Made by a program: the position numbers and the translations under genes
Shown: positions 1-64,000 of the stretch, in pieces
Layout of the letters: each line of letters opens with the position of its first letter
Position numbering within the stretch: the stretch's first letter is position 1
The notes under the pieces: model-generated
Database searches by the model: none
What the model saw: the letters and a program-made list of their open reading frames with translations, nothing else
Told to the model about the DNA's origin: nothing
Assembly (NCBI RefSeq): GCF_024171565.1
Contig: NZ_JALJZZ010000001.1
Coordinates: 248,001 to 312,000 of the forward strand
Source: Okibacterium sp. HSC-33S16
GTDB taxonomy: Bacteria > Actinomycetota > Actinomycetes > Actinomycetales > Microbacteriaceae
Length of the DNA: 64,000 bases
Reading direction: 5' to 3'

Positions 1-1218
1 AAGCGTTGCGCCAGCGAAGGCGATAGGCCCGGTGGCCGGGGGTTCTTCCGCTGGCTGCGGCTTAGTGACGGTTTTCGACGGCGTCTTGTCAGCCTCGACA
101 GGCGGAAGAGGGGCGGTCGGAGGATTGTCAACGACGGCTCGCACGACCCGGTCGGGCGCGGATGCGCTGGCATCCAGCGCGGCGTCACGGGCGATGGGGG
201 AGAGGTCAACGGGCGCCATGACCATCGGCTTGGTCTCATCGAGTCGGGCGAGCTCGAGAAGGTCCTCGACGAGGCCGCCCATTCGGATCGCTTCTTTCTC
301 GATGCGGTCCATCGCTTTGGCGACGTCTTCTGGCGTCTGCAGCGCGCCCATCCGGTACAGCTCCGCATAACCCCGAACGCTGACGAGCGGAGTACGAAGC
401 TCGTGGCTGGCATCACCGACGAAGCGGCGCATCTGTTCGATGGTGCGTGCGCGGTCGGCGAAGGCCCGGTCAATGCGGGCAAGCATGGTGTTGAGGGACC
501 GATTGAGTCGGCCGACCTCGGTATTGGGCGTTGATCCGGCCAGTCGTTGGCTGAAGTCGCCATCAGCGATGGCGGATGCGGTGCGTTCCACTTCGCGCAA
601 CGGGTGGAATGCGCTCATCACCAGCACCCGGGTGAGCAGCGCGCCCAGGATGATGACGCCGAGACCGAAGCCGAAGAATATCGTGAAGAGGGTGGCGATG
701 ATGGTGTCGGTCTCTCGCATTGAGACGGCAACGAGGATGACACCCATCTCACCCTGATGGTTCCACTGGTAGGGGACGATGACCGCGTGGAACAGCTCTT
801 TTTTGTCGGCGGTGTGAAGCTCGAAGACCTTCTCGCCCTGGAACAGCGCCTCAGAGAGCGTGACCGTCGAGGGCACGATCGGCAGATCGCTCTTGTCACG
901 GTTCTGCCAGGTCGCCGCTCGCAACTTGCCATCGGCGTCGTAGACGGCCGTGAAGTAGTCAGAGGAGACGGCTTCCTGCACCAATTCGCCGGCGTCATCG
1001 TCATCCTCGCCGTCGAGGTCCAGGAAGCCCGGAGGTGTTGGGGCCTGCGCGGCAGCCACAAGGTCGGCGTTGACTTTGCCCTCAAGGGCGGGCCGGAGCA
1101 TGGTCATGGTGCCGACGCCGGCAACAATAAGTCCGAAGGCAAGCACGAGTACCGTGACGCTGGTGATCTTCGTCCGAAGTGAAATCGCGTTCCACCACTC
1201 GGCTACTGAATCGTGCAT
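1..1218 (-). CDS. sensor histidine kinase, OmpR-type two-component system (3' end outside window)
   Basis: The reading frame is open from an ATG at 1218 down to base 1 (406 codons), so the catalytic end is cut off by the window. In order: a short cytoplasmic start, a transmembrane segment near residues 18-40, an extracytoplasmic sensor region with an acidic stretch, a second transmembrane segment near 170-195, a HAMP linker and a DHp domain with H-box SHELRTPL. After the DHp helices comes a Pro/Lys/Ala-rich, probably disordered stretch of about 35 residues (near 360-400) before the ATPase domain. It starts 12 bp after the response regulator gene, so the two form one operon. The pair should be a membrane sensor with its DNA-binding regulator; the signal is unknown. 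It resembles TcrY/TrcS-like kinases but I cannot name the ortholog. Confidence 0.9.
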   Translation of the reverse strand, partial: MHDSVAEWWNAISLRTKITSVTVLVLAFGLIVAGVGTMTMLRPALEGKVNADLVAAAQAPTPPGFLDLDGEDDDDAGELVQEAVSSDYFTAVYDADGKLRAATWQNRDKSDLPIVPSTVTLSEALFQGEKVFELHTADKKELFHAVIVPYQWNHQGEMGVILVAVSMRETDTIIATLFTIFFGFGLGVIILGALLTRVLVMSAFHPLREVERTASAIADGDFSQRLAGSTPNTEVGRLNRSLNTMLARIDRAFADRARTIEQMRRFVGDASHELRTPLVSVRGYAELYRMGALQTPEDVAKAMDRIEKEAIRMGGLVEDLLELARLDETKPMVMAPVDLSPIARDAALDASASAPDRVVRAVVDNPPTAPLPPVEADKTPSKTVTKPQPAEEPPATGPIAFAGATL

Positions 1219-1230
1219 TACACCGTTCGT

Positions 1231-1920
1231 TTACGCCTTCGCTGTTTTCAGCATGTAGCCGAACCCGCGCTTGGTCTGGATGAGAGGTTCTGTCGAGAAC
1301 TGGTCGAGCTTCCTCCGGAGGTAGGAAATGTAGCTCTCGACGATGCCAGCATCCCCGTTGAAGTCGTACTCCCAGACGTGGTCAAGAATCTGCGCCTTGC
1401 TTAGCACCCGGTTGGGGTTGAGCATGAGGTAACGCAGCAGCTTGAATTCAGTCGGGCTGAGTTCGATTGGTGTTTCTCCGACGAGTACCTCATGAGTGTC
1501 TTGGTCCATGGTGAGTTCGCCGGCGCGGATGACAGCATCCTCATCAGCATGCATTGTGCGCCTGAGGATTGCCTTAATGCGGGCGACGATCTCGTCGAGA
1601 CTGAACGGTTTGGTGACGTAATCGTCGCCGCCAACCGTAAGGCCCATGATCTTGTCTTCGGTGTCATCCTTTGCGGTGAGGAACAGGATGGGCGCGGTGT
1701 ATCCGGCTGAACGGAGACGCTTCGTCACGCCGAAGCCGTTCATGTCGGGAAGCATGACGTCAAGAATGATCAGGTCAGGCTCTTCTTCGAGAACAGCGGA
1801 GATGGCCTGGGCTCCGTTTCCGACGGCTCGCACGGCGAAGCCAGCGAAGCGGAGGCTCGTTGTGAGCAGATCGCGGATGTTCGGTTCGTCATCGACAATG
1901 AGAATGCGTGGTCCAGTCAT
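1231..1920 (-). CDS. OmpR/PhoB-family response regulator
   Basis: This 229-residue protein has an N-terminal receiver domain (RILIVDDEPNIRDLL, phospho-acceptor in ILDVMLPDMNG, conserved Thr in LFLTAKD, conserved Lys in VTKPF) and a C-terminal winged helix ending in the Trans_Reg_C pattern (VVESYISYLRRKLD-like, then RGFGYML). I place the start at the ATG at 1920, directly before TGPRILIVDDE; an open frame extends upstream to 2007 but that part has no receiver similarity. It precedes the histidine kinase on the same strand and should be its phosphorylation partner. It is divergent from the flavoprotein gene at 2045. Confidence 0.93.
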   Translation of the reverse strand: MTGPRILIVDDEPNIRDLLTTSLRFAGFAVRAVGNGAQAISAVLEEEPDLIILDVMLPDMNGFGVTKRLRSAGYTAPILFLTAKDDTEDKIMGLTVGGDDYVTKPFSLDEIVARIKAILRRTMHADEDAVIRAGELTMDQDTHEVLVGETPIELSPTEFKLLRYLMLNPNRVLSKAQILDHVWEYDFNGDAGIVESYISYLRRKLDQFSTEPLIQTKRGFGYMLKTAKA

Positions 1921-2044
1921 GGCTTCAGTATCTGCGTGTTGCCTGAAATGTTCCTGAACGTAGCCAGTATGGGACTTAGCTCCGGGCGCTAGACGCATAT
2001 CTCGCACAAGCCTATGGTCGGCTTACTTCGAGAAGGAGGGACCG

Positions 2045-3298
2045 ATGTCCTCACTGAATTCTCCCCACGCCGACCTCTCCGGAGGAATCGTCATTGTCGG
2101 CGCGGGGCTGGCTGGAGCCACGACCGCGGAGGCGCTACGCTCCGAAGGCTTTGAGGGCGACCTGCATCTGGTCGGCGCAGAGATGCATCGTCCGTATAAC
2201 CGGCCGCCGCTCTCCAAGGAAGTCCTCACCGGTGCGGCGGCTCCCGACAGCGCTTTTGTCCATGACTTCCAGTGGTACCTGGACAACGATGTGGAGCTTC
2301 TGACCGGCGACGCCGCGGTGGCGCTCGATCTGCCCGGTCGAAGGGTGAGACTGAGCTCGGGCCGCGTTCTTCCGTACCGGCGGTTGGCACTGGCGACCGG
2401 TGCCTCTCCGCGAAAGCTTGACGTCCCTGGCGCGCATCTCGCCGGCATTCGATATCTGCGCACCGTCGACGACTCGGCGGTGCTTCGTGCTGATCTTGAG
2501 TCAGGGGCAAAGCACGTCGTGGTGGTCGGCTCCGGGTGGATCGGTCTGGAGGTCGCGGCAGCAGCGAGGAGCTACGGCAATCAGGTGACGGTCGTCGCGC
2601 CCGGAACTATCCCGTTGGCATCCGCGCTCGGTGCCGAAATGGGAGCGTTCTTCCGAGAACTGCATCGCCAGCACGACGTCCGGTTCCGCATGCGTACGAG
2701 GGTGACCGGATTCGTGGGATCCGATGGCGAAGTGCGCGGGGTGATGACGGATGCCGGTCACACCATCGGAGCCGACCTCGTCGTCGTGGGCATCGGCGCT
2801 GTTCCCAATGTCGCATTGGCGCGTGAGGCAGGGCTCGATGTCCACGGTGGCGTGTCGGTCGATGCAGCGCTCCGCACAGAGGATCCGGCGGTGTTTGCGG
2901 TCGGGGACGTAGCCGACGCCTGGCATCCGACCTTGGGGCACCGACTTCGAAGCGAACATTGGGCGAATGCTATCGATCAAGGGAAGGCTGTGGCTCGCTC
3001 CATCCTGGGCCAGAGGGTTTCATACGACGTCGTCCCCTACTTCTTCACCGATCAATATGACGTCGGGATGGAATATGCCGGCTTCTTCTCGCTCAGTTCG
3101 GGAGCGGACGTTGTGTACCGCGGCGATGTGGAGTCTGGCGAGTTCGTCGCTTTCTGGCAGCAGTCGGGCCGCGTTGTGGCGGGGATGAATGTCAACGTGT
3201 GGGGTGTGAACGACGCCATTAAGCAACTGGTGAGTTCCGCGCGAGTTGTGAAGGCTTCGCGTCTCGCCGATCCGAGCGTGCCCATCGGTGAACTCTGA
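2045..3298 (+). CDS. FAD-dependent NAD(P)H oxidoreductase, ferredoxin/rubredoxin reductase type
   Basis: This 417-residue flavoprotein has an FAD-binding Rossmann motif GAGLAG at residues 19-24, a second dinucleotide fold for NAD(P)H (VVVVGSGWIGLEVA near 160-173), a C-terminal FAD contact (FAVGDVADAW near 285) and the small reductase C-terminal domain. This is the architecture of reductases that pass electrons from NAD(P)H to a ferredoxin of a dioxygenase or P450. No ferredoxin or oxygenase gene is adjacent, so the partner is unknown. A strong ribosome binding site (AGAAGGAGG) lies just before the ATG at 2045. Confidence 0.88.
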   Translation: MSSLNSPHADLSGGIVIVGAGLAGATTAEALRSEGFEGDLHLVGAEMHRPYNRPPLSKEVLTGAAAPDSAFVHDFQWYLDNDVELLTGDAAVALDLPGRRVRLSSGRVLPYRRLALATGASPRKLDVPGAHLAGIRYLRTVDDSAVLRADLESGAKHVVVVGSGWIGLEVAAAARSYGNQVTVVAPGTIPLASALGAEMGAFFRELHRQHDVRFRMRTRVTGFVGSDGEVRGVMTDAGHTIGADLVVVGIGAVPNVALAREAGLDVHGGVSVDAALRTEDPAVFAVGDVADAWHPTLGHRLRSEHWANAIDQGKAVARSILGQRVSYDVVPYFFTDQYDVGMEYAGFFSLSSGADVVYRGDVESGEFVAFWQQSGRVVAGMNVNVWGVNDAIKQLVSSARVVKASRLADPSVPIGEL

Positions 3299-3313
3299 TG
3301 CGGGTGCGGCACG

Positions 3314-4246
3314 ATGGGTGTCATGACTGCATCCCGGCCGACCGCCTCTTTTGGATCGCCCCCGCTCATCGCACCGATCCGCACCATCGGATCGCAGAGC
3401 TTTGACTTTTCACAGCGAGTCGCAGTCATGGCGGTAGTGAATCGCACGCCCGATTCCTTCTATGACCGCGGGAGTACGTTCGCCTTTGACGCGGCCGTTG
3501 CCGCTGCGTTGGCCGCCGTGGCAGATGGCGCGGACATTATCGACATCGGCGGCGCTCCCTTCGCCCCAGGGCCGGAGCTTGCCGTCGCCGACGAGGTAAA
3601 CCGGGTGATCCCGGTGATTGAGGCCATTCGAGAATCAAGCGATGTCGTGATCTCGGTCGACACGTTCCAGCCCGAGGTCGCGAGGCGCAGTATTGAGGCC
3701 GGAGCCGACGTCGTCAACGACACCACTGGGCTACGAAATCCCGACATGGCGGCAGTGATCGCGGACAGTAAGGCCCACGTCGTCATCACTCACAGCCTCG
3801 CTGAACCCCGAACGGTGTACGGGAGGCCGACCTACGGCGACGTCGTGGCGGAGGTCGCCGACTTTTTAGGACGGCAGGTGAATCTCGCCCTTGCCTCGGG
3901 AATCCCCGAAAACCGCATCATTGTCGACCCGGGGCACGATCTTAACAAGAACACGTTGCACTCACTGGAGTTGACTCGCCGATTCTCGGAGATAGCCGCC
4001 CTCGGCTATCCGGCGCTCGCCGCGGTGTCCAATAAGGACTTCGTCGGTGAGACCCTGGACCGCGACCGTGGTGATCGCGTTGCCGGGTCGCTTGCTGCCG
4101 CTGTGGTCGCAATCACCAACGGGGCACGGATCCTTCGAATGCATAACGTTCGTGAGTCGGTCGATGCTGCCCGGATGACTGAAGCCATACTCGGTTTCCG
4201 CGAGCCCGCCTATCTGCGTCACAACATGGGCGACCGTAATGAGTAA
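3314..4246 (+). CDS. dihydropteroate synthase-like protein (FolP2 type)
   Basis: This 310-residue TIM-barrel protein starts its core with VMAVVNRTPDSFYDRGSTF, followed by DIIDIGGAPFAPGPE, SVDTFQPEVAR, VVNDTTG and IIVDPGHDLNKN, the order of strands and loops of pterin-binding enzymes. The RTPDSF signature and GG in the DIGG loop look more like the mycobacterial paralog FolP2 than the sulfonamide target FolP1, so dihydropteroate synthase activity should not be assumed. The start could be 3314 or the ATG at 3323. The stop overlaps the following gene by 8 bp, which suggests translational coupling with a RibD_C/DHFR-like reductase. Confidence 0.85.
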   Translation: MGVMTASRPTASFGSPPLIAPIRTIGSQSFDFSQRVAVMAVVNRTPDSFYDRGSTFAFDAAVAAALAAVADGADIIDIGGAPFAPGPELAVADEVNRVIPVIEAIRESSDVVISVDTFQPEVARRSIEAGADVVNDTTGLRNPDMAAVIADSKAHVVITHSLAEPRTVYGRPTYGDVVAEVADFLGRQVNLALASGIPENRIIVDPGHDLNKNTLHSLELTRRFSEIAALGYPALAAVSNKDFVGETLDRDRGDRVAGSLAAAVVAITNGARILRMHNVRESVDAARMTEAILGFREPAYLRHNMGDRNE

Positions 4247-5003
4247 ACCTCGCATCACCCTTTTGCAGCAGTCGACCGCAGACGTCACGGACGAAGAAAT
4301 CCTCGACCTTTATTCGACGCCAGACCGGTCAAGCCCGTGGCTTCGGGTGAACTTCATTTCCAGTATCGACGGGGCGGCGACGGCCAACGGGTTGAGCGGC
4401 GATTTAGGGTCCCCGGCCGATCGCCGGGTCTTCGACTTGCTGCGTCGGTTGTCCGACGTCATCGTGGTGGGCGCTGGCACTGTTCGTGCGGAGGGCTACG
4501 GACCGATGCGGCTCGACGACGCGTCGGTCGAGTGGAGGATGCAGCACGGTTTGCCGCCGCACCCCGTGTTCGCGATTGTGTCGTCATCGCTCAATCTGGA
4601 TCCGGAATCAGCGATCTTCACGGGCGCACCTATTCGTCCCATCGTGGTCACGGTAGACGAGGTGTCGGAACGTCGGCGCGAGCGTTTTTCCGAAGTGGCC
4701 GACGTCCTTGTCGCGGGACGGTCGTCCGTCGACACGGTGCTCATGCGACAGTCGTTATGCCGACGTGGGTTGACGCAAATGCACTGTGAGGGCGGACCGA
4801 GCTTCTTCGCTGACCTCATCCGTGAAGACACGGTCGATGAGCTTTGTTTGACCGTGAGGTCAGTGTTGGAGGGGCCGGGCGCGCCGCGCATCGTGGCGGG
4901 AGCGCCAGTCGAGCTTCGGCGTGACTTCGACGTCGTCCACGCGCTGAACGCGGACGACGCTCTGCTCCTGCGGTACGTCCGTAAGGCGGCCGCCAAGGTT
5001 TAA
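4239..5003 (+). CDS. pyrimidine/pteridine reductase-family protein (RibD C-terminal domain)
   Basis: This 254-residue protein matches the RibD_C / dihydrofolate reductase-like fold: SSIDGAATANGLSGDLGSPAD near the N terminus, VIVVGAGTVRAEGYGP (NADPH loop), then HCEGGPSFFADLI and the C-terminal LTVRSVLEGPGAPRIVAG. There is no deaminase domain, so it is a stand-alone reductase. Its ATGAGTAA start overlaps the stop of the FolP-like gene. From memory, the mycobacterial homolog Rv2671 can reduce dihydrofolate when overexpressed; with a FolP-like partner a pterin substrate is a reasonable inference, but riboflavin-type reduction remains possible. It converges with the XPB gene with a 4-bp overlap. 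Confidence 0.85.
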   Translation: MSKPRITLLQQSTADVTDEEILDLYSTPDRSSPWLRVNFISSIDGAATANGLSGDLGSPADRRVFDLLRRLSDVIVVGAGTVRAEGYGPMRLDDASVEWRMQHGLPPHPVFAIVSSSLNLDPESAIFTGAPIRPIVVTVDEVSERRRERFSEVADVLVAGRSSVDTVLMRQSLCRRGLTQMHCEGGPSFFADLIREDTVDELCLTVRSVLEGPGAPRIVAGAPVELRRDFDVVHALNADDALLLRYVRKAAAKV

Positions 5004-6640
5004 GCCGCGATGGAGTTCGCGTCGAGGATCGTGTAGCTGTAACCCTGCTCGGCGAGGAAGCGCTGACGGTTCTGCGCGAAGTCCTGATCGACGGTGTCCC
5101 GCGCGACCAGTGTGTAGAAGTTCGCGCTCAGGCCGGATTCTTTCGGCCGGAGCAGGCGGCCGAGGCGTTGTGCCTCTTCCTGACGTGATCCGAACGATCC
5201 GGAGACCTGAATCGCTACTGTGGCTTCAGGAAGGTCGACGGAAAAGTTTGCAACCTTGGAGACGACCAGGACGGTGATCTCGCCCTGGCGGAAGGCCTGG
5301 AACAAGCGCTCTCGCTCGTCGACCGGTGTTGAGCCGGTGAGCTTAGGCGCGTCGAGCTCCTCCGCGAGTTCGTCGATCTGGTCGAGGTACTGCCCGATGA
5401 CAAGGATCCGTTCGCCCTTGTGCCGGGCAACCAGGTCACGCACGACGTCGAGCTTTGCCGGCGCCGTGGCGGCCAGCCGATAGCGCTCGTCATCGGCCGC
5501 AGCAGCATAGGTCAGCCGTTCCGACTGCGGCAGGTCAATGCGCACCTCGTAACAGGTGGCGGGGGAGATGTACCCCTGGGCTTCGATCTCCTTCCATGGG
5601 GCGTCGAATCGCTTCGGTCCGATCAGGCTGAAGACATCGCCTTCGCGACCGTCTTCTCGTACGAGTGTCGCGGTCAATCCCAGTCGACGCCGGGCCTGCA
5701 ACTCGGCCGTCAGCTTGAAGACCGGTGCGGGGAGGAGATGAACTTCGTCGTAAACGACCAGTCCCCAGTCCATGGCGTCGAGCAGCGCAAGGTGGGCGTA
5801 CTCACCCTTCCGCTTGGCCGTCAGGATCTGGTAGGTGGCAATAGTGACAGGTTTGACTTCTTTGACTTGGCCGGAATACTCACCGATCTCCTCTTCGGTG
5901 AGGCTCGTACGGCGCAGCAGCTCGTCCCGCCACTGCCGCGCGGACACAGTATTGGTGACCAGAATCAGGGTGTTTGTTTTCGCGGTGGCCATCGCGCCCG
6001 CTCCGACGAGCGTCTTTCCAGCGCCACAAGGGAGGACAACGACGCCCGAGCCGCCTTCGAAGAAGTTGTCGATGGCCTTCTGCTGGTACCCGCGCAGGTG
6101 CCAATCCTCGAGCGTCAGATCAATCTGGTGCGGTGTTCCCGGCGTGTATCCGGCAAGGTCTTCCGCGGGCCAGCCCAGCTTCACGAGTTCCTGCTTGAGC
6201 TGCCCGCGGGCCCACGTGTCGACGAGATAGGTGTCGGGAGTGGGGTGGCCGATGAGAAGCGGCGCGATCTTCTTCGCACCTGCGATCTCCGTCAGGACCG
6301 CTTCGTCTGTCGAGCGAAGAACGAGCTGGTTCTCGTCGTCCCGCTCGATGATAAGGCGGCCGTAGCGCGACACGGTCTCTGCGATGTCGAGGGAGACGGT
6401 GGTTGGGATGGCGAACTTCGAATACTTCTCGAGGGTGGCCAGCATGTCGTCGGAGTTGTGGCCGGCGGCGCGAGCGTTCCAGAGCCCGAGGCGAGTGATC
6501 CGGTAGGTGTGGATGTGCTCGGGGGCGCGCTCGAGCTCGGCGAAGACAGCAAGGTCATGTCGCGCGTCCTCGGCGAGGGGATGAGCGACCTCGAGCAGAA
6601 CAGTGCGGTCACTCTGGACGATCAGTGGGCCATCAGACAT
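5000..6640 (-). CDS. XPB-type DNA repair helicase
   Basis: This 546-residue SF2 helicase begins with the actinobacterial XPB N-terminal domain. Walker A is LPCGAGKT (about residue 203-210), the Walker B box is DEVH within VVYDEVHLLPAP, motif III is LTATLVREDGREGD and motif VI is EEAQRLGRLLRP. It should be an ATP-dependent 3'-5' DNA translocase/helicase acting in nucleotide excision repair or transcription-coupled processes. The next gene upstream on the same strand encodes an XPB/Ssl2-like helicase-associated protein, a pairing also found in mycobacteria (Rv0861c/Rv0862c, from memory). Confidence 0.95.
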   Translation of the reverse strand: MSDGPLIVQSDRTVLLEVAHPLAEDARHDLAVFAELERAPEHIHTYRITRLGLWNARAAGHNSDDMLATLEKYSKFAIPTTVSLDIAETVSRYGRLIIERDDENQLVLRSTDEAVLTEIAGAKKIAPLLIGHPTPDTYLVDTWARGQLKQELVKLGWPAEDLAGYTPGTPHQIDLTLEDWHLRGYQQKAIDNFFEGGSGVVVLPCGAGKTLVGAGAMATAKTNTLILVTNTVSARQWRDELLRRTSLTEEEIGEYSGQVKEVKPVTIATYQILTAKRKGEYAHLALLDAMDWGLVVYDEVHLLPAPVFKLTAELQARRRLGLTATLVREDGREGDVFSLIGPKRFDAPWKEIEAQGYISPATCYEVRIDLPQSERLTYAAAADDERYRLAATAPAKLDVVRDLVARHKGERILVIGQYLDQIDELAEELDAPKLTGSTPVDERERLFQAFRQGEITVLVVSKVANFSVDLPEATVAIQVSGSFGSRQEEAQRLGRLLRPKESGLSANFYTLVARDTVDQDFAQNRQRFLAEQGYSYTILDANSIAA

Positions 6641-6683
6641 AACTAGAAACCCTATAACCGAAGGCTGGGAACGACGTCTGTCT

Positions 6684-8537
6684 CTATTTCAATTCGAGGA
6701 TGCTTGAGAGCGGGAGCGTGCGCTCGATGTCGGCCCGTTTGTCGCGGGCTCGCAACCGGCCGCCGGATACGCCGGTGGGTTCGAGCACAAAGTCGAGTGG
6801 GCCGGCGCCGGGCACCTGCACGGTAACCGTCACCGTTTGCTTCGCGCGGATGGCCGCGTCCAACTGGCGCGCAACCCAGGCCTGCCGTGAGTCACCCGCC
6901 GACTCAGCTTCGGCTGCGCGGAGGTTCGCGAGCAGCTCGGCATGGTCGGGCTTGCTCTCGATGATGGGAACTGTGGCCATTCGCTGGCGGCGCAGGCTGA
7001 GGAGCGACCCGTCGGGATTCTCGGCCGCGACGGGGTACCGGGCATCACTGAGCGCCCAGAACACCACCTCGAACTCGAACCGGCTGACGAGTTGCAGGTG
7101 CCCGGTGCGGCGAAGCCCGATCGGGCCAAGGGCCTGATCCACCTCGAGCAGCCCGATCATCGAGCTGTCCGGCGATCGAACGTAGCTGCGCACGTCAGGA
7201 TCACTCGAAGATCCCGACGCCACCATCCCGACCCGGACGGTGCCGAATCGCGCCGCCGCCTGCGAGATGAGGTAGTGCACGGGCTGTGGAATCCCGGTGA
7301 GTGAAATGCTCTCGAGGAAGGCGAGCATGTCCTCGGCCGATCCACCGGCGGACAGGCCCCGGTTTACGCTCTCCGGCGAGAGCCGGTAACTGTACGCCTG
7401 CGCCCGGTTCTCCAGCTCGGCAAACGCCCGCAGCCGAAGGTCGAGCTCAGGGTGCAGCGGCCCGGGAGCAATGATCGAGAGGTCGTGCTGCAGGTAGACC
7501 TGCCGAACGTGGGCGGGAAAAAGGGGAGCCATCGCGCTCGCTGCTGCCGTGGCATCCCCTGTCAAGAGAAGTGAACCGGCCGTGCTCAGGACCTGTGTGG
7601 ACGGCGATGGTCCGCTCGTGATGCCGAGAAGAGCCGCATGTGCGGCCACCCGGGCAACCGCCTCGCGAATCCAGTCCCCGCCGGCGGGGTAGAGCCAGTG
7701 TGCGTAGGCGTGCAGCGCGTCACCCCAGTTGGCCCTGGCGCTGAGTACCGAACGCACCTCAAGTGGGATGGCATCGAGCCATGCGGCCGCGAGGGCCTGC
7801 CAGCGGTGGTCAGTCGTCGTGTGCAGCCACGCCTCACCGGCCGCTGTCGGGTGCCAGCCGCCGGGCTCGTGCGACGCCAGGCCGCTGCGCACCGCGAGGT
7901 CGAGGTGACTGTCGACCGCGGGCTCATCGACCTGCATGGCGTGGGCCAGGCGGCGCCGTTCGGGCAGGGCAGGGCCGCCCTTGCCCAATTCCCGGGCCGG
8001 GTGAGAGAGAAGCTCGACGATCAGCTCGGCGGTCGCCATGGTCGTCGAGAACGCCCGTTCAGCGGCGGCAGGATCACTCACTGACACGGATGCCCCTGCG
8101 CGCGCCCCAGGGACGGCCGGCGGTTCGATGGTGGCCAGTTCGGCAAGGTCCGGAAGTCCAGCCTTGGGCCAGCCGTCGAGCACAGCCGAGACCGCGATCA
8201 AAGCGGCGTAGCCGGTGGCTGACCGGGTGAGGAGTGCAAGGTCGACGGCCGCATCGGCGCGCTCGGTCACCTGCTCGGCGCTGAGCGTGCCGATGCGTTC
8301 GGCGAGTTCGGGCGCACCGCTGGGCTCGTGCGTTGCGGCGGCGAGCACGGCAAGCGTGTGCCGGTCGAGACGCTGCAGGATCGCCCGGATGCTGGTCGGA
8401 TCGAGGAGCGACTCGGCTAGGTCGAAAAAGTCCTTGACCCGGCCGCGAGCGGAGAGGGGACGTCGAGTGAGGAGGTTCTCGAGCGATGCATCGTCCCGCA
8501 AGCGAAGGCTGCCTGCGAGGGTCATAATGTCCGTCAT
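6684..8537 (-). CDS. helicase-associated domain protein (XPB/Ssl2-like)
   Basis: This 617-residue protein sits 43 bp upstream of the XPB helicase on the same strand. Its N-terminal half is alpha-helical and rich in Ala and Leu (DALENLLTRRPLS-like start, winged-helix-like repeats). A central region near 340-480 (QVYLQHDLSIIAPGPLHPELDLRLRAFAELENRAQAYSYRLSPESVNRGL) matches the helicase C-terminal-like/XPB_Ssl2 domain without a Walker motif. A small C-terminal beta domain follows. I infer a non-catalytic partner of the neighbouring XPB helicase. The biochemical role is not established to my knowledge. Confidence 0.85.
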   Translation of the reverse strand: MTDIMTLAGSLRLRDDASLENLLTRRPLSARGRVKDFFDLAESLLDPTSIRAILQRLDRHTLAVLAAATHEPSGAPELAERIGTLSAEQVTERADAAVDLALLTRSATGYAALIAVSAVLDGWPKAGLPDLAELATIEPPAVPGARAGASVSVSDPAAAERAFSTTMATAELIVELLSHPARELGKGGPALPERRRLAHAMQVDEPAVDSHLDLAVRSGLASHEPGGWHPTAAGEAWLHTTTDHRWQALAAAWLDAIPLEVRSVLSARANWGDALHAYAHWLYPAGGDWIREAVARVAAHAALLGITSGPSPSTQVLSTAGSLLLTGDATAAASAMAPLFPAHVRQVYLQHDLSIIAPGPLHPELDLRLRAFAELENRAQAYSYRLSPESVNRGLSAGGSAEDMLAFLESISLTGIPQPVHYLISQAAARFGTVRVGMVASGSSSDPDVRSYVRSPDSSMIGLLEVDQALGPIGLRRTGHLQLVSRFEFEVVFWALSDARYPVAAENPDGSLLSLRRQRMATVPIIESKPDHAELLANLRAAEAESAGDSRQAWVARQLDAAIRAKQTVTVTVQVPGAGPLDFVLEPTGVSGGRLRARDKRADIERTLPLSSILELK

Positions 8538-8551
8538 GAGCAGCCTGCGAC

Positions 8552-8830
8552 TCAGTGTTGGGTCGTCGTGCGCTTGTTTTCGCGGGACCGTCGAATCACA
8601 CTCGTGATCATCAACGTGATGAGAACCACGAAGGCGAGCGGGAGGCCAATGTACGGCACCATCACAACGACGGGCCAGATGCCGCCTGCGAAATCGCTCG
8701 ACCCCATTCCCTGCCAGGTTCCGATGATGATCGCCAGGAACGTGCCGACAGAGAGAAGAACGAGGCCGAGCAGCATAAACGCGAGAACGCGTTCGAAACG
8801 GCTCACGGGGGCTGGATTATTGACGCTCAC
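8552..8830 (-). CDS. small two-helix membrane protein
   Basis: From a GTG at 8830 this encodes 92 residues: a short cytoplasmic start, two hydrophobic helices (about residues 14-36 and 49-75) and a basic, Thr-rich tail. The open frame extends upstream to 8911, but the part before SVNNPAPVSRFERV looks non-coding. Homologs are common in Micrococcales and are often given transporter-like names without evidence. It ends 14 bp upstream of the helicase-associated gene and may be cotranscribed with it. Function unknown. Confidence 0.6.
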   Translation of the reverse strand: MSVNNPAPVSRFERVLAFMLLGLVLLSVGTFLAIIIGTWQGMGSSDFAGGIWPVVVMVPYIGLPLAFVVLITLMITSVIRRSRENKRTTTQH

Positions 8831-8997
8831 ACTGTTCAGGATATCTCTCCGAGCGAAATCCGGCAGAACTCGCTCGATGCGCGACGCTCTAAGCTTGAGG
8901 GAAGCGCGCATACTGCCCGTTTCTCGTTCGGCTCTCGCCGTAACGAGTGCACCACTCGCCGGTACGCCGGCGTCTAGTTTCCTGCGAGGTTGAGTCC

Positions 8998-9381
8998 ATG
9001 CCCACCGGCAAGGTTAAGTTTTACGACGACGAGAAAGGCTTCGGCTTCATCTCGAGCGATGACGGACAGGAAGTTTTCCTGCACGCCTCAGCTCTGCCCG
9101 CCGGCGTGACCTCGGTCAAAGCCGGCACTCGACTCGAATTCGGCATCGCCGATGGCAAGCGCGGCGTTCAGGCGCTCTCGGTGCGGGTGCTCGACGCACC
9201 GCCGAGCCTGGTCAAGATGAAGCGCAAGCCCGCAGACGACATGGCGATCATTATTGAAGACCTGGTGAAGCTGCTTGATGGCCTCGGTGGAGATCTCCGC
9301 AAGGGTCGTTACCCCGACAACGCACATAGCCGCAAGGTCGCACAGTTGCTGCGCCGGGTGGCCGACGAACTGGACGCGTGA
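8998..9381 (+). CDS. cold-shock domain protein with C-terminal extension
   Basis: The ATG at 8998 is preceded by GAGG at a good distance; the open frame further upstream is not needed. The first ~65 residues are a cold-shock domain with RNP1 KGFGFI and RNP2 VFLHAS, followed by a ~60-residue extension containing KMKRKPADDMAIIIEDLVKLLDGL. At 127 residues it matches the longer actinobacterial CspB type rather than the ~67-residue CspA. It should bind single-stranded RNA/DNA in the cytoplasm as an RNA chaperone. It is followed on the same strand by a DUF3027 gene. Confidence 0.9.
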   Translation: MPTGKVKFYDDEKGFGFISSDDGQEVFLHASALPAGVTSVKAGTRLEFGIADGKRGVQALSVRVLDAPPSLVKMKRKPADDMAIIIEDLVKLLDGLGGDLRKGRYPDNAHSRKVAQLLRRVADELDA

Positions 9382-9428
9382 TCGCCGCGCCACGTTGGGC
9401 CCGCCGTCTTTTCACGAGGAGCACTCCG

Positions 9429-10346
9429 ATGAACACAGCCGAGAACTCCACGACTGAGAATCCCATGGCGGAGCCGTCAGCACCTGAGGCATCCTCCGAC
9501 CTGTTGACCCGACCCGAGAGCGCGGTCGAGGCGCCAGCCGTCGACAACGGTCCCGGCGACTCGTCCGAGCAGTCGGCGGTTGGACGCATGGAGCGTGAGG
9601 ACAAGATTCAGGCCACGGATGCCGTCGGTGCGGCAAACGCCAGCGGTTCGGTCGAATCGCCAGCTGGCGGTGCCGCGAATGCCGAGGAGCCTGAGGTTGA
9701 GGTGGCAGAACCAGTCGCACCCAAACCGGCTCCCGTAGCAGATGAGGTCCTTCTCGCCGCTGTTGACATCGCGCGCGCCGCGCTTCGTGATGTCACTCCA
9801 GCGTCAACTATCGGCGAGCCCGTTGGGCATGTCGTGGAAGACGACCACGTGCTCTCGCTGCTGTTCGCAACCACCCTTCCCGGGTACCCGGGCTGGAACT
9901 GGACCGTGACGCTGGCTCGGGTTGAAGATGGCGAACCGATGGTTCTTGAAACCGAGTTGATGCCGGGCGACAAGGCTCTGCTCGCTCCGGAATGGGTGCC
10001 GTGGTCTGAGCGACTCGCCGACTACCGCGCGTCCCAGGAAGCCGCTGAGGCTGAGTCTCGGGCGCTCGCGGAGGCGGCAGCGGAACTCGAGGACGACGAA
10101 GACGACGAGGACGAGGGCTTCAGTATTCTTCACGCCGGCGACCTCGACGGGGTAGACGTCGACGAGATTGATCCGTCAGAAGACGACGATTCCGAGGATG
10201 ATGACGACGAGTCCGACGATGATGATGACGAGTCGGAGGATGATGACGACGAGTCCGAGGATGATGACGACGAGTCCGAGGATGATGACGACGAGTCCGA
10301 CGACGACGATGATTCGGACGACGACGAGTCCGAGCGCACCTACTAG
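9429..10346 (+). CDS. DUF3027 domain protein with highly acidic repeat tail
   Basis: The ATG at 9429 has an AGGAG ribosome binding site; the longer frame from 9378 is unlikely. The protein (305 residues) has a disordered Glu/Ala/Pro-rich N-terminal third, a central DUF3027 core (VDIARAALRDVTP, GHVVEDDHVLSLLFAT, GYPGWNWTVTLARV, LLAPEWVPWSERL) and a C-terminal tail of about 55 residues made almost only of Asp, Glu and Ser. The DUF3027 gene also neighbours serC in mycobacteria (Rv0883c, from memory). Function is unknown; the tail could bind cations or basic proteins. Confidence 0.85.
   Translation: MNTAENSTTENPMAEPSAPEASSDLLTRPESAVEAPAVDNGPGDSSEQSAVGRMEREDKIQATDAVGAANASGSVESPAGGAANAEEPEVEVAEPVAPKPAPVADEVLLAAVDIARAALRDVTPASTIGEPVGHVVEDDHVLSLLFATTLPGYPGWNWTVTLARVEDGEPMVLETELMPGDKALLAPEWVPWSERLADYRASQEAAEAESRALAEAAAELEDDEDDEDEGFSILHAGDLDGVDVDEIDPSEDDDSEDDDDESDDDDDESEDDDDESEDDDDESEDDDDESDDDDDSDDDESERTY
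10180..10335 (+). repeat. 21-bp tandem repeats encoding acidic Ser/Asp/Glu units
   Basis: Imperfect 21-bp units of the type GAGTCC-GAGGAT-GATGACGAC recur at least five times in phase with the reading frame and encode ES(E/D)DDDD heptads at the end of the DUF3027 protein. Copies two to four (about 10229-10291) are almost identical at the DNA level, which suggests recent slippage or unequal exchange. Confidence 0.85.
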
Positions 10347-10366
10347 ATCCTCAGTCCCTCGTCACA

Positions 10367-10404
10367 GCACAATGCCCGCCACTGAAAAGTGGCGGGCATT
10401 GTGC
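10367..10404. terminator. bidirectional terminator hairpin between DUF3027 gene and serC
   Basis: A perfect 17-bp inverted repeat (arms 10367-10383 and 10388-10404) closes on a GAAA loop in the 77 bp between convergent genes. It has no long T run but is positioned to end transcription from both sides. Confidence 0.85.
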
Positions 10405-10423
10405 GTGAGGGCGGTTGCCGGGG

Positions 10424-11545
<1,122 letters not shown>

Positions 11546-11654
11546 CTAGAATGGCCACGCTGGTGCCAACGGTTCCGTGACGGCGGGAGACGCCGGGAGT
11601 CTCCCGTTCGCACAGTAGGCTGGAATTTATCGCGCTGAACCATGGGAGACGTCA

Positions 11655-12350
11655 ATGACTGATCTGATTGACACGACCGAGATGTACCTTCGTACCATCC
11701 TCGAACTCGAGGAAGAGAACATCGTGCCTCTCCGTGCCCGGATTTCCGAACGGTTGAGCCACTCGGGTCCGACGGTGTCACAGACGGTCGGTCGCATGGA
11801 GCGTGATGGCCTCGTCGTCGTTTCGGACGACCGCCACCTCGAACTGACCCCCAACGGTCGAAGCAAAGCCGTTCATGTGATGCGGAAGCACCGCCTGGCT
11901 GAGCGTCTTCTCAGCGATGTGATCGGTCTCGAGTGGGAGTACGTCCACGAAGAAGCCTGTCGCTGGGAGCACGTGATGAGCGAGCAGGTCGAGCGCAAAT
12001 TGCTCTCCATGCTCAACCATCCCACCGAATCGCCCTACGGCAACCCGATCCCTGGGCTCGACGAGCTCGGAGACACCCCGGCTGGCACCTTCGCACAGGG
12101 CGTGACGAACCTCGTCGAGCTCGTCCGCGGTCGCGGCGAGCCCATCACGGCGACCATACGGCGACTCGGCGAGCCAGCTCAGGTGGACCCCGAACTCCTC
12201 TTGCAACTCAAGCAGGGTGGAATCATGCCCGGTTCCGTGGGAGTGTTTTCTGCGGCTGGATCTTACGTTCTCGTCCAGGTTGAAGGTTTTGGAGCTGGGC
12301 TCGAGTTGCCTAACGAAGTCGCGGGTCACATCTTCGTCGAAACGCCGTAA
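11655..12350 (+). CDS. DtxR/IdeR-family metal-dependent transcriptional regulator
   Basis: This 231-residue protein has the DtxR layout: N-terminal winged helix (TEMYLRTILELEEE, then SGPTVSQTVGRMERDGLV), a dimerisation and metal-binding domain (RKHRLAERLLSDVIGLEW, HEEACRWEHVMS, TESPYGNPIPG) and a C-terminal SH3-like/FeoA-type domain. The His/Glu/Cys ligands of the metal sites are present. It should bind Fe(II) or Mn(II) and repress uptake or activate storage genes. An 8-bp inverted repeat with a 7-nt loop lies at 11584-11606 in its leader and could be a hairpin or operator. No metal transport gene is nearby. Confidence 0.92.
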   Translation: MTDLIDTTEMYLRTILELEEENIVPLRARISERLSHSGPTVSQTVGRMERDGLVVVSDDRHLELTPNGRSKAVHVMRKHRLAERLLSDVIGLEWEYVHEEACRWEHVMSEQVERKLLSMLNHPTESPYGNPIPGLDELGDTPAGTFAQGVTNLVELVRGRGEPITATIRRLGEPAQVDPELLLQLKQGGIMPGSVGVFSAAGSYVLVQVEGFGAGLELPNEVAGHIFVETP

Positions 12351-12626
12351 TCGTGGCCCAGTAGGGCCCGTCTGACGTGCGCTGCGTCGACCTCGTAGCG
12401 TTCATGCGCCCTGAGTGTTCGTTACCAATTCGTTAAAAAACGGCCTCAAAAGGTGACAAATTGGTAACGCTCCCGTACGCTCATACGAGTCCGAAGGTCA
12501 GCATTGGCCGCAGGAACCCGATCTAAGGCGCCTCTCCCGCTCGTCTCCTTGGCTCGGAAAACCCGAATTTTTGTTGTAGACGAGACCCATTCCTAGCGTG
12601 GTGTCGAGGCGCCGGAGGTTCACACT
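12351..12626 (+). promoter_or_regulatory. control region of the NlpC/P60 gene with MtrA-like direct repeats
   Basis: An 11-bp perfect inverted repeat (12420-12430 and 12459-12469) frames 28 bp of AT-rich sequence. Each arm is also the first half of a 6-N5-6 direct repeat: CGTTAC-N5-CGTTAA at 12420-12436 and, in the opposite orientation, GTAACG-N5-GTACGC at 12464-12480. This spacing resembles reported sites of the response regulator MtrA, which controls cell-wall hydrolases in other actinobacteria. A GGAGG Shine-Dalgarno at about 12613-12617 serves the TTG start at 12627. Confidence 0.5.
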
Positions 12627-13496
12627 TTGGCCGTAAACAGTAACCCAGAGCCGTTCGACGGCGCGTCGGAGAATATCGACCCGTCGACGTCGCACCAGGT
12701 GGCTGTCGCCTCGTCGCGTTCGGTTCGCTCATTCCAGCGGACTGTAGCGACAGGAACACCGCTAGCCCGCTCCGCGAAGCCTGCTTCCAATGAAGCTGGG
12801 TGGCGCAAGTTCCGGTCGACGGCCATCATGGCGATTCTCGTACCGGGGCTCTTCGGAACCGTCGCCCTTCCCGCCTACGCATTTTCTCCGACCGCTGACG
12901 ACACCGCATCGTCGGCGTCGTCACTGCAGACGCTCAAAGAATCCGGCGCGCAATCGCTGTCCGTTGACGAAGGAGTGACGGCAGCAGCCGTCGTCCGTGA
13001 TGGATACTCGGCGACCACCGCAGCCGAACTTGCGAACGCCCGCGCCGTGGCTGAGGCAGCTGAAGCAACAGCGCGCCGCGCCACCTTCGCCACCCAACAG
13101 ACGTCCTTCTCCGGCCCGAGCGCGTCTGATTACCTCGCAAATCCGCCGTACCCGAATTTTAGCCTCGACCAGGTGTTCAACGTCGCGCTGCAGTACCAGG
13201 GCGTTCCATATGTGTACGGTGGCGCCACCCCGGCTGGTTTCGACTGCTCGGGCTTCGTGAAGTATGTTTACGCGCAGTTCGGCATCGACATGCCGCACTC
13301 GTCGACCGCTCAGGGCAACATGGGGACTCGAATTGCCGTCGAAGACGCCGTCCCGGGCGACCTCGTCGTAAGTTCCGGTCACATTGGCTTCTACGCGGGA
13401 AATGGCATGATTCTTCACGCATCCCGTCCCGGAACCCCGCTCCGTATCGGCCCCATCTACGCCGACAACTGGTGGATCGTCCGGATCGGTATCTAA
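12627..13496 (+). CDS. NlpC/P60-family cell-wall hydrolase (C40 peptidase)
   Basis: A TTG start at 12627 is supported by GGAGG upstream. The protein (289 residues) has a long hydrophilic N terminus, a membrane/signal segment near residues 65-85, a linker with GAQSLSV and RDGYSAT followed by an Ala/Glu-rich helix, and a C-terminal NlpC/P60 domain with catalytic Cys207 in FDCSGF, His252 in SGHIGFY and His264 in ILHAS. It should be exported and cleave peptide stems of peptidoglycan. The linker resembles that of the M23 protein at 38515. The upstream region carries MtrA-like repeats. Confidence 0.92.
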   Translation: MAVNSNPEPFDGASENIDPSTSHQVAVASSRSVRSFQRTVATGTPLARSAKPASNEAGWRKFRSTAIMAILVPGLFGTVALPAYAFSPTADDTASSASSLQTLKESGAQSLSVDEGVTAAAVVRDGYSATTAAELANARAVAEAAEATARRATFATQQTSFSGPSASDYLANPPYPNFSLDQVFNVALQYQGVPYVYGGATPAGFDCSGFVKYVYAQFGIDMPHSSTAQGNMGTRIAVEDAVPGDLVVSSGHIGFYAGNGMILHASRPGTPLRIGPIYADNWWIVRIGI

Positions 13497-13542
13497 GAAC
13501 TGATTCAACCCGCAGATGTCCAGTTGATGACATTCAGCTAGG

Positions 13543-13574
13543 AATGGCGTGCTTCCATGCGGAAGTACGCCATT
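13543..13574 (+). terminator. terminator after the NlpC/P60 gene
   Basis: Two arms (13543-13556 and 13561-13574) pair over 14 positions with one G-T wobble around an ATGC loop, 47 bp after the stop codon and followed by TTG. It most likely ends the hydrolase transcript. Confidence 0.7.
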
Positions 13575-13589
13575 TGTGCGTTACATTAA

Positions 13590-13753
13590 ATGCCTGACCT
13601 CAGGAAGAAGTTGCGGAACGCTCATGATTCGACAAGCCGGTATCCACACCACGGATGCGTGCGCTTGCCCGGGCCGTGAGCATTTCGGTTCACTCTGTTT
13701 CAGCCACGATGTGAGTTGAGATTAGGCGCAGTCTGCATAGACTGCGCCTTTTG
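13590..13753 (+). ncRNA. candidate short transcript with its own terminator (possible sRNA or leader)
   Basis: About 150 bp separates the terminator at 13543-13574 from a second, classical terminator at 13724-13753, with no annotated gene between. The layout suggests an independent short transcript. Two short overlapping frames exist (29 codons from 13590, 31 codons from 13624 ending at 13719), neither with a convincing ribosome binding site. It could instead be a remnant or a leader. I do not recognise an RNA family. Confidence 0.3.
13724..13753 (+). terminator. Rho-independent terminator
   Basis: A perfect 11-bp stem (13724-13734 with 13739-13749) closes on GCAT and is followed by TTTTGTTT. 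It precedes the HNH gene, so it must end an upstream transcript. Confidence 0.9.
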
Positions 13754-13835
13754 TTTACCCGGATCCTCTTTTCTGCCTCCGGTCAGGACACCGAATAACC
13801 GCGAAGCCGTCGCGGCCGTTTGAGAGGAAAAGCAC

Positions 13836-14336
13836 ATGCGCACACTTGTGTTGAATGCCGGATACGAGCCACTCGCCATCGTCTCGTTCCGCCGGGCACT
13901 CGTCCTGGTAATGAATGAGAAGGCGGCCATCATCGAAGTCGATGCGGACCACCCGGTCTGGGGCTCGGATGGAGTGCACGAACGGCCAGCCGTCATCGTG
14001 CTCAATCGGTATGTGCGTATTCCCAATTCTCGCCGTGTGCCGGTAACGCGCCGCGGCGTCCTTCGCCGCGATGCGAACCGTTGTGGGTACTGCGGAAAGG
14101 CGGCCGCGACCATCGATCATGTGATCCCGCGCTCACGCGGGGGCGAGGACTCCTGGGAGAACCTCGTCGCGTGTTGTCTGCGGTGCAACAACGCGAAGAG
14201 CAATCGGACGCCCGCCGAGATGGGTTGGTCGCTCCGTACCAAGCCGCGGATGCCCCACGGCCCGACGTGGGCGGTGCGTGGAGCGGAAAAAGCGATTCCC
14301 GCATGGGACCCGTACCTGACTCCTGCTGCGGCTTGA
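13836..14336 (+). CDS. HNH endonuclease family protein
   Basis: This 166-residue protein belongs to a family widespread in actinobacteria and cyanobacteria. The N-terminal ~70 residues (VLNAGYEPLAIVSFRRALVL) form a conserved lead domain; the C-terminal HNH domain has CGYCG, TIDHVIPRSRGGEDSWENLV and CCLRCNNAKSNRTP, which give two zinc-knuckle CxxC pairs and the catalytic His. The AGAGGAAAA ribosome binding site is good. It has no adjacent methyltransferase or phage genes, so a housekeeping or DNA-processing role is more likely than restriction. The substrate is unknown. Confidence 0.9.
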   Translation: MRTLVLNAGYEPLAIVSFRRALVLVMNEKAAIIEVDADHPVWGSDGVHERPAVIVLNRYVRIPNSRRVPVTRRGVLRRDANRCGYCGKAAATIDHVIPRSRGGEDSWENLVACCLRCNNAKSNRTPAEMGWSLRTKPRMPHGPTWAVRGAEKAIPAWDPYLTPAAA

Positions 14337-14415
14337 GCACCTACGGGCGAACCCAGGCACGCCCGTGTCCTTCTCCCGCGGGGGCAGCGACTCTTCCGCT
14401 AAACTTCTCAGGTCA

Positions 14416-14487
14416 GCCTCTGTAGCTCAACGGAAGAGCACCTCCGTCCTAAGGAGTTGGTTGGGGGTTCGAATCCCTCCAGGGGCA
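14416..14487 (+). tRNA. tRNA-Arg (CCU)
   Basis: The 72-nt sequence folds into a cloverleaf: acceptor arms 14416-14422 and 14480-14486 pair with one G-U, the anticodon loop at 14446-14452 carries CCT at 14448-14450, and the T loop is TTCGAAT. It reads AGG codons. The 3' CCA is not encoded. Confidence 0.95.
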
Positions 14488-14529
14488 CCCCTAAAATCAT
14501 GGATTCTGCACTAGTTCGTGACGAGACAA

Positions 14530-14570
14530 ACGTGGCCGGGACCGAAAGTACGTTTCGGTCCCGGCCACGT
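14530..14570. terminator. terminator after tRNA-Arg
   Basis: A perfect 18-bp inverted repeat (14530-14547 with 14553-14570) with a 5-nt loop lies 42 bp after the tRNA and 16 bp before the end of the convergent small gene. It can serve both strands. Confidence 0.85.
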
Positions 14571-14586
14571 CGTTGTTGCGCAGCTC

Positions 14587-14850
14587 TCATCGGAAGAACT
14601 GTAGAGCGAGGAACTCATCGCGCAGGGCGTCACGGTGCCGACGTGCTTCTTCTGCCTGTTCACTCAGGTACCTCGTGGAGCGGCCATCCGCTTTGACGGG
14701 CCGCCGCCCCCATTTGATCAGCGCGACGCCCAGGTGCAGCGCCGCACGGTCGAGCGGTCCGACCCTCCGGGTGGCGTATGGCGTCTCCGGGAGGGTCGTT
14801 TGTGGTGGGTGGTCGTGGCGGACCGAAGTCGTGGCCAGTGTCGTTTTCAT
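14587..14850 (-). CDS. small conserved basic protein of unknown function
   Basis: I place the start at the ATG at 14850 (MKTTLATTS), which has AAGGA about 10 nt upstream; the frame continues to 14949 but that part looks non-coding. The 87-residue product has a His/Pro/Thr-rich start, a conserved-looking hydrophobic core RVGPLDRAALHLGVALIKWG and a charged C-terminal helix (RYLSEQAEEARRHRDALRDEFLAL). Small proteins with this core recur in Micrococcales as far as I recall, without a known role. A 21-codon upstream ORF with its own ribosome binding site precedes it by about 215 bp. Confidence 0.6.
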   Translation of the reverse strand: MKTTLATTSVRHDHPPQTTLPETPYATRRVGPLDRAALHLGVALIKWGRRPVKADGRSTRYLSEQAEEARRHRDALRDEFLALQFFR

Positions 14851-15250
14851 GGAGTATTTGTCCTTGATCGTTTGCGACCGAGCACGCCAAAGGCGCGTTC
14901 GGGGTCGCCGAAAGAGAGAATTGCCGCTCATGCGACAGAGAAGGAGCATGAGAATGCCCCGGGTGGGTGGGCGCGCAGAAGGGTTCGCGACAGACGCGAC
15001 CTCACTGGGCCTTTTGACTTCGAGAGCGTCACCACCGTCTGGATCGGTGGGAGCTACCTACCGAGTCAGATGGAGACGACGCCGACGAAGTCTGCGGTGT
15101 GGAATGCGATTGCATTTGCTGGGTTGAACACGGGAGACTCCTTTCGTGGAACGGCGTAGGCCAACGGTAGCGGAGAGCTGTCGCGCAGCGCAACAGTTTT
15201 CTTGATCCGGTGATTCCGCGTTGGCAACTAACGGTTGGGGAACTCTTGCC
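14851..15250 (-). promoter_or_regulatory. long leader of the small gene with promoter and upstream ORF
   Basis: Reading the minus strand, a TTGCGC/TACCGT promoter pair with an 18-bp spacer lies around 15165-15195. It is followed within ~25 nt by the strong Shine-Dalgarno of a 21-codon ORF (15131-15066), then about 215 nt of leader without a clear gene, then the 87-residue ORF. The rest of the interval shows nothing I can identify. Confidence 0.4.
15066..15131 (-). CDS. 21-residue upstream ORF (possible leader peptide)
   Basis: A GTG at 15131 with AAAGGAG seven nt upstream opens a 22-codon frame ending in TGA at 15066. The peptide is MFNPANAIAFHTADFVGVVS plus a final Ile, mildly hydrophobic. 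An upstream promoter-like pair (TTGCGC, TACCGT) suggests that it is the first translated unit of the transcript for the small protein at 14587-14850. It may act as a regulatory uORF or be a genuine microprotein. I do not recognise it, and only the ribosome binding site, promoter and position support it. Confidence 0.4.
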   Translation of the reverse strand: MFNPANAIAFHTADFVGVVSI

Positions 15251-17089
15251 TCATCGAAGAAAACTGAGGTAGGACAGAGCATCTGCCACTTGTCGTTCCG
15301 GTGCTTGGGCATCCGTCAGGCGGTCCCGCTCGCGTACAGCGACGTCCGGGATGTCCGTAACGATGCCGTCGACTCCCATCCGGATCAGACTCCGAATCGC
15401 TGGCTCCTCGTTCACAGTCCAGACGTAGACCGGTTTTCCACGTCTGTGAGCTTCGGTGAGGAACTCCGGTGTGAAGGACCCCTGCTCAATGACGAAGAAG
15501 TCACAGTCGAGTCGAGGGACGTCGCCCACGCTGAGTGCGATGGTGTACCCAACACGCAAGTGGGGCCGACGCTCTTTCAAATCCGCCACTACATCGGCAT
15601 TCAGCGAGTGGTACGTGTTCTGATCCGTGTCGTCAATGCTGTCTAGTTCTGTGAGGAACCGGTCGAGGAAGTCGGGGCTTTCGTGGCCATGAATTTTCAA
15701 TTCGATCATGAGGGGCACCTTGAGCTCGGCGGCGCGACCGACGTAGTCGACCATCGAAGGGATCTTGCCGGTGAAGCCACCTTGATATTGCTCGACGGCA
15801 GTGGCTTCCCGAAGCGTCATGTTGAAAATATCCTCGTTCAGCCCGGCGACCATCAGCAGGTTTGTGTCGTGGCTGGCGACGAAATAGCCATCTGCGGTTT
15901 GCTGCATGTCGACCTCGACATAGTCGGGATGCGTCCGTGCAGCAGCCTCCAGCGCCTCGATGGTGTTCTCAACACCTCCGCCAACGAAACCACGGTGAGC
16001 CAAGATTGCCGCGTCAGATCGTCCGGACGAAGCGGAAGCCATGGTCGGGCCGGCGCTGAGCTGACTCACCGCAATTGAAGCGATCACCACGACTGCGAGA
16101 CCAACCATCCGATGCGCCATTGAGAGCGGCGCGCGTGCAGTGTGCTGTTTCGCTGGGACGCTGGGGAGACCCAGGTCGTCCCTGGTCAATCGAACGAGAA
16201 TTTGAAGGACGACGACTGTCGCCGCGCCAATGAGGATGAAGCCAAATGCGTGTCCCATCGCGATGATCGCGGAAGCGATTGCCGGACCAGAGCCTTCCGT
16301 GTTCGCCGTCAGGAACACCAGGACCTCGACGAGGAAGGATCCGGCCACCGCGGCGGCGCCAATCGACAGTCCCAAGGCTCCAGCGACGTGCCAGAGCCCC
16401 GATCGGGTGGCCTTGAAGCTCCGGGCGAACGCCTTTGCAAGTGGCTCTCTGCCGACAATCATCGTCGGAAGGATCAACGACAAGCGCAGATTGAGGTAGA
16501 TAACGATGCCGACGAAAGCGGCGCAACCCAGAGCGCCAATGGGAGTCTTCATGAATTCGCGAGTGACAAACTGAGGCACAACCGAATCGGGCATCAGGGC
16601 GGATGCAAGTCCAACCCCCGCTAACGGAATAACAAGGACAAGGTAGAACAGCAGCAGGGGAAACTGAACATGGAGGATCTTTCGAAGTGCCTTGCCGGTG
16701 TTCAACATCACCGCTGACATAGTGGTGGGCAGACCGGACTGCTGCCGGTTGATCATGATCACGGTCGCGGAGAGCTGCACGCCCAGTGCTGCAAGGGCGA
16801 TCACGGCGATCGCGAAGAGCAGGAGGTCTGCGAGCGGTGCAGACAGCAGCGAGAGGAGCGTGCGGTCCGTGACATTTTCAAGGCCCGACACCCGGAGTGC
16901 GAGAGTAAACAGCGCACGAATCGCGGGAATGACGGCGAAGTAGTTGACCGCCTGCAGAATCGCGATTACCACGAGGTACCGCGTCAGGTTGGCCCGCGTC
17001 CTCCGCAGAGCGGACGACACGAGCTCCGTCGTTGGCGCGAAGTAGTTCCTGCAACGGGTGTAAAAGGGGACTGGCTGGCCTGCCGTCAT
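15251..17089 (-). CDS. membrane-anchored glycerophosphodiester phosphodiesterase
   Basis: The 612-residue protein has an N-terminal glycerophosphoryl diester phosphodiesterase membrane domain with about seven hydrophobic helices (residues 35-340). After it comes a C-terminal GDPD TIM barrel starting at AILAHRGFVGGGVENTIEA (near 362), with the metal and substrate residues VEVDMQQTADGYFVASHD and MIELKIHG. The catalytic domain probably faces outside and hydrolyses glycerophosphodiesters, or lipid- or teichoic-acid-derived diesters, to glycerol phosphate and an alcohol. This fusion is best known from Firmicutes. It stands alone between the small gene and the divergent helicase-like gene. Confidence 0.9.
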   Translation of the reverse strand: MTAGQPVPFYTRCRNYFAPTTELVSSALRRTRANLTRYLVVIAILQAVNYFAVIPAIRALFTLALRVSGLENVTDRTLLSLLSAPLADLLLFAIAVIALAALGVQLSATVIMINRQQSGLPTTMSAVMLNTGKALRKILHVQFPLLLFYLVLVIPLAGVGLASALMPDSVVPQFVTREFMKTPIGALGCAAFVGIVIYLNLRLSLILPTMIVGREPLAKAFARSFKATRSGLWHVAGALGLSIGAAAVAGSFLVEVLVFLTANTEGSGPAIASAIIAMGHAFGFILIGAATVVVLQILVRLTRDDLGLPSVPAKQHTARAPLSMAHRMVGLAVVVIASIAVSQLSAGPTMASASSGRSDAAILAHRGFVGGGVENTIEALEAAARTHPDYVEVDMQQTADGYFVASHDTNLLMVAGLNEDIFNMTLREATAVEQYQGGFTGKIPSMVDYVGRAAELKVPLMIELKIHGHESPDFLDRFLTELDSIDDTDQNTYHSLNADVVADLKERRPHLRVGYTIALSVGDVPRLDCDFFVIEQGSFTPEFLTEAHRRGKPVYVWTVNEEPAIRSLIRMGVDGIVTDIPDVAVRERDRLTDAQAPERQVADALSYLSFLR

Positions 17090-17365
17090 CTCAGATACTC
17101 TCCGCGACCGCAGCGGCAGCGCATGTGGGTCGGCCCTTGTCCGTAACTATCGTGCGACCCGATCGATGAATCCCGGTCGGTAAACATCGTCCCATTGTCT
17201 CGCTTGATACGAAACGGGGGAACGGGGTGTTCGATGGGGTTATAATCTCGCGGGCTGTCCGGTGCTGAAAAGGCTCTCTGCGATGTCTACGTGCGGAGGA
17301 AGAAGGGGCAAACTCGCGAAAAACCGGTGACGCTACCGGGTATTGAGGGTCCCAGAGCTTAGGGT
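17090..17365 (+). promoter_or_regulatory. intergenic region upstream of the helicase-like gene, with a TATAAT element
   Basis: A perfect TATAAT lies at 17241-17246, about 120 bp before the start codon, but no good -35 element sits 16-18 bp upstream; GGAAC at 17219-17223 is an alternative ECF-type half. The leader holds one 15-codon ORF from an ATG at about 17283. An in-frame TAG at 17360 fixes the 5' limit of the helicase-like frame. Nothing else is recognisable. Confidence 0.3.
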
Positions 17366-20300
17366 GTGGATGTGTGGCGGCTAGACAAGAAACCAGAGAC
17401 GCGCGATTCAGACATCGCTGACGTCGATACTTCGCTTGCGCGTTCAGTCACCAGTCCCACTGGTCTGAGCGTGGGAGACCCCAATTACACGGTGGGAAAC
17501 GTGGCAGACGAGACCCGGAAGCGGTGGCGCGAGCACCTCGCGACCGTCGGCGGGCCGTCGCCGCTGCTGCACTTCGTAGATGAGCCGAGGAACCGCATCG
17601 AGCTGAGTTCCACCCACCCCGGCGGGCTACCGCAGTTCATCACCGGGCACTCGACGCTGCTCTCGAACCTCATCCGTGACGAACTCGCTCTCCGCGGCGC
17701 AAAGGCGGCGGCCGACCAGATCACGGTCAAGGGCGTCGAGTTGCGTACCGTCCGTGGTATCGAGTCCGTTCATCTGGCCATCGGCCTCGCCCAGTGGCGA
17801 TTTGGCGACGAGGATTTCTCGGCACCGGTTCTGCTCCGACCCGTGGCGATTCGTCGTTACGGCCGTGACTTCGAGCTCAAGCTCAAGGGAAGCCCGTTCC
17901 TCAACCCCGAACTGGCCCGTGCACTGCACGAGCAGTTCAAGATCACGCTCGACGCCGAGGCCTTCGAAGCGCTCGCCGTGACGAATGGGGCGTTCAAGCC
18001 GCAGCCCGTCATCGACCGGCTGCGCGGCCTCACGCAACACCTCGAGTGGTTCAGCGTCCAGCCTCGCCTCGTTGTCTCATCCTTCGCAGATATCGGAACA
18101 GCGCTCGCTCGCGATGCGAAAGATCTTGACCACCCCATTCTCAACGCGCTCGCCGGTAACCCCGGCGCCCGCCGTCTCGTCGAGGGACTTTTCAGCCCTG
18201 TCGACGCCGTTGGCCAGGACGACCGGCCGCCAACAACCGACACACTCCTCCTCGACGCGGACACCGAGCAGGAGAATGTTATTGCTCAAATTGCGGCTGG
18301 ACATTCCATCGTCGTGACGACTCTTCCAGGGACCGGTGGGACCCAGACGGTGGTTAACGCCATCGGCAGCCTCGTTTCACAACACAAGCGCGTCCTCGTC
18401 GTCAGCGCTCGACGTTCCAGCCTCGATGGCATCCGTCATCGTTTCTCCAAGGTGGGCCTTCCCGGATTCACCGTCTCACCCGCGACGATTCGCCGCGACT
18501 TGATCCAGGCCATCTCCCGAAACGAGAAGGCGGTCGCACCCAAGGTTGCGGACGTCGACGACGCCCTCGTTCGCCTGCGCAAGGTACTCCTCGACTACCG
18601 CGGCTCGCTCAGCCGTATTGATAGCGGGCTTGGAGTGAGCGTCATCGATGCGCTTCAGGCGTTGACCCGACTGGGTAACCTGCCGGACCAGCCGACCACG
18701 ACGGCCCGGCTGGACCTCGCCTCCCTGGAGAAACTTGCCGGCAACCGCGAAATCATCGCTCGCAAGTTGGCGACCGCTGCCGCGCTCGGAGAATTCCAGT
18801 ACGGTCCCGACGATTCACCGTGGTACGGCGCCCAGTTCGCCAGCACCAAGCAAGCCAAGGCCACGCACGACCTCGCGAAGAAGCTGCACCGCACGGAGCT
18901 TCCGCGACTGCTTGAACGCGGTTATGAACTCATCGGGCAGACCCGGATGCGCGCATTTGAGTCCATCGAAGAGCTCGGAATTTACCTGCGCTTGCTCCTC
19001 GACATTCGCGAGACTCTCGACAAGTTCCAGCCGAGCGTCTTTGACCGGTCGCTGGGTGAGCTCATCGCGGCCACTAGTGCCCGCCGTGACGCGCCGAGTA
19101 TGACGAGCGCGAACCGGCGTCGTCTCAAGAAACTGGCACGCGAATACGTACGGCCCGGCGTGCACGTTGCTGACATCAACGCGGCTCTGCGCCGGATCCA
19201 GCAGCAGCGCACCCTTTGGCAGCGTTACGTCGCCGCGGGCGTCAATCCTGAAGTTCCACTCGGAATCGCTGACGTTCAGGTTGCATACCAGCGCGTCGTC
19301 GAAGACCTTTCGCAACTCGATGCTCCCCTCAGCCGCACCGCGAAGACCGAATCGCTCGTGGCGATGCCCGTCAAGGAACTCGTTCGGTTGATGTCCGGGC
19401 TTGCAGCGGACTCGGCTGTGATGGAGAACCTGCAGGAGCGAACAACACTCATCGCCGAGCTTCGGGAGAAGGGGCTCGCTCCGCTGATCACCGACCTCTC
19501 GGTGCGCCACGTGCCAGAAGCGCGGGTCGCCAACGAGCTGGAGCTTGCCTGGTGGCAGTCGGTCCTCGAGCACATGCTCACCACCGACAAGGCCCTGCTC
19601 GGTGCAAACACCAGCGTCATCGACCGGCTCGAGGCGGACTTCCGTCTTGTCGACGAGGCACACGCTTCTTCCTCGGGCGCTCTGCTCGGCGCACTCCTCG
19701 CGGAAAACTGGAAGATCGGACTCGTCGATTATCCCGACGAAGCGACCGCACTCAAGAAGCTTCTGCGCGCTGACCAGACATCGCCCGCGAAGCTCGAGAG
19801 CACGGCTCCGCACCTGTCACGCGTTCTTTCACCGGTATGGCTCACCTCTGCGTACGAGGTCCACCTCATCCCCGAGAACGTCCGTTTCGACACCGTGTTC
19901 CTCGTTGACGCGGGTGCCACGACGCTGGCCGAGAACGCCGGCGCCATTCGCCGCGCCCGCCAGGTAATCGCTGTGGGCGACCCGGTCACGCAGAGCCCGA
20001 CTCCATTCACCGTCGCAATCGGCGCCCCCGCTCCGGCCGCCGAAGCGGACGACGTTGACGCGCGCCACGCCGACTCAGCGCTGGCCCGGCTCTCCGGTCT
20101 GCTCCCGACGCTCACACTCACGCGCAGCTACCGCGCCGGAGGAGAAGATCTCGCCGAGCTCGTCAACCACCGGTTCTACGGCGGCGAGATCGAGTCCCTG
20201 CCGTGGGCAGGTTCCTTCCTGGGCCACGGCAGCCTCACGCTCGACTACGTGCCAAACGGGCACGGCATGCCCGACCCTGAGACCGGGGGAGTGGAGAGTG

Positions 20301-21172
20301 TCGACGCCGAAGTTGCCCGCGTGGTCAACCTCGTGCTCGAGCACGCCATCAACCGTCCGCGTGAGTCGCTGATGGTCGTGACCGCGAGTGAGAAGCACGC
20401 AACCCGCGTGCACCAGGCCGTCATTTCCGCCTTCGCCATGCGCAGCGACCTCTCTGACTTCATTCTTAAAGAGCGACCAGAGCCATTCACCGTTCTCACC
20501 CTCGAGCAGTCTGTCGCCGAGAGCCGGGACCGCGTGATCTTCTCTCTCGGCTATGGGGTGACACCGCACGGTCGCGTCTTGTCCAATTTTGGTGCCCTTG
20601 CCCGGCCGGGCGGGGACCGGCTGCTCGCCGTAGGCATGACTCGTGCTCGCCGCTCGATGGTCATTGTCTCGTGCATTCGCCCCGAAGACATTGACACCGA
20701 CCGCATGCAACACGGAATCGGCGCCCTCGCCGAGATCCTCAAGCAGCCCGTCCAGCACGTGCCCGCTCCGCCGGCCACCGACGGTGCTGAACCGATGCTC
20801 ATCGACCTGGCAGAGCGGCTCTACCGCCAGGGCCTGTCCGTCGAGGTCGGCTACCGCGGCAAGCTCGCGCTGGTCGCCGCGTACCAGGGCAAAGCGATTG
20901 CCGTCGAGTCTGACCCCGAAGTGAGCAGCGACTCTTTGCGTGAGTCCCTGAGGTTGCGGCCAGACGTGCTCCGCCGACTGGGCTGGCATTACCTTCGCGT
21001 TCACAGCTTCGACCTGTTCAGCGATCCCGACGGCGTGGCACGTAAGATCCTCACAATGCTCGGTGTCCCTGCGCCGGTGAAGGCCGGCGATGCCGGAACT
21101 TCACAGGTGACGGATGCCACAGAGCACGACACACAAACCCTCGAAAGTCTCGAAGACGGGCACGTAAACTAG
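17366..21172 (+). CDS. SF1 helicase-like protein with degenerate ATPase site and C-terminal REase_MTES_1575-like domain
   Basis: The 1268-residue protein has the layout of DUF4011-type SF1 helicases: an N-terminal region (HFVDEPRNRIELSSTHPGG), an ATPase core split by a ~480-residue helical insert, and a C-terminal Vsr/REase-like domain. The Walker A position reads LPGTGGTQT near residues 320-328, where relatives have PPGTGKSQT, so the catalytic Lys is Gly. Walker B reads FLVDAGATT near 848 instead of VDEASQ. Motifs III (VGDPVTQSPTPF), IV (RSYRAGGEDLAELVNHRFY), V and VI (VGMTRARRSMV) are preserved. The terminal domain keeps AVESD and LGWHYLRVHS but has Lys where RIDL-type nucleases carry the Asp. 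I infer a structural or DNA-binding role rather than an active helicase. The GTG at 17366 is the first possible start. Confidence 0.8.
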   Translation: MDVWRLDKKPETRDSDIADVDTSLARSVTSPTGLSVGDPNYTVGNVADETRKRWREHLATVGGPSPLLHFVDEPRNRIELSSTHPGGLPQFITGHSTLLSNLIRDELALRGAKAAADQITVKGVELRTVRGIESVHLAIGLAQWRFGDEDFSAPVLLRPVAIRRYGRDFELKLKGSPFLNPELARALHEQFKITLDAEAFEALAVTNGAFKPQPVIDRLRGLTQHLEWFSVQPRLVVSSFADIGTALARDAKDLDHPILNALAGNPGARRLVEGLFSPVDAVGQDDRPPTTDTLLLDADTEQENVIAQIAAGHSIVVTTLPGTGGTQTVVNAIGSLVSQHKRVLVVSARRSSLDGIRHRFSKVGLPGFTVSPATIRRDLIQAISRNEKAVAPKVADVDDALVRLRKVLLDYRGSLSRIDSGLGVSVIDALQALTRLGNLPDQPTTTARLDLASLEKLAGNREIIARKLATAAALGEFQYGPDDSPWYGAQFASTKQAKATHDLAKKLHRTELPRLLERGYELIGQTRMRAFESIEELGIYLRLLLDIRETLDKFQPSVFDRSLGELIAATSARRDAPSMTSANRRRLKKLAREYVRPGVHVADINAALRRIQQQRTLWQRYVAAGVNPEVPLGIADVQVAYQRVVEDLSQLDAPLSRTAKTESLVAMPVKELVRLMSGLAADSAVMENLQERTTLIAELREKGLAPLITDLSVRHVPEARVANELELAWWQSVLEHMLTTDKALLGANTSVIDRLEADFRLVDEAHASSSGALLGALLAENWKIGLVDYPDEATALKKLLRADQTSPAKLESTAPHLSRVLSPVWLTSAYEVHLIPENVRFDTVFLVDAGATTLAENAGAIRRARQVIAVGDPVTQSPTPFTVAIGAPAPAAEADDVDARHADSALARLSGLLPTLTLTRSYRAGGEDLAELVNHRFYGGEIESLPWAGSFLGHGSLTLDYVPNGHGMPDPETGGVESVDAEVARVVNLVLEHAINRPRESLMVVTASEKHATRVHQAVISAFAMRSDLSDFILKERPEPFTVLTLEQSVAESRDRVIFSLGYGVTPHGRVLSNFGALARPGGDRLLAVGMTRARRSMVIVSCIRPEDIDTDRMQHGIGALAEILKQPVQHVPAPPATDGAEPMLIDLAERLYRQGLSVEVGYRGKLALVAAYQGKAIAVESDPEVSSDSLRESLRLRPDVLRRLGWHYLRVHSFDLFSDPDGVARKILTMLGVPAPVKAGDAGTSQVTDATEHDTQTLESLEDGHVN

Positions 21173-21176
21173 GGCC

Positions 21177-21443
21177 GTGTCACACAGCGCCCCACCCGAA
21201 GACCCGCGCCACGGTGAGCCCGTCGATCCCGACGTTCGTCGTGTTCGCCGCGTCCCCGGATCTCGCCGCGCTGTTCTCCCGCCCGTCCCGGGCACCGACC
21301 CCACCCCGCAAGCACAGCGCGACATCGTGCTGGCCACGGAAGACAAGGAACAGGGCTGGGGCGGTCGTCCGTCGGCTGCGACCGGTCCGGCCGGAGCGAA
21401 CGATGCGCAGCTCCGCGCCGACGTCCCACCGCACTGGGGCTAG
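21177..21443 (+). CDS. small conserved hypothetical protein ending in PPHWG
   Basis: A GTG at 21177, 4 bp after the stop of the helicase-like gene, opens an 88-residue frame rich in Arg, Pro and Asp, so it is probably disordered. Its C terminus NDAQLRADVPPHWG matches a short motif I recall at the end of many small actinobacterial proteins, which supports coding. The opposite strand is also open and less convincing. Likely cotranscribed with the upstream gene. No function is known. Confidence 0.6.
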   Translation: MSHSAPPEDPRHGEPVDPDVRRVRRVPGSRRAVLPPVPGTDPTPQAQRDIVLATEDKEQGWGGRPSAATGPAGANDAQLRADVPPHWG

Positions 21444-21510
21444 GCGGGTCCGCTTAACGACAGAAGCCGTGCACCACCGAAGTGAGACACGGCCCGAGCG
21501 CGGCAAAGAA

Positions 21511-21915
21511 TTACTGCTTGAGGTTGTTTCGTGCGAGCAGGTCACGAATCTCGGTCAGCACATCGATTTCGGTGACCGGTGCTTCCTCCTCGACAATTCC
21601 GGCCTTTCGCTTCGCTTCGGCGTGCTTCTTCATCGTGTTGATGGGAAGAACGAAGACGAAGTACACCACAGCCGCGACAATCAGGAATGTGATGACGGCG
21701 CCGATGACAGCGCCGAGCTTGACCTCAGCATTCCCGATGGGAATGTCGATGGCGTTCGTGAGATCGTCGGCGTTGAACAGTGCCCCGATGAGCGGGTTGA
21801 AGATGTTCTCCACGATCGAATTCACGACAGCGGTGAATGCGGCTCCCACCACGACGGCGACGGCAAGGTCAATGACATTGCCCCGCATGATGAAGTCTTT
21901 GAATCCCTTGAGCAC
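21511..21915 (-). CDS. mscL: large-conductance mechanosensitive channel
   Basis: This 134-residue protein starts at the GTG at 21915 (LKGFKDFIMRGNVIDLAVAVVVGAAF), which has a purine-rich GAAGGGGG upstream and matches the usual N terminus; an ATG at 21930 (+5 residues) overlaps the preceding stop but has no ribosome binding site. It has two transmembrane helices (TM1 about 14-40, TM2 about 66-95) and a charged C-terminal helix bundle. As a homopentamer it opens on membrane tension and releases solutes during hypo-osmotic shock. It follows the FmdB gene directly. Confidence 0.96.
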   Translation of the reverse strand: MLKGFKDFIMRGNVIDLAVAVVVGAAFTAVVNSIVENIFNPLIGALFNADDLTNAIDIPIGNAEVKLGAVIGAVITFLIVAAVVYFVFVLPINTMKKHAEAKRKAGIVEEEAPVTEIDVLTEIRDLLARNNLKQ

Positions 21916-21929
21916 GCTGCCCCCTTCCA

Positions 21930-22244
21930 TTACGACGCGGCAGCGGAACTGCTGGGCGTCGACGATCCAGTCGATGAGCCGGTCGATGAGCCGGATGTCG
22001 TCGACGATACCTTCTCGCCTGCCGGCTTCGACTCTTTCTTCGTACTCGACGTGTTCTTCGCTGTCGAGGCGCGCGAGTCGTTGCGGTAGAAACCGGAGCC
22101 ATTGAACGACACTCCGACGGCGCTATACAACTTGCGAAGCTTTCCCTGGCATTCGGGGCACTCGGTCAGCGAGTCGTCGGTGAACGACTGCTGGATGTCG
22201 AAAGCGGTGTCGCAGATGGTGCATTTGTATGAGTACGTGGGCAT
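21930..22244 (-). CDS. FmdB-family zinc ribbon protein
   Basis: The 104-residue protein begins MPTYSYKCTICDTAFD and has CPEC further on, giving the two CxxC pairs of the FmdB putative regulatory zinc ribbon, followed by FNGSGFYRND. The last ~45 residues are a low-complexity Ser/Thr/Gly/Lys tail encoded in part by short tandem repeats. Members occur next to mscL and 5-FCL in actinobacteria. The molecular role is unresolved; the DNA/RNA-regulator label comes from the original fmd operon. Confidence 0.88.
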   Translation of the reverse strand: MPTYSYKCTICDTAFDIQQSFTDDSLTECPECQGKLRKLYSAVGVSFNGSGFYRNDSRASTAKNTSSTKKESKPAGEKVSSTTSGSSTGSSTGSSTPSSSAAAS

Positions 22245-22297
22245 AGAAAATTCCTGAAAATAGATGCGGCGTCGTGCCGGCGGAGTCGAGGTGACGC

Positions 22298-22876
22298 TTA
22301 GAACTCGACGATGTTTGATGGGGTGACAACCCCGTTGACCCGCTGGTCGTGCTTTTCGTGCGGGACGTCAGGTTGGACTTCATTGTCAAAGACGATGGCG
22401 TAGACCGGAGGGCATTTTTCCATGGAGCCCAAGGTCTTGTCGAAGAAACCGCGGCCCCAGCCCATGCGCATTCCGTCGGGGCTGACCGCGGCTGCCGGAA
22501 CCAGGATGAGGTCCACTTCGTTGATCGCTATGGGGCCCAGGGGCTCGCCGACCGGTTCCGGCATGCCGTAGAGGCCCTCAACCTCGGTTCCCGACTCGCC
22601 GACGGTCCAGTCGAGCAGTCCGTCTTCGCGGCTGATGGGGAAGAGCACTCGAATGTCGTGGGCCAGCGCCCAGTTGAGAAACGGGCGAGTGTCGGGCTCG
22701 TTGGGGGAGGAGAGGTAACACGCGACACTCGACGCACTCAGCGCGGTGACGAGGGCGATGAGGTTGTTGGTGATGCCGATCGAAGCGTTCTCGCGCTCCG
22801 AAGCGGTCAGGTTCTGGCGCCGCTCGCGCAACTCTGCGCGCAGTGCGCGCTTCTGGTGGTCCACCTGGCTGGGCAT
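22298..22876 (-). CDS. 5-formyltetrahydrofolate cyclo-ligase
   Basis: The 192-residue protein has the family pattern: basic N terminus KRALRAELRERRQNL, substrate region VDLILVPAAAVSPDGMRMGWGRGFFDK with the GxGxGxxD-like loop, and a C-terminal HDQRVNGVVTPSNIVEF. It converts 5-formyl-THF with ATP to 5,10-methenyl-THF and so returns stored formyl-folate to one-carbon metabolism. It is divergent from galU with about 120 bp between them, the same arrangement as Rv0992c/Rv0993 in M. tuberculosis (from memory). Confidence 0.93.
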   Translation of the reverse strand: MPSQVDHQKRALRAELRERRQNLTASERENASIGITNNLIALVTALSASSVACYLSSPNEPDTRPFLNWALAHDIRVLFPISREDGLLDWTVGESGTEVEGLYGMPEPVGEPLGPIAINEVDLILVPAAAVSPDGMRMGWGRGFFDKTLGSMEKCPPVYAIVFDNEVQPDVPHEKHDQRVNGVVTPSNIVEF

Positions 22877-22985
22877 AGCCCCATTCTAGGCGGGCGTTAC
22901 GGGAGAAACGGCATAAGGGACATCTGCGCGGACTTCCCACACCTGAGGGGAGATGTCGCAACACCAACTCGCCGCAGCGTCCCGC

Positions 22986-22997
22986 TACGCTGGAACC
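22986..22997 (+). promoter_or_regulatory. leaderless-type -10 element of galU
   Basis: TACGCT at 22986-22991 is followed by only 6 nt before the ATG at 22998, so transcription would begin at or within a base or two of the start codon. There is no Shine-Dalgarno. Confidence 0.55.
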
Positions 22998-23891
22998 ATG
23001 TCTCAGCCCGTACGCAAAGTCGTGATTCCTGCCGCAGGCCTCGGAACCCGGTTCCTTCCGGCGACCAAGGCCCTCCCGAAAGAGATGCTGCCTGTCGTAG
23101 ACAAGCCGGCCATCCAGTACGTCGTGGAGGAGGCCGTCAGCGCCGGACTCAACGACGTTCTGATGATCATCGGACGCAACAAGAACGCGTTGGCCAACCA
23201 CTTCGACCGCGTGACCGAGCTTGAGCTCGCACTGCAGGAGAAGGGAGACAAGAGCCGCCTGAACCGCGTCGTCGAGTCCAGCGAACTCGCTGACATACAC
23301 TTTCTCCGCCAGGGCGACCCGAAGGGCCTCGGCCACGCCGTGCTTCGGGCACGCCGCCACGTCGGCAACGAGCCGTTCGCGGTTCTCCTCGGTGACGACC
23401 TGATCGACGCCCGAGACCCGCTGCTGACGACCATGATCGAGGAGCAGGAAAGCCGCTCAGCCACCATCATCGCCCTCATGGAGGTCGACCCGGCCACCAT
23501 CTCGATGTACGGCTGCGCGGCCGTTGAAGCGACCGACAACCCTGACGTTGTCAAGGTCACCGGTCTGGTCGAGAAGCCGGCACCCGAAGACGCTCCGTCC
23601 AACCTTGCCATCATCGGCCGGTACGTGCTTCGCCCAGAGATCTTCGATGTCCTCGAAACCACCGAACCCGGCAAGGGCGGCGAGATCCAATTGACGGATG
23701 CCATGCAGGTGCTGGCGGCGGACGACACGATCGCGGGCGGCGTCTACGGCGTCATCTTCCGCGGCCGACGCTACGACACCGGTGACCGCCTCGACTACAT
23801 CAAGGCCATCATCCAGCTTGCTTCTGACCGAGAAGACCTCGGTGCCGACCTCAAGCCGTGGATCAAGGAATTCGCCGACAAGCTCGACTAG
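22998..23891 (+). CDS. galU: UTP-glucose-1-phosphate uridylyltransferase
   Basis: The 297-residue nucleotidyltransferase has the GalU signature near its start (VVIPAAGLGTRFLPATKALPKEMLPV), DKPAIQYVVEEAVSAGL, HAVLRARRHVG, a metal-binding LLGDDLID and GLVEKPAPEDAPSNLAIIGRYVL. It makes UDP-glucose for cell-wall polymers and trehalose-type sugars. The start is the ATG at 22998, not the upstream in-frame ATG at 22953. The acetyltransferase gene follows after 31 bp; the molybdopterin gene moeA/glp often found at this position is absent. Confidence 0.96.
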   Translation: MSQPVRKVVIPAAGLGTRFLPATKALPKEMLPVVDKPAIQYVVEEAVSAGLNDVLMIIGRNKNALANHFDRVTELELALQEKGDKSRLNRVVESSELADIHFLRQGDPKGLGHAVLRARRHVGNEPFAVLLGDDLIDARDPLLTTMIEEQESRSATIIALMEVDPATISMYGCAAVEATDNPDVVKVTGLVEKPAPEDAPSNLAIIGRYVLRPEIFDVLETTEPGKGGEIQLTDAMQVLAADDTIAGGVYGVIFRGRRYDTGDRLDYIKAIIQLASDREDLGADLKPWIKEFADKLD

Positions 23892-23922
23892 GCTCGCCGC
23901 AATTCATCGAAGGGAACTCGCG

Positions 23923-24588
23923 GTGGCTCTTCCTCTGCCCGTGCTGACAGACGGTCCGATTACCGTTCGTCAGGTGCGCCTTCGTGACGCCAAAGCGATG
24001 GAGCGGGAACTCCTGTCGAACCGAAGCTGGCTGCGGCCATGGGAGGCGACCAGTCCTTACGCTCCCCGATCTTTCGACATGCGTGCAAGCATCCGCTCAC
24101 TGTTATCGAACGCCCGCTCGGGTGGTGGACTTCCCCTGGTGATGGAGTACGACGGTGAGCTCGCCGGCCAGCTCAACGTCTCGGGAATCACCTACGGATC
24201 GCTCTCGTCGGCGACACTCGGCTACTGGGTGTCTGAGCGGTTCGCGGGCAAGAGTGTGACGCCGACCTCGGTTGCCCTTGCCACGGACCATTGCTTCTCG
24301 CAACTCGGACTGCACCGGATGGAGATCTGCATCCGGCCCGAGAATGGCCCCAGCCTGCGCGTCGTCGAGAAACTTGGTTTTCGCTACGAGGGCCTCCGCC
24401 GCCGGTTCATTCACATCAACGGCGACTGGCGCGACCACTTTTGTTTCGCGCTCGTGCGTGAGGAAGTGCCGGACGGCGTGCTTCGACGTTGGAAGGATGG
24501 CAGCGTTCCACCAGACGCGGCCGCGATCCCCGAAGCCGACCGTCGGGCAGCCGATGAGCCACTTTTGCCGCCTCCCGCACTGTTTTAA
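23923..24588 (+). CDS. GNAT-family N-acetyltransferase (RimJ/RimL-like)
   Basis: A GTG at 23923 follows a GAAGGGA ribosome binding site. The 221-residue protein has the GNAT fold: ITVRQVRLRDAKAM, AGQLNVSGITYGSLSSATLGYWVSERFAGK (acetyl-CoA loop altered to RFAGKSV), HRMEICIRPENGPSLRVVEKLGFRYEG and FIHINGDWRDHFCFAL, the pattern of ribosomal-protein or protein N-terminal acetyltransferases. It lies between galU and the GlpR-like gene, as rimJ does in mycobacteria. The substrate is not known. Confidence 0.88.
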   Translation: MALPLPVLTDGPITVRQVRLRDAKAMERELLSNRSWLRPWEATSPYAPRSFDMRASIRSLLSNARSGGGLPLVMEYDGELAGQLNVSGITYGSLSSATLGYWVSERFAGKSVTPTSVALATDHCFSQLGLHRMEICIRPENGPSLRVVEKLGFRYEGLRRRFIHINGDWRDHFCFALVREEVPDGVLRRWKDGSVPPDAAAIPEADRRAADEPLLPPPALF

Positions 24589-24653
24589 ACCTTCAACCTC
24601 AACTTTCGGGTGACACACCCCGCGCAATGCGGCGTGTCTGCCGCACAAACTCG

Positions 24654-24665
24654 TACCGTTGAGCC
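24654..24665 (+). promoter_or_regulatory. leaderless-type -10 element of the GlpR-like gene
   Basis: TACCGT at 24654-24659 is followed by 6 nt and the ATG at 24666, with no Shine-Dalgarno. Confidence 0.55.
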
Positions 24666-25625
24666 ATGGCTGGCAGCGGACTCTTGAGTGGTGGGATCGT
24701 CTTTGCGATCGCCGCCGCCCTCTGGATCATCTATCTCATGCCGACCTGGCTGCGCAGGAACGAGTTTCTGGCCACCGAGCGCAACGCCATTCGGCTGCAG
24801 CAGACCCTCCGGATCCTCGCTGAAACGGCCGAGGCGCCGCAGGAGGTGCGCGTGGAGACCACGGCGCGCAGCGTGGCTGAGCAGCAGAAGATTCTCAAAA
24901 AGTACGAGGCCGAAGCGCTCGAACGCGCTCGACGTGACGCTCTTGCGCTCGTCGAGGAACAGAAGCGTGCTGAAGCAGTGCGACGGACCGCTGAAGTGCG
25001 GGCGGCTGCCGCTGCTCACACCGCGCGGCTCAAGATGCGCCGTGCGCGTCGTCGTGCCCGACTCACCACGACCATCATCATGACGCTGTCCCTGACAGCT
25101 GCCGGGTTCGGCGGCTGGTTGTTCGCAACGGAGGGTTCGGTGGTGCTTCTGGCGACGGGATCCGGCCTTGCCGTTGTGAGCGTTGCGCTCCTCAGCCGCA
25201 TGGCGCGCGTGTCGAAGCGCACTCCCGTCGCAGCGGCGGTCGTTCGCGCCGCTCCGGTGGCACAGGCGTTCGAGCCTGTCGCGTTCGATAACGTCGTTGC
25301 CGCGAGCACGACCTGGACGCCCACCCCGTTGCCGAAACCACTCCACCTGTCGCAGGGCTCCGCTGCTGCCGACACGATCGCCCAAGCGGATGCCCACGCT
25401 GCTCTTCGCCGCGCGGCACTTGCCCAGGTGATGGCCGAACGTGCCGCGCAGCTCGAACCGGCGCTTCCCAGCATCGTCCCGGCCGCTCGAGTCGACGAGG
25501 AACTCGCGCCGCGTCGCACCGCCCCCGAGGCGAGCCGCTTCGCCGGCATGGGTGTCGTGAACGAGGCTGAGATCGCCCCGGCCGACCTGTCGACACTGCT
25601 TCAGCGTCGCCGGGCAGCCAGCTGA
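24666..25625 (+). CDS. GlpR-like membrane protein (Rv0996 type)
   Basis: This 319-residue protein has one N-terminal transmembrane helix (about 7-26, ending LMPTWLRRNEF), a long charged, coiled-coil-like cytoplasmic region (30-130, rich in Glu, Arg, Ala), two further hydrophobic helices (about 137-155 and 159-177) and a variable Ala/Pro-rich C terminus. Its position after galU and a RimJ-like gene and its layout match mycobacterial Rv0996. Its corynebacterial counterpart GlpR is, from memory, the membrane receptor for the gephyrin-like protein Glp (MoeA homolog) at the division site. The glp/moeA gene is missing here. Assignment rests on layout and synteny. Confidence 0.65.
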   Translation: MAGSGLLSGGIVFAIAAALWIIYLMPTWLRRNEFLATERNAIRLQQTLRILAETAEAPQEVRVETTARSVAEQQKILKKYEAEALERARRDALALVEEQKRAEAVRRTAEVRAAAAAHTARLKMRRARRRARLTTTIIMTLSLTAAGFGGWLFATEGSVVLLATGSGLAVVSVALLSRMARVSKRTPVAAAVVRAAPVAQAFEPVAFDNVVAASTTWTPTPLPKPLHLSQGSAAADTIAQADAHAALRRAALAQVMAERAAQLEPALPSIVPAARVDEELAPRRTAPEASRFAGMGVVNEAEIAPADLSTLLQRRRAAS

Positions 25626-25667
25626 TGCGCCTGAGCATTCGCGGGGCGTGATACTGTTTTTCTATCA

Positions 25668-25740
25668 GGGCCTATGGCGCAGTTGGTAGCGCGCCTCGTT
25701 CGCATCGAGGAGGTCAGGAGTTCGAATCTCCTTAGGTCCA
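25668..25740 (+). tRNA. tRNA-Ala (CGC)
   Basis: The 73-nt cloverleaf has a 7-bp acceptor stem with one G-U (25668-25674 with 25733-25739), a 5-bp anticodon stem around TTCGCAT giving anticodon CGC, and a TTCGAAT T loop. It reads GCG codons. CCA is not encoded. Confidence 0.95.
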
Positions 25741-25797
25741 CACTATCCCTGTTCCCCGCTCGAGGCGTTCGCGCCCTCCCGTCCGGAGGATAACTTC

Positions 25798-26238
25798 ATG
25801 TTCGACAGCATTCCCGGCGGCTGGATTTTCGGCATCTTTGTGATCGTCGCCATCATCGTGGTGCTCGCGCTCTTTGGGCGTCGACTCGGCAACGTTTTTT
25901 CGGGGCCAGGGGCTCAGGCCCGCTTCGAGACCACCGAGATCCCGCCGCTCGACCCGGAGACGCGCGAGTTCATCGTGCGCGACGATCACACCGGGTCACG
26001 CCTCCAGTTCGCTACGCTTCACACGCGCGGACGGGTGGTTGAGGTTGTCGTCCCCCCGAAGCACCGCAGGAAGGGTGTCGAGGTTGACCTGTTCGAAGCG
26101 GCACTTCCCTCGGCGCCCAACGTGGACCACTGGACCTGGCCGCCGACCACTCCCGACGGTTACGCGGCGCTGCAGATCATTGCCCGCCGAATGCCCGACG
26201 TCACGTTCCTCGACGCAAACGGGACCCGGGTGCTCTGA
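25798..26238 (+). CDS. membrane-anchored hypothetical protein
   Basis: The 146-residue protein has one N-terminal transmembrane helix (GGWIFGIFVIVAIIVVLALFG, residues 7-27) and a soluble domain of about 115 residues with strongly alternating hydrophobic strands (RVVEVVVPPKHRRKGVEVDLFEAAL, YAALQIIARRMPDVTFLDANG). AGGATAA precedes the ATG. It stands between tRNA-Ala and the convergent zinc-ribbon gene. I do not recognise the family. Confidence 0.7.
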   Translation: MFDSIPGGWIFGIFVIVAIIVVLALFGRRLGNVFSGPGAQARFETTEIPPLDPETREFIVRDDHTGSRLQFATLHTRGRVVEVVVPPKHRRKGVEVDLFEAALPSAPNVDHWTWPPTTPDGYAALQIIARRMPDVTFLDANGTRVL

Positions 26239-26244
26239 AGCCCG

Positions 26245-26388
26245 TCACGCGGACGCGACCGGAGTGTCGCAGCGCCAGCAGGCGTCTGCTGACGCGTCGA
26301 CGAGCGCCCCGCAGACGTCACAGACCCGGTTGAGCCAGCAGACGGGCTCACCGGCGCTCTCGTCGTCCTCGAGGTCGTGACCCGTCAT
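26245..26388 (-). CDS. 47-residue zinc ribbon protein coupled to the DUF1801 gene
   Basis: An ATG at 26388 lies one base after the stop of the DUF1801 gene, which suggests translational coupling. The peptide starts with an acidic stretch and ends with VCDVCGALVDASADACWRCDTPV, two CxxC pairs 12 residues apart, typical of a rubredoxin-like or double zinc ribbon. It is too small to be an enzyme; a metal-binding adaptor is the simplest inference. The 3' end is 6 bp from the end of the convergent gene. Confidence 0.65.
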   Translation of the reverse strand: MTGHDLEDDESAGEPVCWLNRVCDVCGALVDASADACWRCDTPVASA

Positions 26389-26389
26389 G

Positions 26390-26815
26390 TCAGGAGTGGG
26401 AGCTGAGTGTTTCTTCGGCGTTCGCGTAGGCGTATGCCACGAGCTCGCGCAGAACATCGGTGTCGATGTCGTCGAGTCGTTTGACGTAGACGCATCCTTT
26501 ACCGAGCGTGTGGGTTCCGAGCGAGGCGAGGAGCTTATCGCTGTTCGGGTGGCCCTGAAGGCCGTAGAAGGTCAACGCGGTCTTGCGCGGAGCGAAGCCG
26601 ACTTTCATGGTGTCGCCCTCGTGTCCCGACGCATAGCGGTAGTGGAACGAACCGAAGCCGATCATCGACGGACCCCAGAGCTTCGGCTGGTCGCCCGTGG
26701 CCTCGGCCATCAGCCGAAGCAGTCGGGCGGCGTCGGCTCGCTTCGCTTCACTCTCGATGGACTCGATGACCGTCTGCGGGTCAGTGTCGTTCTGGGTTGT
26801 TTTGAGGTCGGCCAT
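26390..26815 (-). CDS. DUF1801 domain protein
   Basis: The 141-residue protein fits the DUF1801/YdhG-like fold: SIESEAKRADAARLLRLMAEATGDQPKLWGPSMIGFGSFHYRYASGHEG, MKVGFAPRKTALTFYG and LGTHTLGKGCVYVKRLDDID. This family is cytoplasmic and of unknown biochemical role. It begins a probable two-gene unit with the 47-residue zinc ribbon protein. Confidence 0.9.
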   Translation of the reverse strand: MADLKTTQNDTDPQTVIESIESEAKRADAARLLRLMAEATGDQPKLWGPSMIGFGSFHYRYASGHEGDTMKVGFAPRKTALTFYGLQGHPNSDKLLASLGTHTLGKGCVYVKRLDDIDTDVLRELVAYAYANAEETLSSHS

Positions 26816-26880
26816 GCACTCATGGTGACATCGCCAGCGGTGCCGGTCAACGGGGCCGAATCAGCCGTGGCGTCGGGCGA

Positions 26881-28146
26881 TTAGCTCCCAAAGGCGAGTG
26901 TGGCGACCGTGAAGATCGCCAGCCCGGCAAGTGAGCCGACGACTGTGCCATTGATCCGAATGAACTGCAGGTCCCGACCCACCTGAAGTTCGATCTTCTC
27001 GCTCATTTCCCGTGGGTCCCAGCGCTCGACGGTGTCGGTGATGACACTCGCAATTTCGTGACGGTACGTGTTGACCAGATAAACCGCAGCATCCGTCACC
27101 CACGTGTCGAGCTTCGCGCTCAGGCGAGAGTCGGTCGAGATGCGTGAGCCCAGGTCGGTGATGGTGCGAGCCAACTGGACGCGAAGCCCGCTCTCGGGGT
27201 TGTCCAGTGAATCGATGAGTGCCGCTTTGGTGGTGTCCCAGGTCGACGCGGCAAGCTCTCGAACGCGGGGGCTGTCGAAGATTTCTGCTTTGGCGTTCTC
27301 GAACCGGGCGATCATGAGCGGCTCGTGCTGCAGGTCGGTGGCGATCGTCAGGAGGTAGTTATCGATGGCGAGTCGAGCTGGATCGGATTCGTCGTCTTTC
27401 ATGCGCTGGATGAACGCAAGGGCTTCGCGGTACAGCCGGTCGTCCACGATCTTGTCGAGGAAGGAGGGCACCCAGGACGGGAGCCTCGACGAGACGAGTC
27501 GCGCGAACGCGTCTGGGTTGTTCCTCAGCCAGTCGTCAACGCCGTCGAGGACGAGTCCGACGGCGGCGTGGTGACCACCGGCCGAGACAACGCCCTCGCC
27601 CCAGGCTCCGATCGACTCACTCCAGGGCTGCTCGATGAGGTGGGTTCGCGCGAGCTTCTCCATCACGTCCTGCACATCGGAGTCGGAAAGCAGGGCGAGC
27701 AAACCCTTTGCGCCGACCGAGGCCTCCTCGGCCAGACGTGTGGCGTTCTCGGGCCGCGCCAGCCACGTGCCGAGCTTCCGGCCAATCTGCGCTGATTCGA
27801 GCTTCTGACGGACGACGGGCTCGGAAAGGAAGTTGGACTCGACGAACTCGCCGAGGCTCGCACCGATCTCGTCCTTGCGGCGCCGGATGATCGCGGTATG
27901 CGGGATCTTGAGGCCGAGCGGGTGCCGGAACAGGGCAGTGACCGCGAACCAGTCGGCGATCGCACCGACCATGCCGCCCTCGCTCGCCGCGCGCACCCAG
28001 CCCAGCCAGGGGATCTCGTCCTGGAGGGCGAATGAAATGCAGAAGATCACGGCCATGGCGATCAGCAGGGCCGTCGCGGTGCGCTTCATCGAGACGAGGC
28101 CTCTGCGTCGTTCGATATCCGAGGGCGTGAGGAGCGGGATCGTCAT
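26881..28146 (-). CDS. DUF445 family membrane protein
   Basis: The 421-residue protein shows the DUF445 pattern: two N-terminal hydrophobic segments (about 21-45 and 55-75) with the conserved EGGMVGAIADWFAVTALFRHPLGLKIPHTAII, a long helical soluble middle (EIGASLGEFVESNFL onward) and a C-terminal hydrophobic helix (GSLAGLAIFTVATLAFGS) preceded by ELQVGRDLQFIRINGT. The layout suggests a membrane-bound protein with a large cytoplasmic or coiled part. No function is established. Confidence 0.92.
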   Translation of the reverse strand: MTIPLLTPSDIERRRGLVSMKRTATALLIAMAVIFCISFALQDEIPWLGWVRAASEGGMVGAIADWFAVTALFRHPLGLKIPHTAIIRRRKDEIGASLGEFVESNFLSEPVVRQKLESAQIGRKLGTWLARPENATRLAEEASVGAKGLLALLSDSDVQDVMEKLARTHLIEQPWSESIGAWGEGVVSAGGHHAAVGLVLDGVDDWLRNNPDAFARLVSSRLPSWVPSFLDKIVDDRLYREALAFIQRMKDDESDPARLAIDNYLLTIATDLQHEPLMIARFENAKAEIFDSPRVRELAASTWDTTKAALIDSLDNPESGLRVQLARTITDLGSRISTDSRLSAKLDTWVTDAAVYLVNTYRHEIASVITDTVERWDPREMSEKIELQVGRDLQFIRINGTVVGSLAGLAIFTVATLAFGS

Positions 28147-28182
28147 CCGGCCATGCTACGTCGAGCAGCCGGATTTGCCGGG

Positions 28183-29145
28183 TCAGGCGGGGGAGTCTGG
28201 TGTTTGGTTGTGCGGAGTGGTACGAGAGTGTTCGGGCGGAAGCGGCGGCCGGGGCGGTGCGGATGGTTCCGTGGCCTGGCCTGGGCTGTAGGAGTTGGTG
28301 TCGGCTGGCTGCACGGGCTCTACTGGCGCGGCGCGCCGGCGGCGCAGCCCAAACCAGACGGCAGCAGCCATCAGGCCGAGGAGGATCAGCCAGGGAAGGA
28401 GGATCCCGAGCACAACAAGCAGCCCTGAGAAGAAGGCGACGAGCGACGTGAATCCGACGACGATGCCGCCCCAGAAGTCGCCGGGAGCGGCCCCGGCCAC
28501 GGCAGCAGGGGACTGCACCTCAACCTGCACCGTCGCGTACTCGACAGCATCGGTGAGGGCGTCTCGCTGTGCTTCGAGGCTGTCGAGGTCGGCCTGTCGC
28601 TCGCTGAGTGCGGACTCCAGCTGGATGAGGTCTGCTGTGGTTGAGGCCCGGTCGATGAGCGCGAGAAGGCGGGTGGTCGAGGCGCGGAGGGCGGTGACTC
28701 GAGCGTCAAGATCGATGGCCTGGTCGGTGACGTCCGTCGAGCTCAGCGACGAGTGCCGCAACTCGCCGATCTCCTTGATCGCGGTGAGTGCACTCTCGAG
28801 ACGGTTGGCGGGAATGCGCACCGTCAGCGACCCGGACGCGGGGGTGTCAATGGTGGCGGGGGAGTCGGTGCGGTTGTCGACGCGGCCACCGGCATCCGTC
28901 ACAATCGTCACAATGCGTTCGGTATCTTTCGCGGGATCTGACGAGATCAGGGAGACCGACGCCGTACTCACTACCGAACGATCGGTGTCGCCCGTTTCGG
29001 TGCGAACACCGCCGTCCCCGGGCGAGAGCTGGGCGATGTCGGGCGCCGAGCCACCGGAGGGCCCGCCGCCGGCCGTGCAACCGGCCAAAACGGTGGTCGC
29101 CGCCAGAATCGCGAGAACGGCGGTCAAACGGTGAGCGAGTCTCAT
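28183..29145 (-). CDS. DUF4349 lipoprotein with C-terminal membrane helix
   Basis: The 320-residue protein has a lipoprotein signal peptide (lipobox VLAGC, Cys23), a Gly/Ser/Asp linker, the DUF4349 core (ASVSLISSDPAKDTERIVTIVTDAGGRVDNR, LTVRIPANRLESALTAIKEIGEL, TDQAIDLDARV) with an internal coiled coil (STTADLIQLESALSERQADLDSLEAQRDAL), a C-terminal transmembrane segment (near 240-270) and a Pro-rich tail. It is therefore anchored at both ends on the outer face of the membrane. Function unknown; related proteins lie in cell-envelope or anti-sigma contexts. Confidence 0.88.
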   Translation of the reverse strand: MRLAHRLTAVLAILAATTVLAGCTAGGGPSGGSAPDIAQLSPGDGGVRTETGDTDRSVVSTASVSLISSDPAKDTERIVTIVTDAGGRVDNRTDSPATIDTPASGSLTVRIPANRLESALTAIKEIGELRHSSLSSTDVTDQAIDLDARVTALRASTTRLLALIDRASTTADLIQLESALSERQADLDSLEAQRDALTDAVEYATVQVEVQSPAAVAGAAPGDFWGGIVVGFTSLVAFFSGLLVVLGILLPWLILLGLMAAAVWFGLRRRRAAPVEPVQPADTNSYSPGQATEPSAPPRPPLPPEHSRTTPHNQTPDSPA

Positions 29146-29261
29146 GGGCTCACTCTAGGAGGCGGCATGCGCGGGTGGACCGGCGGGAGCTCACGGAACG
29201 ATCACGATTGACGGATGCCTGTGGCGCCAGCAGGTGCTGATGGTGAGTGTCCCTCAGTTAC

Positions 29262-29282
29262 GGGGTACCCCCTTGGGGGGGT
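29262..29282 (+). promoter_or_regulatory. candidate CsoR-type operator
   Basis: TACCCCC-TT-GGGGGGGT at 29266-29282, overlapping GGGGTACCCC at 29262-29271, resembles the G/C-tract palindromes bound by copper-sensing CsoR repressors. It lies about 125 bp upstream of the FMN reductase gene. It has no loop, so it is not a hairpin terminator in itself. Confidence 0.35.
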
Positions 29283-29404
29283 TGAGTTCTGACGAGACGA
29301 GGCCATGCTAGGTACCAACACAGGCGGCCTGCCCCTCCGCTCGTGACCCCCGACCCTCGCGAGGACTGCTGCCCCCAGTTGTTCGCCGTTGCAGGAGTTA
29401 CCCG

Positions 29405-30013
29405 ATGCTGGAATCATCCGATACTGGACCCTCGAACTCGCGCCCGATCCGACTCATGGTGGTCGTTGGAAGCGTGAGGCCGGGTCGCGCAGGTCTATCC
29501 GTTGCGCTGTGGGTGCACGAGCACACCACTCAAGTGGGCGGGTTCGACATCGACTTCGTTGACCTTGCTGAACTGAACCTTCCGTTCATGAATGAGCCGA
29601 AGCATCCGAAATTCCAGGAGTACCGCTATCGGCACACCATCGCCTGGGCCGAGCGGGTCGCTGCGGCCGATGGATTTCTCTTTGTGACGCCTGAGTACAA
29701 CTACAGCTATTCACCAGCGCTCAAGAACGCACTCGACTACCTGCACTACGAGTGGGCCGGAAAGCCTGTCGGGTTGGTCAGCTACGGAGGGCTCGCCGGC
29801 GGGACCCGCGGCGTTGCTGCCCTGCAGCCGGTTCTCTCGGCGCTCAAGATGTCAGGCGTCGGCTCGAACGTCGAGATTCCGTATGTCTCACGCCAGATTG
29901 ACGACGGCTTCTTCCAGCCGAGCGAGCGTCAGGTGGAGAAGCTGACGCGCATGCTCGGTCGGATCTCAGCGTCGACGCAGGGCACGCCGAGCGGGGTCCT
30001 CGTCGAGGTGTGA
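29405..30013 (+). CDS. NAD(P)H-dependent FMN reductase family protein
   Basis: The 202-residue flavodoxin-like protein has VVVGSVRPGRAGLSVALWV (flavin phosphate loop), LPFMNEPKHPKFQEYRYRHT, FVTPEYNYSYSPALKNALDYLHYEW (family hallmark) and GLVSYGGLAGGTRG. It probably binds FMN and reduces flavins, quinones or chromate-like acceptors with NAD(P)H. AGGAG precedes the ATG at 29405. A G/C-tract palindrome like a CsoR operator lies upstream. Confidence 0.9.
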   Translation: MLESSDTGPSNSRPIRLMVVVGSVRPGRAGLSVALWVHEHTTQVGGFDIDFVDLAELNLPFMNEPKHPKFQEYRYRHTIAWAERVAAADGFLFVTPEYNYSYSPALKNALDYLHYEWAGKPVGLVSYGGLAGGTRGVAALQPVLSALKMSGVGSNVEIPYVSRQIDDGFFQPSERQVEKLTRMLGRISASTQGTPSGVLVEV

Positions 30014-30039
30014 TTGGCCCGGGCTTCGCACCGTGCTAG

Positions 30040-31254
30040 CTAGCCTTCCGAGGGCTGGATCTGGATCGGTTCGGTGTCTGGGATCGGACTGGCGTCCCGG
30101 CCGCGAAGGTCGGGGTGCCAGCGCTTGCCGAACGTGGGAACCAGGACGCCGACAAATGCGAGAGCGGTCGCCGCCCAGAATGCACCGATCGCGCCGTTGG
30201 CATCGATCAGGATGCCGGCGACAGCGGAACCGAGCGCCGCGCCGATGAGCTGACCGGTTCCCATCCAGCCGTAGGCCTCGGCGGTGTCACTGAACTTCAC
30301 ACTCGCGCTCACCATGGCGAAGAGCACGGTCAGCGCCGGCGCGATTCCGATACCGGCGACAAAGAGCACGATGGACAGCGCCACGGCGCCGTCGACGAAG
30401 CAGGCGAGCCCCATGCCGAAGAAGACGATGAACATGCGCCGAGCGAGCGCCCACGGACCAATGCCGATGTGACCCAGCGCCAGTCCACCCGCGAGGCTGC
30501 CGAGCGAGAAGATGCCGAGCACGATTCCTGCCTCGAGGCCGTCATGGCCAAACGTCGCCACAACACCGGCTTCAAGTGCCGATGTGGCACCGATCAGCAG
30601 GAACCCGACCACGGTGGCGAGCAGGACGGGCGGGCGCTTGAGCACCTGGCCGAGCTTGCGCTTGCTGCGCGGAATGCGAACCCGACCAACCTCAGGAGAG
30701 GCGATGAACCAGGTCCCACCGATCGCCAGGATGACGACGGCCGTGAGGATTCCCCACTCGGTGCCGACCTGGGTGGAGATGAAGGTTGTGATGACCGGAC
30801 CGAGAACCCAAATGATCTCCTGTGCACTGGCGTCGAGAGAGAACAGGGGAGTGAGCTGCTTGGAGTTGACCATCTTGGGGTAAATGGTGCGAACGGCGGG
30901 CTGCACGGGCGGGGTCGAGAGCCCGGCCACCAGTGAGAAAGCCATGTACCACGGAACGCTCATCTCGACGAGGGCGACCGTCGTCACGCTGGCGGCACAG
31001 ACGATTACGGTGAGGATGAGCACGGGGCGCATTCCCCAGATGCCCATCCACCGGCTGGTGAGTGGTCCGGCGATTGCTTGCCCGACGCTCGATGCTGCGA
31101 GAACCAGTCCGGCCGCCGCATAGGACCCGGTGACCTGCTCAACGTGCAAAAGAAAAGCGAGCGACAGCATCCCGAACGGAAAACGGGCGATGAGCTGGGC
31201 GAGGATGATTCGAGCGACGCCGGTAGTTTTCAGCAGGCTCGAATATGCACTCAT
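30040..31254 (-). CDS. MFS transporter
   Basis: From the ATG at 31254 this encodes 404 residues with about twelve hydrophobic helices, a cytoplasmic loop at the middle (SPEVGRVRIPRSKRKLGQVLKRP) and DUF-like MFS signatures (GPLTSRWMGIWGMRP between helices 2 and 3). It should be a proton-coupled exporter or importer; the substrate cannot be read from the sequence. I prefer 31254 over the in-frame ATG at 31281 because a -10 element lies 7 nt before it and the extra nine residues look unlike an MFS N terminus. Confidence 0.85.
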   Translation of the reverse strand: MSAYSSLLKTTGVARIILAQLIARFPFGMLSLAFLLHVEQVTGSYAAAGLVLAASSVGQAIAGPLTSRWMGIWGMRPVLILTVIVCAASVTTVALVEMSVPWYMAFSLVAGLSTPPVQPAVRTIYPKMVNSKQLTPLFSLDASAQEIIWVLGPVITTFISTQVGTEWGILTAVVILAIGGTWFIASPEVGRVRIPRSKRKLGQVLKRPPVLLATVVGFLLIGATSALEAGVVATFGHDGLEAGIVLGIFSLGSLAGGLALGHIGIGPWALARRMFIVFFGMGLACFVDGAVALSIVLFVAGIGIAPALTVLFAMVSASVKFSDTAEAYGWMGTGQLIGAALGSAVAGILIDANGAIGAFWAATALAFVGVLVPTFGKRWHPDLRGRDASPIPDTEPIQIQPSEG

Positions 31255-31267
31255 AAAGTCAATTGTA
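31255..31267 (-). promoter_or_regulatory. leaderless-type -10 element of the MFS gene
   Basis: On the minus strand TACAAT occupies 31267-31262, seven nt before the ATG at 31254. No Shine-Dalgarno is present. Confidence 0.5.
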
Positions 31268-31281
31268 TTGATCGGTTTCAT

Positions 31282-31644
31282 GCGTACGGTTCGATCAGCG
31301 GATGCCTCGGCGCGGCAATGCAGACGACACGCCCTGTGGACAAAATCGGAAAGAAATTAATGTCGGTGGCTGCATTTAGCGTGGCCCTTGTGGAGAACTC
31401 ATCGCGAGTCGTTGTGCATGGGCGGAATTGCCGCGTTTTCGCTCTCCCGAGGGTGTGGAGAAAAGGGTGGAGAGATGGTGGATAAGGGAAGAAAACAGTG
31501 GAATTGCTTGTTGATAACTACAGGCATGTAACTACTAGTGGTTGGGGTGCTCCCCAAAGCGACCAACTATATGTAGTATTGGACCACCGGCAGGCACTGC
31601 CGAGAAAAACATCGAAATCTTTCCCAGGAAGGGGCCTACGTCAG
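31282..31644 (+). promoter_or_regulatory. nrdHIEF control region: DnaA-box-like cluster and NrdR boxes
   Basis: Four 9-mers close to the DnaA box lie in the same orientation: TGTGGACAA at 31335 (the reverse complement of the actinobacterial TTGTCCACA), TGTGGAGAA at 31389 and 31454, and GGTGGATAA at 31477. Downstream come two NrdR-box-like sites, 31529-31544 (weaker) and 31564-31579 (core CTATATGTAGT, strong), about 35 bp apart. A possible promoter TTGATA (31511-31516) / TACTAG (31533-31538) overlaps the first box. nrdH begins at 31645 after AGGAAGG. Confidence 0.55.
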
Positions 31645-31878
31645 ATGACAATTACGGTCTACACCAAGCCTTCATGCGTGCAGTGCACTGCGACCTACCG
31701 CGCCCTCGACAACAAGGGTATCGAGTACAAGGTCCTCGACCTTTCTGAAGACGAAAGCGCCCTCGAAGCCGTCAAGGCTCTCGGCTACCTTCAGGCTCCG
31801 GTCGTCATCACCGACGAAGACCACTGGTCTGGCTTCCGTCCCGACAAGATCAACGAGCTGGCTTCTCGCCTCTCCTAA
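31645..31878 (+). CDS. nrdH: glutaredoxin-like protein NrdH
   Basis: The 77-residue redoxin has [20 protein letters not shown] with the NrdH-type CxxC (Cys11/Cys14) and the C-terminal FRPDKI with SGFRPD, the signature that distinguishes NrdH from glutaredoxins. It passes electrons from thioredoxin reductase to the class Ib ribonucleotide reductase NrdE. The open frame extends upstream to 31498, but the ATG at 31645 gives the standard length. First gene of nrdHIEF. Confidence 0.95.
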
Positions 31879-31943
31879 TTTCAACAGTTCGCGATCGCCG
31901 TGCCGTTCGCGGCAGGCAAACTCTCGATCAACTGGGGCGTGAC

Positions 31944-32345
31944 ATGGCGAAGCTGGTGTATTTCTCCAGCATCTCTGGCAACACACAGCGATTCGTTCGC
32001 AAGTTGAATGTTCCCGCCGATCGAATTCCGCTCTACGCGACGGAACCGCACCTGACGGTCACCGAACCGTACATTCTCGTCACGCCGACCTATGGCGGGG
32101 GAGACGGTAAGGGAGCGGTTCCCAAGCAGGTGATCCGGTTTCTCAACGATGAGAACAACCGGGGCCTTCTGCGCGGGGTGATCGCTGCGGGCAACACCAA
32201 CTTTGGCTCGGCGTACGGGCTTGCCGGGGATGTTATCTCCGCCAAGTGTAAAGTGCCGAACCTCTATCGATTTGAAGTATTCGGAACACCGGACGACGTG
32301 CGTGTCGTTCACGAGGGATTGGAATCATTTTGGCTGGAACAGTAG
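31944..32345 (+). CDS. nrdI: NrdI flavodoxin-like protein
   Basis: The 133-residue protein has the NrdI core [42 protein letters not shown] and [22 protein letters not shown]. It binds FMN and supplies the oxidant that assembles the dimanganese-tyrosyl cofactor of NrdF. It lies between nrdH and nrdE, and its last codons overlap the nrdE start. Confidence 0.96.
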
Positions 32346-34477
32346 TAACCGAGGTCCCCATGGACACCGGGATGGACTACCACTCGCTCAATGCGATGCT
32401 CAACCTGTACGGCCCGAACGGTGAAATCCAGTTCGACAAAGACCGTGAAGCCGCGCGGGAGTTCTTTCTCCAGCACGTCAATCAGAACACCGTCTTCTTC
32501 CACTCGCTGCGCGAGCGCCTCGACTACCTGGTTGAGAAGGAGTACTACGAAAAGGCCGTTATCGACGCCTACTCGTTCGACTTCATCCAGAGCCTCAACG
32601 ATCTGGCCTACTCGAAGAAGTTCCGGTTCCAGACCTTCCTCGGCGCGTTCAAGTACTACACCTCGTACACGCTGAAGACGTTCGACGGCAAGCGTTACCT
32701 CGAGCGCTTCGAAGACCGCGTTGTCATGACAGCGCTCGGTCTGGCCCAGGGCGATGAGAAGCTTGCTGTCGCCCTCGTCGAAGAGATCATCGCCGGTCGA
32801 TTCCAGCCCGCAACGCCCACCTTCCTCAACTCGGGCAAGGCACAGCGTGGAGAACTCGTCTCGTGCTTCCTGCTCCGTATCGAAGACAACATGGAGTCGA
32901 TCTCGCGCGGCATTAACTCGTCGCTGCAGCTCTCCAAGCGCGGCGGCGGTGTCGCACTGCTTCTCTCCAACATTCGTGAGGCCGGCGCGCCGATCAAGCA
33001 GATCGAGAACCAGTCGAGCGGCATCATTCCCGTGATGAAGCTCCTGGAAGACTCCTTCAGCTACGCCAACCAGCTCGGTGCTCGCCAGGGTGCCGGTGCT
33101 GTGTATCTGCAGGCGCACCACCCCGACATCATGCGGTTCCTCGACACGAAGCGTGAGAACGCCGACGAGAAGATCCGTATCAAGACGTTGTCGCTCGGTG
33201 TTGTTGTTCCCGACATCACCTTCGAGCTCGCCAAGAAGGGCGAGGACATGTATCTGTTCTCGCCGTATGACGTCGAGAAGGTCTACGGAGTCCCGTTCGG
33301 CGACATCTCGGTGACCGAGAAGTACTACGAAATGGTCGACGACTCCCGGATCAAGAAGACCAAGATCAAGGCGCGCGATTTCTTCCAGACGCTCGCCGAG
33401 ATTCAGTTTGAGTCCGGCTACCCGTACATCATGTTCGAAGACACCGTGAACAAGGCGAACCCGATCGAGGGGCGCGTCAACATGTCGAACCTCTGCTCGG
33501 AGATCCTCCAGGTCAACACGCCGACCACCTACAACGCTGACCTGTCATACGACGTCATCGGTAAGGACATCTCCTGCAACCTCGGTTCGATGAACATCGC
33601 ACTGTCGATGGACTCGCCCGACTTCGGTCTGACCGTGGAGACCGCGATCCGCGGCCTCAGCTCGGTCTCTGACCAGAGCCACATCCAGTCGGTTCGGTCG
33701 ATCGAGGACGGCAACGACAAGTCGCACGCCATCGGCCTCGGCCAGATGAACCTGCACGGCTACCTCGCTCGTGAGCGCATCTACTACGGCTCCGAAGAGG
33801 GCATCGACTTTACGAACATCTACTTCTACACGGTGCTCTACCACGCACTGCGCGCATCCAACCGGATCGCGATTGAGCGTGGAACGGCGTTCGACGGATT
33901 CGCCAACTCGACCTACGCGTCCGGTGAGTTCTTCAACAAGTACACCGACCAGGTGTGGGAGCCCGCAACGGCCCGCGTAGCTGAGCTGTTCGCGAACTCA
34001 GCCGTTTCGATTCCGACGCAGGCCGACTGGGCTGCGCTGAAGGCATCCGTTATGGAATTCGGTATCTATAACCAGAACCTGCAGGCTGTACCGCCGACCG
34101 GATCGATCTCGTACATCAACAACTCGACGTCGTCGATCCACCCGATCGCGTCGAAGATCGAGATCCGCAAGGAAGGCAAGCTCGGCCGCGTCTACTACCC
34201 GGCGCCGTTCATGACGAACGACAACCTGGACTACTACCAGGACGCGTACGAGATCGGTGCTGAGAAGATCATCGACACCTACGCGGCTGCAACGCAGCAC
34301 GTTGACCAGGGCCTGTCGCTCACGCTGTTCTTCAAGGACACCGCGACCACTCGTGACATCAACAAAGCTCAGATCTACGCATGGCGCAAGGGCATCAAGA
34401 CGATCTACTACATCCGTCTGCGCCAGCTCGCGCTCGAGGGCACCGAGGTTGACGGCTGCGTCAGCTGCATGCTCTAA
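32330..34477 (+). CDS. nrdE: class Ib ribonucleoside-diphosphate reductase, alpha subunit
   Basis: The 715-residue catalytic subunit reduces NDPs to dNDPs. It has the class Ib core ([14 protein letters not shown], then [11 protein letters not shown]), active-site cysteines in [19 protein letters not shown], the NLCSEI segment, the [11 protein letters not shown] loop and a C-terminal VDGCVSCML redox pair. No N-terminal ATP cone is present, as usual for NrdE. The longest frame starts at a TTG at 32330 that overlaps nrdI by 16 bp; ATG codons at 32360 and 32372 are alternatives and the family usually begins near the latter. Confidence 0.95.
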
Positions 34478-35482
<1,005 letters not shown>

Positions 35483-35495
35483 CTCGACTGAGTTC

Positions 35496-35537
35496 GAGAA
35501 GGGCGGCGAGCAACTGAGGTTGCTCGCCGCCCTTCTC
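35496..35537 (+). terminator. terminator of the nrdHIEF operon
   Basis: A perfect 19-bp stem (35496-35514 with 35519-35537) closes on TGAG and is followed by TTGT, 13 bp after the nrdF stop. Confidence 0.92.
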
Positions 35538-35653
35538 TTGTGGTCGATCGCAGGCTCGATTTTCACGGAGGTGGTAGGCCACCATAAGTTCCATCGCTCG
35601 TTGAAGCTGTGGGAGGGAATGCGAGTGCCACCGATCCCAACCCTCAGGGCCGC

Positions 35654-36502
35654 TCAGGACGCGCCGTCGGCGGTCGCCGAACGCGCCCTGCCGGTAAACC
35701 CCTGAATAGCAAGCCATGCCAGGACGCGGTCGGCAACCTCTCCCCAGCCGGAGTCAATTGTCAGCGAATGGCCCTTGCCGTCGAATTCAACGTAGTCAGT
35801 GCGGGACAGGTCATTGCGGGAATACAGCTTCGCAACCTCAAGCGTGACTTTTCGGGGAACCGTGTGGTCGACGGAGCCCGACATAAGAAGCAACGGACCG
35901 CGAATCGTTGTCGCCGTGTTGACCGCCGCAGGAGACGCCTTCGCGAAATTTGCGGTCGCATCCTCGAAAAGCGGACGGCCCGGACCCGGAATTGTCCATC
36001 GCTCGAACAGTGCGTTTGACTCGTCAGCGGGAAGCGCGTTCCCGAATGCGTACTCAAACTGCTTCGCCGTTAGAGAGACGGTACGTTTCTTATTGGCGGG
36101 ATTGCCGAGGACCGGGAATCCAGCCTTCAGCTGCGAGAAGGGCAGGGCTTTCACTCCTTTGATGGGGGCGGGGTCGATGGCGACGGCCGCCGATGCAAAC
36201 CGGTTGTCGAGTAGTTCCTGGGCAATCAAGCCGCCGAAGGAGTGACCGATCACGATTGGCAAGGGTTCGTCCGTGCCAATCAGGTCGGCATAGTGATGAC
36301 AGATGGCTTCGATACCCACGTCGTTGAGGGCGTCCGCGTTTTCGCGTGTTTTCTCGACCGTATCTGAGTCTCCGGGCCAGCCCGGCGCCGACGCGGAAAA
36401 GCCATGTTCGGCGAAGCGATCGATCCAAGGTTGCCAGGCTGATGAGTGTATCCATAAGCCGTGAATGAACAGGACGGGCGGTGATGAAATCGGAGTGGAC
36501 AT
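35654..36502 (-). CDS. alpha/beta hydrolase
   Basis: The ATG at 36502 has GGAGG seven nt upstream. The 282-residue protein has an alpha/beta hydrolase fold: VLFIHGLWIHSSAWQPW (oxyanion HG), the nucleophile elbow GHSFGG, the acid in LLLMSGSVDHTVP and the catalytic His in FDGKGHSL. The family acts on esters, lactones or related bonds; the substrate cannot be predicted. It lies 36 bp after the SDR gene on the same strand and is probably in the same operon, under the MmyB-like regulator. Confidence 0.9.
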   Translation of the reverse strand: MSTPISSPPVLFIHGLWIHSSAWQPWIDRFAEHGFSASAPGWPGDSDTVEKTRENADALNDVGIEAICHHYADLIGTDEPLPIVIGHSFGGLIAQELLDNRFASAAVAIDPAPIKGVKALPFSQLKAGFPVLGNPANKKRTVSLTAKQFEYAFGNALPADESNALFERWTIPGPGRPLFEDATANFAKASPAAVNTATTIRGPLLLMSGSVDHTVPRKVTLEVAKLYSRNDLSRTDYVEFDGKGHSLTIDSGWGEVADRVLAWLAIQGFTGRARSATADGAS

Positions 36503-36538
36503 TGAGACCTCCAAAGTTTGACGTTGATAAGAGATGGA

Positions 36539-37333
36539 TTACAGCGTTTTGACGAGGCCGCCGTCGATCAGGAAGTCTGATCCGTTGACGTTCCCGGCGC
36601 GCGCACTGGCAAGTAGCAAAACGAGGTCGGCGACCTCGCTTGGCTCGGTGAAGCGGCCGGTCGTGAATCCGCCTTGTGCTTCTACAACACGCGCCTTGGC
36701 CGTCTCGAAGTCGACACCCATGGTTTTGGCGTTGGTCGCTGCTACGCCGGATGCACCGAGCCAGAGATCAGTAGACACTGGGCCCGGGCTAATTGAGTTG
36801 AATCGGATATGGCTGGGGCCATATTCCTTGGACAGCGCTTTCGATAGATTCCACACGGCTGCTTTCGTTGCCGAATAGTCGACGACGCCGGGGTCGGGTA
36901 GGAACGCATTGACGGATGCAATGGTGATTACGGTGCCTCCACCACGGTCGAGTAGCAACGGGATCGCCGCACGAGTGGAGCGGACTGCTGTCATGAGGCC
37001 GAGGTTCAAGCTGGCGAGCCAATCGTCGTCCGTAACGCTCAGAAATCCTTCCGTGCGAGGTGTGACGGCCCCGACGTTGTTGACGAGAATGTCAAGACCG
37101 CCAAACTCTTCCGCTCGGCCGATGAGCTGAGCTGGTGCGCTCGGATCCGATAGGTCCACTTTCACGGATAAGACCGCCCCGGTTTCGCCAGCTCGATCCA
37201 GTGCCGCTGACCCGCCTCTCGACCCTGCGACGACGGCAACATCCTCCGCAACAAGCGCCTGCACGATTGCGAGGCCGATGCCTTTGCTCGCGCCCGTTAC
37301 AACGGCGACTTTCCCCGCTAGATCGAGGTCCAT
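36539..37333 (-). CDS. short-chain dehydrogenase/reductase
   Basis: The ATG at 37333 follows an AAGGTGA ribosome binding site; the upstream open frame is not coding. The 264-residue protein has the SDR glycine motif VVTGASKGIGLA, the NNVG motif (DILVNNVGAV), catalytic Ser/Tyr/Lys in TIASVNAF and VDYSATKAAVWNLSKAL, and a C-terminal IDGGLVKTL. It should oxidise or reduce an alcohol/ketone with NAD(P)(H). It is divergent from a gene for an MmyB-like regulator, a pairing that recurs in actinobacteria. Confidence 0.93.
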   Translation of the reverse strand: MDLDLAGKVAVVTGASKGIGLAIVQALVAEDVAVVAGSRGGSAALDRAGETGAVLSVKVDLSDPSAPAQLIGRAEEFGGLDILVNNVGAVTPRTEGFLSVTDDDWLASLNLGLMTAVRSTRAAIPLLLDRGGGTVITIASVNAFLPDPGVVDYSATKAAVWNLSKALSKEYGPSHIRFNSISPGPVSTDLWLGASGVAATNAKTMGVDFETAKARVVEAQGGFTTGRFTEPSEVADLVLLLASARAGNVNGSDFLIDGGLVKTL

Positions 37334-37505
37334 GTCGTTCACCTTCGTTCTCGGTGCTAATGACGGGTACAGCGGCCTGCCTGAAAGGTAGAGCACAGCG
37401 CAGTGAATCCGCGTGTCCCTGCCACTTACAGTCTCTTCGGGGACAGCCAGACCGGGGTGGTGAAACTTTGAGCGGCACGACACCGCGAGGACTACCATCA
37501 CTCCC

Positions 37506-38321
37506 ATGCGCGGGAATCCCTTGGGGCTTTACCTCACGGCGAAGCGCGCCCAGATTCGCCCTGTCGACGTGGGATTACCTTCCGGCGACACGCACCGTCG
37601 AGTTCAAGGCCTTCGTCGCGAAGAAGTCGCTGCACTTTCCGGCGTGAGCGCCCAGTATTACCTGCGGCTAGAGCAGGGCACGGACGATCACCCCTCCGCT
37701 CAAGTACTCGAAGCGATCGCGCGCGCTCTGCGGCTAGATCCCGCGTCGACCGATCACTTGTATCACCTAGCGCACAGCGCGCTCCCTGAGTTTGGCAGCC
37801 AGGCGGACGGTGAGATCGACGAAAGTGTACGGTGGCTTCTCGAGTCGTGGACAACGACGCCAGCCATCGTTCACAACCGTCACCTTGATGTCTTAGCCTC
37901 CAACTCGAGCGCTCGCGCATTGTCGGCCGAATTCGCCGAAGGCACTAATCTGCTGATCACGTTATTGCTCAGTCCTGCCCAACGGGAGTTTTACGAGAAC
38001 TGGGAGGGGATCGCTGAGGGTGCCATAGCGTTTTTCCGAGCCCTCGTCGGCCCGGACACGGATGATCCACGACTCCAGCACATCGTCGATGAGCTGTCAG
38101 GGACGAGCGAGTTATTTCGGCGGGTATGGGCTCGGGGAGACGTCCGTTTCGCGTCTGCGGGGATCCACCGAATACGGCATCCCGCGATTGGTGCGCTTGA
38201 ACTTCATCACCAGAATCTGGTTCTGACCGGAGGGCGCCGACAGTCGCTGTTCATTTACCACGCAGCACCCGGATCACCCTCTCAGCGCTCCCTCGCTTTG
38301 TTGAGTACAGGAATGTCTTAG
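37506..38321 (+). CDS. XRE-type regulator with MmyB-like ligand-binding domain
   Basis: The 271-residue protein has an N-terminal helix-turn-helix (HRRVQGLRREEVAALSGVSAQYYLRLEQGTDDHPSAQVLEAIARAL) and a C-terminal PAS-like MmyB ligand-binding domain (SWTTTPAIVHNRHLDVLASNSSARALS, then LVLTGGRRQSLFIYHAAPGSPS). Such regulators typically control themselves and a neighbouring SDR gene, here transcribed divergently from a 172-bp shared region. The N terminus (MRGNPLGLYLTAKRAQIRP) follows the family. The ligand is probably a small or fatty molecule, which I infer from the family only. Confidence 0.9.
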   Translation: MRGNPLGLYLTAKRAQIRPVDVGLPSGDTHRRVQGLRREEVAALSGVSAQYYLRLEQGTDDHPSAQVLEAIARALRLDPASTDHLYHLAHSALPEFGSQADGEIDESVRWLLESWTTTPAIVHNRHLDVLASNSSARALSAEFAEGTNLLITLLLSPAQREFYENWEGIAEGAIAFFRALVGPDTDDPRLQHIVDELSGTSELFRRVWARGDVRFASAGIHRIRHPAIGALELHHQNLVLTGGRRQSLFIYHAAPGSPSQRSLALLSTGMS

Positions 38322-38514
38322 CGTCGCGGGAGGATCTCGGCCCAGATTGGGGGCGTGACGCGTTGGGAATCTTGGCTTATCCTCGGGGCAGTTGAAAGTG
38401 TCCGTCTGGCTATGAAAGGTCTCGCAGCCAGATCACCTGAGGAGTCCTCGGGGCCTACCGAAGAATTCGCGTACACCACTCTGGTGAGGTCACGCAGATG
38501 CAAACGACGCAGAG

Positions 38515-39507
38515 ATGACGACTCGCGTCGCTCCGCGCCCTGGCTGGCCCGGAGAGAGCGACTCCAGGTCGATGAACGTGCGGTCGCGTCGTGTTCGTGG
38601 GGGCCCGCGCACTGGCGCCAAGCACGCCATGCCCAGGAGCCGTTCGGTCGCTCTCAGGGGGCGTCATGCCCAACCGGTGACGTTCCGATGGGGCGCGCTT
38701 CGTGCGGCGTTTGCGATCGTGCTCGCAGCTTCCGGGGCTTTTGGGGTTGTCGCTCTGCCGAGTCACGGACTTTCTTCGGCGTTCGCAAGCACGTCCGGCG
38801 ATCAGGAGTTGAGCGGCGCGCAGTCACTCACCGTCGGCGATTGGACTCGGCCGGAGTTTGACCGCGACACCTATTCGGCGACGAGCATGGCCGAGCTTCT
38901 CGCAGCGCGAGCGGCGGCTGCGGCGGCTGCGGCCGCTGAGGCTGCAGCCGCAGCCGCCGAAGCGGCGATAGCCGCCATGGAGAGCGCGAAGCTTGAGTCG
39001 GCTGTTTCGCAGGACACGCCAACACGGGACTCGGAGAGCCTCTCCGATCCGTATGACAGTGAGCTGAGCGCATTTCTCGTCGGCAGGTCGACGTCGTGGA
39101 CTCGGCCGGTTGACGCTCCCATTTCCTCTCCGTACGGGCCCCGGGACATCATCTGCAACCCGGCGGGGTGTTCGAACGCGTTTCATGACGGTGTCGATTT
39201 CGGTGCAGCTTGCGGAACACCGGTTGCGGCTGTTTCGGCGGGACGCGTCGTCTTCGCTGGTCCTGCCGGTGGGTACGGCAATCGAGTGATCGTCGACCAC
39301 GGTTCAGGGATCGAGTCAATCTATGGACACATTGGAGGGGACTCATACGCCGTCGCCGTCGGCGATCTCATCGAGACGGGCACGGTCGTGGGGGAGGTTG
39401 GAGTCACCGGCGTCACGACGGGGTGCCACCTGGACCTGAAGATTCGTGTGAACGGCGAATATCTCTCACCCCTGCACTACCTCCTCGCCCGGGGCGTCAC
39501 GGTGTAG
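38515..39507 (+). CDS. M23-family peptidase (LytM-like), possible altered zinc site
   Basis: Up to 330 residues from an ATG at 38515; ATGs at 38572 and 38629 are alternatives with no better ribosome binding site. A basic N terminus leads to an export/membrane segment (about 61-83), then a linker with GAQSLTV and RDTYSAT, an Ala-rich helix (130-160) and an M23 domain with HDGVD (His224, Asp228) and YGHIGG (His272). The usual HxH motif reads GCHLDLKI (His305, Asp307), so one His is replaced by Asp. It probably cleaves peptidoglycan cross-bridges or acts as a hydrolase activator. The 5' 194 bp show no clear regulatory site. Confidence 0.88.
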   Translation: MTTRVAPRPGWPGESDSRSMNVRSRRVRGGPRTGAKHAMPRSRSVALRGRHAQPVTFRWGALRAAFAIVLAASGAFGVVALPSHGLSSAFASTSGDQELSGAQSLTVGDWTRPEFDRDTYSATSMAELLAARAAAAAAAAAEAAAAAAEAAIAAMESAKLESAVSQDTPTRDSESLSDPYDSELSAFLVGRSTSWTRPVDAPISSPYGPRDIICNPAGCSNAFHDGVDFGAACGTPVAAVSAGRVVFAGPAGGYGNRVIVDHGSGIESIYGHIGGDSYAVAVGDLIETGTVVGEVGVTGVTTGCHLDLKIRVNGEYLSPLHYLLARGVTV

Positions 39508-39526
39508 CGTCGGCGGTGTCTTCTTT

Positions 39527-39561
39527 GGGTGCGGAACCGGCGTGAGGCCGACTCCGCACCC
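39527..39561. terminator. bidirectional terminator between the M23 gene and dhaK
   Basis: A perfect 9-bp outer stem (39527-39535 with 39553-39561) encloses a shorter inner CGGC/GCCG stem, in the 73-bp space between convergent genes. Confidence 0.75.
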
Positions 39562-39580
39562 GACGAGTGGCGGTAACGGA

Positions 39581-40576
39581 TCAGAAGATGCGCATCCCGA
39601 TCTCCGCTGGCGCATCGAGGAGGCCCTCAATCTCGTCGTCCAGCTTGACCAGAGTGAGCGAGAAGCCGGCCATGTCGAGCGAGGTGCAATATTCGCCGAC
39701 GTAGCTCTTCGCCACGGTGATGCCCTTCTCGGCCAATTGCTTGTGCGCGTGACGGTAGGCGATATAGAGCTCGCTGATCGGGGTTCCTCCGAGACCATTG
39801 ATCATGAGTGCGACGCGGTCGCCGCTCTCGAACGGCAGGTCACCGACGACAGGCTCGAGCAGGGTGTCGACGAGTTCGTCGCCGGGCATGATCTTCGCGC
39901 GCCTGCGACCCGGCTCACCGTGAATGCCGACGCCGATCTCGATCTCATCGTCGCCCAACTCGAAGAGGGGTGAACCCTTTGCTGGTGGCGTGCACGCGGT
40001 GAGCGCGAGTCCCATGGTGCGGGTCATCGAGTTGACCTTCTCGCCGATCCGCATGACCTCGTCGAGGTCGGCGCCCGCCTCCGACGCGGCACCGACCGCC
40101 TTGATCACGAAGAAGTTTCCGGCGACCCCGCGGCGGCCTACTGTCCACGTGGAGTCCTGCACAGCGACATCGTCGTCGATGAACAGGGTCTTCACGTTGA
40201 CGCCGTCGGCGAGGCTCATTTCCTGCGCCATGTCGAACGCCATACGGTCACCCGTGTAGTTGTTGACGAGCAGAAGCACACCTTTTGACGAGTTCACGAG
40301 CTTGGTGGTCTCATAGACGTAGTCCATCGGGGGTGCCGAGAAGACGTCACCCGGACATGCCGCGTCGAGCATGCCCTTACCGACCGCCATGACGTGCGCG
40401 GGTTCGTGACCGGAACCAGACCCCTGAACGATCGATACTTTGTCGTCTCGCGGAGCATCCGTTCTCATGATGAGGTTGTATTCGGGGACATACCGGAGCG
40501 AGTCAGGGTTGGCCAGGGCGAGGCCCTCGAGCATCTCGGGGACGAAACGCTGCGGATCATTGACAATTTTTTTCAT
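39581..40576 (-). CDS. dhaK: dihydroxyacetone kinase-family subunit DhaK
   Basis: The ATG at 40576 is preceded by GGAGAAGAA; the longer upstream frame is not used. The 331-residue protein has the DhaK fold: GSGSGHEPAH (substrate loop), CPGDVFSAPPMDYVY, NYTGDRMAFDMA, DDDVAVQ, and the His that forms the hemiaminal with the ketose in EIGVGIHGEPG. It binds the keto-sugar substrate and works with DhaL, encoded 40 bp upstream. No DhaM/PTS component is nearby, so ATP is the likely phosphate donor. The substrate may be dihydroxyacetone or a tetrulose. Confidence 0.92.
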   Translation of the reverse strand: MKKIVNDPQRFVPEMLEGLALANPDSLRYVPEYNLIMRTDAPRDDKVSIVQGSGSGHEPAHVMAVGKGMLDAACPGDVFSAPPMDYVYETTKLVNSSKGVLLLVNNYTGDRMAFDMAQEMSLADGVNVKTLFIDDDVAVQDSTWTVGRRGVAGNFFVIKAVGAASEAGADLDEVMRIGEKVNSMTRTMGLALTACTPPAKGSPLFELGDDEIEIGVGIHGEPGRRRAKIMPGDELVDTLLEPVVGDLPFESGDRVALMINGLGGTPISELYIAYRHAHKQLAEKGITVAKSYVGEYCTSLDMAGFSLTLVKLDDEIEGLLDAPAEIGMRIF

Positions 40577-40616
40577 TCGTTCTTCTCCACTGTTGTTCGG
40601 GTGTTGCATCGGTGGG

Positions 40617-41261
40617 TCAGCGTGGGCCGCCCCGGGAATCCCAATTCGAGGCGATGGCCTCCAGAATGACGGCAACGGCCACGGCTCCCGCATCGGGCGA
40701 GCCGATGCTGCGCTCGCCGGTGTAAGAGGCGCGACCTCGACGAGCGATCATCGGCGTGGTGGCTTCAGCAGCGGCGCGGGCAGCTTCCGCCGCCGCTGAC
40801 ACGATTTCGGAAGTGGTGGTTCCTGCGATGAGTTCTGCCTCGATCGCATCGGTGAGTGGGGCGAGAGCATCAAGGAGTGTCTTGTCGCCAAGCTCGGCGT
40901 TGCCGCGCGCCATAATGCCAGTGATAGCGCTCCGGAGCATGGCGACCGCGTCGTCTCCGGTGATGTCTGTTTTCCCTTTAGCGACGGCCGCGGCCCGCAG
41001 GAATGCCGTGCCCCAAATTGGGCCGGATGTCCCACCGATCCGCCCGGTGATCGTGATGGCAACTTTCGAGAGGAAGGTGCTGATATCGGTGCGGTCGTAG
41101 GAGTCCCAGTCCTTCAGCACGATTTCAAATCCTCGGGCCAGTGAGTAGCCGAAGTCGCCGTCGCCAACGACGGCGTCGAGATCGCCGAAGTATTTCTCGT
41201 TGTCGACGGCCGTTTGTGCGATGGTGCGAACAACAAATTCGACGTCGGACATGTTCGTCAT
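40617..41261 (-). CDS. dhaL: dihydroxyacetone kinase-family subunit DhaL
   Basis: The 214-residue nucleotide-binding subunit carries the metal-binding Asp triad in DAVVGDGDFG (Asp29, 34, 36), GRIGGTSGPIWGTAF, GDKTLLDAL and RASYTGERSIGSPDAGAV. The usual DGDHG reads DGDFG here. It delivers phosphate from bound ADP/ATP to the sugar on DhaK. Its start overlaps the HAD gene stop by 4 bp (ATGA), so the two are translationally coupled. Confidence 0.92.
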   Translation of the reverse strand: MTNMSDVEFVVRTIAQTAVDNEKYFGDLDAVVGDGDFGYSLARGFEIVLKDWDSYDRTDISTFLSKVAITITGRIGGTSGPIWGTAFLRAAAVAKGKTDITGDDAVAMLRSAITGIMARGNAELGDKTLLDALAPLTDAIEAELIAGTTTSEIVSAAAEAARAAAEATTPMIARRGRASYTGERSIGSPDAGAVAVAVILEAIASNWDSRGGPR

Positions 41262-42052
41262 TGGTTCTCCTGAGTCGAGCGGGCCGTATGCGAAAGAATT
41301 GCGGTGAGGTCATCGAGAGAGACCTGGCTGCTCGGACTGATGCCCAGAGGGTCGGCGAGAACACGGGCCGGTTCGTCCCGGTCCCCGAGCGAACTGACGA
41401 CCAAGGCAGCGCCCGTGAAGTCCTCATTCTCGGTGTAGGCGCTGACCGTGACGACCGTGGCCAGGCCAGCGTCGACGGCTGCCCTCATTCCGTTCGCGCT
41501 GTCTTCGACGACGATGGTGTCAGTGGACGAGGCACCGAGCTCGGAAAGGGCGAGTAGGTAGATGTCAGGGGCTGGCTTCTTGTGCGGCACGATGTCGCCA
41601 GCGAAGACGGAGAAACGGGCGGCGGCGTCGGGGCCCACCGCGTGCTCAAGCACGGCGCGGACTGATGCCTCAGCAGAGGTGGACGCTACCGCGAGCCTCC
41701 AGCCGGCTGATGCCGCCTCCTCGGCGATTCGAGAGATGCCGGGACGGCCGGGGAGCGCTCCGGTAGCCACGAGTTCGGTGTAGATCTCCGTTTTGCGGCG
41801 GTGCCAGCGAGCAAGCATGTCTCGCTGGCCATCCTCGTCGGTGGGAAGGTTGTGTGCGGCGACGAACTCGGGAGTCAACAGGCTCGCCATTCGTTCCTTG
41901 CCCCCGCCGATGAGTACCTTTTCTGCATACTCCGCGTCACTCCAGGTCACCGGCAGCCCAAACTCCGCGAACGTGCGGTTGAACGCGGGGAGGTGGCCGT
42001 TTCGCTCGGTGTCGGCCAGGACACCGTCGCAGTCGAAGATCAGGAACGGCAC
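41258..42052 (-). CDS. HAD-superfamily phosphatase/phosphoglucomutase-like protein
   Basis: I choose the GTG at 42052, just after the aldolase stop (TAATTGTG), with GGAAAGG ten nt upstream; the frame is open further but reads into the aldolase gene. The 264-residue protein has HAD motif I FLIFDCDGVLADTE, motif II VASTS, motif III Lys in VPHKKPAPDIYL and motif IV VVEDSANGMRAA, the beta-phosphoglucomutase/CbbY type. It probably dephosphorylates or isomerises a sugar phosphate in the pathway of the neighbouring aldolase and DhaKL. The substrate is not known. Confidence 0.9.
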   Translation of the reverse strand: MPFLIFDCDGVLADTERNGHLPAFNRTFAEFGLPVTWSDAEYAEKVLIGGGKERMASLLTPEFVAAHNLPTDEDGQRDMLARWHRRKTEIYTELVATGALPGRPGISRIAEEAASAGWRLAVASTSAEASVRAVLEHAVGPDAAARFSVFAGDIVPHKKPAPDIYLLALSELGASSTDTIVVEDSANGMRAAVDAGLATVVTVSAYTENEDFTGAALVVSSLGDRDEPARVLADPLGISPSSQVSLDDLTAILSHTARSTQENQ

Positions 42053-42054
42053 AA

Positions 42055-42915
42055 TTACCACGCCTTTCCGGCGCTGCCGAACGTTGAGGCGAGGCCGGTG
42101 GTCAAATCGACGATGTGCTTCCGGACGTCCGCAAAGAGCGACGGCGGGTCCCACTTGTCACGCTGCTCAGCACTCTTCAGGAACGCAAGGCTGGACGTCA
42201 TGAACTCGATCTTGAGCGCCGTTGAGATGTTGACCTTGGCGCAACCACGGGAGATGAGATCGGAGAACTGCTCGTCAGTCATCCCACTGCCGCCATGAAG
42301 CGCGATCGGTGTCGAGGTCGCTTCGACGAGGTCAGTCACGCGCTGAAAGTCCAGGTCCGGTGTCACGGAGTACACGCCGTGGGCGTTTCCGATGGAGGGC
42401 GCGAACACGTCGACACCGGTCGTCTCGATGAAGTCGACAGCTATTTCGAGGCTCTGGCGTCGAGTGGCTGTGTCCACTCCGATGCCGTCCTCGACACCCT
42501 GGATGGCCTCGATCTCTCCTTCGACGTGAGCGCCGTACCTGCGCGCTTCCGCCACGACCTCCACGGTTTGTCGTTTGTTCTCCTCGACCGGCATGGTGGA
42601 GGCGTCAAAGAGAACTGAGTTCCATCCGCGGGCGAGGCAGTCGCTGATGACTTGCCTTTCCGGGCAATGGTCGAGATGCAGTGTCACTGGCACGTCGATG
42701 TTTCGCGTCATCGACTCCCACATTGCGAACAGCACATCTACACCGATCGCTTTGACGGTCTTCACCGACGTTTGGACGATCACCGGTGACCGTGCTTCCA
42801 CAGCCCCGGCAAGCACCGCTTCGAGAGTCAGGTCGTTCACGATGTTGATCGCGGGCACACCATATTTCTCGGCGAAAGCCCGATCCACGATCTCCTTCAG
42901 AGACACGACTGGCAT
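42055..42915 (-). CDS. class II (zinc) ketose-bisphosphate aldolase
   Basis: An AAGGAGG ribosome binding site precedes the ATG at 42915. The 286-residue protein has the class II aldolase pattern: VPAINIVNDLTLEAVLAGA, the zinc ligands in VTLHLDHC, VFAPSIGNAHGVY and IALHGGSGM, and the FDASTMP loop. It should cleave a ketose 1,6-bisphosphate (fructose, tagatose or similar) into DHAP and an aldehyde. It is the first gene of a four-gene minus-strand unit aldolase-HAD-DhaL-DhaK. A promoter and a palindromic operator candidate lie upstream. Confidence 0.92.
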   Translation of the reverse strand: MPVVSLKEIVDRAFAEKYGVPAINIVNDLTLEAVLAGAVEARSPVIVQTSVKTVKAIGVDVLFAMWESMTRNIDVPVTLHLDHCPERQVISDCLARGWNSVLFDASTMPVEENKRQTVEVVAEARRYGAHVEGEIEAIQGVEDGIGVDTATRRQSLEIAVDFIETTGVDVFAPSIGNAHGVYSVTPDLDFQRVTDLVEATSTPIALHGGSGMTDEQFSDLISRGCAKVNISTALKIEFMTSSLAFLKSAEQRDKWDPPSLFADVRKHIVDLTTGLASTFGSAGKAW

Positions 42916-42943
42916 GGCAACCTCCTTGACGCCCGGTTCCCTG

Positions 42944-43003
42944 AGCGTAGGCACCCGGGGGGAATTACCAATAGAAGGGCTTTCCCTACCCTGCGGTAGG
43001 GAA
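42944..43003 (-). promoter_or_regulatory. promoter and palindromic operator of the aldolase-dhaLK operon
   Basis: On the minus strand a -35 TTGGTA (42971-42966) and -10 TACGCT (42949-42944) have a 16-bp spacer and lie about 30 bp before the aldolase ATG. Immediately upstream of the -35 is a perfect 9-bp inverted repeat (42982-42990 with 42995-43003) with core TACC-ctgc-GGTA, typical of LuxR/NarL-type sites. Its centre is near -55, the place for an activator. It could also act as a terminator for the upstream kinase gene. Confidence 0.55.
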
Positions 43004-43014
43004 TCCCCTCCGTG

Positions 43015-44829
43015 TCAGGATCGAGCGGCCAACCCGGCCAGCATCGTACGGTTCCGGGCGCCTGTCTTCCGAAGGATCGAACCGACGTGCTTCTCCACCG
43101 TTTTCACCGAGATGGACAGTTCCGTAGCGATCCGTTTATCTGGAAAGCCCTGTTCGACCAGCGCCCGGACTTCCCGTTCCCGGGCGGTGAGAGCATCCGC
43201 AATGGTGCGCGACCTCGGCGCGGACGTCAACGAGCTGAGGAATCCAGCCGGAATGAGGGAATCGCCCCGGGCCGCCGCAACGAGAGCACGCGCAAGCGCT
43301 CCGGCTTCCGTGTCGTTCTCGACGAAGCCGACAGCGCCGATTTGAGCGGCAGCGCGCACGCGATCGTCGGCGAAGGAATCGATGAGTAGAACGACGGCGA
43401 CATGGTGGTCGATGGCCCGGAGGTATGACGTGAGCTGGGTGCCATCGATGCGGGGGAGCGCCAGATTCCCGAGCACGACATGCGGGTGGACCAGCTGGTA
43501 GGCGTCGACAGCATCCATGGCACTGGCGACTTCGCCCACCACCTGGATGTCAGGTTCGATCTGGCTGAGCATGCGAACAAGGCCCGCGCGCACAACAGCC
43601 CGTTCATGGACGATGAGTACGCGCCATCGAGAGCGCGACGTGTCGAGAGCCGCACCGGCCGCGTATGGCACCTCGGCGCGGATCCTGGTGCCCCACTCAG
43701 GTGTCGAGTCGACGACCAACGTGCCCCCGAGCAAGTGAGCGCGCGCGGCGAGACCCTGCAGGCCAAACCCACGAGTCGATCGAGCAGAGGGGTCGGTGGT
43801 CGAAGCCACATCGAAACCGACACCGTCGTCGTCGATCATCACCGAGACCTGCAGGGAACCATAAACCAGCCCGACCCGCACTGACCGCGCGCGGGCGTGC
43901 TCAACGACATTCGTGAGGGCTTCCTGCACGATTCGGAAAAGCTGGCGCGCCGTCTCCGGTGCGAGTGTTTGCGGTTCACCAGCAACCACCAGTCGTGTGT
44001 TCATTGTCGCCGTCGATTGCACCCACGCGAGCTCAAGTGCCACCGCCTCCTGCAGCGAGCGACCCTCCAACAGCGACGGGCCCAGCCCGAGTACGGTGCG
44101 CCGAGTTTCGACCAACGCAGAACGGGCCGCTGTGCGAGCGGAGCGTAGCGCGGTCGACGGGTCGCGAGCACCGCTCACCTCCCGTTCGGCGGCGTCGAGT
44201 TGCAGCAGCACGGTGGCAAGGCCACGGCCGACCGTGTCGTGGACATCACGAACCACGCGCTCTCGCTCCGCCATTCTCGCCGCGTCGCTTTCCTTCTCGG
44301 CGGCGCGGGCATGCAGCCGCGCGTTCGTCATGGCGATAGCGGCATGGGTGGCGAAGAGCTCCACGAGCCGCGCGTCGTCGGCCGAGAACTGCCTCCCCGG
44401 CTCCGAGCTGAAAACAACGCACGTCCCGATAATTGTGCCGTCCCAGCGAATCGGGACGCCGATGACCCCGTGCAGCCGACCGCGATCCTCCGCGCGAATG
44501 TGACCGCCGTGCACATCGGCGTACTCGGCGAACTGCACCGCGCGCCGCGCCCGAACGACCTCACCGGTCACACCCTCGTCAAGTGGAAAGGTTCTCCCCG
44601 AGAGACAACCCACGCCGATGTCGACCTCCTTGCGGTACGTTCCCGCGACCTCGTCGACCGTGCAGATCGATCCGTTCTCGCAGCCGAGCAGTGTGAGTGT
44701 GTGGCGCAGAATGCGTTCCAGCAGCGGAGCAAGGGCGAATCGCCCGGCCAGATCAGTGGCGAGGGCCGCCAGCGAGGTGAATCGCGCGTCGTTCTGCGCC
44801 GACACCGAAGTGCCCGATGTGGTGGTCAT
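43015..44829 (-). CDS. GAF sensor histidine kinase fused to a degenerate receiver and LuxR-type DNA-binding domain
   Basis: The 604-residue protein has a GAF domain (about 20-170), a HisKA_3 dimerisation domain with His197 in RDVHDTVG, an HATPase domain (DDDGVGFD, then TRGFGLQGLAARAHLLGG), a receiver-like domain (402-520) and a C-terminal LuxR helix-turn-helix (LTAREREVRALVEQGFPDKRIATELSISVKTVEKHVGSIL). The receiver has lost key residues: HE instead of the acidic DD pair, Asn455 at the phospho-acceptor position (LGNLALP) and no Lys in VENDT. Kinase and output are thus joined through a pseudo-receiver. It lies 99 bp upstream of the sugar operon and is a candidate regulator of it. Confidence 0.9.
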   Translation of the reverse strand: MTTTSGTSVSAQNDARFTSLAALATDLAGRFALAPLLERILRHTLTLLGCENGSICTVDEVAGTYRKEVDIGVGCLSGRTFPLDEGVTGEVVRARRAVQFAEYADVHGGHIRAEDRGRLHGVIGVPIRWDGTIIGTCVVFSSEPGRQFSADDARLVELFATHAAIAMTNARLHARAAEKESDAARMAERERVVRDVHDTVGRGLATVLLQLDAAEREVSGARDPSTALRSARTAARSALVETRRTVLGLGPSLLEGRSLQEAVALELAWVQSTATMNTRLVVAGEPQTLAPETARQLFRIVQEALTNVVEHARARSVRVGLVYGSLQVSVMIDDDGVGFDVASTTDPSARSTRGFGLQGLAARAHLLGGTLVVDSTPEWGTRIRAEVPYAAGAALDTSRSRWRVLIVHERAVVRAGLVRMLSQIEPDIQVVGEVASAMDAVDAYQLVHPHVVLGNLALPRIDGTQLTSYLRAIDHHVAVVLLIDSFADDRVRAAAQIGAVGFVENDTEAGALARALVAAARGDSLIPAGFLSSLTSAPRSRTIADALTAREREVRALVEQGFPDKRIATELSISVKTVEKHVGSILRKTGARNRTMLAGLAARS

Positions 44830-44919
44830 GTGCTCGATCCTCAGTGATTGAGTGCGGTGAACCCCTCGACCAGCCCATCATGGCCCGTCGAACGACTACG
44901 CGCCAGCATCGCGCTTCCG

Positions 44920-45309
44920 TCACCGCTGGCCGTCGTTCGACGGAACCAGCCGAAGCGTTGTGGCCGGTGCCTTCGGTCCGACGACCGTATTCACAATGCG
45001 CGGCCCGTATCTGTCGTATTTCTCGTGGTACGCCGCGTCGATATCTGATGAAACGGATGCCTCGGCATCGTTAAAGAGGACGTCTCTTTCCAGCGCTCCG
45101 GCGCGTATCCGTCCCGATCCGCTCCTCTTCGCGCGGACGAACCACGGGTTGCTCGCACCGTACGCCGAACGAACGTACACGTCATTCCCGGCCCGAACCA
45201 CCCAAATGGTGACGAACGGGCGAAGGGTTCCGTCGGGCCGCCTCGAGGTGATCTGCAACTCATCTGCGGCGGCGAGCTGGGCAAGCTCGTCCTCGGTCCA
45301 CTCAGTCAT
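44920..45309 (-). CDS. DUF2255 family protein
   Basis: The ATG at 45309 has AAAGGCGG upstream. The 129-residue protein matches DUF2255: MTEWTEDELAQLAAADELQITSRR, TIWVVRAGNDVYVRSAYG, WFVRAKRSGSGRIRAGALERDVLF and AYHEKYDRYGPRIVNTVVGP, a split-barrel flavin-reductase-like fold similar to F420-dependent pyridoxamine oxidase relatives. A cofactor-binding role is an inference. It stands alone on the minus strand. Confidence 0.85.
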   Translation of the reverse strand: MTEWTEDELAQLAAADELQITSRRPDGTLRPFVTIWVVRAGNDVYVRSAYGASNPWFVRAKRSGSGRIRAGALERDVLFNDAEASVSSDIDAAYHEKYDRYGPRIVNTVVGPKAPATTLRLVPSNDGQR

Positions 45310-45506
45310 GGGTATTTCCGCCTTTCTCACGAGAGCCTCACGCTACGCCGGACAAGGCAGCGACGGGAGTGCTTGGCATGACCGGCCACGCCGCAGGCTA
45401 CGGCCGACGGCGGTTACAACTTGATTGCGTGCGCATGGCGAATTCCGGCGGTGAGTTAGTCTCGGTGTATCGTCGCCGTGAACGTGACCCGAATAAGGAA
45501 TGAACC

Positions 45507-46388
45507 ATGCGTAGAAAATCCCTCGTCGCACCCCTGGCTCTCGCTGCAGCTGCGGCCTTCGTGCTGACCGGTTGTGTGAACAACGAAGAAGCTCCCACCG
45601 GTGGATCATCCGCTGGCGGCTCGGTCAGCGCAGACGACAAGCTCGCTGCGCTCCTGCCCGACGACGTCGCGAAGTCCGGCGTGCTCAAGATTGGCGTTGA
45701 CGCCAGCTACGCCCCCAACGAATTCGAAGCAGACGACGGATCGGTCACCGGCTGGGACGCAGAGCTGGCTGAAGCGGTTGCTGCCAAGCTCGGCCTCAAG
45801 GTTGAGTGGGAGAAGTCCCTCTTCGACGCGATCCTTCCGAAGGTCGCAGGTGGAACCCTTGACCTCGGCTGGTCGAGCTTCACCGACAACCCCGAGCGCC
45901 AGGCTCAGGTCGACTTCGTCGACTACTACAACGCCGGTCTGCAGTTCGCCAAGGGTAAGGACGCCGAAGACCTCACCGAGTGGTGTGGGGTCACCGTCGC
46001 GATCCAGGCGTCGACCACGTCCGAACAGTACCTGCAGGACGCCAGCGACGCGTGCGTAGCTGAAGGTAAAGCGGCGGTCGACATGCTGAAGTCGGACGGC
46101 CAGGATGAGGCGACGAACAATGCGGTCCTCGGTCGCGCCGACTACCTGCTCGGTGACTCGCCCATCATTCAGTACGGCGTCGCACAGTCGGAGGACAAGC
46201 TTGTTCTCAGCGGTGACGTCTTTGACGCGGCACCGTACGGTGTGGTGATCGAGAAGGACGGCGACCTCCTTGAAGCCATCCAGGCGGCCATGCAGGCACT
46301 CATCGACGACGGAACCTACGAAGACATCCTCGCTGAGTGGGGTGTCGAGGGTGGAGCCGTCGACGAGGCAACGATCAACGCCGGCTAA
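45507..46388 (+). CDS. amino-acid ABC transporter, substrate-binding lipoprotein
   Basis: The 293-residue family 3 solute-binding protein has a lipoprotein signal (FVLTGC, Cys22), a Gly/Ser linker and the periplasmic-type domain: VLKIGVDASYAPNEFEADDGSVTGWDAELAEAVAAKLG, FDAILPKVAGGTLDLGWSSFTDNPERQ and YGVVIEKDGDLLEAIQAAM. It should capture a polar or basic amino acid outside the membrane and hand it to the permease encoded next. AAGGA precedes the ATG. It starts a three-gene operon with the permease (5 bp gap) and the ATPase. Confidence 0.95.
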   Translation: MRRKSLVAPLALAAAAAFVLTGCVNNEEAPTGGSSAGGSVSADDKLAALLPDDVAKSGVLKIGVDASYAPNEFEADDGSVTGWDAELAEAVAAKLGLKVEWEKSLFDAILPKVAGGTLDLGWSSFTDNPERQAQVDFVDYYNAGLQFAKGKDAEDLTEWCGVTVAIQASTTSEQYLQDASDACVAEGKAAVDMLKSDGQDEATNNAVLGRADYLLGDSPIIQYGVAQSEDKLVLSGDVFDAAPYGVVIEKDGDLLEAIQAAMQALIDDGTYEDILAEWGVEGGAVDEATINAG

Positions 46389-46393
46389 CGATC

Positions 46394-47353
46394 ATGGACC
46401 CTGCAACAGAACCGATTAAGGCGGTCAAGCTCCGGCACCCGGTGCGCACGGCGTTTGCCGTCGTCATCGTGCTGCTCGTGGCCCTGTTCGTCTGGGATGC
46501 CGCGACGCGAGAGGCCTATCAATGGCCTCTTGTGGGGCAGTACCTGTTAGACCGTCGGATCAGCCAGGCGGCTGGCGTCACTCTCGCCTTGACCGTGCTT
46601 GCGATGATCCTGGCCATCGTGATGGGGCTCGTCCTGGCTGTCATGCGGCTCAGCGACAATCCGGTTCTGAAAGCCGTGTCCTGGTTCTACCTCTGGCTGT
46701 TCCGTGGCACCCCGGTGTACGTGCAGTTGGTGTTCTGGGGACTGCTCGGAACGATTTACCGCTCGGTCACGATCGGCATCCCGTTCACGAGTGTTGAGTT
46801 CTTCACGGTGTCGCCGTTCTCCGCCATCGATTTGTTCTGGCTCGCCGTGCTCGGTCTCGCCTTCAACGAGGCCGCGTACATGGCCGAGATCGTGCGGGGC
46901 GGAATCCTCAGCGTCCCCCGTGGCCAGGACGAGGCGGCACGTGCTCTGGGCATGAGCTGGCGGCAAACGATGCTGCGCATCGTTGTTCCGCAGTCGATGC
47001 GCGTCATCATCCCGCCGACCGGCAACGAGGTCATCTCGATGCTGAAGACGACGTCGCTCGTCACGGCGCTCGGTTTCTCGCTCGAGCTGTACGCGCGCAC
47101 CCGGGCCATCTCGGCACAGATCTACGCGACAGTTCCACTGCTCATCGTTGCCAGTATCTGGTACCTGCTCGTCACGAGCATCCTGATGGTGGGGCAGTAC
47201 TACCTTGAGCGCTACTACGGTCGCGGAGTAGCGCCACAGCGGGCACCTGAGAACGACCCTGACGTTGCCGACGCGGCAGGCGTCGACCCAACGACCGGAT
47301 TGAGCGGCGATGAGATTGAGGCTGTCGCACCGCCGAAGAGGGAGCACCAATGA
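46394..47353 (+). CDS. amino-acid ABC transporter permease
   Basis: The 319-residue membrane protein has about six hydrophobic segments and the HisMQ-type signature: [43 protein letters not shown], and the EAA loop [29 protein letters not shown]. The C-terminal ~45 residues are a hydrophilic Asp/Glu/Pro tail. It should form the channel of the polar amino-acid importer. Its stop overlaps the ATPase start by 4 bp. The frame open from 46337 starts inside the binding-protein gene and is not used. Confidence 0.95.
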
Positions 47354-48117
47354 CCGACGTCCCTATGGTCCACGCCGATCACATCGTCAAGAGCTATGGC
47401 TCACACCAGGTGCTCAAGGACGTGTCGGTGACCGTCAACCGCGGTGAAGTTGCCTGCCTGATCGGTCCGAGCGGTTCGGGCAAGTCAACGTTCCTCCGCT
47501 GCATTAACCACCTGGAGTCGATCAACGGTGGCCGCCTGTCTGTCGACGGCGAGCTGATGGGCTATCGCCAGCGCGGTGAGAAGCTCTACGAGATGTCACC
47601 GGCTGAGGTGTCCCGGCAGCGGGCGGACATCGGCATGGTGTTCCAGTCGTTCAACCTGTTTCCGCACATGACCGTGCTCGAGAACATCATTGAGGCGCCG
47701 ACGCAGGTCAAGGGCATCAAGAAGGCCGCGGCGGTTGCCACAGCCATGGAGCTTCTCGACCGTGTCGGGTTGGCGCACAAGGCCAAGGCCTACCCGTCGC
47801 ACCTCTCCGGAGGCCAGCAGCAGCGCGTCGCGATTGCGCGGGCACTTGCGATGAGCCCCAAGCTCATGCTGTTTGATGAGCCAACCAGCGCACTTGACCC
47901 CGAGCTCGTCGGCGAAGTGCTCGACGTGATGAAGGGTCTTGCGCGCTCCGGCATGACGATGATCGTTGTGACGCACGAGATCGGCTTCGCGCGCGAGGTC
48001 GGCGACTCGCTGTTCTTCATGGACGGTGGTGTCATCGTCGAGTCGGGTGACCCTCGTGAAGTGCTGACCAGTCCGAAGCACGAACGGACGCAATCGTTTC
48101 TCTCGAAGGTGCTGTAA
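47350..48117 (+). CDS. amino-acid ABC transporter ATP-binding protein
   Basis: The 255-residue ATPase has Walker [11 protein letters not shown]-loop [14 protein letters not shown], signature [15 protein letters not shown], Walker [13 protein letters not shown] and the switch His in VVTHEIGFA, the GlnQ/HisP class. It powers the importer with the two preceding genes. Start codon overlaps the permease stop (ATGA). A terminator follows within 20 bp. Confidence 0.97.
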
Positions 48118-48137
48118 GCATCCGTTCGAGAAGAAAT

Positions 48138-48169
48138 GGTGCTGGCCGACTTAGCCGGCCAGCACCTTT
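48138..48169. terminator. terminator shared by the ABC operon and hrpA
   Basis: An 11-bp stem (48138-48148 with 48156-48166) has a 7-nt loop and is followed by TTTC. The hrpA stop codon lies in the loop and its last codons form one arm, so the end of hrpA coincides with the hairpin. Confidence 0.85.
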
Positions 48170-51100
48170 CGGATGCGTTGCAACGACACCGTTTCGTTGG
48201 CACCGATGTTTTGCGCGAAGAGGCTGAGGCGCAGCTCTTCGATCATCCAGCGCGCATGAACGATGTGTGGGGCGGCAAACCGAGCGGGCGGCAATGTGCC
48301 CCCGGCTGCCTCGTAGAGCGCTGTTGCGGCCTGGACTTCGTTCATCCAGACACGGTCGCGGTTCGGGTTGTCGGCCAGCTTCTCCACGCGGTGCGTGATG
48401 CCGTTGAGGTAGCGGGGAACCTGCGCCAGCCGCTGCATTCCGGTTCGGGAAACGAAGCCGGGGTACACCAGGGCGGAAAGCTGCTGGGTGGCGTCTGACA
48501 ACGCGGGGAGCAGGGCAAGGCTCGTTGCTTTCTTCACCGCTTTCTCGGCCGTTCGCGCCGCGGTCAGGACCTTGGCGACGAGCGACGCCGTGTCGAACAT
48601 GGTGTTCATCATCGCCCCGGAGATGCGGTCTCGCACGGTCTCAAACTCGGCGCGCATGAAGATTGAGCCGTCAGGCTTCACCCGGAAAAGCACATCGTCG
48701 ATGCAGGCCGCGAGGCAGTCATCGAACAACGCCTGCGTGGTCGGGTACGGGCTCGTGGCGAGGGTGAGCTTCTCTGCTGAGGTGAGGTGCTGCTGCACGT
48801 AGGACACCGGCGAGGGGAGGGCGAGGAGCAGCAGGCGTCGGATTCCGTCTGGCATGGCCTGTGCCTGGTCCTGTTCGGTGGCCATGATGCGGATAGCGAC
48901 GGAACTGCCTTCGTCGACGAGCGCCGGATAGCCGCGAATCATGTTGCCCGCCTGTCGGGTGTCGACGTAGCGCGGCAGTTCGTCGAAGTCCCAGCGGGTG
49001 ATGCCCGATCGCTCGAGCGCGTTCGGTGTGGCTTCGGCGATCTGCGCGACGCTCTGGCGGGTGCGGGCCTTCAGCCGGTGCTGCAGCTCCGTGAGGTCTT
49101 TGCCGTTCGCCACGTGGCGGCCCTTTTCATCGACCACCCGGAAGGTGACCTTCAGGTGGTCGGGGATGCGCGACAGGTCGAAGTCGCTCGCCTCGATCTG
49201 CATGTAGGAGAGCCGTTTCACAGCCATGGCGAGATGCGCGGTGAGCGTGTCTGCGTTGGTCGCCTCGGGCTCGGGAGGACCCGAAGGAAGCTCGGCCAGG
49301 AGGCGCCGGGCCCAGTCCGCAGCGGGGACGATGTTGCGCCGGATCGCCTTGGGAAGCGACTTGATCAGTGCCGTGATGAGTTCGTGCCGAAGGCCGGGAA
49401 CCTGCCAGTCAAACCCGGCAGGGGAGAGGCGGGGAAGCAGCGCGAGCGGGACCTGTACGGTCACTCCGTCATCCTCGGCGCCCGGCTCGAACCGGTAGCG
49501 CAGGCTGAGCTTCTGGTCGCCCTGGCGCCAGATCGGCGGGAACTCGGTCTCGTCGACGTCGGGTGCATCGTCGGGAAGAAGATCCTCCTGGCGCATGGTG
49601 AGCAGGTCGGGGGTGTTCTGCTTCGCCTTACGCCACCACCCCTCGAAGGTTCGAGTCGAGAACACGTCGGCGGGGATCCGAGAGTTGTAGAAGTCGAAGA
49701 CAGCCTCATCATCGAACAGGATGTCGCGGCGGCGGGTGCGCTCCTCGAGCTCGGCCAATTCCTTGCGAAGCTTTTTGTTGGCCCGGTCGAACGCTTGCGG
49801 GGAGTCCCATTCACCCTCGACGAGCGCGTGGCGGATGAATAATTCACGCGAGAGCTCGGGATCGATCTTCGAGTACTGCACCCGACGGCGGGGGATGATC
49901 GCCAGGCCGTAGAGCATCACTTTCTCCCACGCCACGACGGAACCCTGCTGCTTCTCCCAGTGCGGCTCGGAGTAGCTGCGCTTGACCAGGTCGCCGGCGA
50001 TCTGTTCCGCCCAGGCGGGGTCAATCGATGCCGTTGTCCGCGCGAAGAGCCGAGACGTTTCGACGAGCTCAGCAGCCATGATGGCGTTCGGTTGCTTCTT
50101 CGCGAGGGCCGAACCCGGGAAAATGACAAATCTGGTCTGCCGCGCACCGATGTAGTCGCCCTTGCGGGGAGGACCAGGCCGGTTCGCAGCTTTACTGCCG
50201 CGCGCAGAGTTCGCCGCTGCCTGGGCCGCGTCCTTGATTCCGATATGCGAAAGAAGTCCGGCGAGTAGAGACCGGTGGATGCCGTCTGGGTTTGTCGTCC
50301 GCTCGCTGAGAGTCAGGCCGAGAGGTTTGGAGAGCTGGCGAAGCTGACGGAAGACGTCTTGCCATTCGCGGATACGCAAGTAATTGAGGAACTCGTTCTT
50401 GCACAGTCGACGGAATGCGCTTGAGCCCAGTTCCTTCTGCTTCTCTTCGATGTAGTTCCACAGGTTGAGCAGTGAGAGGAAGTCACTGGTCGGATCCGTG
50501 AATCGCGCGTGCTTCTCGTCGGCCTGCTGGCGTTTCTCCAGGGGGCGTTCGCGCGGATCCTGAATGGTGAGCGCCGCAACGATCGCCATGACCTCGCGCG
50601 ACACGTTGTGCTTCTTTGATTCGATGACCATTCGCGCGAAGCGCGGGTCGATCGGAAGCCGGGCGAGGTCTCGCCCGATCCGGGTGAGACGGGGGGTGGC
50701 GCTTGGTTGCGCGTCGATGGCGCCAAGCTCGCGGAGGAGGTCAAGTCCGTCTTTGATTCCTCGTGAATCCGGCGGCTGAACGAACGGGAAAGCGGCGATG
50801 TCGCCGAGACCCAGCGACACCATTTGCAGGATCACGGCGGCAAGGTTTGTGCGCAGGATTTCCGGCTCGGTGAACTCGGGACGGGCAAGGAAATCCTCTT
50901 CCGAGTACAACCGAATGGCGATGCCCTCGCTGGTGCGCCCCGATCGACCGGAGCGCTGGTTCGCTGACGCCTGCGAGATCGCCTCGATCGGAAGTCGCTG
51001 GACCTTTGAGCGCACACTGTATCGGGAAATGCGCGCCGTTCCCGCGTCAACGACGTACTTGATCCCCGGTACGGTCAAGCTCGTCTCGGCCACGTTGGTG

Positions 51101-51996
51101 GCGAGAATGATGCGTCGCCGCACGCCAGCCTTGGTGCTGGGTTGGAAGACCCTGTGCTGGTCAGCGGAGCTGAGGCGACCGTAGAGGGGCAGGATCTCGG
51201 TGACACCGGCTCCGCCTTGGGCGTACCTGGCGTTCAGAGCGTCGGCCGTGTCACGAATCTCCGTCTCACCGCTGAGGAAGACGAGAACATCTCCCATCGA
51301 CTCTCGGGCCAGCTCGTCGAGAGCGGCCGTGATGCCGTCGATCGGGTCCAGATCGGGCTGGGTGGGTTCGTCGCCATCATCGGCTTCATCGTCGTCACCG
51401 ACTTTGTCCGCAACGAGGGGGCGGTAGCGAATCTCGACAGGGAATGTCCGACCGGAGACCTCGACGATCGGTGCGCCTCCGAAGTGACGCGAGAAGCTCT
51501 CCGGATCGATGGTCGCCGACGTGATGACGACCTTGAGGTCGGGACGTTTCGGCAGCAACTGCTTGAGGTAACCCAGGAGGAAATCGATGTTGAGGCTGCG
51601 TTCGTGCGCCTCATCGATGATGATGGTGTCGTACCCGCGCAAAAGGCGATCCCTGTGGATCGCATTGAGCAGAATACCGTCGGTCATCAGCTTGACCTTG
51701 GTGTCTTTGCTGGCCTGGTCGGTGAACCGGACCTGATAGCCAACCACGCCACCAAGTTCAACGCCGAGTTCTTCCGCAATGCGTTCAGCGATGGTGCGCG
51801 CCGCCAAACGCCGGGGCTGCGTGTGAGCGATTGACTCGCGTCCCAGTTCGAGGAGGATCTTCGGCAACTGGGTAGTCTTTCCCGAACCCGTCGCGCCGGC
51901 AACAATAACAACCTGGTTGTCCCGGAGAACTTCGGAGATCTCGTCCTTCATCTGGCTGACGGGCAGCTCGGGAGGGTAAGAGATCGTAAAAGACAT
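48151..51996 (-). CDS. hrpA: ATP-dependent RNA helicase HrpA
   Basis: The 1281-residue DEAH helicase has Walker A GATGSGKTTQLPKI near residue 35, DEAH in TIIIDEAHERSLNIDFLLGYL, SAT motif ITSATIDPESFSRHFGG, motif VI QRSGRSGRTSEGIAIRLYSEEDF, the ratchet/HA2 and OB-fold regions, and the long DUF3418 C-terminal domain typical of bacterial HrpA. It should unwind or remodel RNA; in E. coli it rescues stalled ribosomes. Upstream TACGAT lies 8 nt before the ATG, with GAGGG only 2 nt before it, so a very short or absent leader is likely. Confidence 0.95.
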   Translation of the reverse strand: MSFTISYPPELPVSQMKDEISEVLRDNQVVIVAGATGSGKTTQLPKILLELGRESIAHTQPRRLAARTIAERIAEELGVELGGVVGYQVRFTDQASKDTKVKLMTDGILLNAIHRDRLLRGYDTIIIDEAHERSLNIDFLLGYLKQLLPKRPDLKVVITSATIDPESFSRHFGGAPIVEVSGRTFPVEIRYRPLVADKVGDDDEADDGDEPTQPDLDPIDGITAALDELARESMGDVLVFLSGETEIRDTADALNARYAQGGAGVTEILPLYGRLSSADQHRVFQPSTKAGVRRRIILATNVAETSLTVPGIKYVVDAGTARISRYSVRSKVQRLPIEAISQASANQRSGRSGRTSEGIAIRLYSEEDFLARPEFTEPEILRTNLAAVILQMVSLGLGDIAAFPFVQPPDSRGIKDGLDLLRELGAIDAQPSATPRLTRIGRDLARLPIDPRFARMVIESKKHNVSREVMAIVAALTIQDPRERPLEKRQQADEKHARFTDPTSDFLSLLNLWNYIEEKQKELGSSAFRRLCKNEFLNYLRIREWQDVFRQLRQLSKPLGLTLSERTTNPDGIHRSLLAGLLSHIGIKDAAQAAANSARGSKAANRPGPPRKGDYIGARQTRFVIFPGSALAKKQPNAIMAAELVETSRLFARTTASIDPAWAEQIAGDLVKRSYSEPHWEKQQGSVVAWEKVMLYGLAIIPRRRVQYSKIDPELSRELFIRHALVEGEWDSPQAFDRANKKLRKELAELEERTRRRDILFDDEAVFDFYNSRIPADVFSTRTFEGWWRKAKQNTPDLLTMRQEDLLPDDAPDVDETEFPPIWRQGDQKLSLRYRFEPGAEDDGVTVQVPLALLPRLSPAGFDWQVPGLRHELITALIKSLPKAIRRNIVPAADWARRLLAELPSGPPEPEATNADTLTAHLAMAVKRLSYMQIEASDFDLSRIPDHLKVTFRVVDEKGRHVANGKDLTELQHRLKARTRQSVAQIAEATPNALERSGITRWDFDELPRYVDTRQAGNMIRGYPALVDEGSSVAIRIMATEQDQAQAMPDGIRRLLLLALPSPVSYVQQHLTSAEKLTLATSPYPTTQALFDDCLAACIDDVLFRVKPDGSIFMRAEFETVRDRISGAMMNTMFDTASLVAKVLTAARTAEKAVKKATSLALLPALSDATQQLSALVYPGFVSRTGMQRLAQVPRYLNGITHRVEKLADNPNRDRVWMNEVQAATALYEAAGGTLPPARFAAPHIVHARWMIEELRLSLFAQNIGANETVSLQRIRKVLAG

Positions 51997-52126
51997 AGCC
52001 CTCTATCGTAAGACACCGTGCACTGAGTTGTCCGAGCGCGGCGCAGTTCGTTCTCCGGTTCCGCTGAGGGCGAAGTGGTGGGGTGAAGGTTGGTTGTGCT
52101 TCCCGCCAAATGGTTAGCTGGAGTAA

Positions 52127-52258
52127 TGGCACATCGAGGACCTGTCGAGTTCGAAACTGAACGTCGTTGACTTCGAACTGACCGAGCACGAGGTTGCCGC
52201 TATCCCGGCCCTTGAGCGCGATGGCCGCGTCGGCTCCCACCCGAGCGACGTGAACTAA
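52127..52258 (+). pseudogene. C-terminal remnant of an aldo/keto reductase gene
   Basis: An open frame of 43 codons after an in-frame TAA at 52124 and ending in TAA at 52256 encodes KLNVVDFELTEHEVAAIPAL followed by ERDGRVGSHPSDVN. This is the usual end of an aldo/keto reductase (FDFELT.EE.AAI.ALD...R.G..P...N). No catalytic part exists upstream, where the hrpA promoter lies. It is a decayed or truncated gene copy. Confidence 0.75.
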
Positions 52259-52273
52259 CAGAGGATGACTTCT

Positions 52274-53086
52274 ATGGCAACGCCCGACACTTTTGATTCC
52301 GGCACCGACACCTTCACTGCCGACTGGGCCAGCTGGCACGAAGCGCGTGAACGCGGTACCGCATCGCCCTTCGGGCTGGCATCGCTCGTCGCGACGCACT
52401 GGCTGACCGGAGCGCCGGAACCTCTTGATGGCGTGTTTGGCACCTGGCACGCCGGCCTCGACGGGATCGTCGGAGAGGGCCATGAACTGGATGGGCTCAC
52501 CGTTCTCCAAGGCGGCCGACCGGTGCGAGTGATCAGCGGCAGCACGGTCACGCTGACGAGCGGCCAGGACATCGAGTGGGGAGACCGTCGGTTGCGGTAC
52601 TTTGAACGCGATGGAGCCCTTGCCCTGCGGATCCTCGACCCGGACGCCCCCACTCGCACACGACTTCGCGGTATCGACGTGTTCGCGCCTGACCCGTCGT
52701 GGGTGGTTGAGGGCAGCTTCAGCCCGGCCGCACAGGATTCGCGGATGGAAATCACCGCGATCGACGGACACGTGTCTGACGACACCCCCGCGGGCACGGT
52801 CGCCCTGGCATTCCCTGACGGGCTGGAAACGCTGACTGTCGTCTCCGAGCGCGGTGCGTTACATGCCGTGTTCGCCGATGAAACGAGCGGGGACGAGACC
52901 TATCGGTTCCGCTTCCTCGACATGCCGGCACCCGACGAGGACGGCCGTGTGAGGGTCGACTTCAACCGAGCGTACGTGCCGCCGTGCGTCTTCAGCGACT
53001 TCTACGTGTGCCCGCTCCCGCCCGCGGGCAACCGGCTGAGCCGACCGATCCGCGCCGGCGAGAAGAACGTAGTTCTCGAACCCTGA
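52274..53086 (+). CDS. DUF1684 domain protein
   Basis: I take the ATG at 52274 with AGAGGA upstream; an ATG at 52265 is too close to it. The 270-residue protein has FTADWASWHEARERGTASPFGLASLVATHWL, a central beta-rich part (LDPDAPTRTRLRGIDVFAPDPSWVVEGSF) and the C-terminal DUF1684 hallmark RVRVDFNRAYVPPCVFSDFYVCPLPPAGNRLSRPIRAGEK. This family is cytoplasmic and uncharacterised. It follows the aldo/keto reductase remnant. Confidence 0.93.
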   Translation: MATPDTFDSGTDTFTADWASWHEARERGTASPFGLASLVATHWLTGAPEPLDGVFGTWHAGLDGIVGEGHELDGLTVLQGGRPVRVISGSTVTLTSGQDIEWGDRRLRYFERDGALALRILDPDAPTRTRLRGIDVFAPDPSWVVEGSFSPAAQDSRMEITAIDGHVSDDTPAGTVALAFPDGLETLTVVSERGALHAVFADETSGDETYRFRFLDMPAPDEDGRVRVDFNRAYVPPCVFSDFYVCPLPPAGNRLSRPIRAGEKNVVLEP

Positions 53087-53142
53087 TTGCCCATCCGTTA
53101 CGCCGTGTTGCACCCCGACCGAGGGATGCCACGAAACCGGCG

Positions 53143-53154
53143 TAGCGTCGCAGC
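53143..53154 (+). promoter_or_regulatory. leaderless-type -10 element of the FMN reductase gene
   Basis: TAGCGT at 53143-53148 is followed by 6 nt and the ATG at 53155; no Shine-Dalgarno is present. Confidence 0.5.
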
Positions 53155-53751
53155 ATGGTCGAGAACGCAGAACAGCAGCCGCTCCGGGTCGTTGCCGTAT
53201 CCGGAAGCCTCCACGCGCCGTCGAAGACAAGTGCGCTCGTGCACGCGATCCTCGCTCGGATCGCCGAAGCGCAACCGGTCTCTGCGCATGTCATCGAGTT
53301 GAGTGAGATTGGGCCCGCATTTGCGGGAGCGCTGACCCGTGATCAGGTCGCTCCGAGCGTCGAGACCGAGCTTCGGCGCATCGAGGACGCTGACCTCTTG
53401 ATCGTGGCCAGCCCGGTCTACCGTGGGTCGTTCACCGGCCTGTTCAAGCACCTCTTCGATTTCGTCGGTCAATACTCGCTCGTCGACAAGCCCGTGCTCG
53501 TCGCAGCCACCGGGGGAGGAGAACGCCACGCACTCATCCTCGAGCACCAGTTCCGTCCACTGTTCGGGTTCTTCCAGGCGCTGACCCTTCCGATTGGCGT
53601 CTACGCCTCAAACACGGACTTCACCGAGTACACGCTGACCAGCGAATCCGTCCGACAGCGGATCGACCTCGCCGTCGTGCGCGGGCTGCCGTTCGTGCGC
53701 AACCGAGTGCGAGACGCAGACACCGTTTCCGACTACGTGGGGGCATGGTAA
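53155..53751 (+). CDS. NADPH-dependent FMN reductase, MsuE-like
   Basis: The 198-residue flavodoxin-like reductase has VVAVSGSLHAPSKTSALVHAIL (flavin loop), LLIVASPVYRGSFTGLFKHLFDFV (MsuE/SsuE hallmark) and VLVAATGGGERHALILEHQFRPLFGFF. It should supply reduced FMN to a two-component monooxygenase, but no sulfonate monooxygenase gene is in the window, so the partner is elsewhere or the enzyme acts alone. Confidence 0.9.
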   Translation: MVENAEQQPLRVVAVSGSLHAPSKTSALVHAILARIAEAQPVSAHVIELSEIGPAFAGALTRDQVAPSVETELRRIEDADLLIVASPVYRGSFTGLFKHLFDFVGQYSLVDKPVLVAATGGGERHALILEHQFRPLFGFFQALTLPIGVYASNTDFTEYTLTSESVRQRIDLAVVRGLPFVRNRVRDADTVSDYVGAW

Positions 53752-53780
53752 GCGGGCGGCTTCCCCACGTAGGCTGAAGT

Positions 53781-55607
53781 ATGGTCAACCGTCTCGCTTC
53801 AGCCATGAGCCCGTATCTTCGCGCCCACCGGGACAACCCGGTCGACTGGCGCGAGTGGGGGCAGGACGCGTTCGATGAGGCCAAGGCCCGCGACGTGCCG
53901 GTCTTCATCTCCATCGGATACGCCACCTGCCACTGGTGCCACGTGATGGCGCGCGAGTCGTTCAGCGATCCGGCCATCGCCGAGTTCCTCAACACAAATA
54001 TGGTCAGCATCAAGGTTGACCGGGAGGAGCATCCCGCCGTTGACGCGAGCTACCTCGCCCAGGCGAGTGCCTTCACACAGCAGCTGGGCTGGCCACTGAG
54101 CATCTTCGCCACCCCGGGTGGTGCCGCCTTCTTTGCCGGAACCTATTTTCCGCCCGCGCCGGTCTCCGGGCATCCGTCATTTCATCAGGTTTTAGATGCG
54201 GTGATGGATGCCTGGACGAACCGTCGTGACGCCGCCAACGCGAACGCTGCGGCGATTGGCGCTGCCGTCACGGCGGTGGCTGAGCAGGTTTCGAACTCAG
54301 ACCTTCCGTCTGCCGAACAGATCGCGACCGCCGTCGCGACGCTGGCTTCGTTCGAGGACCGTGAGTTCGGCGGGTTCGGCGGCGCACCGAAATTCCCGGT
54401 TGCCCCCATCCTGAGCTTTCTCCTCACGACGCCCACCGGGGCACCGCTGGGTGCTCGAACCTTGGAGACGCTGAGCCGATCGCCACTCGTCGACCCGGTT
54501 GATGGTGGATTCTTCCGGTACGGAACCCAGCGCGACTGGTCAGAACCACACTACGAGCGCATGCTCTATGACAACGCGCTGCTGCTCGAGGGGTACAGCG
54601 AGGCGTACCGTCAGGATCCGACGCGGGAGTGGGCTGCGATGACGGCTGACGGTATCGCTCGGTTCCTCACCGGCACACTCCAATTGCCGACCGGTGGGTT
54701 CGCGAGTGCGCAGGACTCGGAATCAACCATTGATGGTGTCCGGTCGGAGGGCGGCTACTACGCACGCGACGCTGAGGGTCGTGCCGGGCTCACGCCTCCG
54801 GCCCTGGACGAGAAAGTTCTCACGGGCTGGAACGGCCTCGCCATTCGCGCGCTGACCCGCGCCAGCGTGATCTTCGACCGGGCCGACTACCTGGAGTCCG
54901 CTCGGTGGGCCGCGGATTATCTGCTCGAGAACCACCGCAACGCCGACGACACCCTCGTGCGCGCATCGGTGGCCGAACGCAAGTCGACCGCGCGGGCCAC
55001 GCTGGAGGACTACGGAATGCTCGCAGACGCCCTGCTCGAGCTTTCCCTGGCGACGGGTGAACTCGCCTACGCGCAGACCGCCCGCTTGCTCGTTGACGCG
55101 ACGCTGGATGCTGGAACCCCGCTCGCTGTCTTCGGCGAACCGGGCGGTGGCGACCCGGTACTCACTGGGCAGGGCATCGCGCTCTCGGGTGACCCATCCG
55201 AAGGGGCATACCCCTCTGGCCTCAGCGCGACGGCAACGGCTGCCTGGCGGCTCTACCTGGTCACCGGCGCTCGCCGGTATGCCGAGGCGGCCGAGGCTGC
55301 ACTCGCCCCGATCGGGCAGCTCGCTGTGGCGAACCCGATGTCATTCGGCGCATCGCTGCAGCTGATGGCCTCGATGGCTCGCGCCGGGAAACAGCTCGTG
55401 GTCGTGGCACCCGACGGCATCGATACGCCTGTGCCCGACAGCGTTCGACACAGTGCAGCGGACGTGGTCACAGTGGTGTCCGAGCGGCAGGCCCGCGAGT
55501 TCACCGCAGCGGGCTTCGAGCTGTTCGAGGCGCGGCTGCCCGTGAACGGCAAGCGCATGGCCTACGCCTGTGAGGCCTTCACCTGTCAGTTGCCGACCCC
55601 GGTGTAG
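53781..55607 (+). CDS. DUF255 / thioredoxin-domain protein (YyaL type)
   Basis: The 608-residue protein starts with a DsbH-like thioredoxin fold: MSPYLRAHRDNPVDWREWG, the GYATCHWCHVMARESFSDPAIAEFLN active site with CHWCH, then KVDREEHPAVD and GWPLSIFATPGG. The remaining ~420 residues form an alpha/alpha-toroid like that of six-hairpin glycosidases (DPVDGGFFRYGTQRDWSEPHYERMLYDNALL; LLTGWNGLAIRAL-like). The family is widespread (human SPATA20) but its substrate is unknown. It is convergent with sdaA. Confidence 0.93.
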   Translation: MVNRLASAMSPYLRAHRDNPVDWREWGQDAFDEAKARDVPVFISIGYATCHWCHVMARESFSDPAIAEFLNTNMVSIKVDREEHPAVDASYLAQASAFTQQLGWPLSIFATPGGAAFFAGTYFPPAPVSGHPSFHQVLDAVMDAWTNRRDAANANAAAIGAAVTAVAEQVSNSDLPSAEQIATAVATLASFEDREFGGFGGAPKFPVAPILSFLLTTPTGAPLGARTLETLSRSPLVDPVDGGFFRYGTQRDWSEPHYERMLYDNALLLEGYSEAYRQDPTREWAAMTADGIARFLTGTLQLPTGGFASAQDSESTIDGVRSEGGYYARDAEGRAGLTPPALDEKVLTGWNGLAIRALTRASVIFDRADYLESARWAADYLLENHRNADDTLVRASVAERKSTARATLEDYGMLADALLELSLATGELAYAQTARLLVDATLDAGTPLAVFGEPGGGDPVLTGQGIALSGDPSEGAYPSGLSATATAAWRLYLVTGARRYAEAAEAALAPIGQLAVANPMSFGASLQLMASMARAGKQLVVVAPDGIDTPVPDSVRHSAADVVTVVSERQAREFTAAGFELFEARLPVNGKRMAYACEAFTCQLPTPV

Positions 55608-55621
55608 CCGAGGCGTGCGAG

Positions 55622-56992
55622 TCAGCACTCGATGACGTTGACCGCGAGTCCGCCCTCGCTCGTTTCCTTGTACTTGCTCGACATGTCGACGCCGGTCTGC
55701 CGCATGGTCTCAATAACCGCGTCGAGTGACACGAGGTGGCTGCCGTCCCCGTGCAGCGCCAGGCGGGCCGCGCTCACAGCGGTTGACGACGCGATGGCGT
55801 TCCGCTCGATGCACGGCACCTGAACCAGCCCGCCGACCGGGTCGCAGGTCAGTCCCAGGTGGTGCTCCATCGCAATTTCGGCCGCGTTCTCCACCTGGCT
55901 GGTTGTGCCGCCGAGCACACTGCACAGCGCACCGGCCGCCATGGCGCACGCCGATCCCACTTCCGCCTGGCAGCCGCCCACCGCGCCCGAGATCGAGGCG
56001 TTGGCCTTGAACAGCGAGCCGATCGCGGTTGCCGTCAGCAAGAATCGCCGGATGCCATCTGCTGACGCCCCGGGAACGAAACGCAGGTAGTACGACGCTA
56101 CTGCCGGAATGATGCCCGCAGCACCGTTGGTCGGTGCGGTCACCACTCGACCGCCGGCCGCGTTTTCCTCGTTGACCGCCAGGGCAAACGAGTGCAGCCA
56201 CTCGGTGGGCAATTCGCGCCCGCTCTCGGCCTCGGCGAGCTCGAGGTGTTCCCGAACCGCTGCGGCACGCCGCTTCACGCGGAGCCCACCCGGGAGAATG
56301 CCGGACGCCGCGAGGCCGTTGGTGACCGATTCGTTCATGGCGGCCCAAATGGCGTCGAGCCCGCGGTCGACCTCGTCCGGGCTCCGTACGGACTCTTCGT
56401 TGCGACGGGCCACTTCGTCAATGCGCAGCCCATCGCGATCGCAGATCTCAAGGAGCGCAGCGCCGGTGGGAAAGGGGAGCGGATAGGTGATGACAGGCCG
56501 CTCGGCGGAGTCCTCGCCGTCGCGTCGGATGAAACCGCCCCCGATCGAGTAGTAGGTCTCGGCGACGAGGGGCTCGGCAGTCGTGCCGCTCCAGGCGGCG
56601 AGCGTCATGGCGTTGGGATGGCCGGGAAGTCGGGTGCGCGGTTCGAAGCTGATGTCACCCTGTTCGAAGGCAATGGCCCGTTCTCCGCCGAGAAGAAGTG
56701 TCGACCCTGGCGTCAGCCCCGACCACGACCCGTGAACCGCCGTCGGGTCGCACGTCTCCGGTGACAGGCCCTGCAGCCCGGCGACGACAGCGTCCGGAGT
56801 ACCGTGCCCGATACCGGTCGAGCCGAGCGACCCATAGAGCACGCAGGTGACCCGGTCGATGGCGCCGAGGAGGCCCGCAGCGGTGAGGCGGGAGGTAAAG
56901 GCGAGGGCGGCGCGCATCGGTCCGACGGTGTGCGAACTTGAGGGCCCAATACCGATCGAGAAGAGCTCGAACGCTGAAACGTAGGCCGTCAT
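55622..56992 (-). CDS. sdaA: L-serine ammonia-lyase, [4Fe-4S] type
   Basis: The ATG at 56992 follows AAGGAG. The 456-residue single-chain enzyme has the beta domain (FELFSIGIGPSSSHTVGPMRAAL, TLLLGGERAIAFEQGDISFE) and the catalytic alpha domain with cluster cysteines in GGCQAEVGSACAMAAGALCSV and LTCDPVGGLVQVPCIERNAIAS. It deaminates L-serine to pyruvate and ammonia and would oppose the serC-linked synthesis route encoded elsewhere in the window. Confidence 0.96.
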   Translation of the reverse strand: MTAYVSAFELFSIGIGPSSSHTVGPMRAALAFTSRLTAAGLLGAIDRVTCVLYGSLGSTGIGHGTPDAVVAGLQGLSPETCDPTAVHGSWSGLTPGSTLLLGGERAIAFEQGDISFEPRTRLPGHPNAMTLAAWSGTTAEPLVAETYYSIGGGFIRRDGEDSAERPVITYPLPFPTGAALLEICDRDGLRIDEVARRNEESVRSPDEVDRGLDAIWAAMNESVTNGLAASGILPGGLRVKRRAAAVREHLELAEAESGRELPTEWLHSFALAVNEENAAGGRVVTAPTNGAAGIIPAVASYYLRFVPGASADGIRRFLLTATAIGSLFKANASISGAVGGCQAEVGSACAMAAGALCSVLGGTTSQVENAAEIAMEHHLGLTCDPVGGLVQVPCIERNAIASSTAVSAARLALHGDGSHLVSLDAVIETMRQTGVDMSSKYKETSEGGLAVNVIEC

Positions 56993-57126
56993 GGGAACAC
57001 TCCTTGCTCGATGCTGTCCTGCCACTATAGGCAGAGTCAGCGCGAGTCGAGCAGGATCTCGCGTCCACGCGCGTGCGCTCGCAACGTTCGTGCGAAAACG
57101 CTCAGTTAGAGCGGGTTAACTGCGAT

Positions 57127-57693
57127 TCAGGTGAGTTGCTTCTTCGACGAAATCTGGCCGGTGTCGAACCCAAAGAGGTTGAGGCCGCCGTGGAAGCGGG
57201 CGTGCTCGACCTTGATGCAGCGGTCCATCACCACGGTGAGGCCGTGCTCTTCGCCGTAGCGAGCGGCCTCTTCGTTCCAGATACCGAGTTGTACCCACAC
57301 GGTCTTCGCTCCCACGGCGAGCACGTCGTCGATCACAGACGGGATGTCGCTGGCCTTGCGGAACACGTCGACGATGTCGGGTACCTCGGGCAGCGAAGCC
57401 AGGTCGGGGTAGGCCTTCTGGCCGAGAATCTCAGTGGCGTTGGGGTTGACGAAGTAGACCCGGTATTTGCTCGACTGCTGCAGGTAGGTGCCGACGAAGT
57501 AGCTCGAGCGGGCCGGGTTTGGCGAGGCGCCGACGATCGCAACCGACTTCGCAGTCCGGAGAATGTTGAGTCGCGCTTTCGCGTCTGGTCCTACCCAGGT
57601 GCGCTGGGACTTGAGCAGCTTGGCGAGGGGCGAGTCCGATGGCAGTGAGCAGGTGAGCCCGTTCTGAAGCTGGGTGGTGACGAGTTCTGACAT
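57127..57693 (-). CDS. CoA-binding domain protein
   Basis: The 188-residue Rossmann-fold protein has SVAIVGASPNPARSSYFVGTYLQ, YRVYFVNPNATEILGQKAYPDLASLPE, DIVDVFRKASDIPSVIDDVLAVGAKTVWVQLGIWNEEAA and DRCIKVEHARF, the YccU/CoA_binding_2 pattern. It is 3 bp downstream of metY on the same strand, a recurrent pair in actinobacteria. It may bind CoA or an acyl-CoA and influence the sulfhydrylase step; this is inference from context. Confidence 0.9.
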   Translation of the reverse strand: MSELVTTQLQNGLTCSLPSDSPLAKLLKSQRTWVGPDAKARLNILRTAKSVAIVGASPNPARSSYFVGTYLQQSSKYRVYFVNPNATEILGQKAYPDLASLPEVPDIVDVFRKASDIPSVIDDVLAVGAKTVWVQLGIWNEEAARYGEEHGLTVVMDRCIKVEHARFHGGLNLFGFDTGQISSKKQLT

Positions 57694-57696
57694 GGC

Positions 57697-58986
57697 TTAA
57701 ACCTCCACTGCCTGGGCGAGTGCCTGGTCCAGATCGTAGATGATGTCGTCCGCATCTTCGATCCCCACACTCAACCGAACCACACCGGGGAGGACGCCCG
57801 CGTCGAGCAGCTGCTGTTCGGTGAGCTGCGCGTGGGTCGTCGACGCCGGGTGGATGATGAGAGTTTTGGTGTCACCGATATTGGCGACGTGGCTCGCGAG
57901 ATCGACCGATTCGATGAGCTTTTGCCCGACCTCGCGACCGCCCTTCACGACAAAGCTGAACACGCTGCCGGGGCCCTTGGGAAGGTACTTCTCGGCGCGG
58001 GCGTGGTGCGGGTGCGAGTCGAGCCCGGCCCAGTAGACGGCCTCGATGCGCGGGTCCTGCTCGAGCCAGGTGGCGACGATCCGGGCGTTGTCGACGTGCG
58101 CCTGCATGCGGTAGGACAGTGTCTCGACCCCTTGCGCCAGCGTGGCCGCGGCCGTTGCCGCGAGCGAGGGGCCGATGTCGCGGAGCTGCTCGGCGCGGAG
58201 TCGGGTGAGGAACGCGTACTCGCCGAAGTTGCCCGACCACTCGAGTCCGCCGTAGCTCGGAACACTCTGTCCGAACAGCGGGAACTTGTCGCTGTGCCAG
58301 TCGAAACGGCCGCTCTCGACGACCACGCCACCGAGCGTGGTGCCGTGCCCGCCGAGGAATTTGGTGGCCGAGTGGGTGACGATGTCGGCGCCCCACTCAA
58401 TCGGCCGGTTGAGGTAGGGAGTGGCAATGGTTGAGTCGATGACGAGCGGGATGCCGTGTGCGTGGGCGACGTCGGCGAGGGCCTCAATGTCGGCGATTTC
58501 GCCGGACGGGTTGGCGACGGTCTCGGCGAAGATCAGCTTGGTCTTGTCGGTGATTGCGGCCGCGTAGTCCTCGGCGTTGGCCGACTGCACAAACGTGGTC
58601 TCGACGCCGAACCGGCGGAGGGTGACATCAAGCTGGGTGATCGAGCCACCGTAGAGGTTCGCGGAGGCCACGATGTGGTCACCTGACCCGACCAGGCTGG
58701 CAAAGGTGATGTACTGCGCCGAGAGGCCCGATGCCGTCGCGACGGCGCCGAGGCCACCCTCGAGGCTGGCCACGCGTTCTTCGAAACTCGCCACTGTCGG
58801 GTTGGCCAGCCGCGAATAGATGTTGCCGTACTTTTGCAATGCGAAGCGGGCAGCGGCATCCGCTGTGTCATCAAAGACAAATGCCGTCGACTGGTAAATC
58901 GGAAGCGCACGCGCTCCGGTCGCCGGGTCAGGGATGTTGCCCGCGTGAATTGCACGCGTGCGGAAGCCGTATTCGCGATCTGCCAT
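57697..58986 (-). CDS. metY: O-acetylhomoserine sulfhydrylase
   Basis: The 429-residue Cys/Met-metabolism PLP enzyme starts YGFRTRAIHAGNIPDPATGARALPIYQSTAF and has GNIYSRLANPTVASFEERVASLEGG, the active-site lysine in HSATKFLGGHGTTLGGVVV and FSFVVKGGREVGQKLIES. The long form (>420 residues) is typical of O-acetylhomoserine/O-acetylserine sulfhydrylase, which makes homocysteine from sulfide. It belongs to a minus-strand run pmt-yeiH-metY-CoA-binding. Confidence 0.94.
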   Translation of the reverse strand: MADREYGFRTRAIHAGNIPDPATGARALPIYQSTAFVFDDTADAAARFALQKYGNIYSRLANPTVASFEERVASLEGGLGAVATASGLSAQYITFASLVGSGDHIVASANLYGGSITQLDVTLRRFGVETTFVQSANAEDYAAAITDKTKLIFAETVANPSGEIADIEALADVAHAHGIPLVIDSTIATPYLNRPIEWGADIVTHSATKFLGGHGTTLGGVVVESGRFDWHSDKFPLFGQSVPSYGGLEWSGNFGEYAFLTRLRAEQLRDIGPSLAATAAATLAQGVETLSYRMQAHVDNARIVATWLEQDPRIEAVYWAGLDSHPHHARAEKYLPKGPGSVFSFVVKGGREVGQKLIESVDLASHVANIGDTKTLIIHPASTTHAQLTEQQLLDAGVLPGVVRLSVGIEDADDIIYDLDQALAQAVEV

Positions 58987-59057
58987 GGCCTCACGCTACC
59001 GGGTTGCTCGCGGCGCTCCGGCCGAGTGTCGTAACACAACGCAACGAGGGTGCGGGC

Positions 59058-60056
59058 TCAGGAGAACAGGTGTACGGCGCCGAGCGCGAGCGCCGCGATG
59101 AGCACCCACGACAGGAGCCCGACGGCGAGCGCGCGCCAGCCCGTTGAAACCAGTCGCTTGAGCTGGACGGCCGTTCCGAGGCCGAAGAGAGCCAGTGCGA
59201 GCAGGGCGGTCTGGAGCCCATCGAGGACGCCGAGTACCGGCTGCGGAATGTCGAGGAAGGTGCGCAGCAGGATCGCGGTGAGAAAGCCGACGACGAACAG
59301 GGGAACGAGGGGCGGCTTCGTGCCGGTGGTCGCCGCGGCGAACCGGCGGCGCTCAACCACGGCGGCAACGGCGACCATGGGGGCGAGCATCACCACGCGG
59401 GTGAGCTTGACGACGAGGGCGACCGCGAGCGCACTTCCACCGGCGATCTGGGCGGTGGCAACGACCTGCCCGACATCGTGCACGCTCGCACCGACCCAGT
59501 GACCGTATTGGACAGTGTCCAAGGTGAGCGGATGCCAGAGGGCTGGCAGGACAGCGATGGCGAGCGTTCCGCAGAGGGTCACCAGGGCGACCGGTTGCGC
59601 CTGTTCCGACCGACCGGCTCGGACGACGCCCGACATCGCGCCGATGGCGCTTGCCCCGCAGATGGCGAAGCCCGTTGCGATGAGCAGCGGTTCGTGTCCG
59701 GGGAGGCGGAACGCTCGACCGAGCAGCCAGGTGCCGCCGAAAGTGACCAGCACGATGGCGACGGTCGAGAGGAAGACGCCCCAGCCGAGCGAGGCGACGT
59801 CGAACAGGGAGAGTTTGAATCCGAGCAGCACGACGCCGATGCGCATGAGCCGGCGGGAGGCCAGGGCGAGCCCGGGGGCAAGGACACCGCTGAGCAACGG
59901 TTGGGCCGCGGGGATCTGGGCGACCACGATGCCGAGTACAACGGCGGCTGTGAGCAGCGGAACGGCTGGAACGAGCGTTGAGATCGCCCAGGCGACTGCG
60001 GCGGCTCCGGCGGCGGCCGCGACCCCGGGAAGCCAGGCCGGGCGGGTCAGACCCAT
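59058..60056 (-). CDS. YeiH-family membrane transporter (putative sulfate exporter family)
   Basis: The 332-residue protein has nine to ten hydrophobic helices and the UPF0324/YeiH pattern: LLTAAVVLGIVVAQIP, RRLMRIGVVLLGFKLSL, ATGFAICGASAIGAMSGV and VGASVHDVGQVVATAQIAGG. The family is labelled a sulfate exporter on thin evidence. Being directly upstream of metY it may handle a sulfur anion. Its start overlaps the pmt stop by 10 bp. Confidence 0.9.
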   Translation of the reverse strand: MGLTRPAWLPGVAAAAGAAAVAWAISTLVPAVPLLTAAVVLGIVVAQIPAAQPLLSGVLAPGLALASRRLMRIGVVLLGFKLSLFDVASLGWGVFLSTVAIVLVTFGGTWLLGRAFRLPGHEPLLIATGFAICGASAIGAMSGVVRAGRSEQAQPVALVTLCGTLAIAVLPALWHPLTLDTVQYGHWVGASVHDVGQVVATAQIAGGSALAVALVVKLTRVVMLAPMVAVAAVVERRRFAAATTGTKPPLVPLFVVGFLTAILLRTFLDIPQPVLGVLDGLQTALLALALFGLGTAVQLKRLVSTGWRALAVGLLSWVLIAALALGAVHLFS

Positions 60057-61684
60057 GACGGTAACCAGGAGTGAAGTGTCCAGAACCAGAACGGCACGGT
60101 GGTCGCGCTCCAGAGCGGGTACCAGAACACGCTCAGGGCGCTGGCCAGAACAAGGAACACAGCGGTGAGGGCTACGCCACGGGTGCGTTCATAGCGTGGG
60201 TCGGTGCGGCTGCCGAGGACGAGCCCAATAACGAAGGTCAGAGCGAGCACGAGGTAGGGCTCGAACGCGATGGTATAAAACTGGAACACCGTGCGCTCGG
60301 TGTACATCAGCCAGGGCAGGTAACCGGCGGCGACACCCATGAGGATGAGGCCGATCTGCCACTGTCTGGTGCGCACGAGCCGGTAGACGAGATAGAGCAT
60401 GGCGGCGACCGCTGCCCACCAGATCAGCGGGTTCGCGATCGAGGTAATGGCCTGCGAGCACGGCGCGAGTGCGCAGCCTGCTGTGCCGGTGGCGGGTGAG
60501 TCGTACCACATGCTCGTCGGGCGCAGCATCGCGAGCCAGCCGAGCGGATTGGCGGAGTACGGGTGGGGTGCGGCCAGGCCGACGTGGAAGTTATAGATCG
60601 ACTGCTGGTAGAAGAAGAAACTCTGCCACACCGACGGCACCCAGGAGAAGAAACCGGTCCAGGCGTTGCCCGCTTGTTCGGCCCAGTGTCGGTAGTAGCC
60701 GTTGTCGGTCACAAACCAGCCGGTCCAGCTGGCCAGGTAGACGACGATGGCGACCGGGACGAACAGGAGGAAGGTGGCCGGTCCCTGCTTGAGGACGGCT
60801 GCCGAGAACCAGGCGTCGAGCCCCAACCGCCGCCGGGCCAGGGCGTCGACGACGATGAGGTAGAGCCCGAATGCTGCGAGGAAGTAGAACCCCGACCACT
60901 TCACTCCGGCCGCGAGGCCAAACGCCAGCCCAGCAGCGATCAGCCACGGCCTCGCCCAGATCACCGGGCCCCAGTCGGATGCTCGGCCGCGCTGCCGCTG
61001 CTCGGCCAGGCGCTCGCCGAGTCGGTGTTCGTGCCAGCTGCGGTCGGCGAGAACGCAGGCAAAACCGAGCAGGGTGAAGAACATGAGGGAGTTGTCGAGG
61101 ATCGCCACGCGCGACATCACGATCGCGTGCCCGTCGATGGCGAAGATGAACCCGGCGATGACGGCCAAGAGTGTTGAGGCGAAGAGTTTGCGGGCCACCA
61201 GGGTGAGCACCAGGACGGCGAGGGTGCCGATCACCGCCGTTGAGATGCGCCAGCCGAAGCTGTCGGTGGCGCCGAAGGCCGCGAGGCCCAGGGCGATGAG
61301 CCACTTGCCGAGCGGCGGGTGAACCACATAGGCCGGGTCGGTGAGGTAGCCGTTTACCTGGCCAGCGTTGAAGTCCGGGTCGGACTCGGCGGGCCAGGAT
61401 GACTCGTAACCGTGCTGCAGCAGGGTCCAGGCATCCTTGACGTAAAAGGTCTCGTCAAAGACCAGGGCGTGCGGTGTGCTGAGGTTCCACATCCGCAGGA
61501 CAGCGGCCAGGAGGGTCACAAGTAGCGGTCCACCCCAGTACCAGAGCCGGCGACGGGCCGGGGTGGAGAGCAGTCGGCCCCACCAGTCGTCGAGTCTCGA
61601 GCCGCGAGGTTCGAGGTCGGCCGGGCTCTGGGTCGCCGCGCCACTCACCAGTTGGGAGAAACTTTCACGGGAAGGCACGGGCAC
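60047..61684 (-). CDS. pmt: dolichyl-phosphate-mannose-protein mannosyltransferase (Pmt)
   Basis: The 545-residue GT39 membrane enzyme has about eleven transmembrane helices and the Pmt hallmarks VFDETFYVKDAWTLLQHGYE with the catalytic Asp/Glu, YVVHPPLGKWLIALGLAAFG and the extracytoplasmic SVWQSFFFYQQSIYNFHVGL. It transfers mannose from polyprenyl-phosphate-mannose to Ser/Thr of secreted proteins during Sec export, as in mycobacteria (Rv1002c). It is divergent from rsmI, as in M. tuberculosis. Secreted hydrolases and lipoproteins in this window are potential targets. Confidence 0.95.
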   Translation of the reverse strand: MPVPSRESFSQLVSGAATQSPADLEPRGSRLDDWWGRLLSTPARRRLWYWGGPLLVTLLAAVLRMWNLSTPHALVFDETFYVKDAWTLLQHGYESSWPAESDPDFNAGQVNGYLTDPAYVVHPPLGKWLIALGLAAFGATDSFGWRISTAVIGTLAVLVLTLVARKLFASTLLAVIAGFIFAIDGHAIVMSRVAILDNSLMFFTLLGFACVLADRSWHEHRLGERLAEQRQRGRASDWGPVIWARPWLIAAGLAFGLAAGVKWSGFYFLAAFGLYLIVVDALARRRLGLDAWFSAAVLKQGPATFLLFVPVAIVVYLASWTGWFVTDNGYYRHWAEQAGNAWTGFFSWVPSVWQSFFFYQQSIYNFHVGLAAPHPYSANPLGWLAMLRPTSMWYDSPATGTAGCALAPCSQAITSIANPLIWWAAVAAMLYLVYRLVRTRQWQIGLILMGVAAGYLPWLMYTERTVFQFYTIAFEPYLVLALTFVIGLVLGSRTDPRYERTRGVALTAVFLVLASALSVFWYPLWSATTVPFWFWTLHSWLPSWV

Positions 61685-61769
61685 CCTGCAATGCTAGCGA
61701 CCCGGGTGCGGCGGAGCGCTGCCGGGCGGCGTCGCCGGTGAGGCTGGCCGCGAGTGGGAGACTGACAGC

Positions 61770-62588
61770 ATGATCATTTTGGCGGCAACACCCATCGGAA
61801 ACCTCGGGGATGCGTCGACGCGACTCATCGACGCGCTGAGCACGGCCGAGGTGGTTGCGGCCGAAGACACGCGAACCACCATCAAGTTGCTCAAAGGTCT
61901 CGGCATCACACACAAGCCCCGCCTGCTCAGCCTGCACGACCACAATGAGCGGGAGAAGTCGGCCGAGCTGGTCGAGTTCGCTCGGGACGCCGACCTGCTG
62001 GTGCTCAGCGACGCCGGCATGCCGACGGTCTCCGATCCCGGCTACCACCTCGTGGTTGCTGCGGTCGACGCCGGTGTTGCGGTCACCGTTATCCCCGGTC
62101 CGAGCGCCGTGATCACGGCGCTCGCCGTATCCGGCCTTCCGACGGACAGGTTCAGCTTTGAGGGATTCCTCCCTCGAAAGCAGGGCGACCGCCTGGCCAC
62201 CCTGGCCTCACTCGAACACGAGCGCCGGACGATGGTGTTCTTTGAATCTCCCAATCGGTTGGCGTCCTCTCTCGCGGACGTGGCATCCGTTCTGGGAAAC
62301 GATCGTCGTACGGTTGTCTGCCGGGAGCTGACGAAGATGTTCGAAGAGGTCAAGCGGGGTACCGCAGCAGAACTGGCGGAGTGGGCGTCGGAGGGAGTGC
62401 GCGGGGAGATCTGCATCGTCGTCGCCGGAGCTGAGAAACGCGAGTTCAGTTTGCAGGACGGTGTTGTCGAAGTGCTGGAGCGGGTAACGGCGGGGGAGCG
62501 GTTGAAGGATGCCGCTGGCTCGGTTTCGGAGGCGACCGGGCTGAGCAAGCGCGAGCTGTACCAGGCCGCGCTTGCCGCGAAGAAGTAG
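61770..62588 (+). CDS. rsmI: 16S rRNA (cytidine(1402)-2'-O)-methyltransferase
   Basis: The 272-residue SAM enzyme has the RsmI pattern: MIILAATPIGNLGDASTRLIDAL, VVAAEDTRTTIKLLKGLGI, LSLHDHNEREK, VLSDAGMPTVSDPGYHLV, IPGPSAVITALAVSGLPTDRF, FEGFLPRK and VCRELTKMFEEVKRGTA. It methylates the ribose of C1402 in the decoding centre of the 30S subunit. It lies between divergent pmt and metG, an arrangement conserved in actinobacteria. Confidence 0.97.
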   Translation: MIILAATPIGNLGDASTRLIDALSTAEVVAAEDTRTTIKLLKGLGITHKPRLLSLHDHNEREKSAELVEFARDADLLVLSDAGMPTVSDPGYHLVVAAVDAGVAVTVIPGPSAVITALAVSGLPTDRFSFEGFLPRKQGDRLATLASLEHERRTMVFFESPNRLASSLADVASVLGNDRRTVVCRELTKMFEEVKRGTAAELAEWASEGVRGEICIVVAGAEKREFSLQDGVVEVLERVTAGERLKDAAGSVSEATGLSKRELYQAALAAKK

Positions 62589-62632
62589 CAGCGTCGTCTC
62601 GTAACCGGGCGGGAGAGGTGCGGCGGCGGCCA

Positions 62633-62645
62633 TAAGATTGACAGC
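62633..62645 (+). promoter_or_regulatory. leaderless-type -10 element of metG
   Basis: TAAGAT at 62633-62638 is followed by 7 nt and the ATG at 62646, with no Shine-Dalgarno in between. Confidence 0.5.
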
Positions 62646-64000
62646 ATGGCCAGCGGTAACTCTTTCTACATCACGACGCCCATCTTCTACGTGAACGATG
62701 CGCCCCACATCGGGCACGCATACACGGAGGTGGCTGCTGACGTTGTTGCGCGCTGGCACCGGCAGGCCGGGGATGACACCTGGTCGCTCACCGGAACCGA
62801 TGAGCACGGTGAAAAGATCCTGCGCACGGCAACGGCCAACGGTACGACCCCGAAGAAGTGGGCGGACAAGCTGGTGACCGAGGCGTGGAAACCGCTGCTC
62901 GAGACCATCAACATCGCGAACGACGACTTCATCCGCACCACCGATGAGCGGCACGAGTCGAGCGTGCAGTTGTTCCTGCAGCGCCTCTACGACGACGGCT
63001 ACATCTACTCGGGCGAATATGAAGCGCTGTACTGCGTGGGCTGTGAAGAGTTCAAGCCGCAGTCGGAGATCGTAAACGGCACGGGGCCGTTTGAAGGCCA
63101 GAAGGTGTGCGCGATCCACTCCAAGCCGCTCGAGCTGCTCAAGGAGAAGAACTACTTCTTCCGGATGAGTGACTTCACCGAGCGCCTGCTCGCCCTCTAC
63201 GAGGAGCGTCCTGACTTCGTGCAGCCGGAATCGGCCCGCAATGAGGTCATCCAGTTCGTGCGGCAGGGGCTCAGCGACCTCTCGATCTCGAGGTCCAGCT
63301 TCGACTGGGGCGTCAAGGTGCCGTGGGACGACAGCCACGTCGTTTACGTCTGGTTCGACGCGCTGCTCAACTACATCACCGCGGTCGGCTATGGCCAGGA
63401 CGAATCGAACTTTGACCGGCGCTGGCCGGCCACGCACATTGTGGGCAAAGACATCCTCCGCTTCCACGCGGTCATCTGGCCCGCCATGCTCATGGCTGCC
63501 GGGCTCGAGGTGCCCAAGCAGGTCTTCGGCCACGGCTGGCTGCTCGTCGGCGGCGAGAAGATGTCGAAGTCGAAGCTCACGGGCATTGCGCCGACGGAGA
63601 TCACCGACACGTTCGGCTCTGACGCGTTCCGTTACTACTTCCTCCGCGCCATCGCCTTCGGCCAGGACGGCTCGTTCAGCTGGGAAGACCTGTCTGCGCG
63701 CTACCAGGCTGAACTGGCGAACGGCTTCGGCAACCTCGCCTCGCGGGTCATCGCGATGGTCACGAAGTACTTCGACGGAGTCGTTCCGGCTCCAGCCGAA
63801 TACACCGACGTGGACCTCGCTATCCAGGCGGTCGTGCAGAAGGCCGCGGAAGACGCCGACCGGTCGATCAACGCGCTTGCTATCCACGATGCGCTCGCGT
63901 CGATCTGGACGATTGTCGATGAGCTCAACGGGTACATCACCGATTCGGAGCCATGGGCCCTCGCCAAGGACCCGGCGAACGCCGCACGTCTGGGTACCGT
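62646..64000 (+). CDS. metG: methionyl-tRNA synthetase (3' end outside window)
   Basis: The frame is open from the ATG at 62646 to the window end (about 451 codons of a usual 520-600). It begins with FYITTPIFYVNDAPHIGHAYTEV, which contains the HIGH motif of class I synthetases, followed by DEHGEKI, a connective domain with one CxxC-type knuckle (YCVGCEEF), WFDALLNYITAVGYG, DILRFHAVIWPAMLMAAGL, the KMSKS motif in GEKMSKSKLTG and the start of the helical anticodon-binding domain. It charges tRNA-Met with methionine. The C terminus, including any EMAP-like domain, cannot be seen. Confidence 0.97.
   Translation, partial: MASGNSFYITTPIFYVNDAPHIGHAYTEVAADVVARWHRQAGDDTWSLTGTDEHGEKILRTATANGTTPKKWADKLVTEAWKPLLETINIANDDFIRTTDERHESSVQLFLQRLYDDGYIYSGEYEALYCVGCEEFKPQSEIVNGTGPFEGQKVCAIHSKPLELLKEKNYFFRMSDFTERLLALYEERPDFVQPESARNEVIQFVRQGLSDLSISRSSFDWGVKVPWDDSHVVYVWFDALLNYITAVGYGQDESNFDRRWPATHIVGKDILRFHAVIWPAMLMAAGLEVPKQVFGHGWLLVGGEKMSKSKLTGIAPTEITDTFGSDAFRYYFLRAIAFGQDGSFSWEDLSARYQAELANGFGNLASRVIAMVTKYFDGVVPAPAEYTDVDLAIQAVVQKAAEDADRSINALAIHDALASIWTIVDELNGYITDSEPWALAKDPANAARLGT

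Follow-up and report, generated by a model that had tools for sequence, protein, structure and literature searches.

In RecC and AddB, inactivated SF1 helicase domains are retained as a scaffold that reads nucleic acid, as described in an excerpt of PMC4824097. In Deinococcus radiodurans, PriA carries a clade-wide replacement of the Walker A Lys by Arg together with a poor Walker B motif, and DNA binding is kept; the change from Lys to Arg alone abolishes the ATPase activity of E. coli PriA (both from an excerpt of PMC4504706, the latter result being cited there). The nuclease family MTES_1575 owes its name to PMC3710099, which in its excerpted text proposes the proteins concerned as defence proteins; these share with the protein described here the pairing of a helicase with a Vsr-type nuclease, but they exceed 2000 residues and carry HEPN and wHTH domains.

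The closest described relatives by profile score are defence helicase-nucleases. Three profiles align with both the helicase and the nuclease part: PDC-S37 of PADLOC with E 4.6e-93, ProA (NCBIfam NF058533) with E 7.7e-89, where 298.8 bits stand against a curated cut-off of 1500, and Hhe (NF042953) with E 1.8e-42, where 145 bits stand against a curated cut-off of 2000. These proteins are related to the protein studied here, and the intact relatives order DUF4011, AAA_11/AAA_12 and MTES_1575 in the same way; the difference is that here the catalytic residues are lost and the gene is core and vertically inherited. A C-terminal DUF3320 is present in the long relative that was scanned (L156, 1817 residues), whereas none was found here. 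Among solved structures, the profile search matched Upf1, IGHMBP2, SEN1 and DNA2, and P0001 alone matched ribosomal protein S6 weakly (E 0.36). Among the papers listed by full-text searches of the open-access literature, none was recognised as describing the family as a pseudohelicase. The conserved DUF4011 gene that flanks a Pseudomonas defence hotspot belongs to another family, as judged from an excerpt of PMC10250203, and a Micrococcus luteus paper (PMC8467076) was set aside, as no connection to the gene was seen in its excerpt.

The gene lies within the window, i.e. the whole 64-kb stretch of Okibacterium sp. HSC-33S16 DNA that was analysed, and its reading frame is open throughout. The real start could be slightly 3' of the GTG codon, the N-terminal 45 or so residues being weakly conserved. 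The features are as follows.

17366..21172, + strand: putative pseudohelicase-pseudonuclease gene, 1268 residues, GTG start
17516..18250, + strand: DUF4011-like N-terminal region, residues about 51-295, from a domain match and alignment
18266..18274, + strand: Q-motif region, residues 301-303, with Gln302 in 55/55 family rows
18323..18349, + strand: Walker A relic LPGTGGTQT, residues 320-328
18338-18340, + strand: codon of Gly325, in the Walker A Lys column
19904..19909, + strand: Walker B relic, residues 847-848, with V847 in the Asp column and D848 in the Glu column
20132..20134, + strand: motif IV Arg923, present in 55/55 family rows
20489..20545, + strand: degraded motif V region, residues 1042-1060
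20639..20653, + strand: motif VI TRARR, residues 1092-1096, kept according to the family alignment
20843..21058, + strand: relic of an MTES_1575-like nuclease domain, residues about 1160-1231, with A1168 in the Asp column
21511..23891: mscL (-), fmdB (-), 5-FCL (-) and galU (+), the convergent neighbours that form the syntenic anchor

The Walker A Lys column was placed by HMM alignment to yeast Upf1/NAM7, and the Walker B columns by gap-free alignment with NAM7 and with intact orthologues, which read FDVVVFDEAS; the alignments covered 55 of the 72 copies from the family Microbacteriaceae and 35 of the 47 other copies from the order. Residue 325 is Gly where SF1 helicases carry the Walker A lysine, so that GK[ST] is missing, and Lys occurs in 0/55 aligned family copies and in 0/80 named Microbacteriaceae-type loci, which indicates that its absence is neither chance nor a local mutation. 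The Asp-Glu pair of Walker B is replaced by V847-D848; all 55 family rows have V, L or A in column 847 and D or G in column 848, with D848 in 54/55 rows and in 80/80 named loci. The sequence-only reading had described an undamaged frame of 1268 residues with Gly at the Walker A lysine position, and both points hold. It had also given the Walker B DE as DA, where the loss stands and the register was shifted by one, and had called motifs III to VI intact. The latter is correct for the arginine of motif IV and those of motif VI (R1093 in 52/55 and R1095 in 54/55 family rows), but motif V is degraded, its Q, G and E columns of the intact orthologues being mostly V, A and S in the family, and motif III is altered at residues 875-876 from Gln-Leu in intact copies to mostly Thr-Gln. 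In the DUF4011-like region, H84, P85, L102 and R104 are invariant across 35 aligned homologues.

Q302, T326, R923, R1093 and R1095 are all retained in 80/80 named loci, and because the Q-motif Gln, the P-loop Thr and the arginines of motifs IV and VI are kept, binding of a nucleotide or a phosphate in the former ATP pocket may persist in Microbacteriaceae. In the other lysine-less families the pocket is eroded, with Thr326 in 8/21 and R923 in 5/21 copies, which indicates that nucleotide binding is not an order-wide function. It could be supposed that ATP is still hydrolysed at a non-canonical site, with D848 acting as the base and another basic residue replacing Lys325. The retained pocket residues and the near-invariance of D848 fit this supposition, as does residue 920 of motif IV, which is Arg or Lys in 50/55 family rows and Trp in intact copies. 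However, all 55 family rows lack both the Lys at 325 and the first Asp of Walker B, and in E. coli PriA the Lys-to-Arg replacement mentioned above is sufficient to end hydrolysis. A strict scan for residues gained relative to the intact orthologues gave 31 positions, of which the basic ones, R164, R1056 and H1213, are distant from the P-loop in sequence, an observation that is not decisive by sequence alone. Continued hydrolysis is regarded as unlikely, and we infer that the ATPase activity is lost.

A homologue was found in 72/72 family genomes and, in the first search, in 288/297 genomes of the order; a second search recovered 7 of the 9 misses, giving 295/297 overall. The gene is retained even in genomes of 0.8-0.9 Mb, and in 22/22 genomes of family f36. 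It is usually convergent to the mscL-fmdB-5FCL-galU block. The upstream side varies among the 80 named loci, where a conserved operon partner was not found: the largest cluster of raw upstream frames, many of them non-genic, covers at most 21/80 loci, and the HNH gene that lies upstream here has a counterpart within about 6 kb in 3/80. One of 40 additional loci (L310, genome G366) duplicates the genome read as L172. A separate UvrD/PDDEXK gene pair is located elsewhere in the Okibacterium genome.

The kinship to the PDC-S37/ProA/Hhe superfamily would be in keeping with an immune sensor or decoy that partners or guards an active defence helicase-nuclease, and a decoy in defence had indeed been proposed from the sequence. 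Unlike a defence island, however, the gene is vertically inherited, keeps its synteny and occurs in nearly all genomes searched, including those of 0.8-0.9 Mb; moreover, this genome has no close paralogue, and extra matches without a visible split-copy explanation occur in only 5/72 family genomes (G011, G015, G023, G044 and G054). The proposal of a decoy is not sustained by these findings, and an immune role of this kind is considered improbable.

The first acidic residue of the MTES_1575 nuclease (PF18741) is the Asp of the [IV]D[LF] motif, which we take to be catalytic. The corresponding column is A1168 in this protein, and Asp occurs there in 0/55 family rows, the substitutes being Ala, Gly, Pro, Thr, Gln, Ser or Arg. 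The absence of the catalytic Asp had been recognised beforehand, but the Lys that had been assigned to this position is Lys1166, two residues upstream. The columns of R1194 and D1195 are altered as well, and the score against PF18741 is below the Pfam cut-off (28.2 vs 38.2 bits), while an orthologue with intact ATPase (P0002) reaches 75.8 bits. A nuclease His at D+5 is found in 10/14 outgroup and off-locus intact copies and is missing from the 72/72 other tree rows, of which 13 carry the Walker Lys. An acid at column 1168 is present in 22/22 Lys-bearing vs 20/59 lysine-less tree rows, a comparison with 4 independent pairs, too few for significance.

These data bear on the idea of a dead helicase part joined to a C-terminal domain that still works as a nuclease independently of ATP. 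E1181 and D1183 are retained here, with E or D at 1181 in 54/55 and D1183 in 55/55 family rows, and the nuclease Asp persists in 6/6 lysine-less tree rows and 10/12 further copies of families f6 and f7; both observations are compatible with this idea. The uniform absence of Asp from column 1168 in Microbacteriaceae, the absence of the His and the altered R1194/D1195 columns count against it, and an active nuclease is likewise considered improbable. The nuclease activity is probably lost as well, although D848 (a change from Glu to Asp), the basic residue 920 and E1181/D1183 may leave room for residual catalysis.

The dN/dS values for 15 same-genus pairs are 0.028-0.091, approximate figures since most pairs have a dS close to or exceeding 1, and residues 315-332 show zero amino-acid changes in three comparisons. 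These low ratios and the family-wide copies point to purifying selection that maintains the gene. That the gene is in neutral decay and on its way out is exceedingly improbable: several motifs are gone, P-loops are eroded in some relatives and a few matches are flagged with internal stops (G072, G074 and G087 in one search; G017, G019 and G031 in another), but none of the listed family matches has an internal stop, dN/dS is low, and the gene is retained across the order and throughout family f36.

Intact orthologues (GK[ST]QT/DEAS) were seen, beside mscL, only in two families of the order other than Microbacteriaceae, and their presence at the same locus gives the direction of change: on the rooted trees, the protein descends from an active-type helicase whose catalytic residues have since been lost. 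Trees were built from 81 chosen rows (LG+G4), from 42 chosen rows (LG+G4) and from the same 42 rows with a mixture model; uneven letter make-up was flagged in many tree rows. On these trees the Lys state needs 4 changes, read as four losses of Lys, of which those forced on well-supported (starred) branches number 4 in the 81-row tree and 3 in each 42-row tree; the mixture model leaves the count at 4 changes, 3 forced, and differs in the branching inside f18. A single lysine-less clade was rejected on the 42 rows under LG+G4 with AU p=0.0041, a test that presumes a group named beforehand and was here run after the first tree was seen. The losses at catalytic positions are stepwise across relatives, and the word coordinated, which had been applied to the three positions, does not describe them. 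The view that the protein is kept under selection despite its lost catalytic residues agrees with the family-wide loss of Lys, the low dN/dS, the near-universal retention and the separate losses in other lineages. The refuting condition named beforehand, orthologues with intact motifs, gave a mixed result: none of the aligned family copies is intact, and intact orthologues exist in two other families, which gives the direction of change and does not refute the view. The earlier observation is partly confirmed overall, and its interpretation is partly supported.

We consider the protein to be probably an ancient pseudohelicase under selection, which would serve on nucleic acid as a scaffold or clamp without hydrolysis, by analogy with RecC/AddB and Deinococcus PriA. 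The comparison with RecC/AddB is one of role, inactivated SF1 domains, and not of homology; RecC and AddB have a RecB/AddA-type partner, whereas the neighbours here are mscL, fmdB, 5-FCL and galU. Deinococcus PriA is a different helicase; in the present case the loss happened repeatedly, and the nuclease is affected too. The starting point would be a vertical core gene of the order Micrococcales encoding a fusion of an SF1B (Upf1/DNA2-like) helicase with an MTES_1575/Vsr-type nuclease. The Walker A lysine would have been lost in an ancestor that Microbacteriaceae share with most of the other families sampled from the order, and the nuclease Asp later, within Microbacteriaceae. What would preserve the gene is a binding ability that the fold has retained. 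The sequence shows the loss of catalytic residues, the selection, the synteny and the direction of change, while absence of hydrolysis, binding of DNA and a scaffold role are inferred. A more far-reaching version is put forward tentatively: a defence helicase-nuclease may have been domesticated at mscL-galU in an early actinobacterial ancestor, and repeated loss of first the nuclease and then the ATPase may have turned it into a Micrococcales housekeeping scaffold, a stand-alone reader like RecC, with the ATP pocket of Microbacteriaceae serving as a non-hydrolysing ligand sensor.

To our knowledge, few core genes of about 1250 codons are without an assigned function. The catalytic residues have been shed in several lineages and the gene is still core, which raises the question of what the motorless fold does. 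Living relatives include copies with intact ATPase and nuclease Asp, lysine-less copies with the nuclease Asp, and copies with fully eroded pockets, and because they span these stages each step is testable. Scoring models for SF1 and defence helicases can match probable non-enzymes, which calls for caution in their use. The family may also illustrate how an immune enzyme could become a housekeeping protein.

The pseudohelicase is encoded in the window by an uninterrupted reading frame, listed here with other genes of the window.

17366–21172, + strand: pseudohelicase gene, 1268 codons
15251–17089, − strand: gene for a membrane glycerophosphodiester phosphodiesterase (GPDPase_memb + GDPD), with tRNA-Arg(CCT) on one side and the pseudohelicase gene on the other
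12627–14336, + strand: NlpC/P60 and HNH endonuclease genes, upstream of the pseudohelicase gene
5000–8537, − strand: XPB-like helicase gene, with a Helicase_C_3 domain gene adjacent

The Pfam matches are sub-threshold for the MTES_1575 nuclease at residues 1161–1231 (28.2 bits; cut-off, 38.2), DUF4011 (19.2 bits; cut-off, 22.2), and likewise the AAA domains. Of the NCBIfam models, anti-phage ProA scored 298.8 bits against a cut-off of 1500 (E 7.7e-89) and Hhe scored 145 bits against a cut-off of 2000 (E 1.8e-42); PDC-S37 of PADLOC matched as well (E 4.6e-93). These family names and a few sporadic matches are the basis on which the ancestor may have been a defence protein. A profile of 35 homologues reached Upf1/NAM7, IGHMBP2 (SMUBP-2), SEN1, and DNA2 in the PDB, which indicates a predicted Upf1-like motor fold, of the subclass that we take to be SF1B. 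The tail beyond residue 1235 shows no conservation.

In an alignment of 55 Microbacteriaceae copies (including that of the window) with 35 from elsewhere in the order Micrococcales, the Walker A lysine column is residue 325, which is Gly in 42 of the Microbacteriaceae rows, Ala in 6, Ser and Tyr in 2 each, and Ile, Val, and Leu in 1 each, and never Lys. The 80 named Microbacteriaceae-type loci have Gly (74), Ala (3), or Ser (3); the missing lysine reported by the sequence-only reading is thus real and family-wide. That reading also took the Walker B DE to have become DA. The window protein has FDTVFLVDAG versus FDVVVFDEAS in the intact orthologues, and both these orthologues and the HMM alignment to NAM7 place the Asp column at V847 (V44 L9 A2) and the Glu column at D848 (D54 G1), one residue away from the earlier assignment. 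The nuclease Asp is indeed lost (0/55); its column is residue 1168. Two of the earlier residue assignments are thus incorrect. Q302, Q327, R923, and D1055 are retained in all 55 rows, T326 and R1095 in 54, and R1093 in 52, as are nuclease E/D1181 (54/55) and D1183 (55/55). The motif V columns Q1050, G1051, and E1053 are altered, and residue 920 has gained a basic residue (Arg or Lys in 50/55).

Counting any homologue as a match, which outside the family may be a longer paralogue in some genomes, the gene was found in 72/72 Microbacteriaceae genomes (including the window's own) and 47/47 others of the order (protein search, E ≤ 0.001). With the intact orthologue P0002 as the query, 288 of 297 order genomes matched at E ≤ 1e-40; seven of the nine missed were recovered with a profile, and the two genomes still unmatched are assembled in 170 and 580 contigs. 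After this gene, the profile matches best in the window genome to a 1054-codon frame with a UvrD helicase domain (E 6.4e-7). The gene is retained even in genomes of 0.8, 0.9, 0.9, and 1.1 Mb; copies from genomes of 0.8–1.1 Mb (L316–L318) have 1205–1289 codons and a wholly eroded P-loop.

Among the 80 named loci, mscL lies downstream on the opposite strand in 71, and fmdB, the 5-FCL gene, and galU occur in 71, 70, and 69, several loci stopping short of these genes; no conserved upstream side was found in this set. The closest named locus is that of Mycetocola manganoxydans (89%; Microbacteriaceae, Micrococcales), the window's own record possibly lying outside the set; the family and order of the searches are taken to be those of Mycetocola. 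There (L176), the tRNA is only ~800 bases upstream of the helicase gene, so the phosphodiesterase gene seems to have been inserted in the window or lost in L176. The NlpC/P60 and HNH genes also adjoin the pseudohelicase gene in L071, L072, and L093, and the HNH gene was found within ~6 kb in only 3/80 named loci.

Pairwise dN/dS was 0.028–0.091 (Nei-Gojobori, own script; 15 pairs of six same-genus copies), with dS mostly of about 1 or above; where it was lower (0.60–0.84; three pairs), the ratio was 0.049–0.065. Residues 315–332 show no amino-acid change between the window and three other copies (L007, L009, L010). The evolutionary evidence supports the earlier view that the protein is kept by selection although it is not an enzyme.

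The losses are graded across lineages. L141 and L144 lack the Walker A Lys and retain the Walker B Glu; families f6 and f7 lack this Lys and keep the nuclease Asp in 6/6 tree rows and 10/12 further copies, in which the nuclease may thus still work although the motor is dead; the Microbacteriaceae copies lack both Lys and Asp. In total, the Asp stood in 16/18 of the f6 and f7 copies read (L036, L038, L042, L055, L145, L174, and the 12 further loci). The nuclease His (DGxxYH) is present in 4/7 outgroup rows, 2/2 basal intact rows, and 4/5 phylum copies, and in 0/72 other tree rows. Because 13 of those 72 bear the Walker Lys, the nuclease may have changed before the ATPase site, which is only suggestive since 4/14 intact controls also lack the His.

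Within the order, only f5 and some members of f18 were seen to have the Lys; in 40 more loci of other families, 39 of the genomes being new, it occurred in none. Among five Lys-bearing genomes read (L039, L040, L041, L116, L122), mscL is convergent downstream in four. In family f36, the gene occurs in 22/22 genomes, and the nine copies read all have Arg in the Lys column; orthology is less sure there because mscL lies in the short flanks of only 3/9 loci read. A phylum search, biased toward intact copies by its intact query and strict threshold (E ≤ 1e-100), matched 10/296 genomes. Five lie outside the class, the five hits read as sporadic; Walker A and B are intact in 5/5, and the mscL block was found in 0/5 of their short flanks. 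With motif columns removed and seven long intact relatives as the root, an 81-row tree needs four changes of Lys state, four also being forced by starred branches. A careful 42-row tree gave four (three forced; 3–5 in bootstraps), and these rows again required four, three of them forced, under a mixture model. A single group of all lysine-less rows was rejected on the 42-row tree (AU p 0.0041). The changes are read as losses, since both the outgroup and the two deepest-branching rows have intact sequences.

With neither the Lys that binds phosphate nor the first acid of Walker B present in any of the 55 rows, we infer that catalysis is lost. Residual chemistry could be supported by D848, the basic residue gained at 920, E1181, and D1183. 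The window genome has a two-gene UvrD/PDDEXK pair resembling AdnAB, so end-resection machinery seems present, and the pseudohelicase is, by position, not its missing subunit. Binding is the likely role, as judged from the retained arginines and N-terminal and middle regions. There are precedents for binding by an inactivated helicase domain: the inactivated SF1 domains of AddB/RecC, proposed to scan for specific ssDNA (PMC4824097), and D. radiodurans PriA, which with K changed to R bound DNA without ATPase (PMC4504706). The pocket residues that the Microbacteriaceae copies have kept suggest that a ligand may be bound and left unhydrolysed. Because the pocket is eroded in other families (Thr326 kept in 8/21, R923 in 5/21), and in the small genomes of f4 as well, the function shared by the order cannot need ATP.

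No description of this order-wide protein was found in the literature searched. It would belong to the known kind of pseudohelicases, among which it is distinct in being encoded by a core gene of the whole order and in having lost residues repeatedly.
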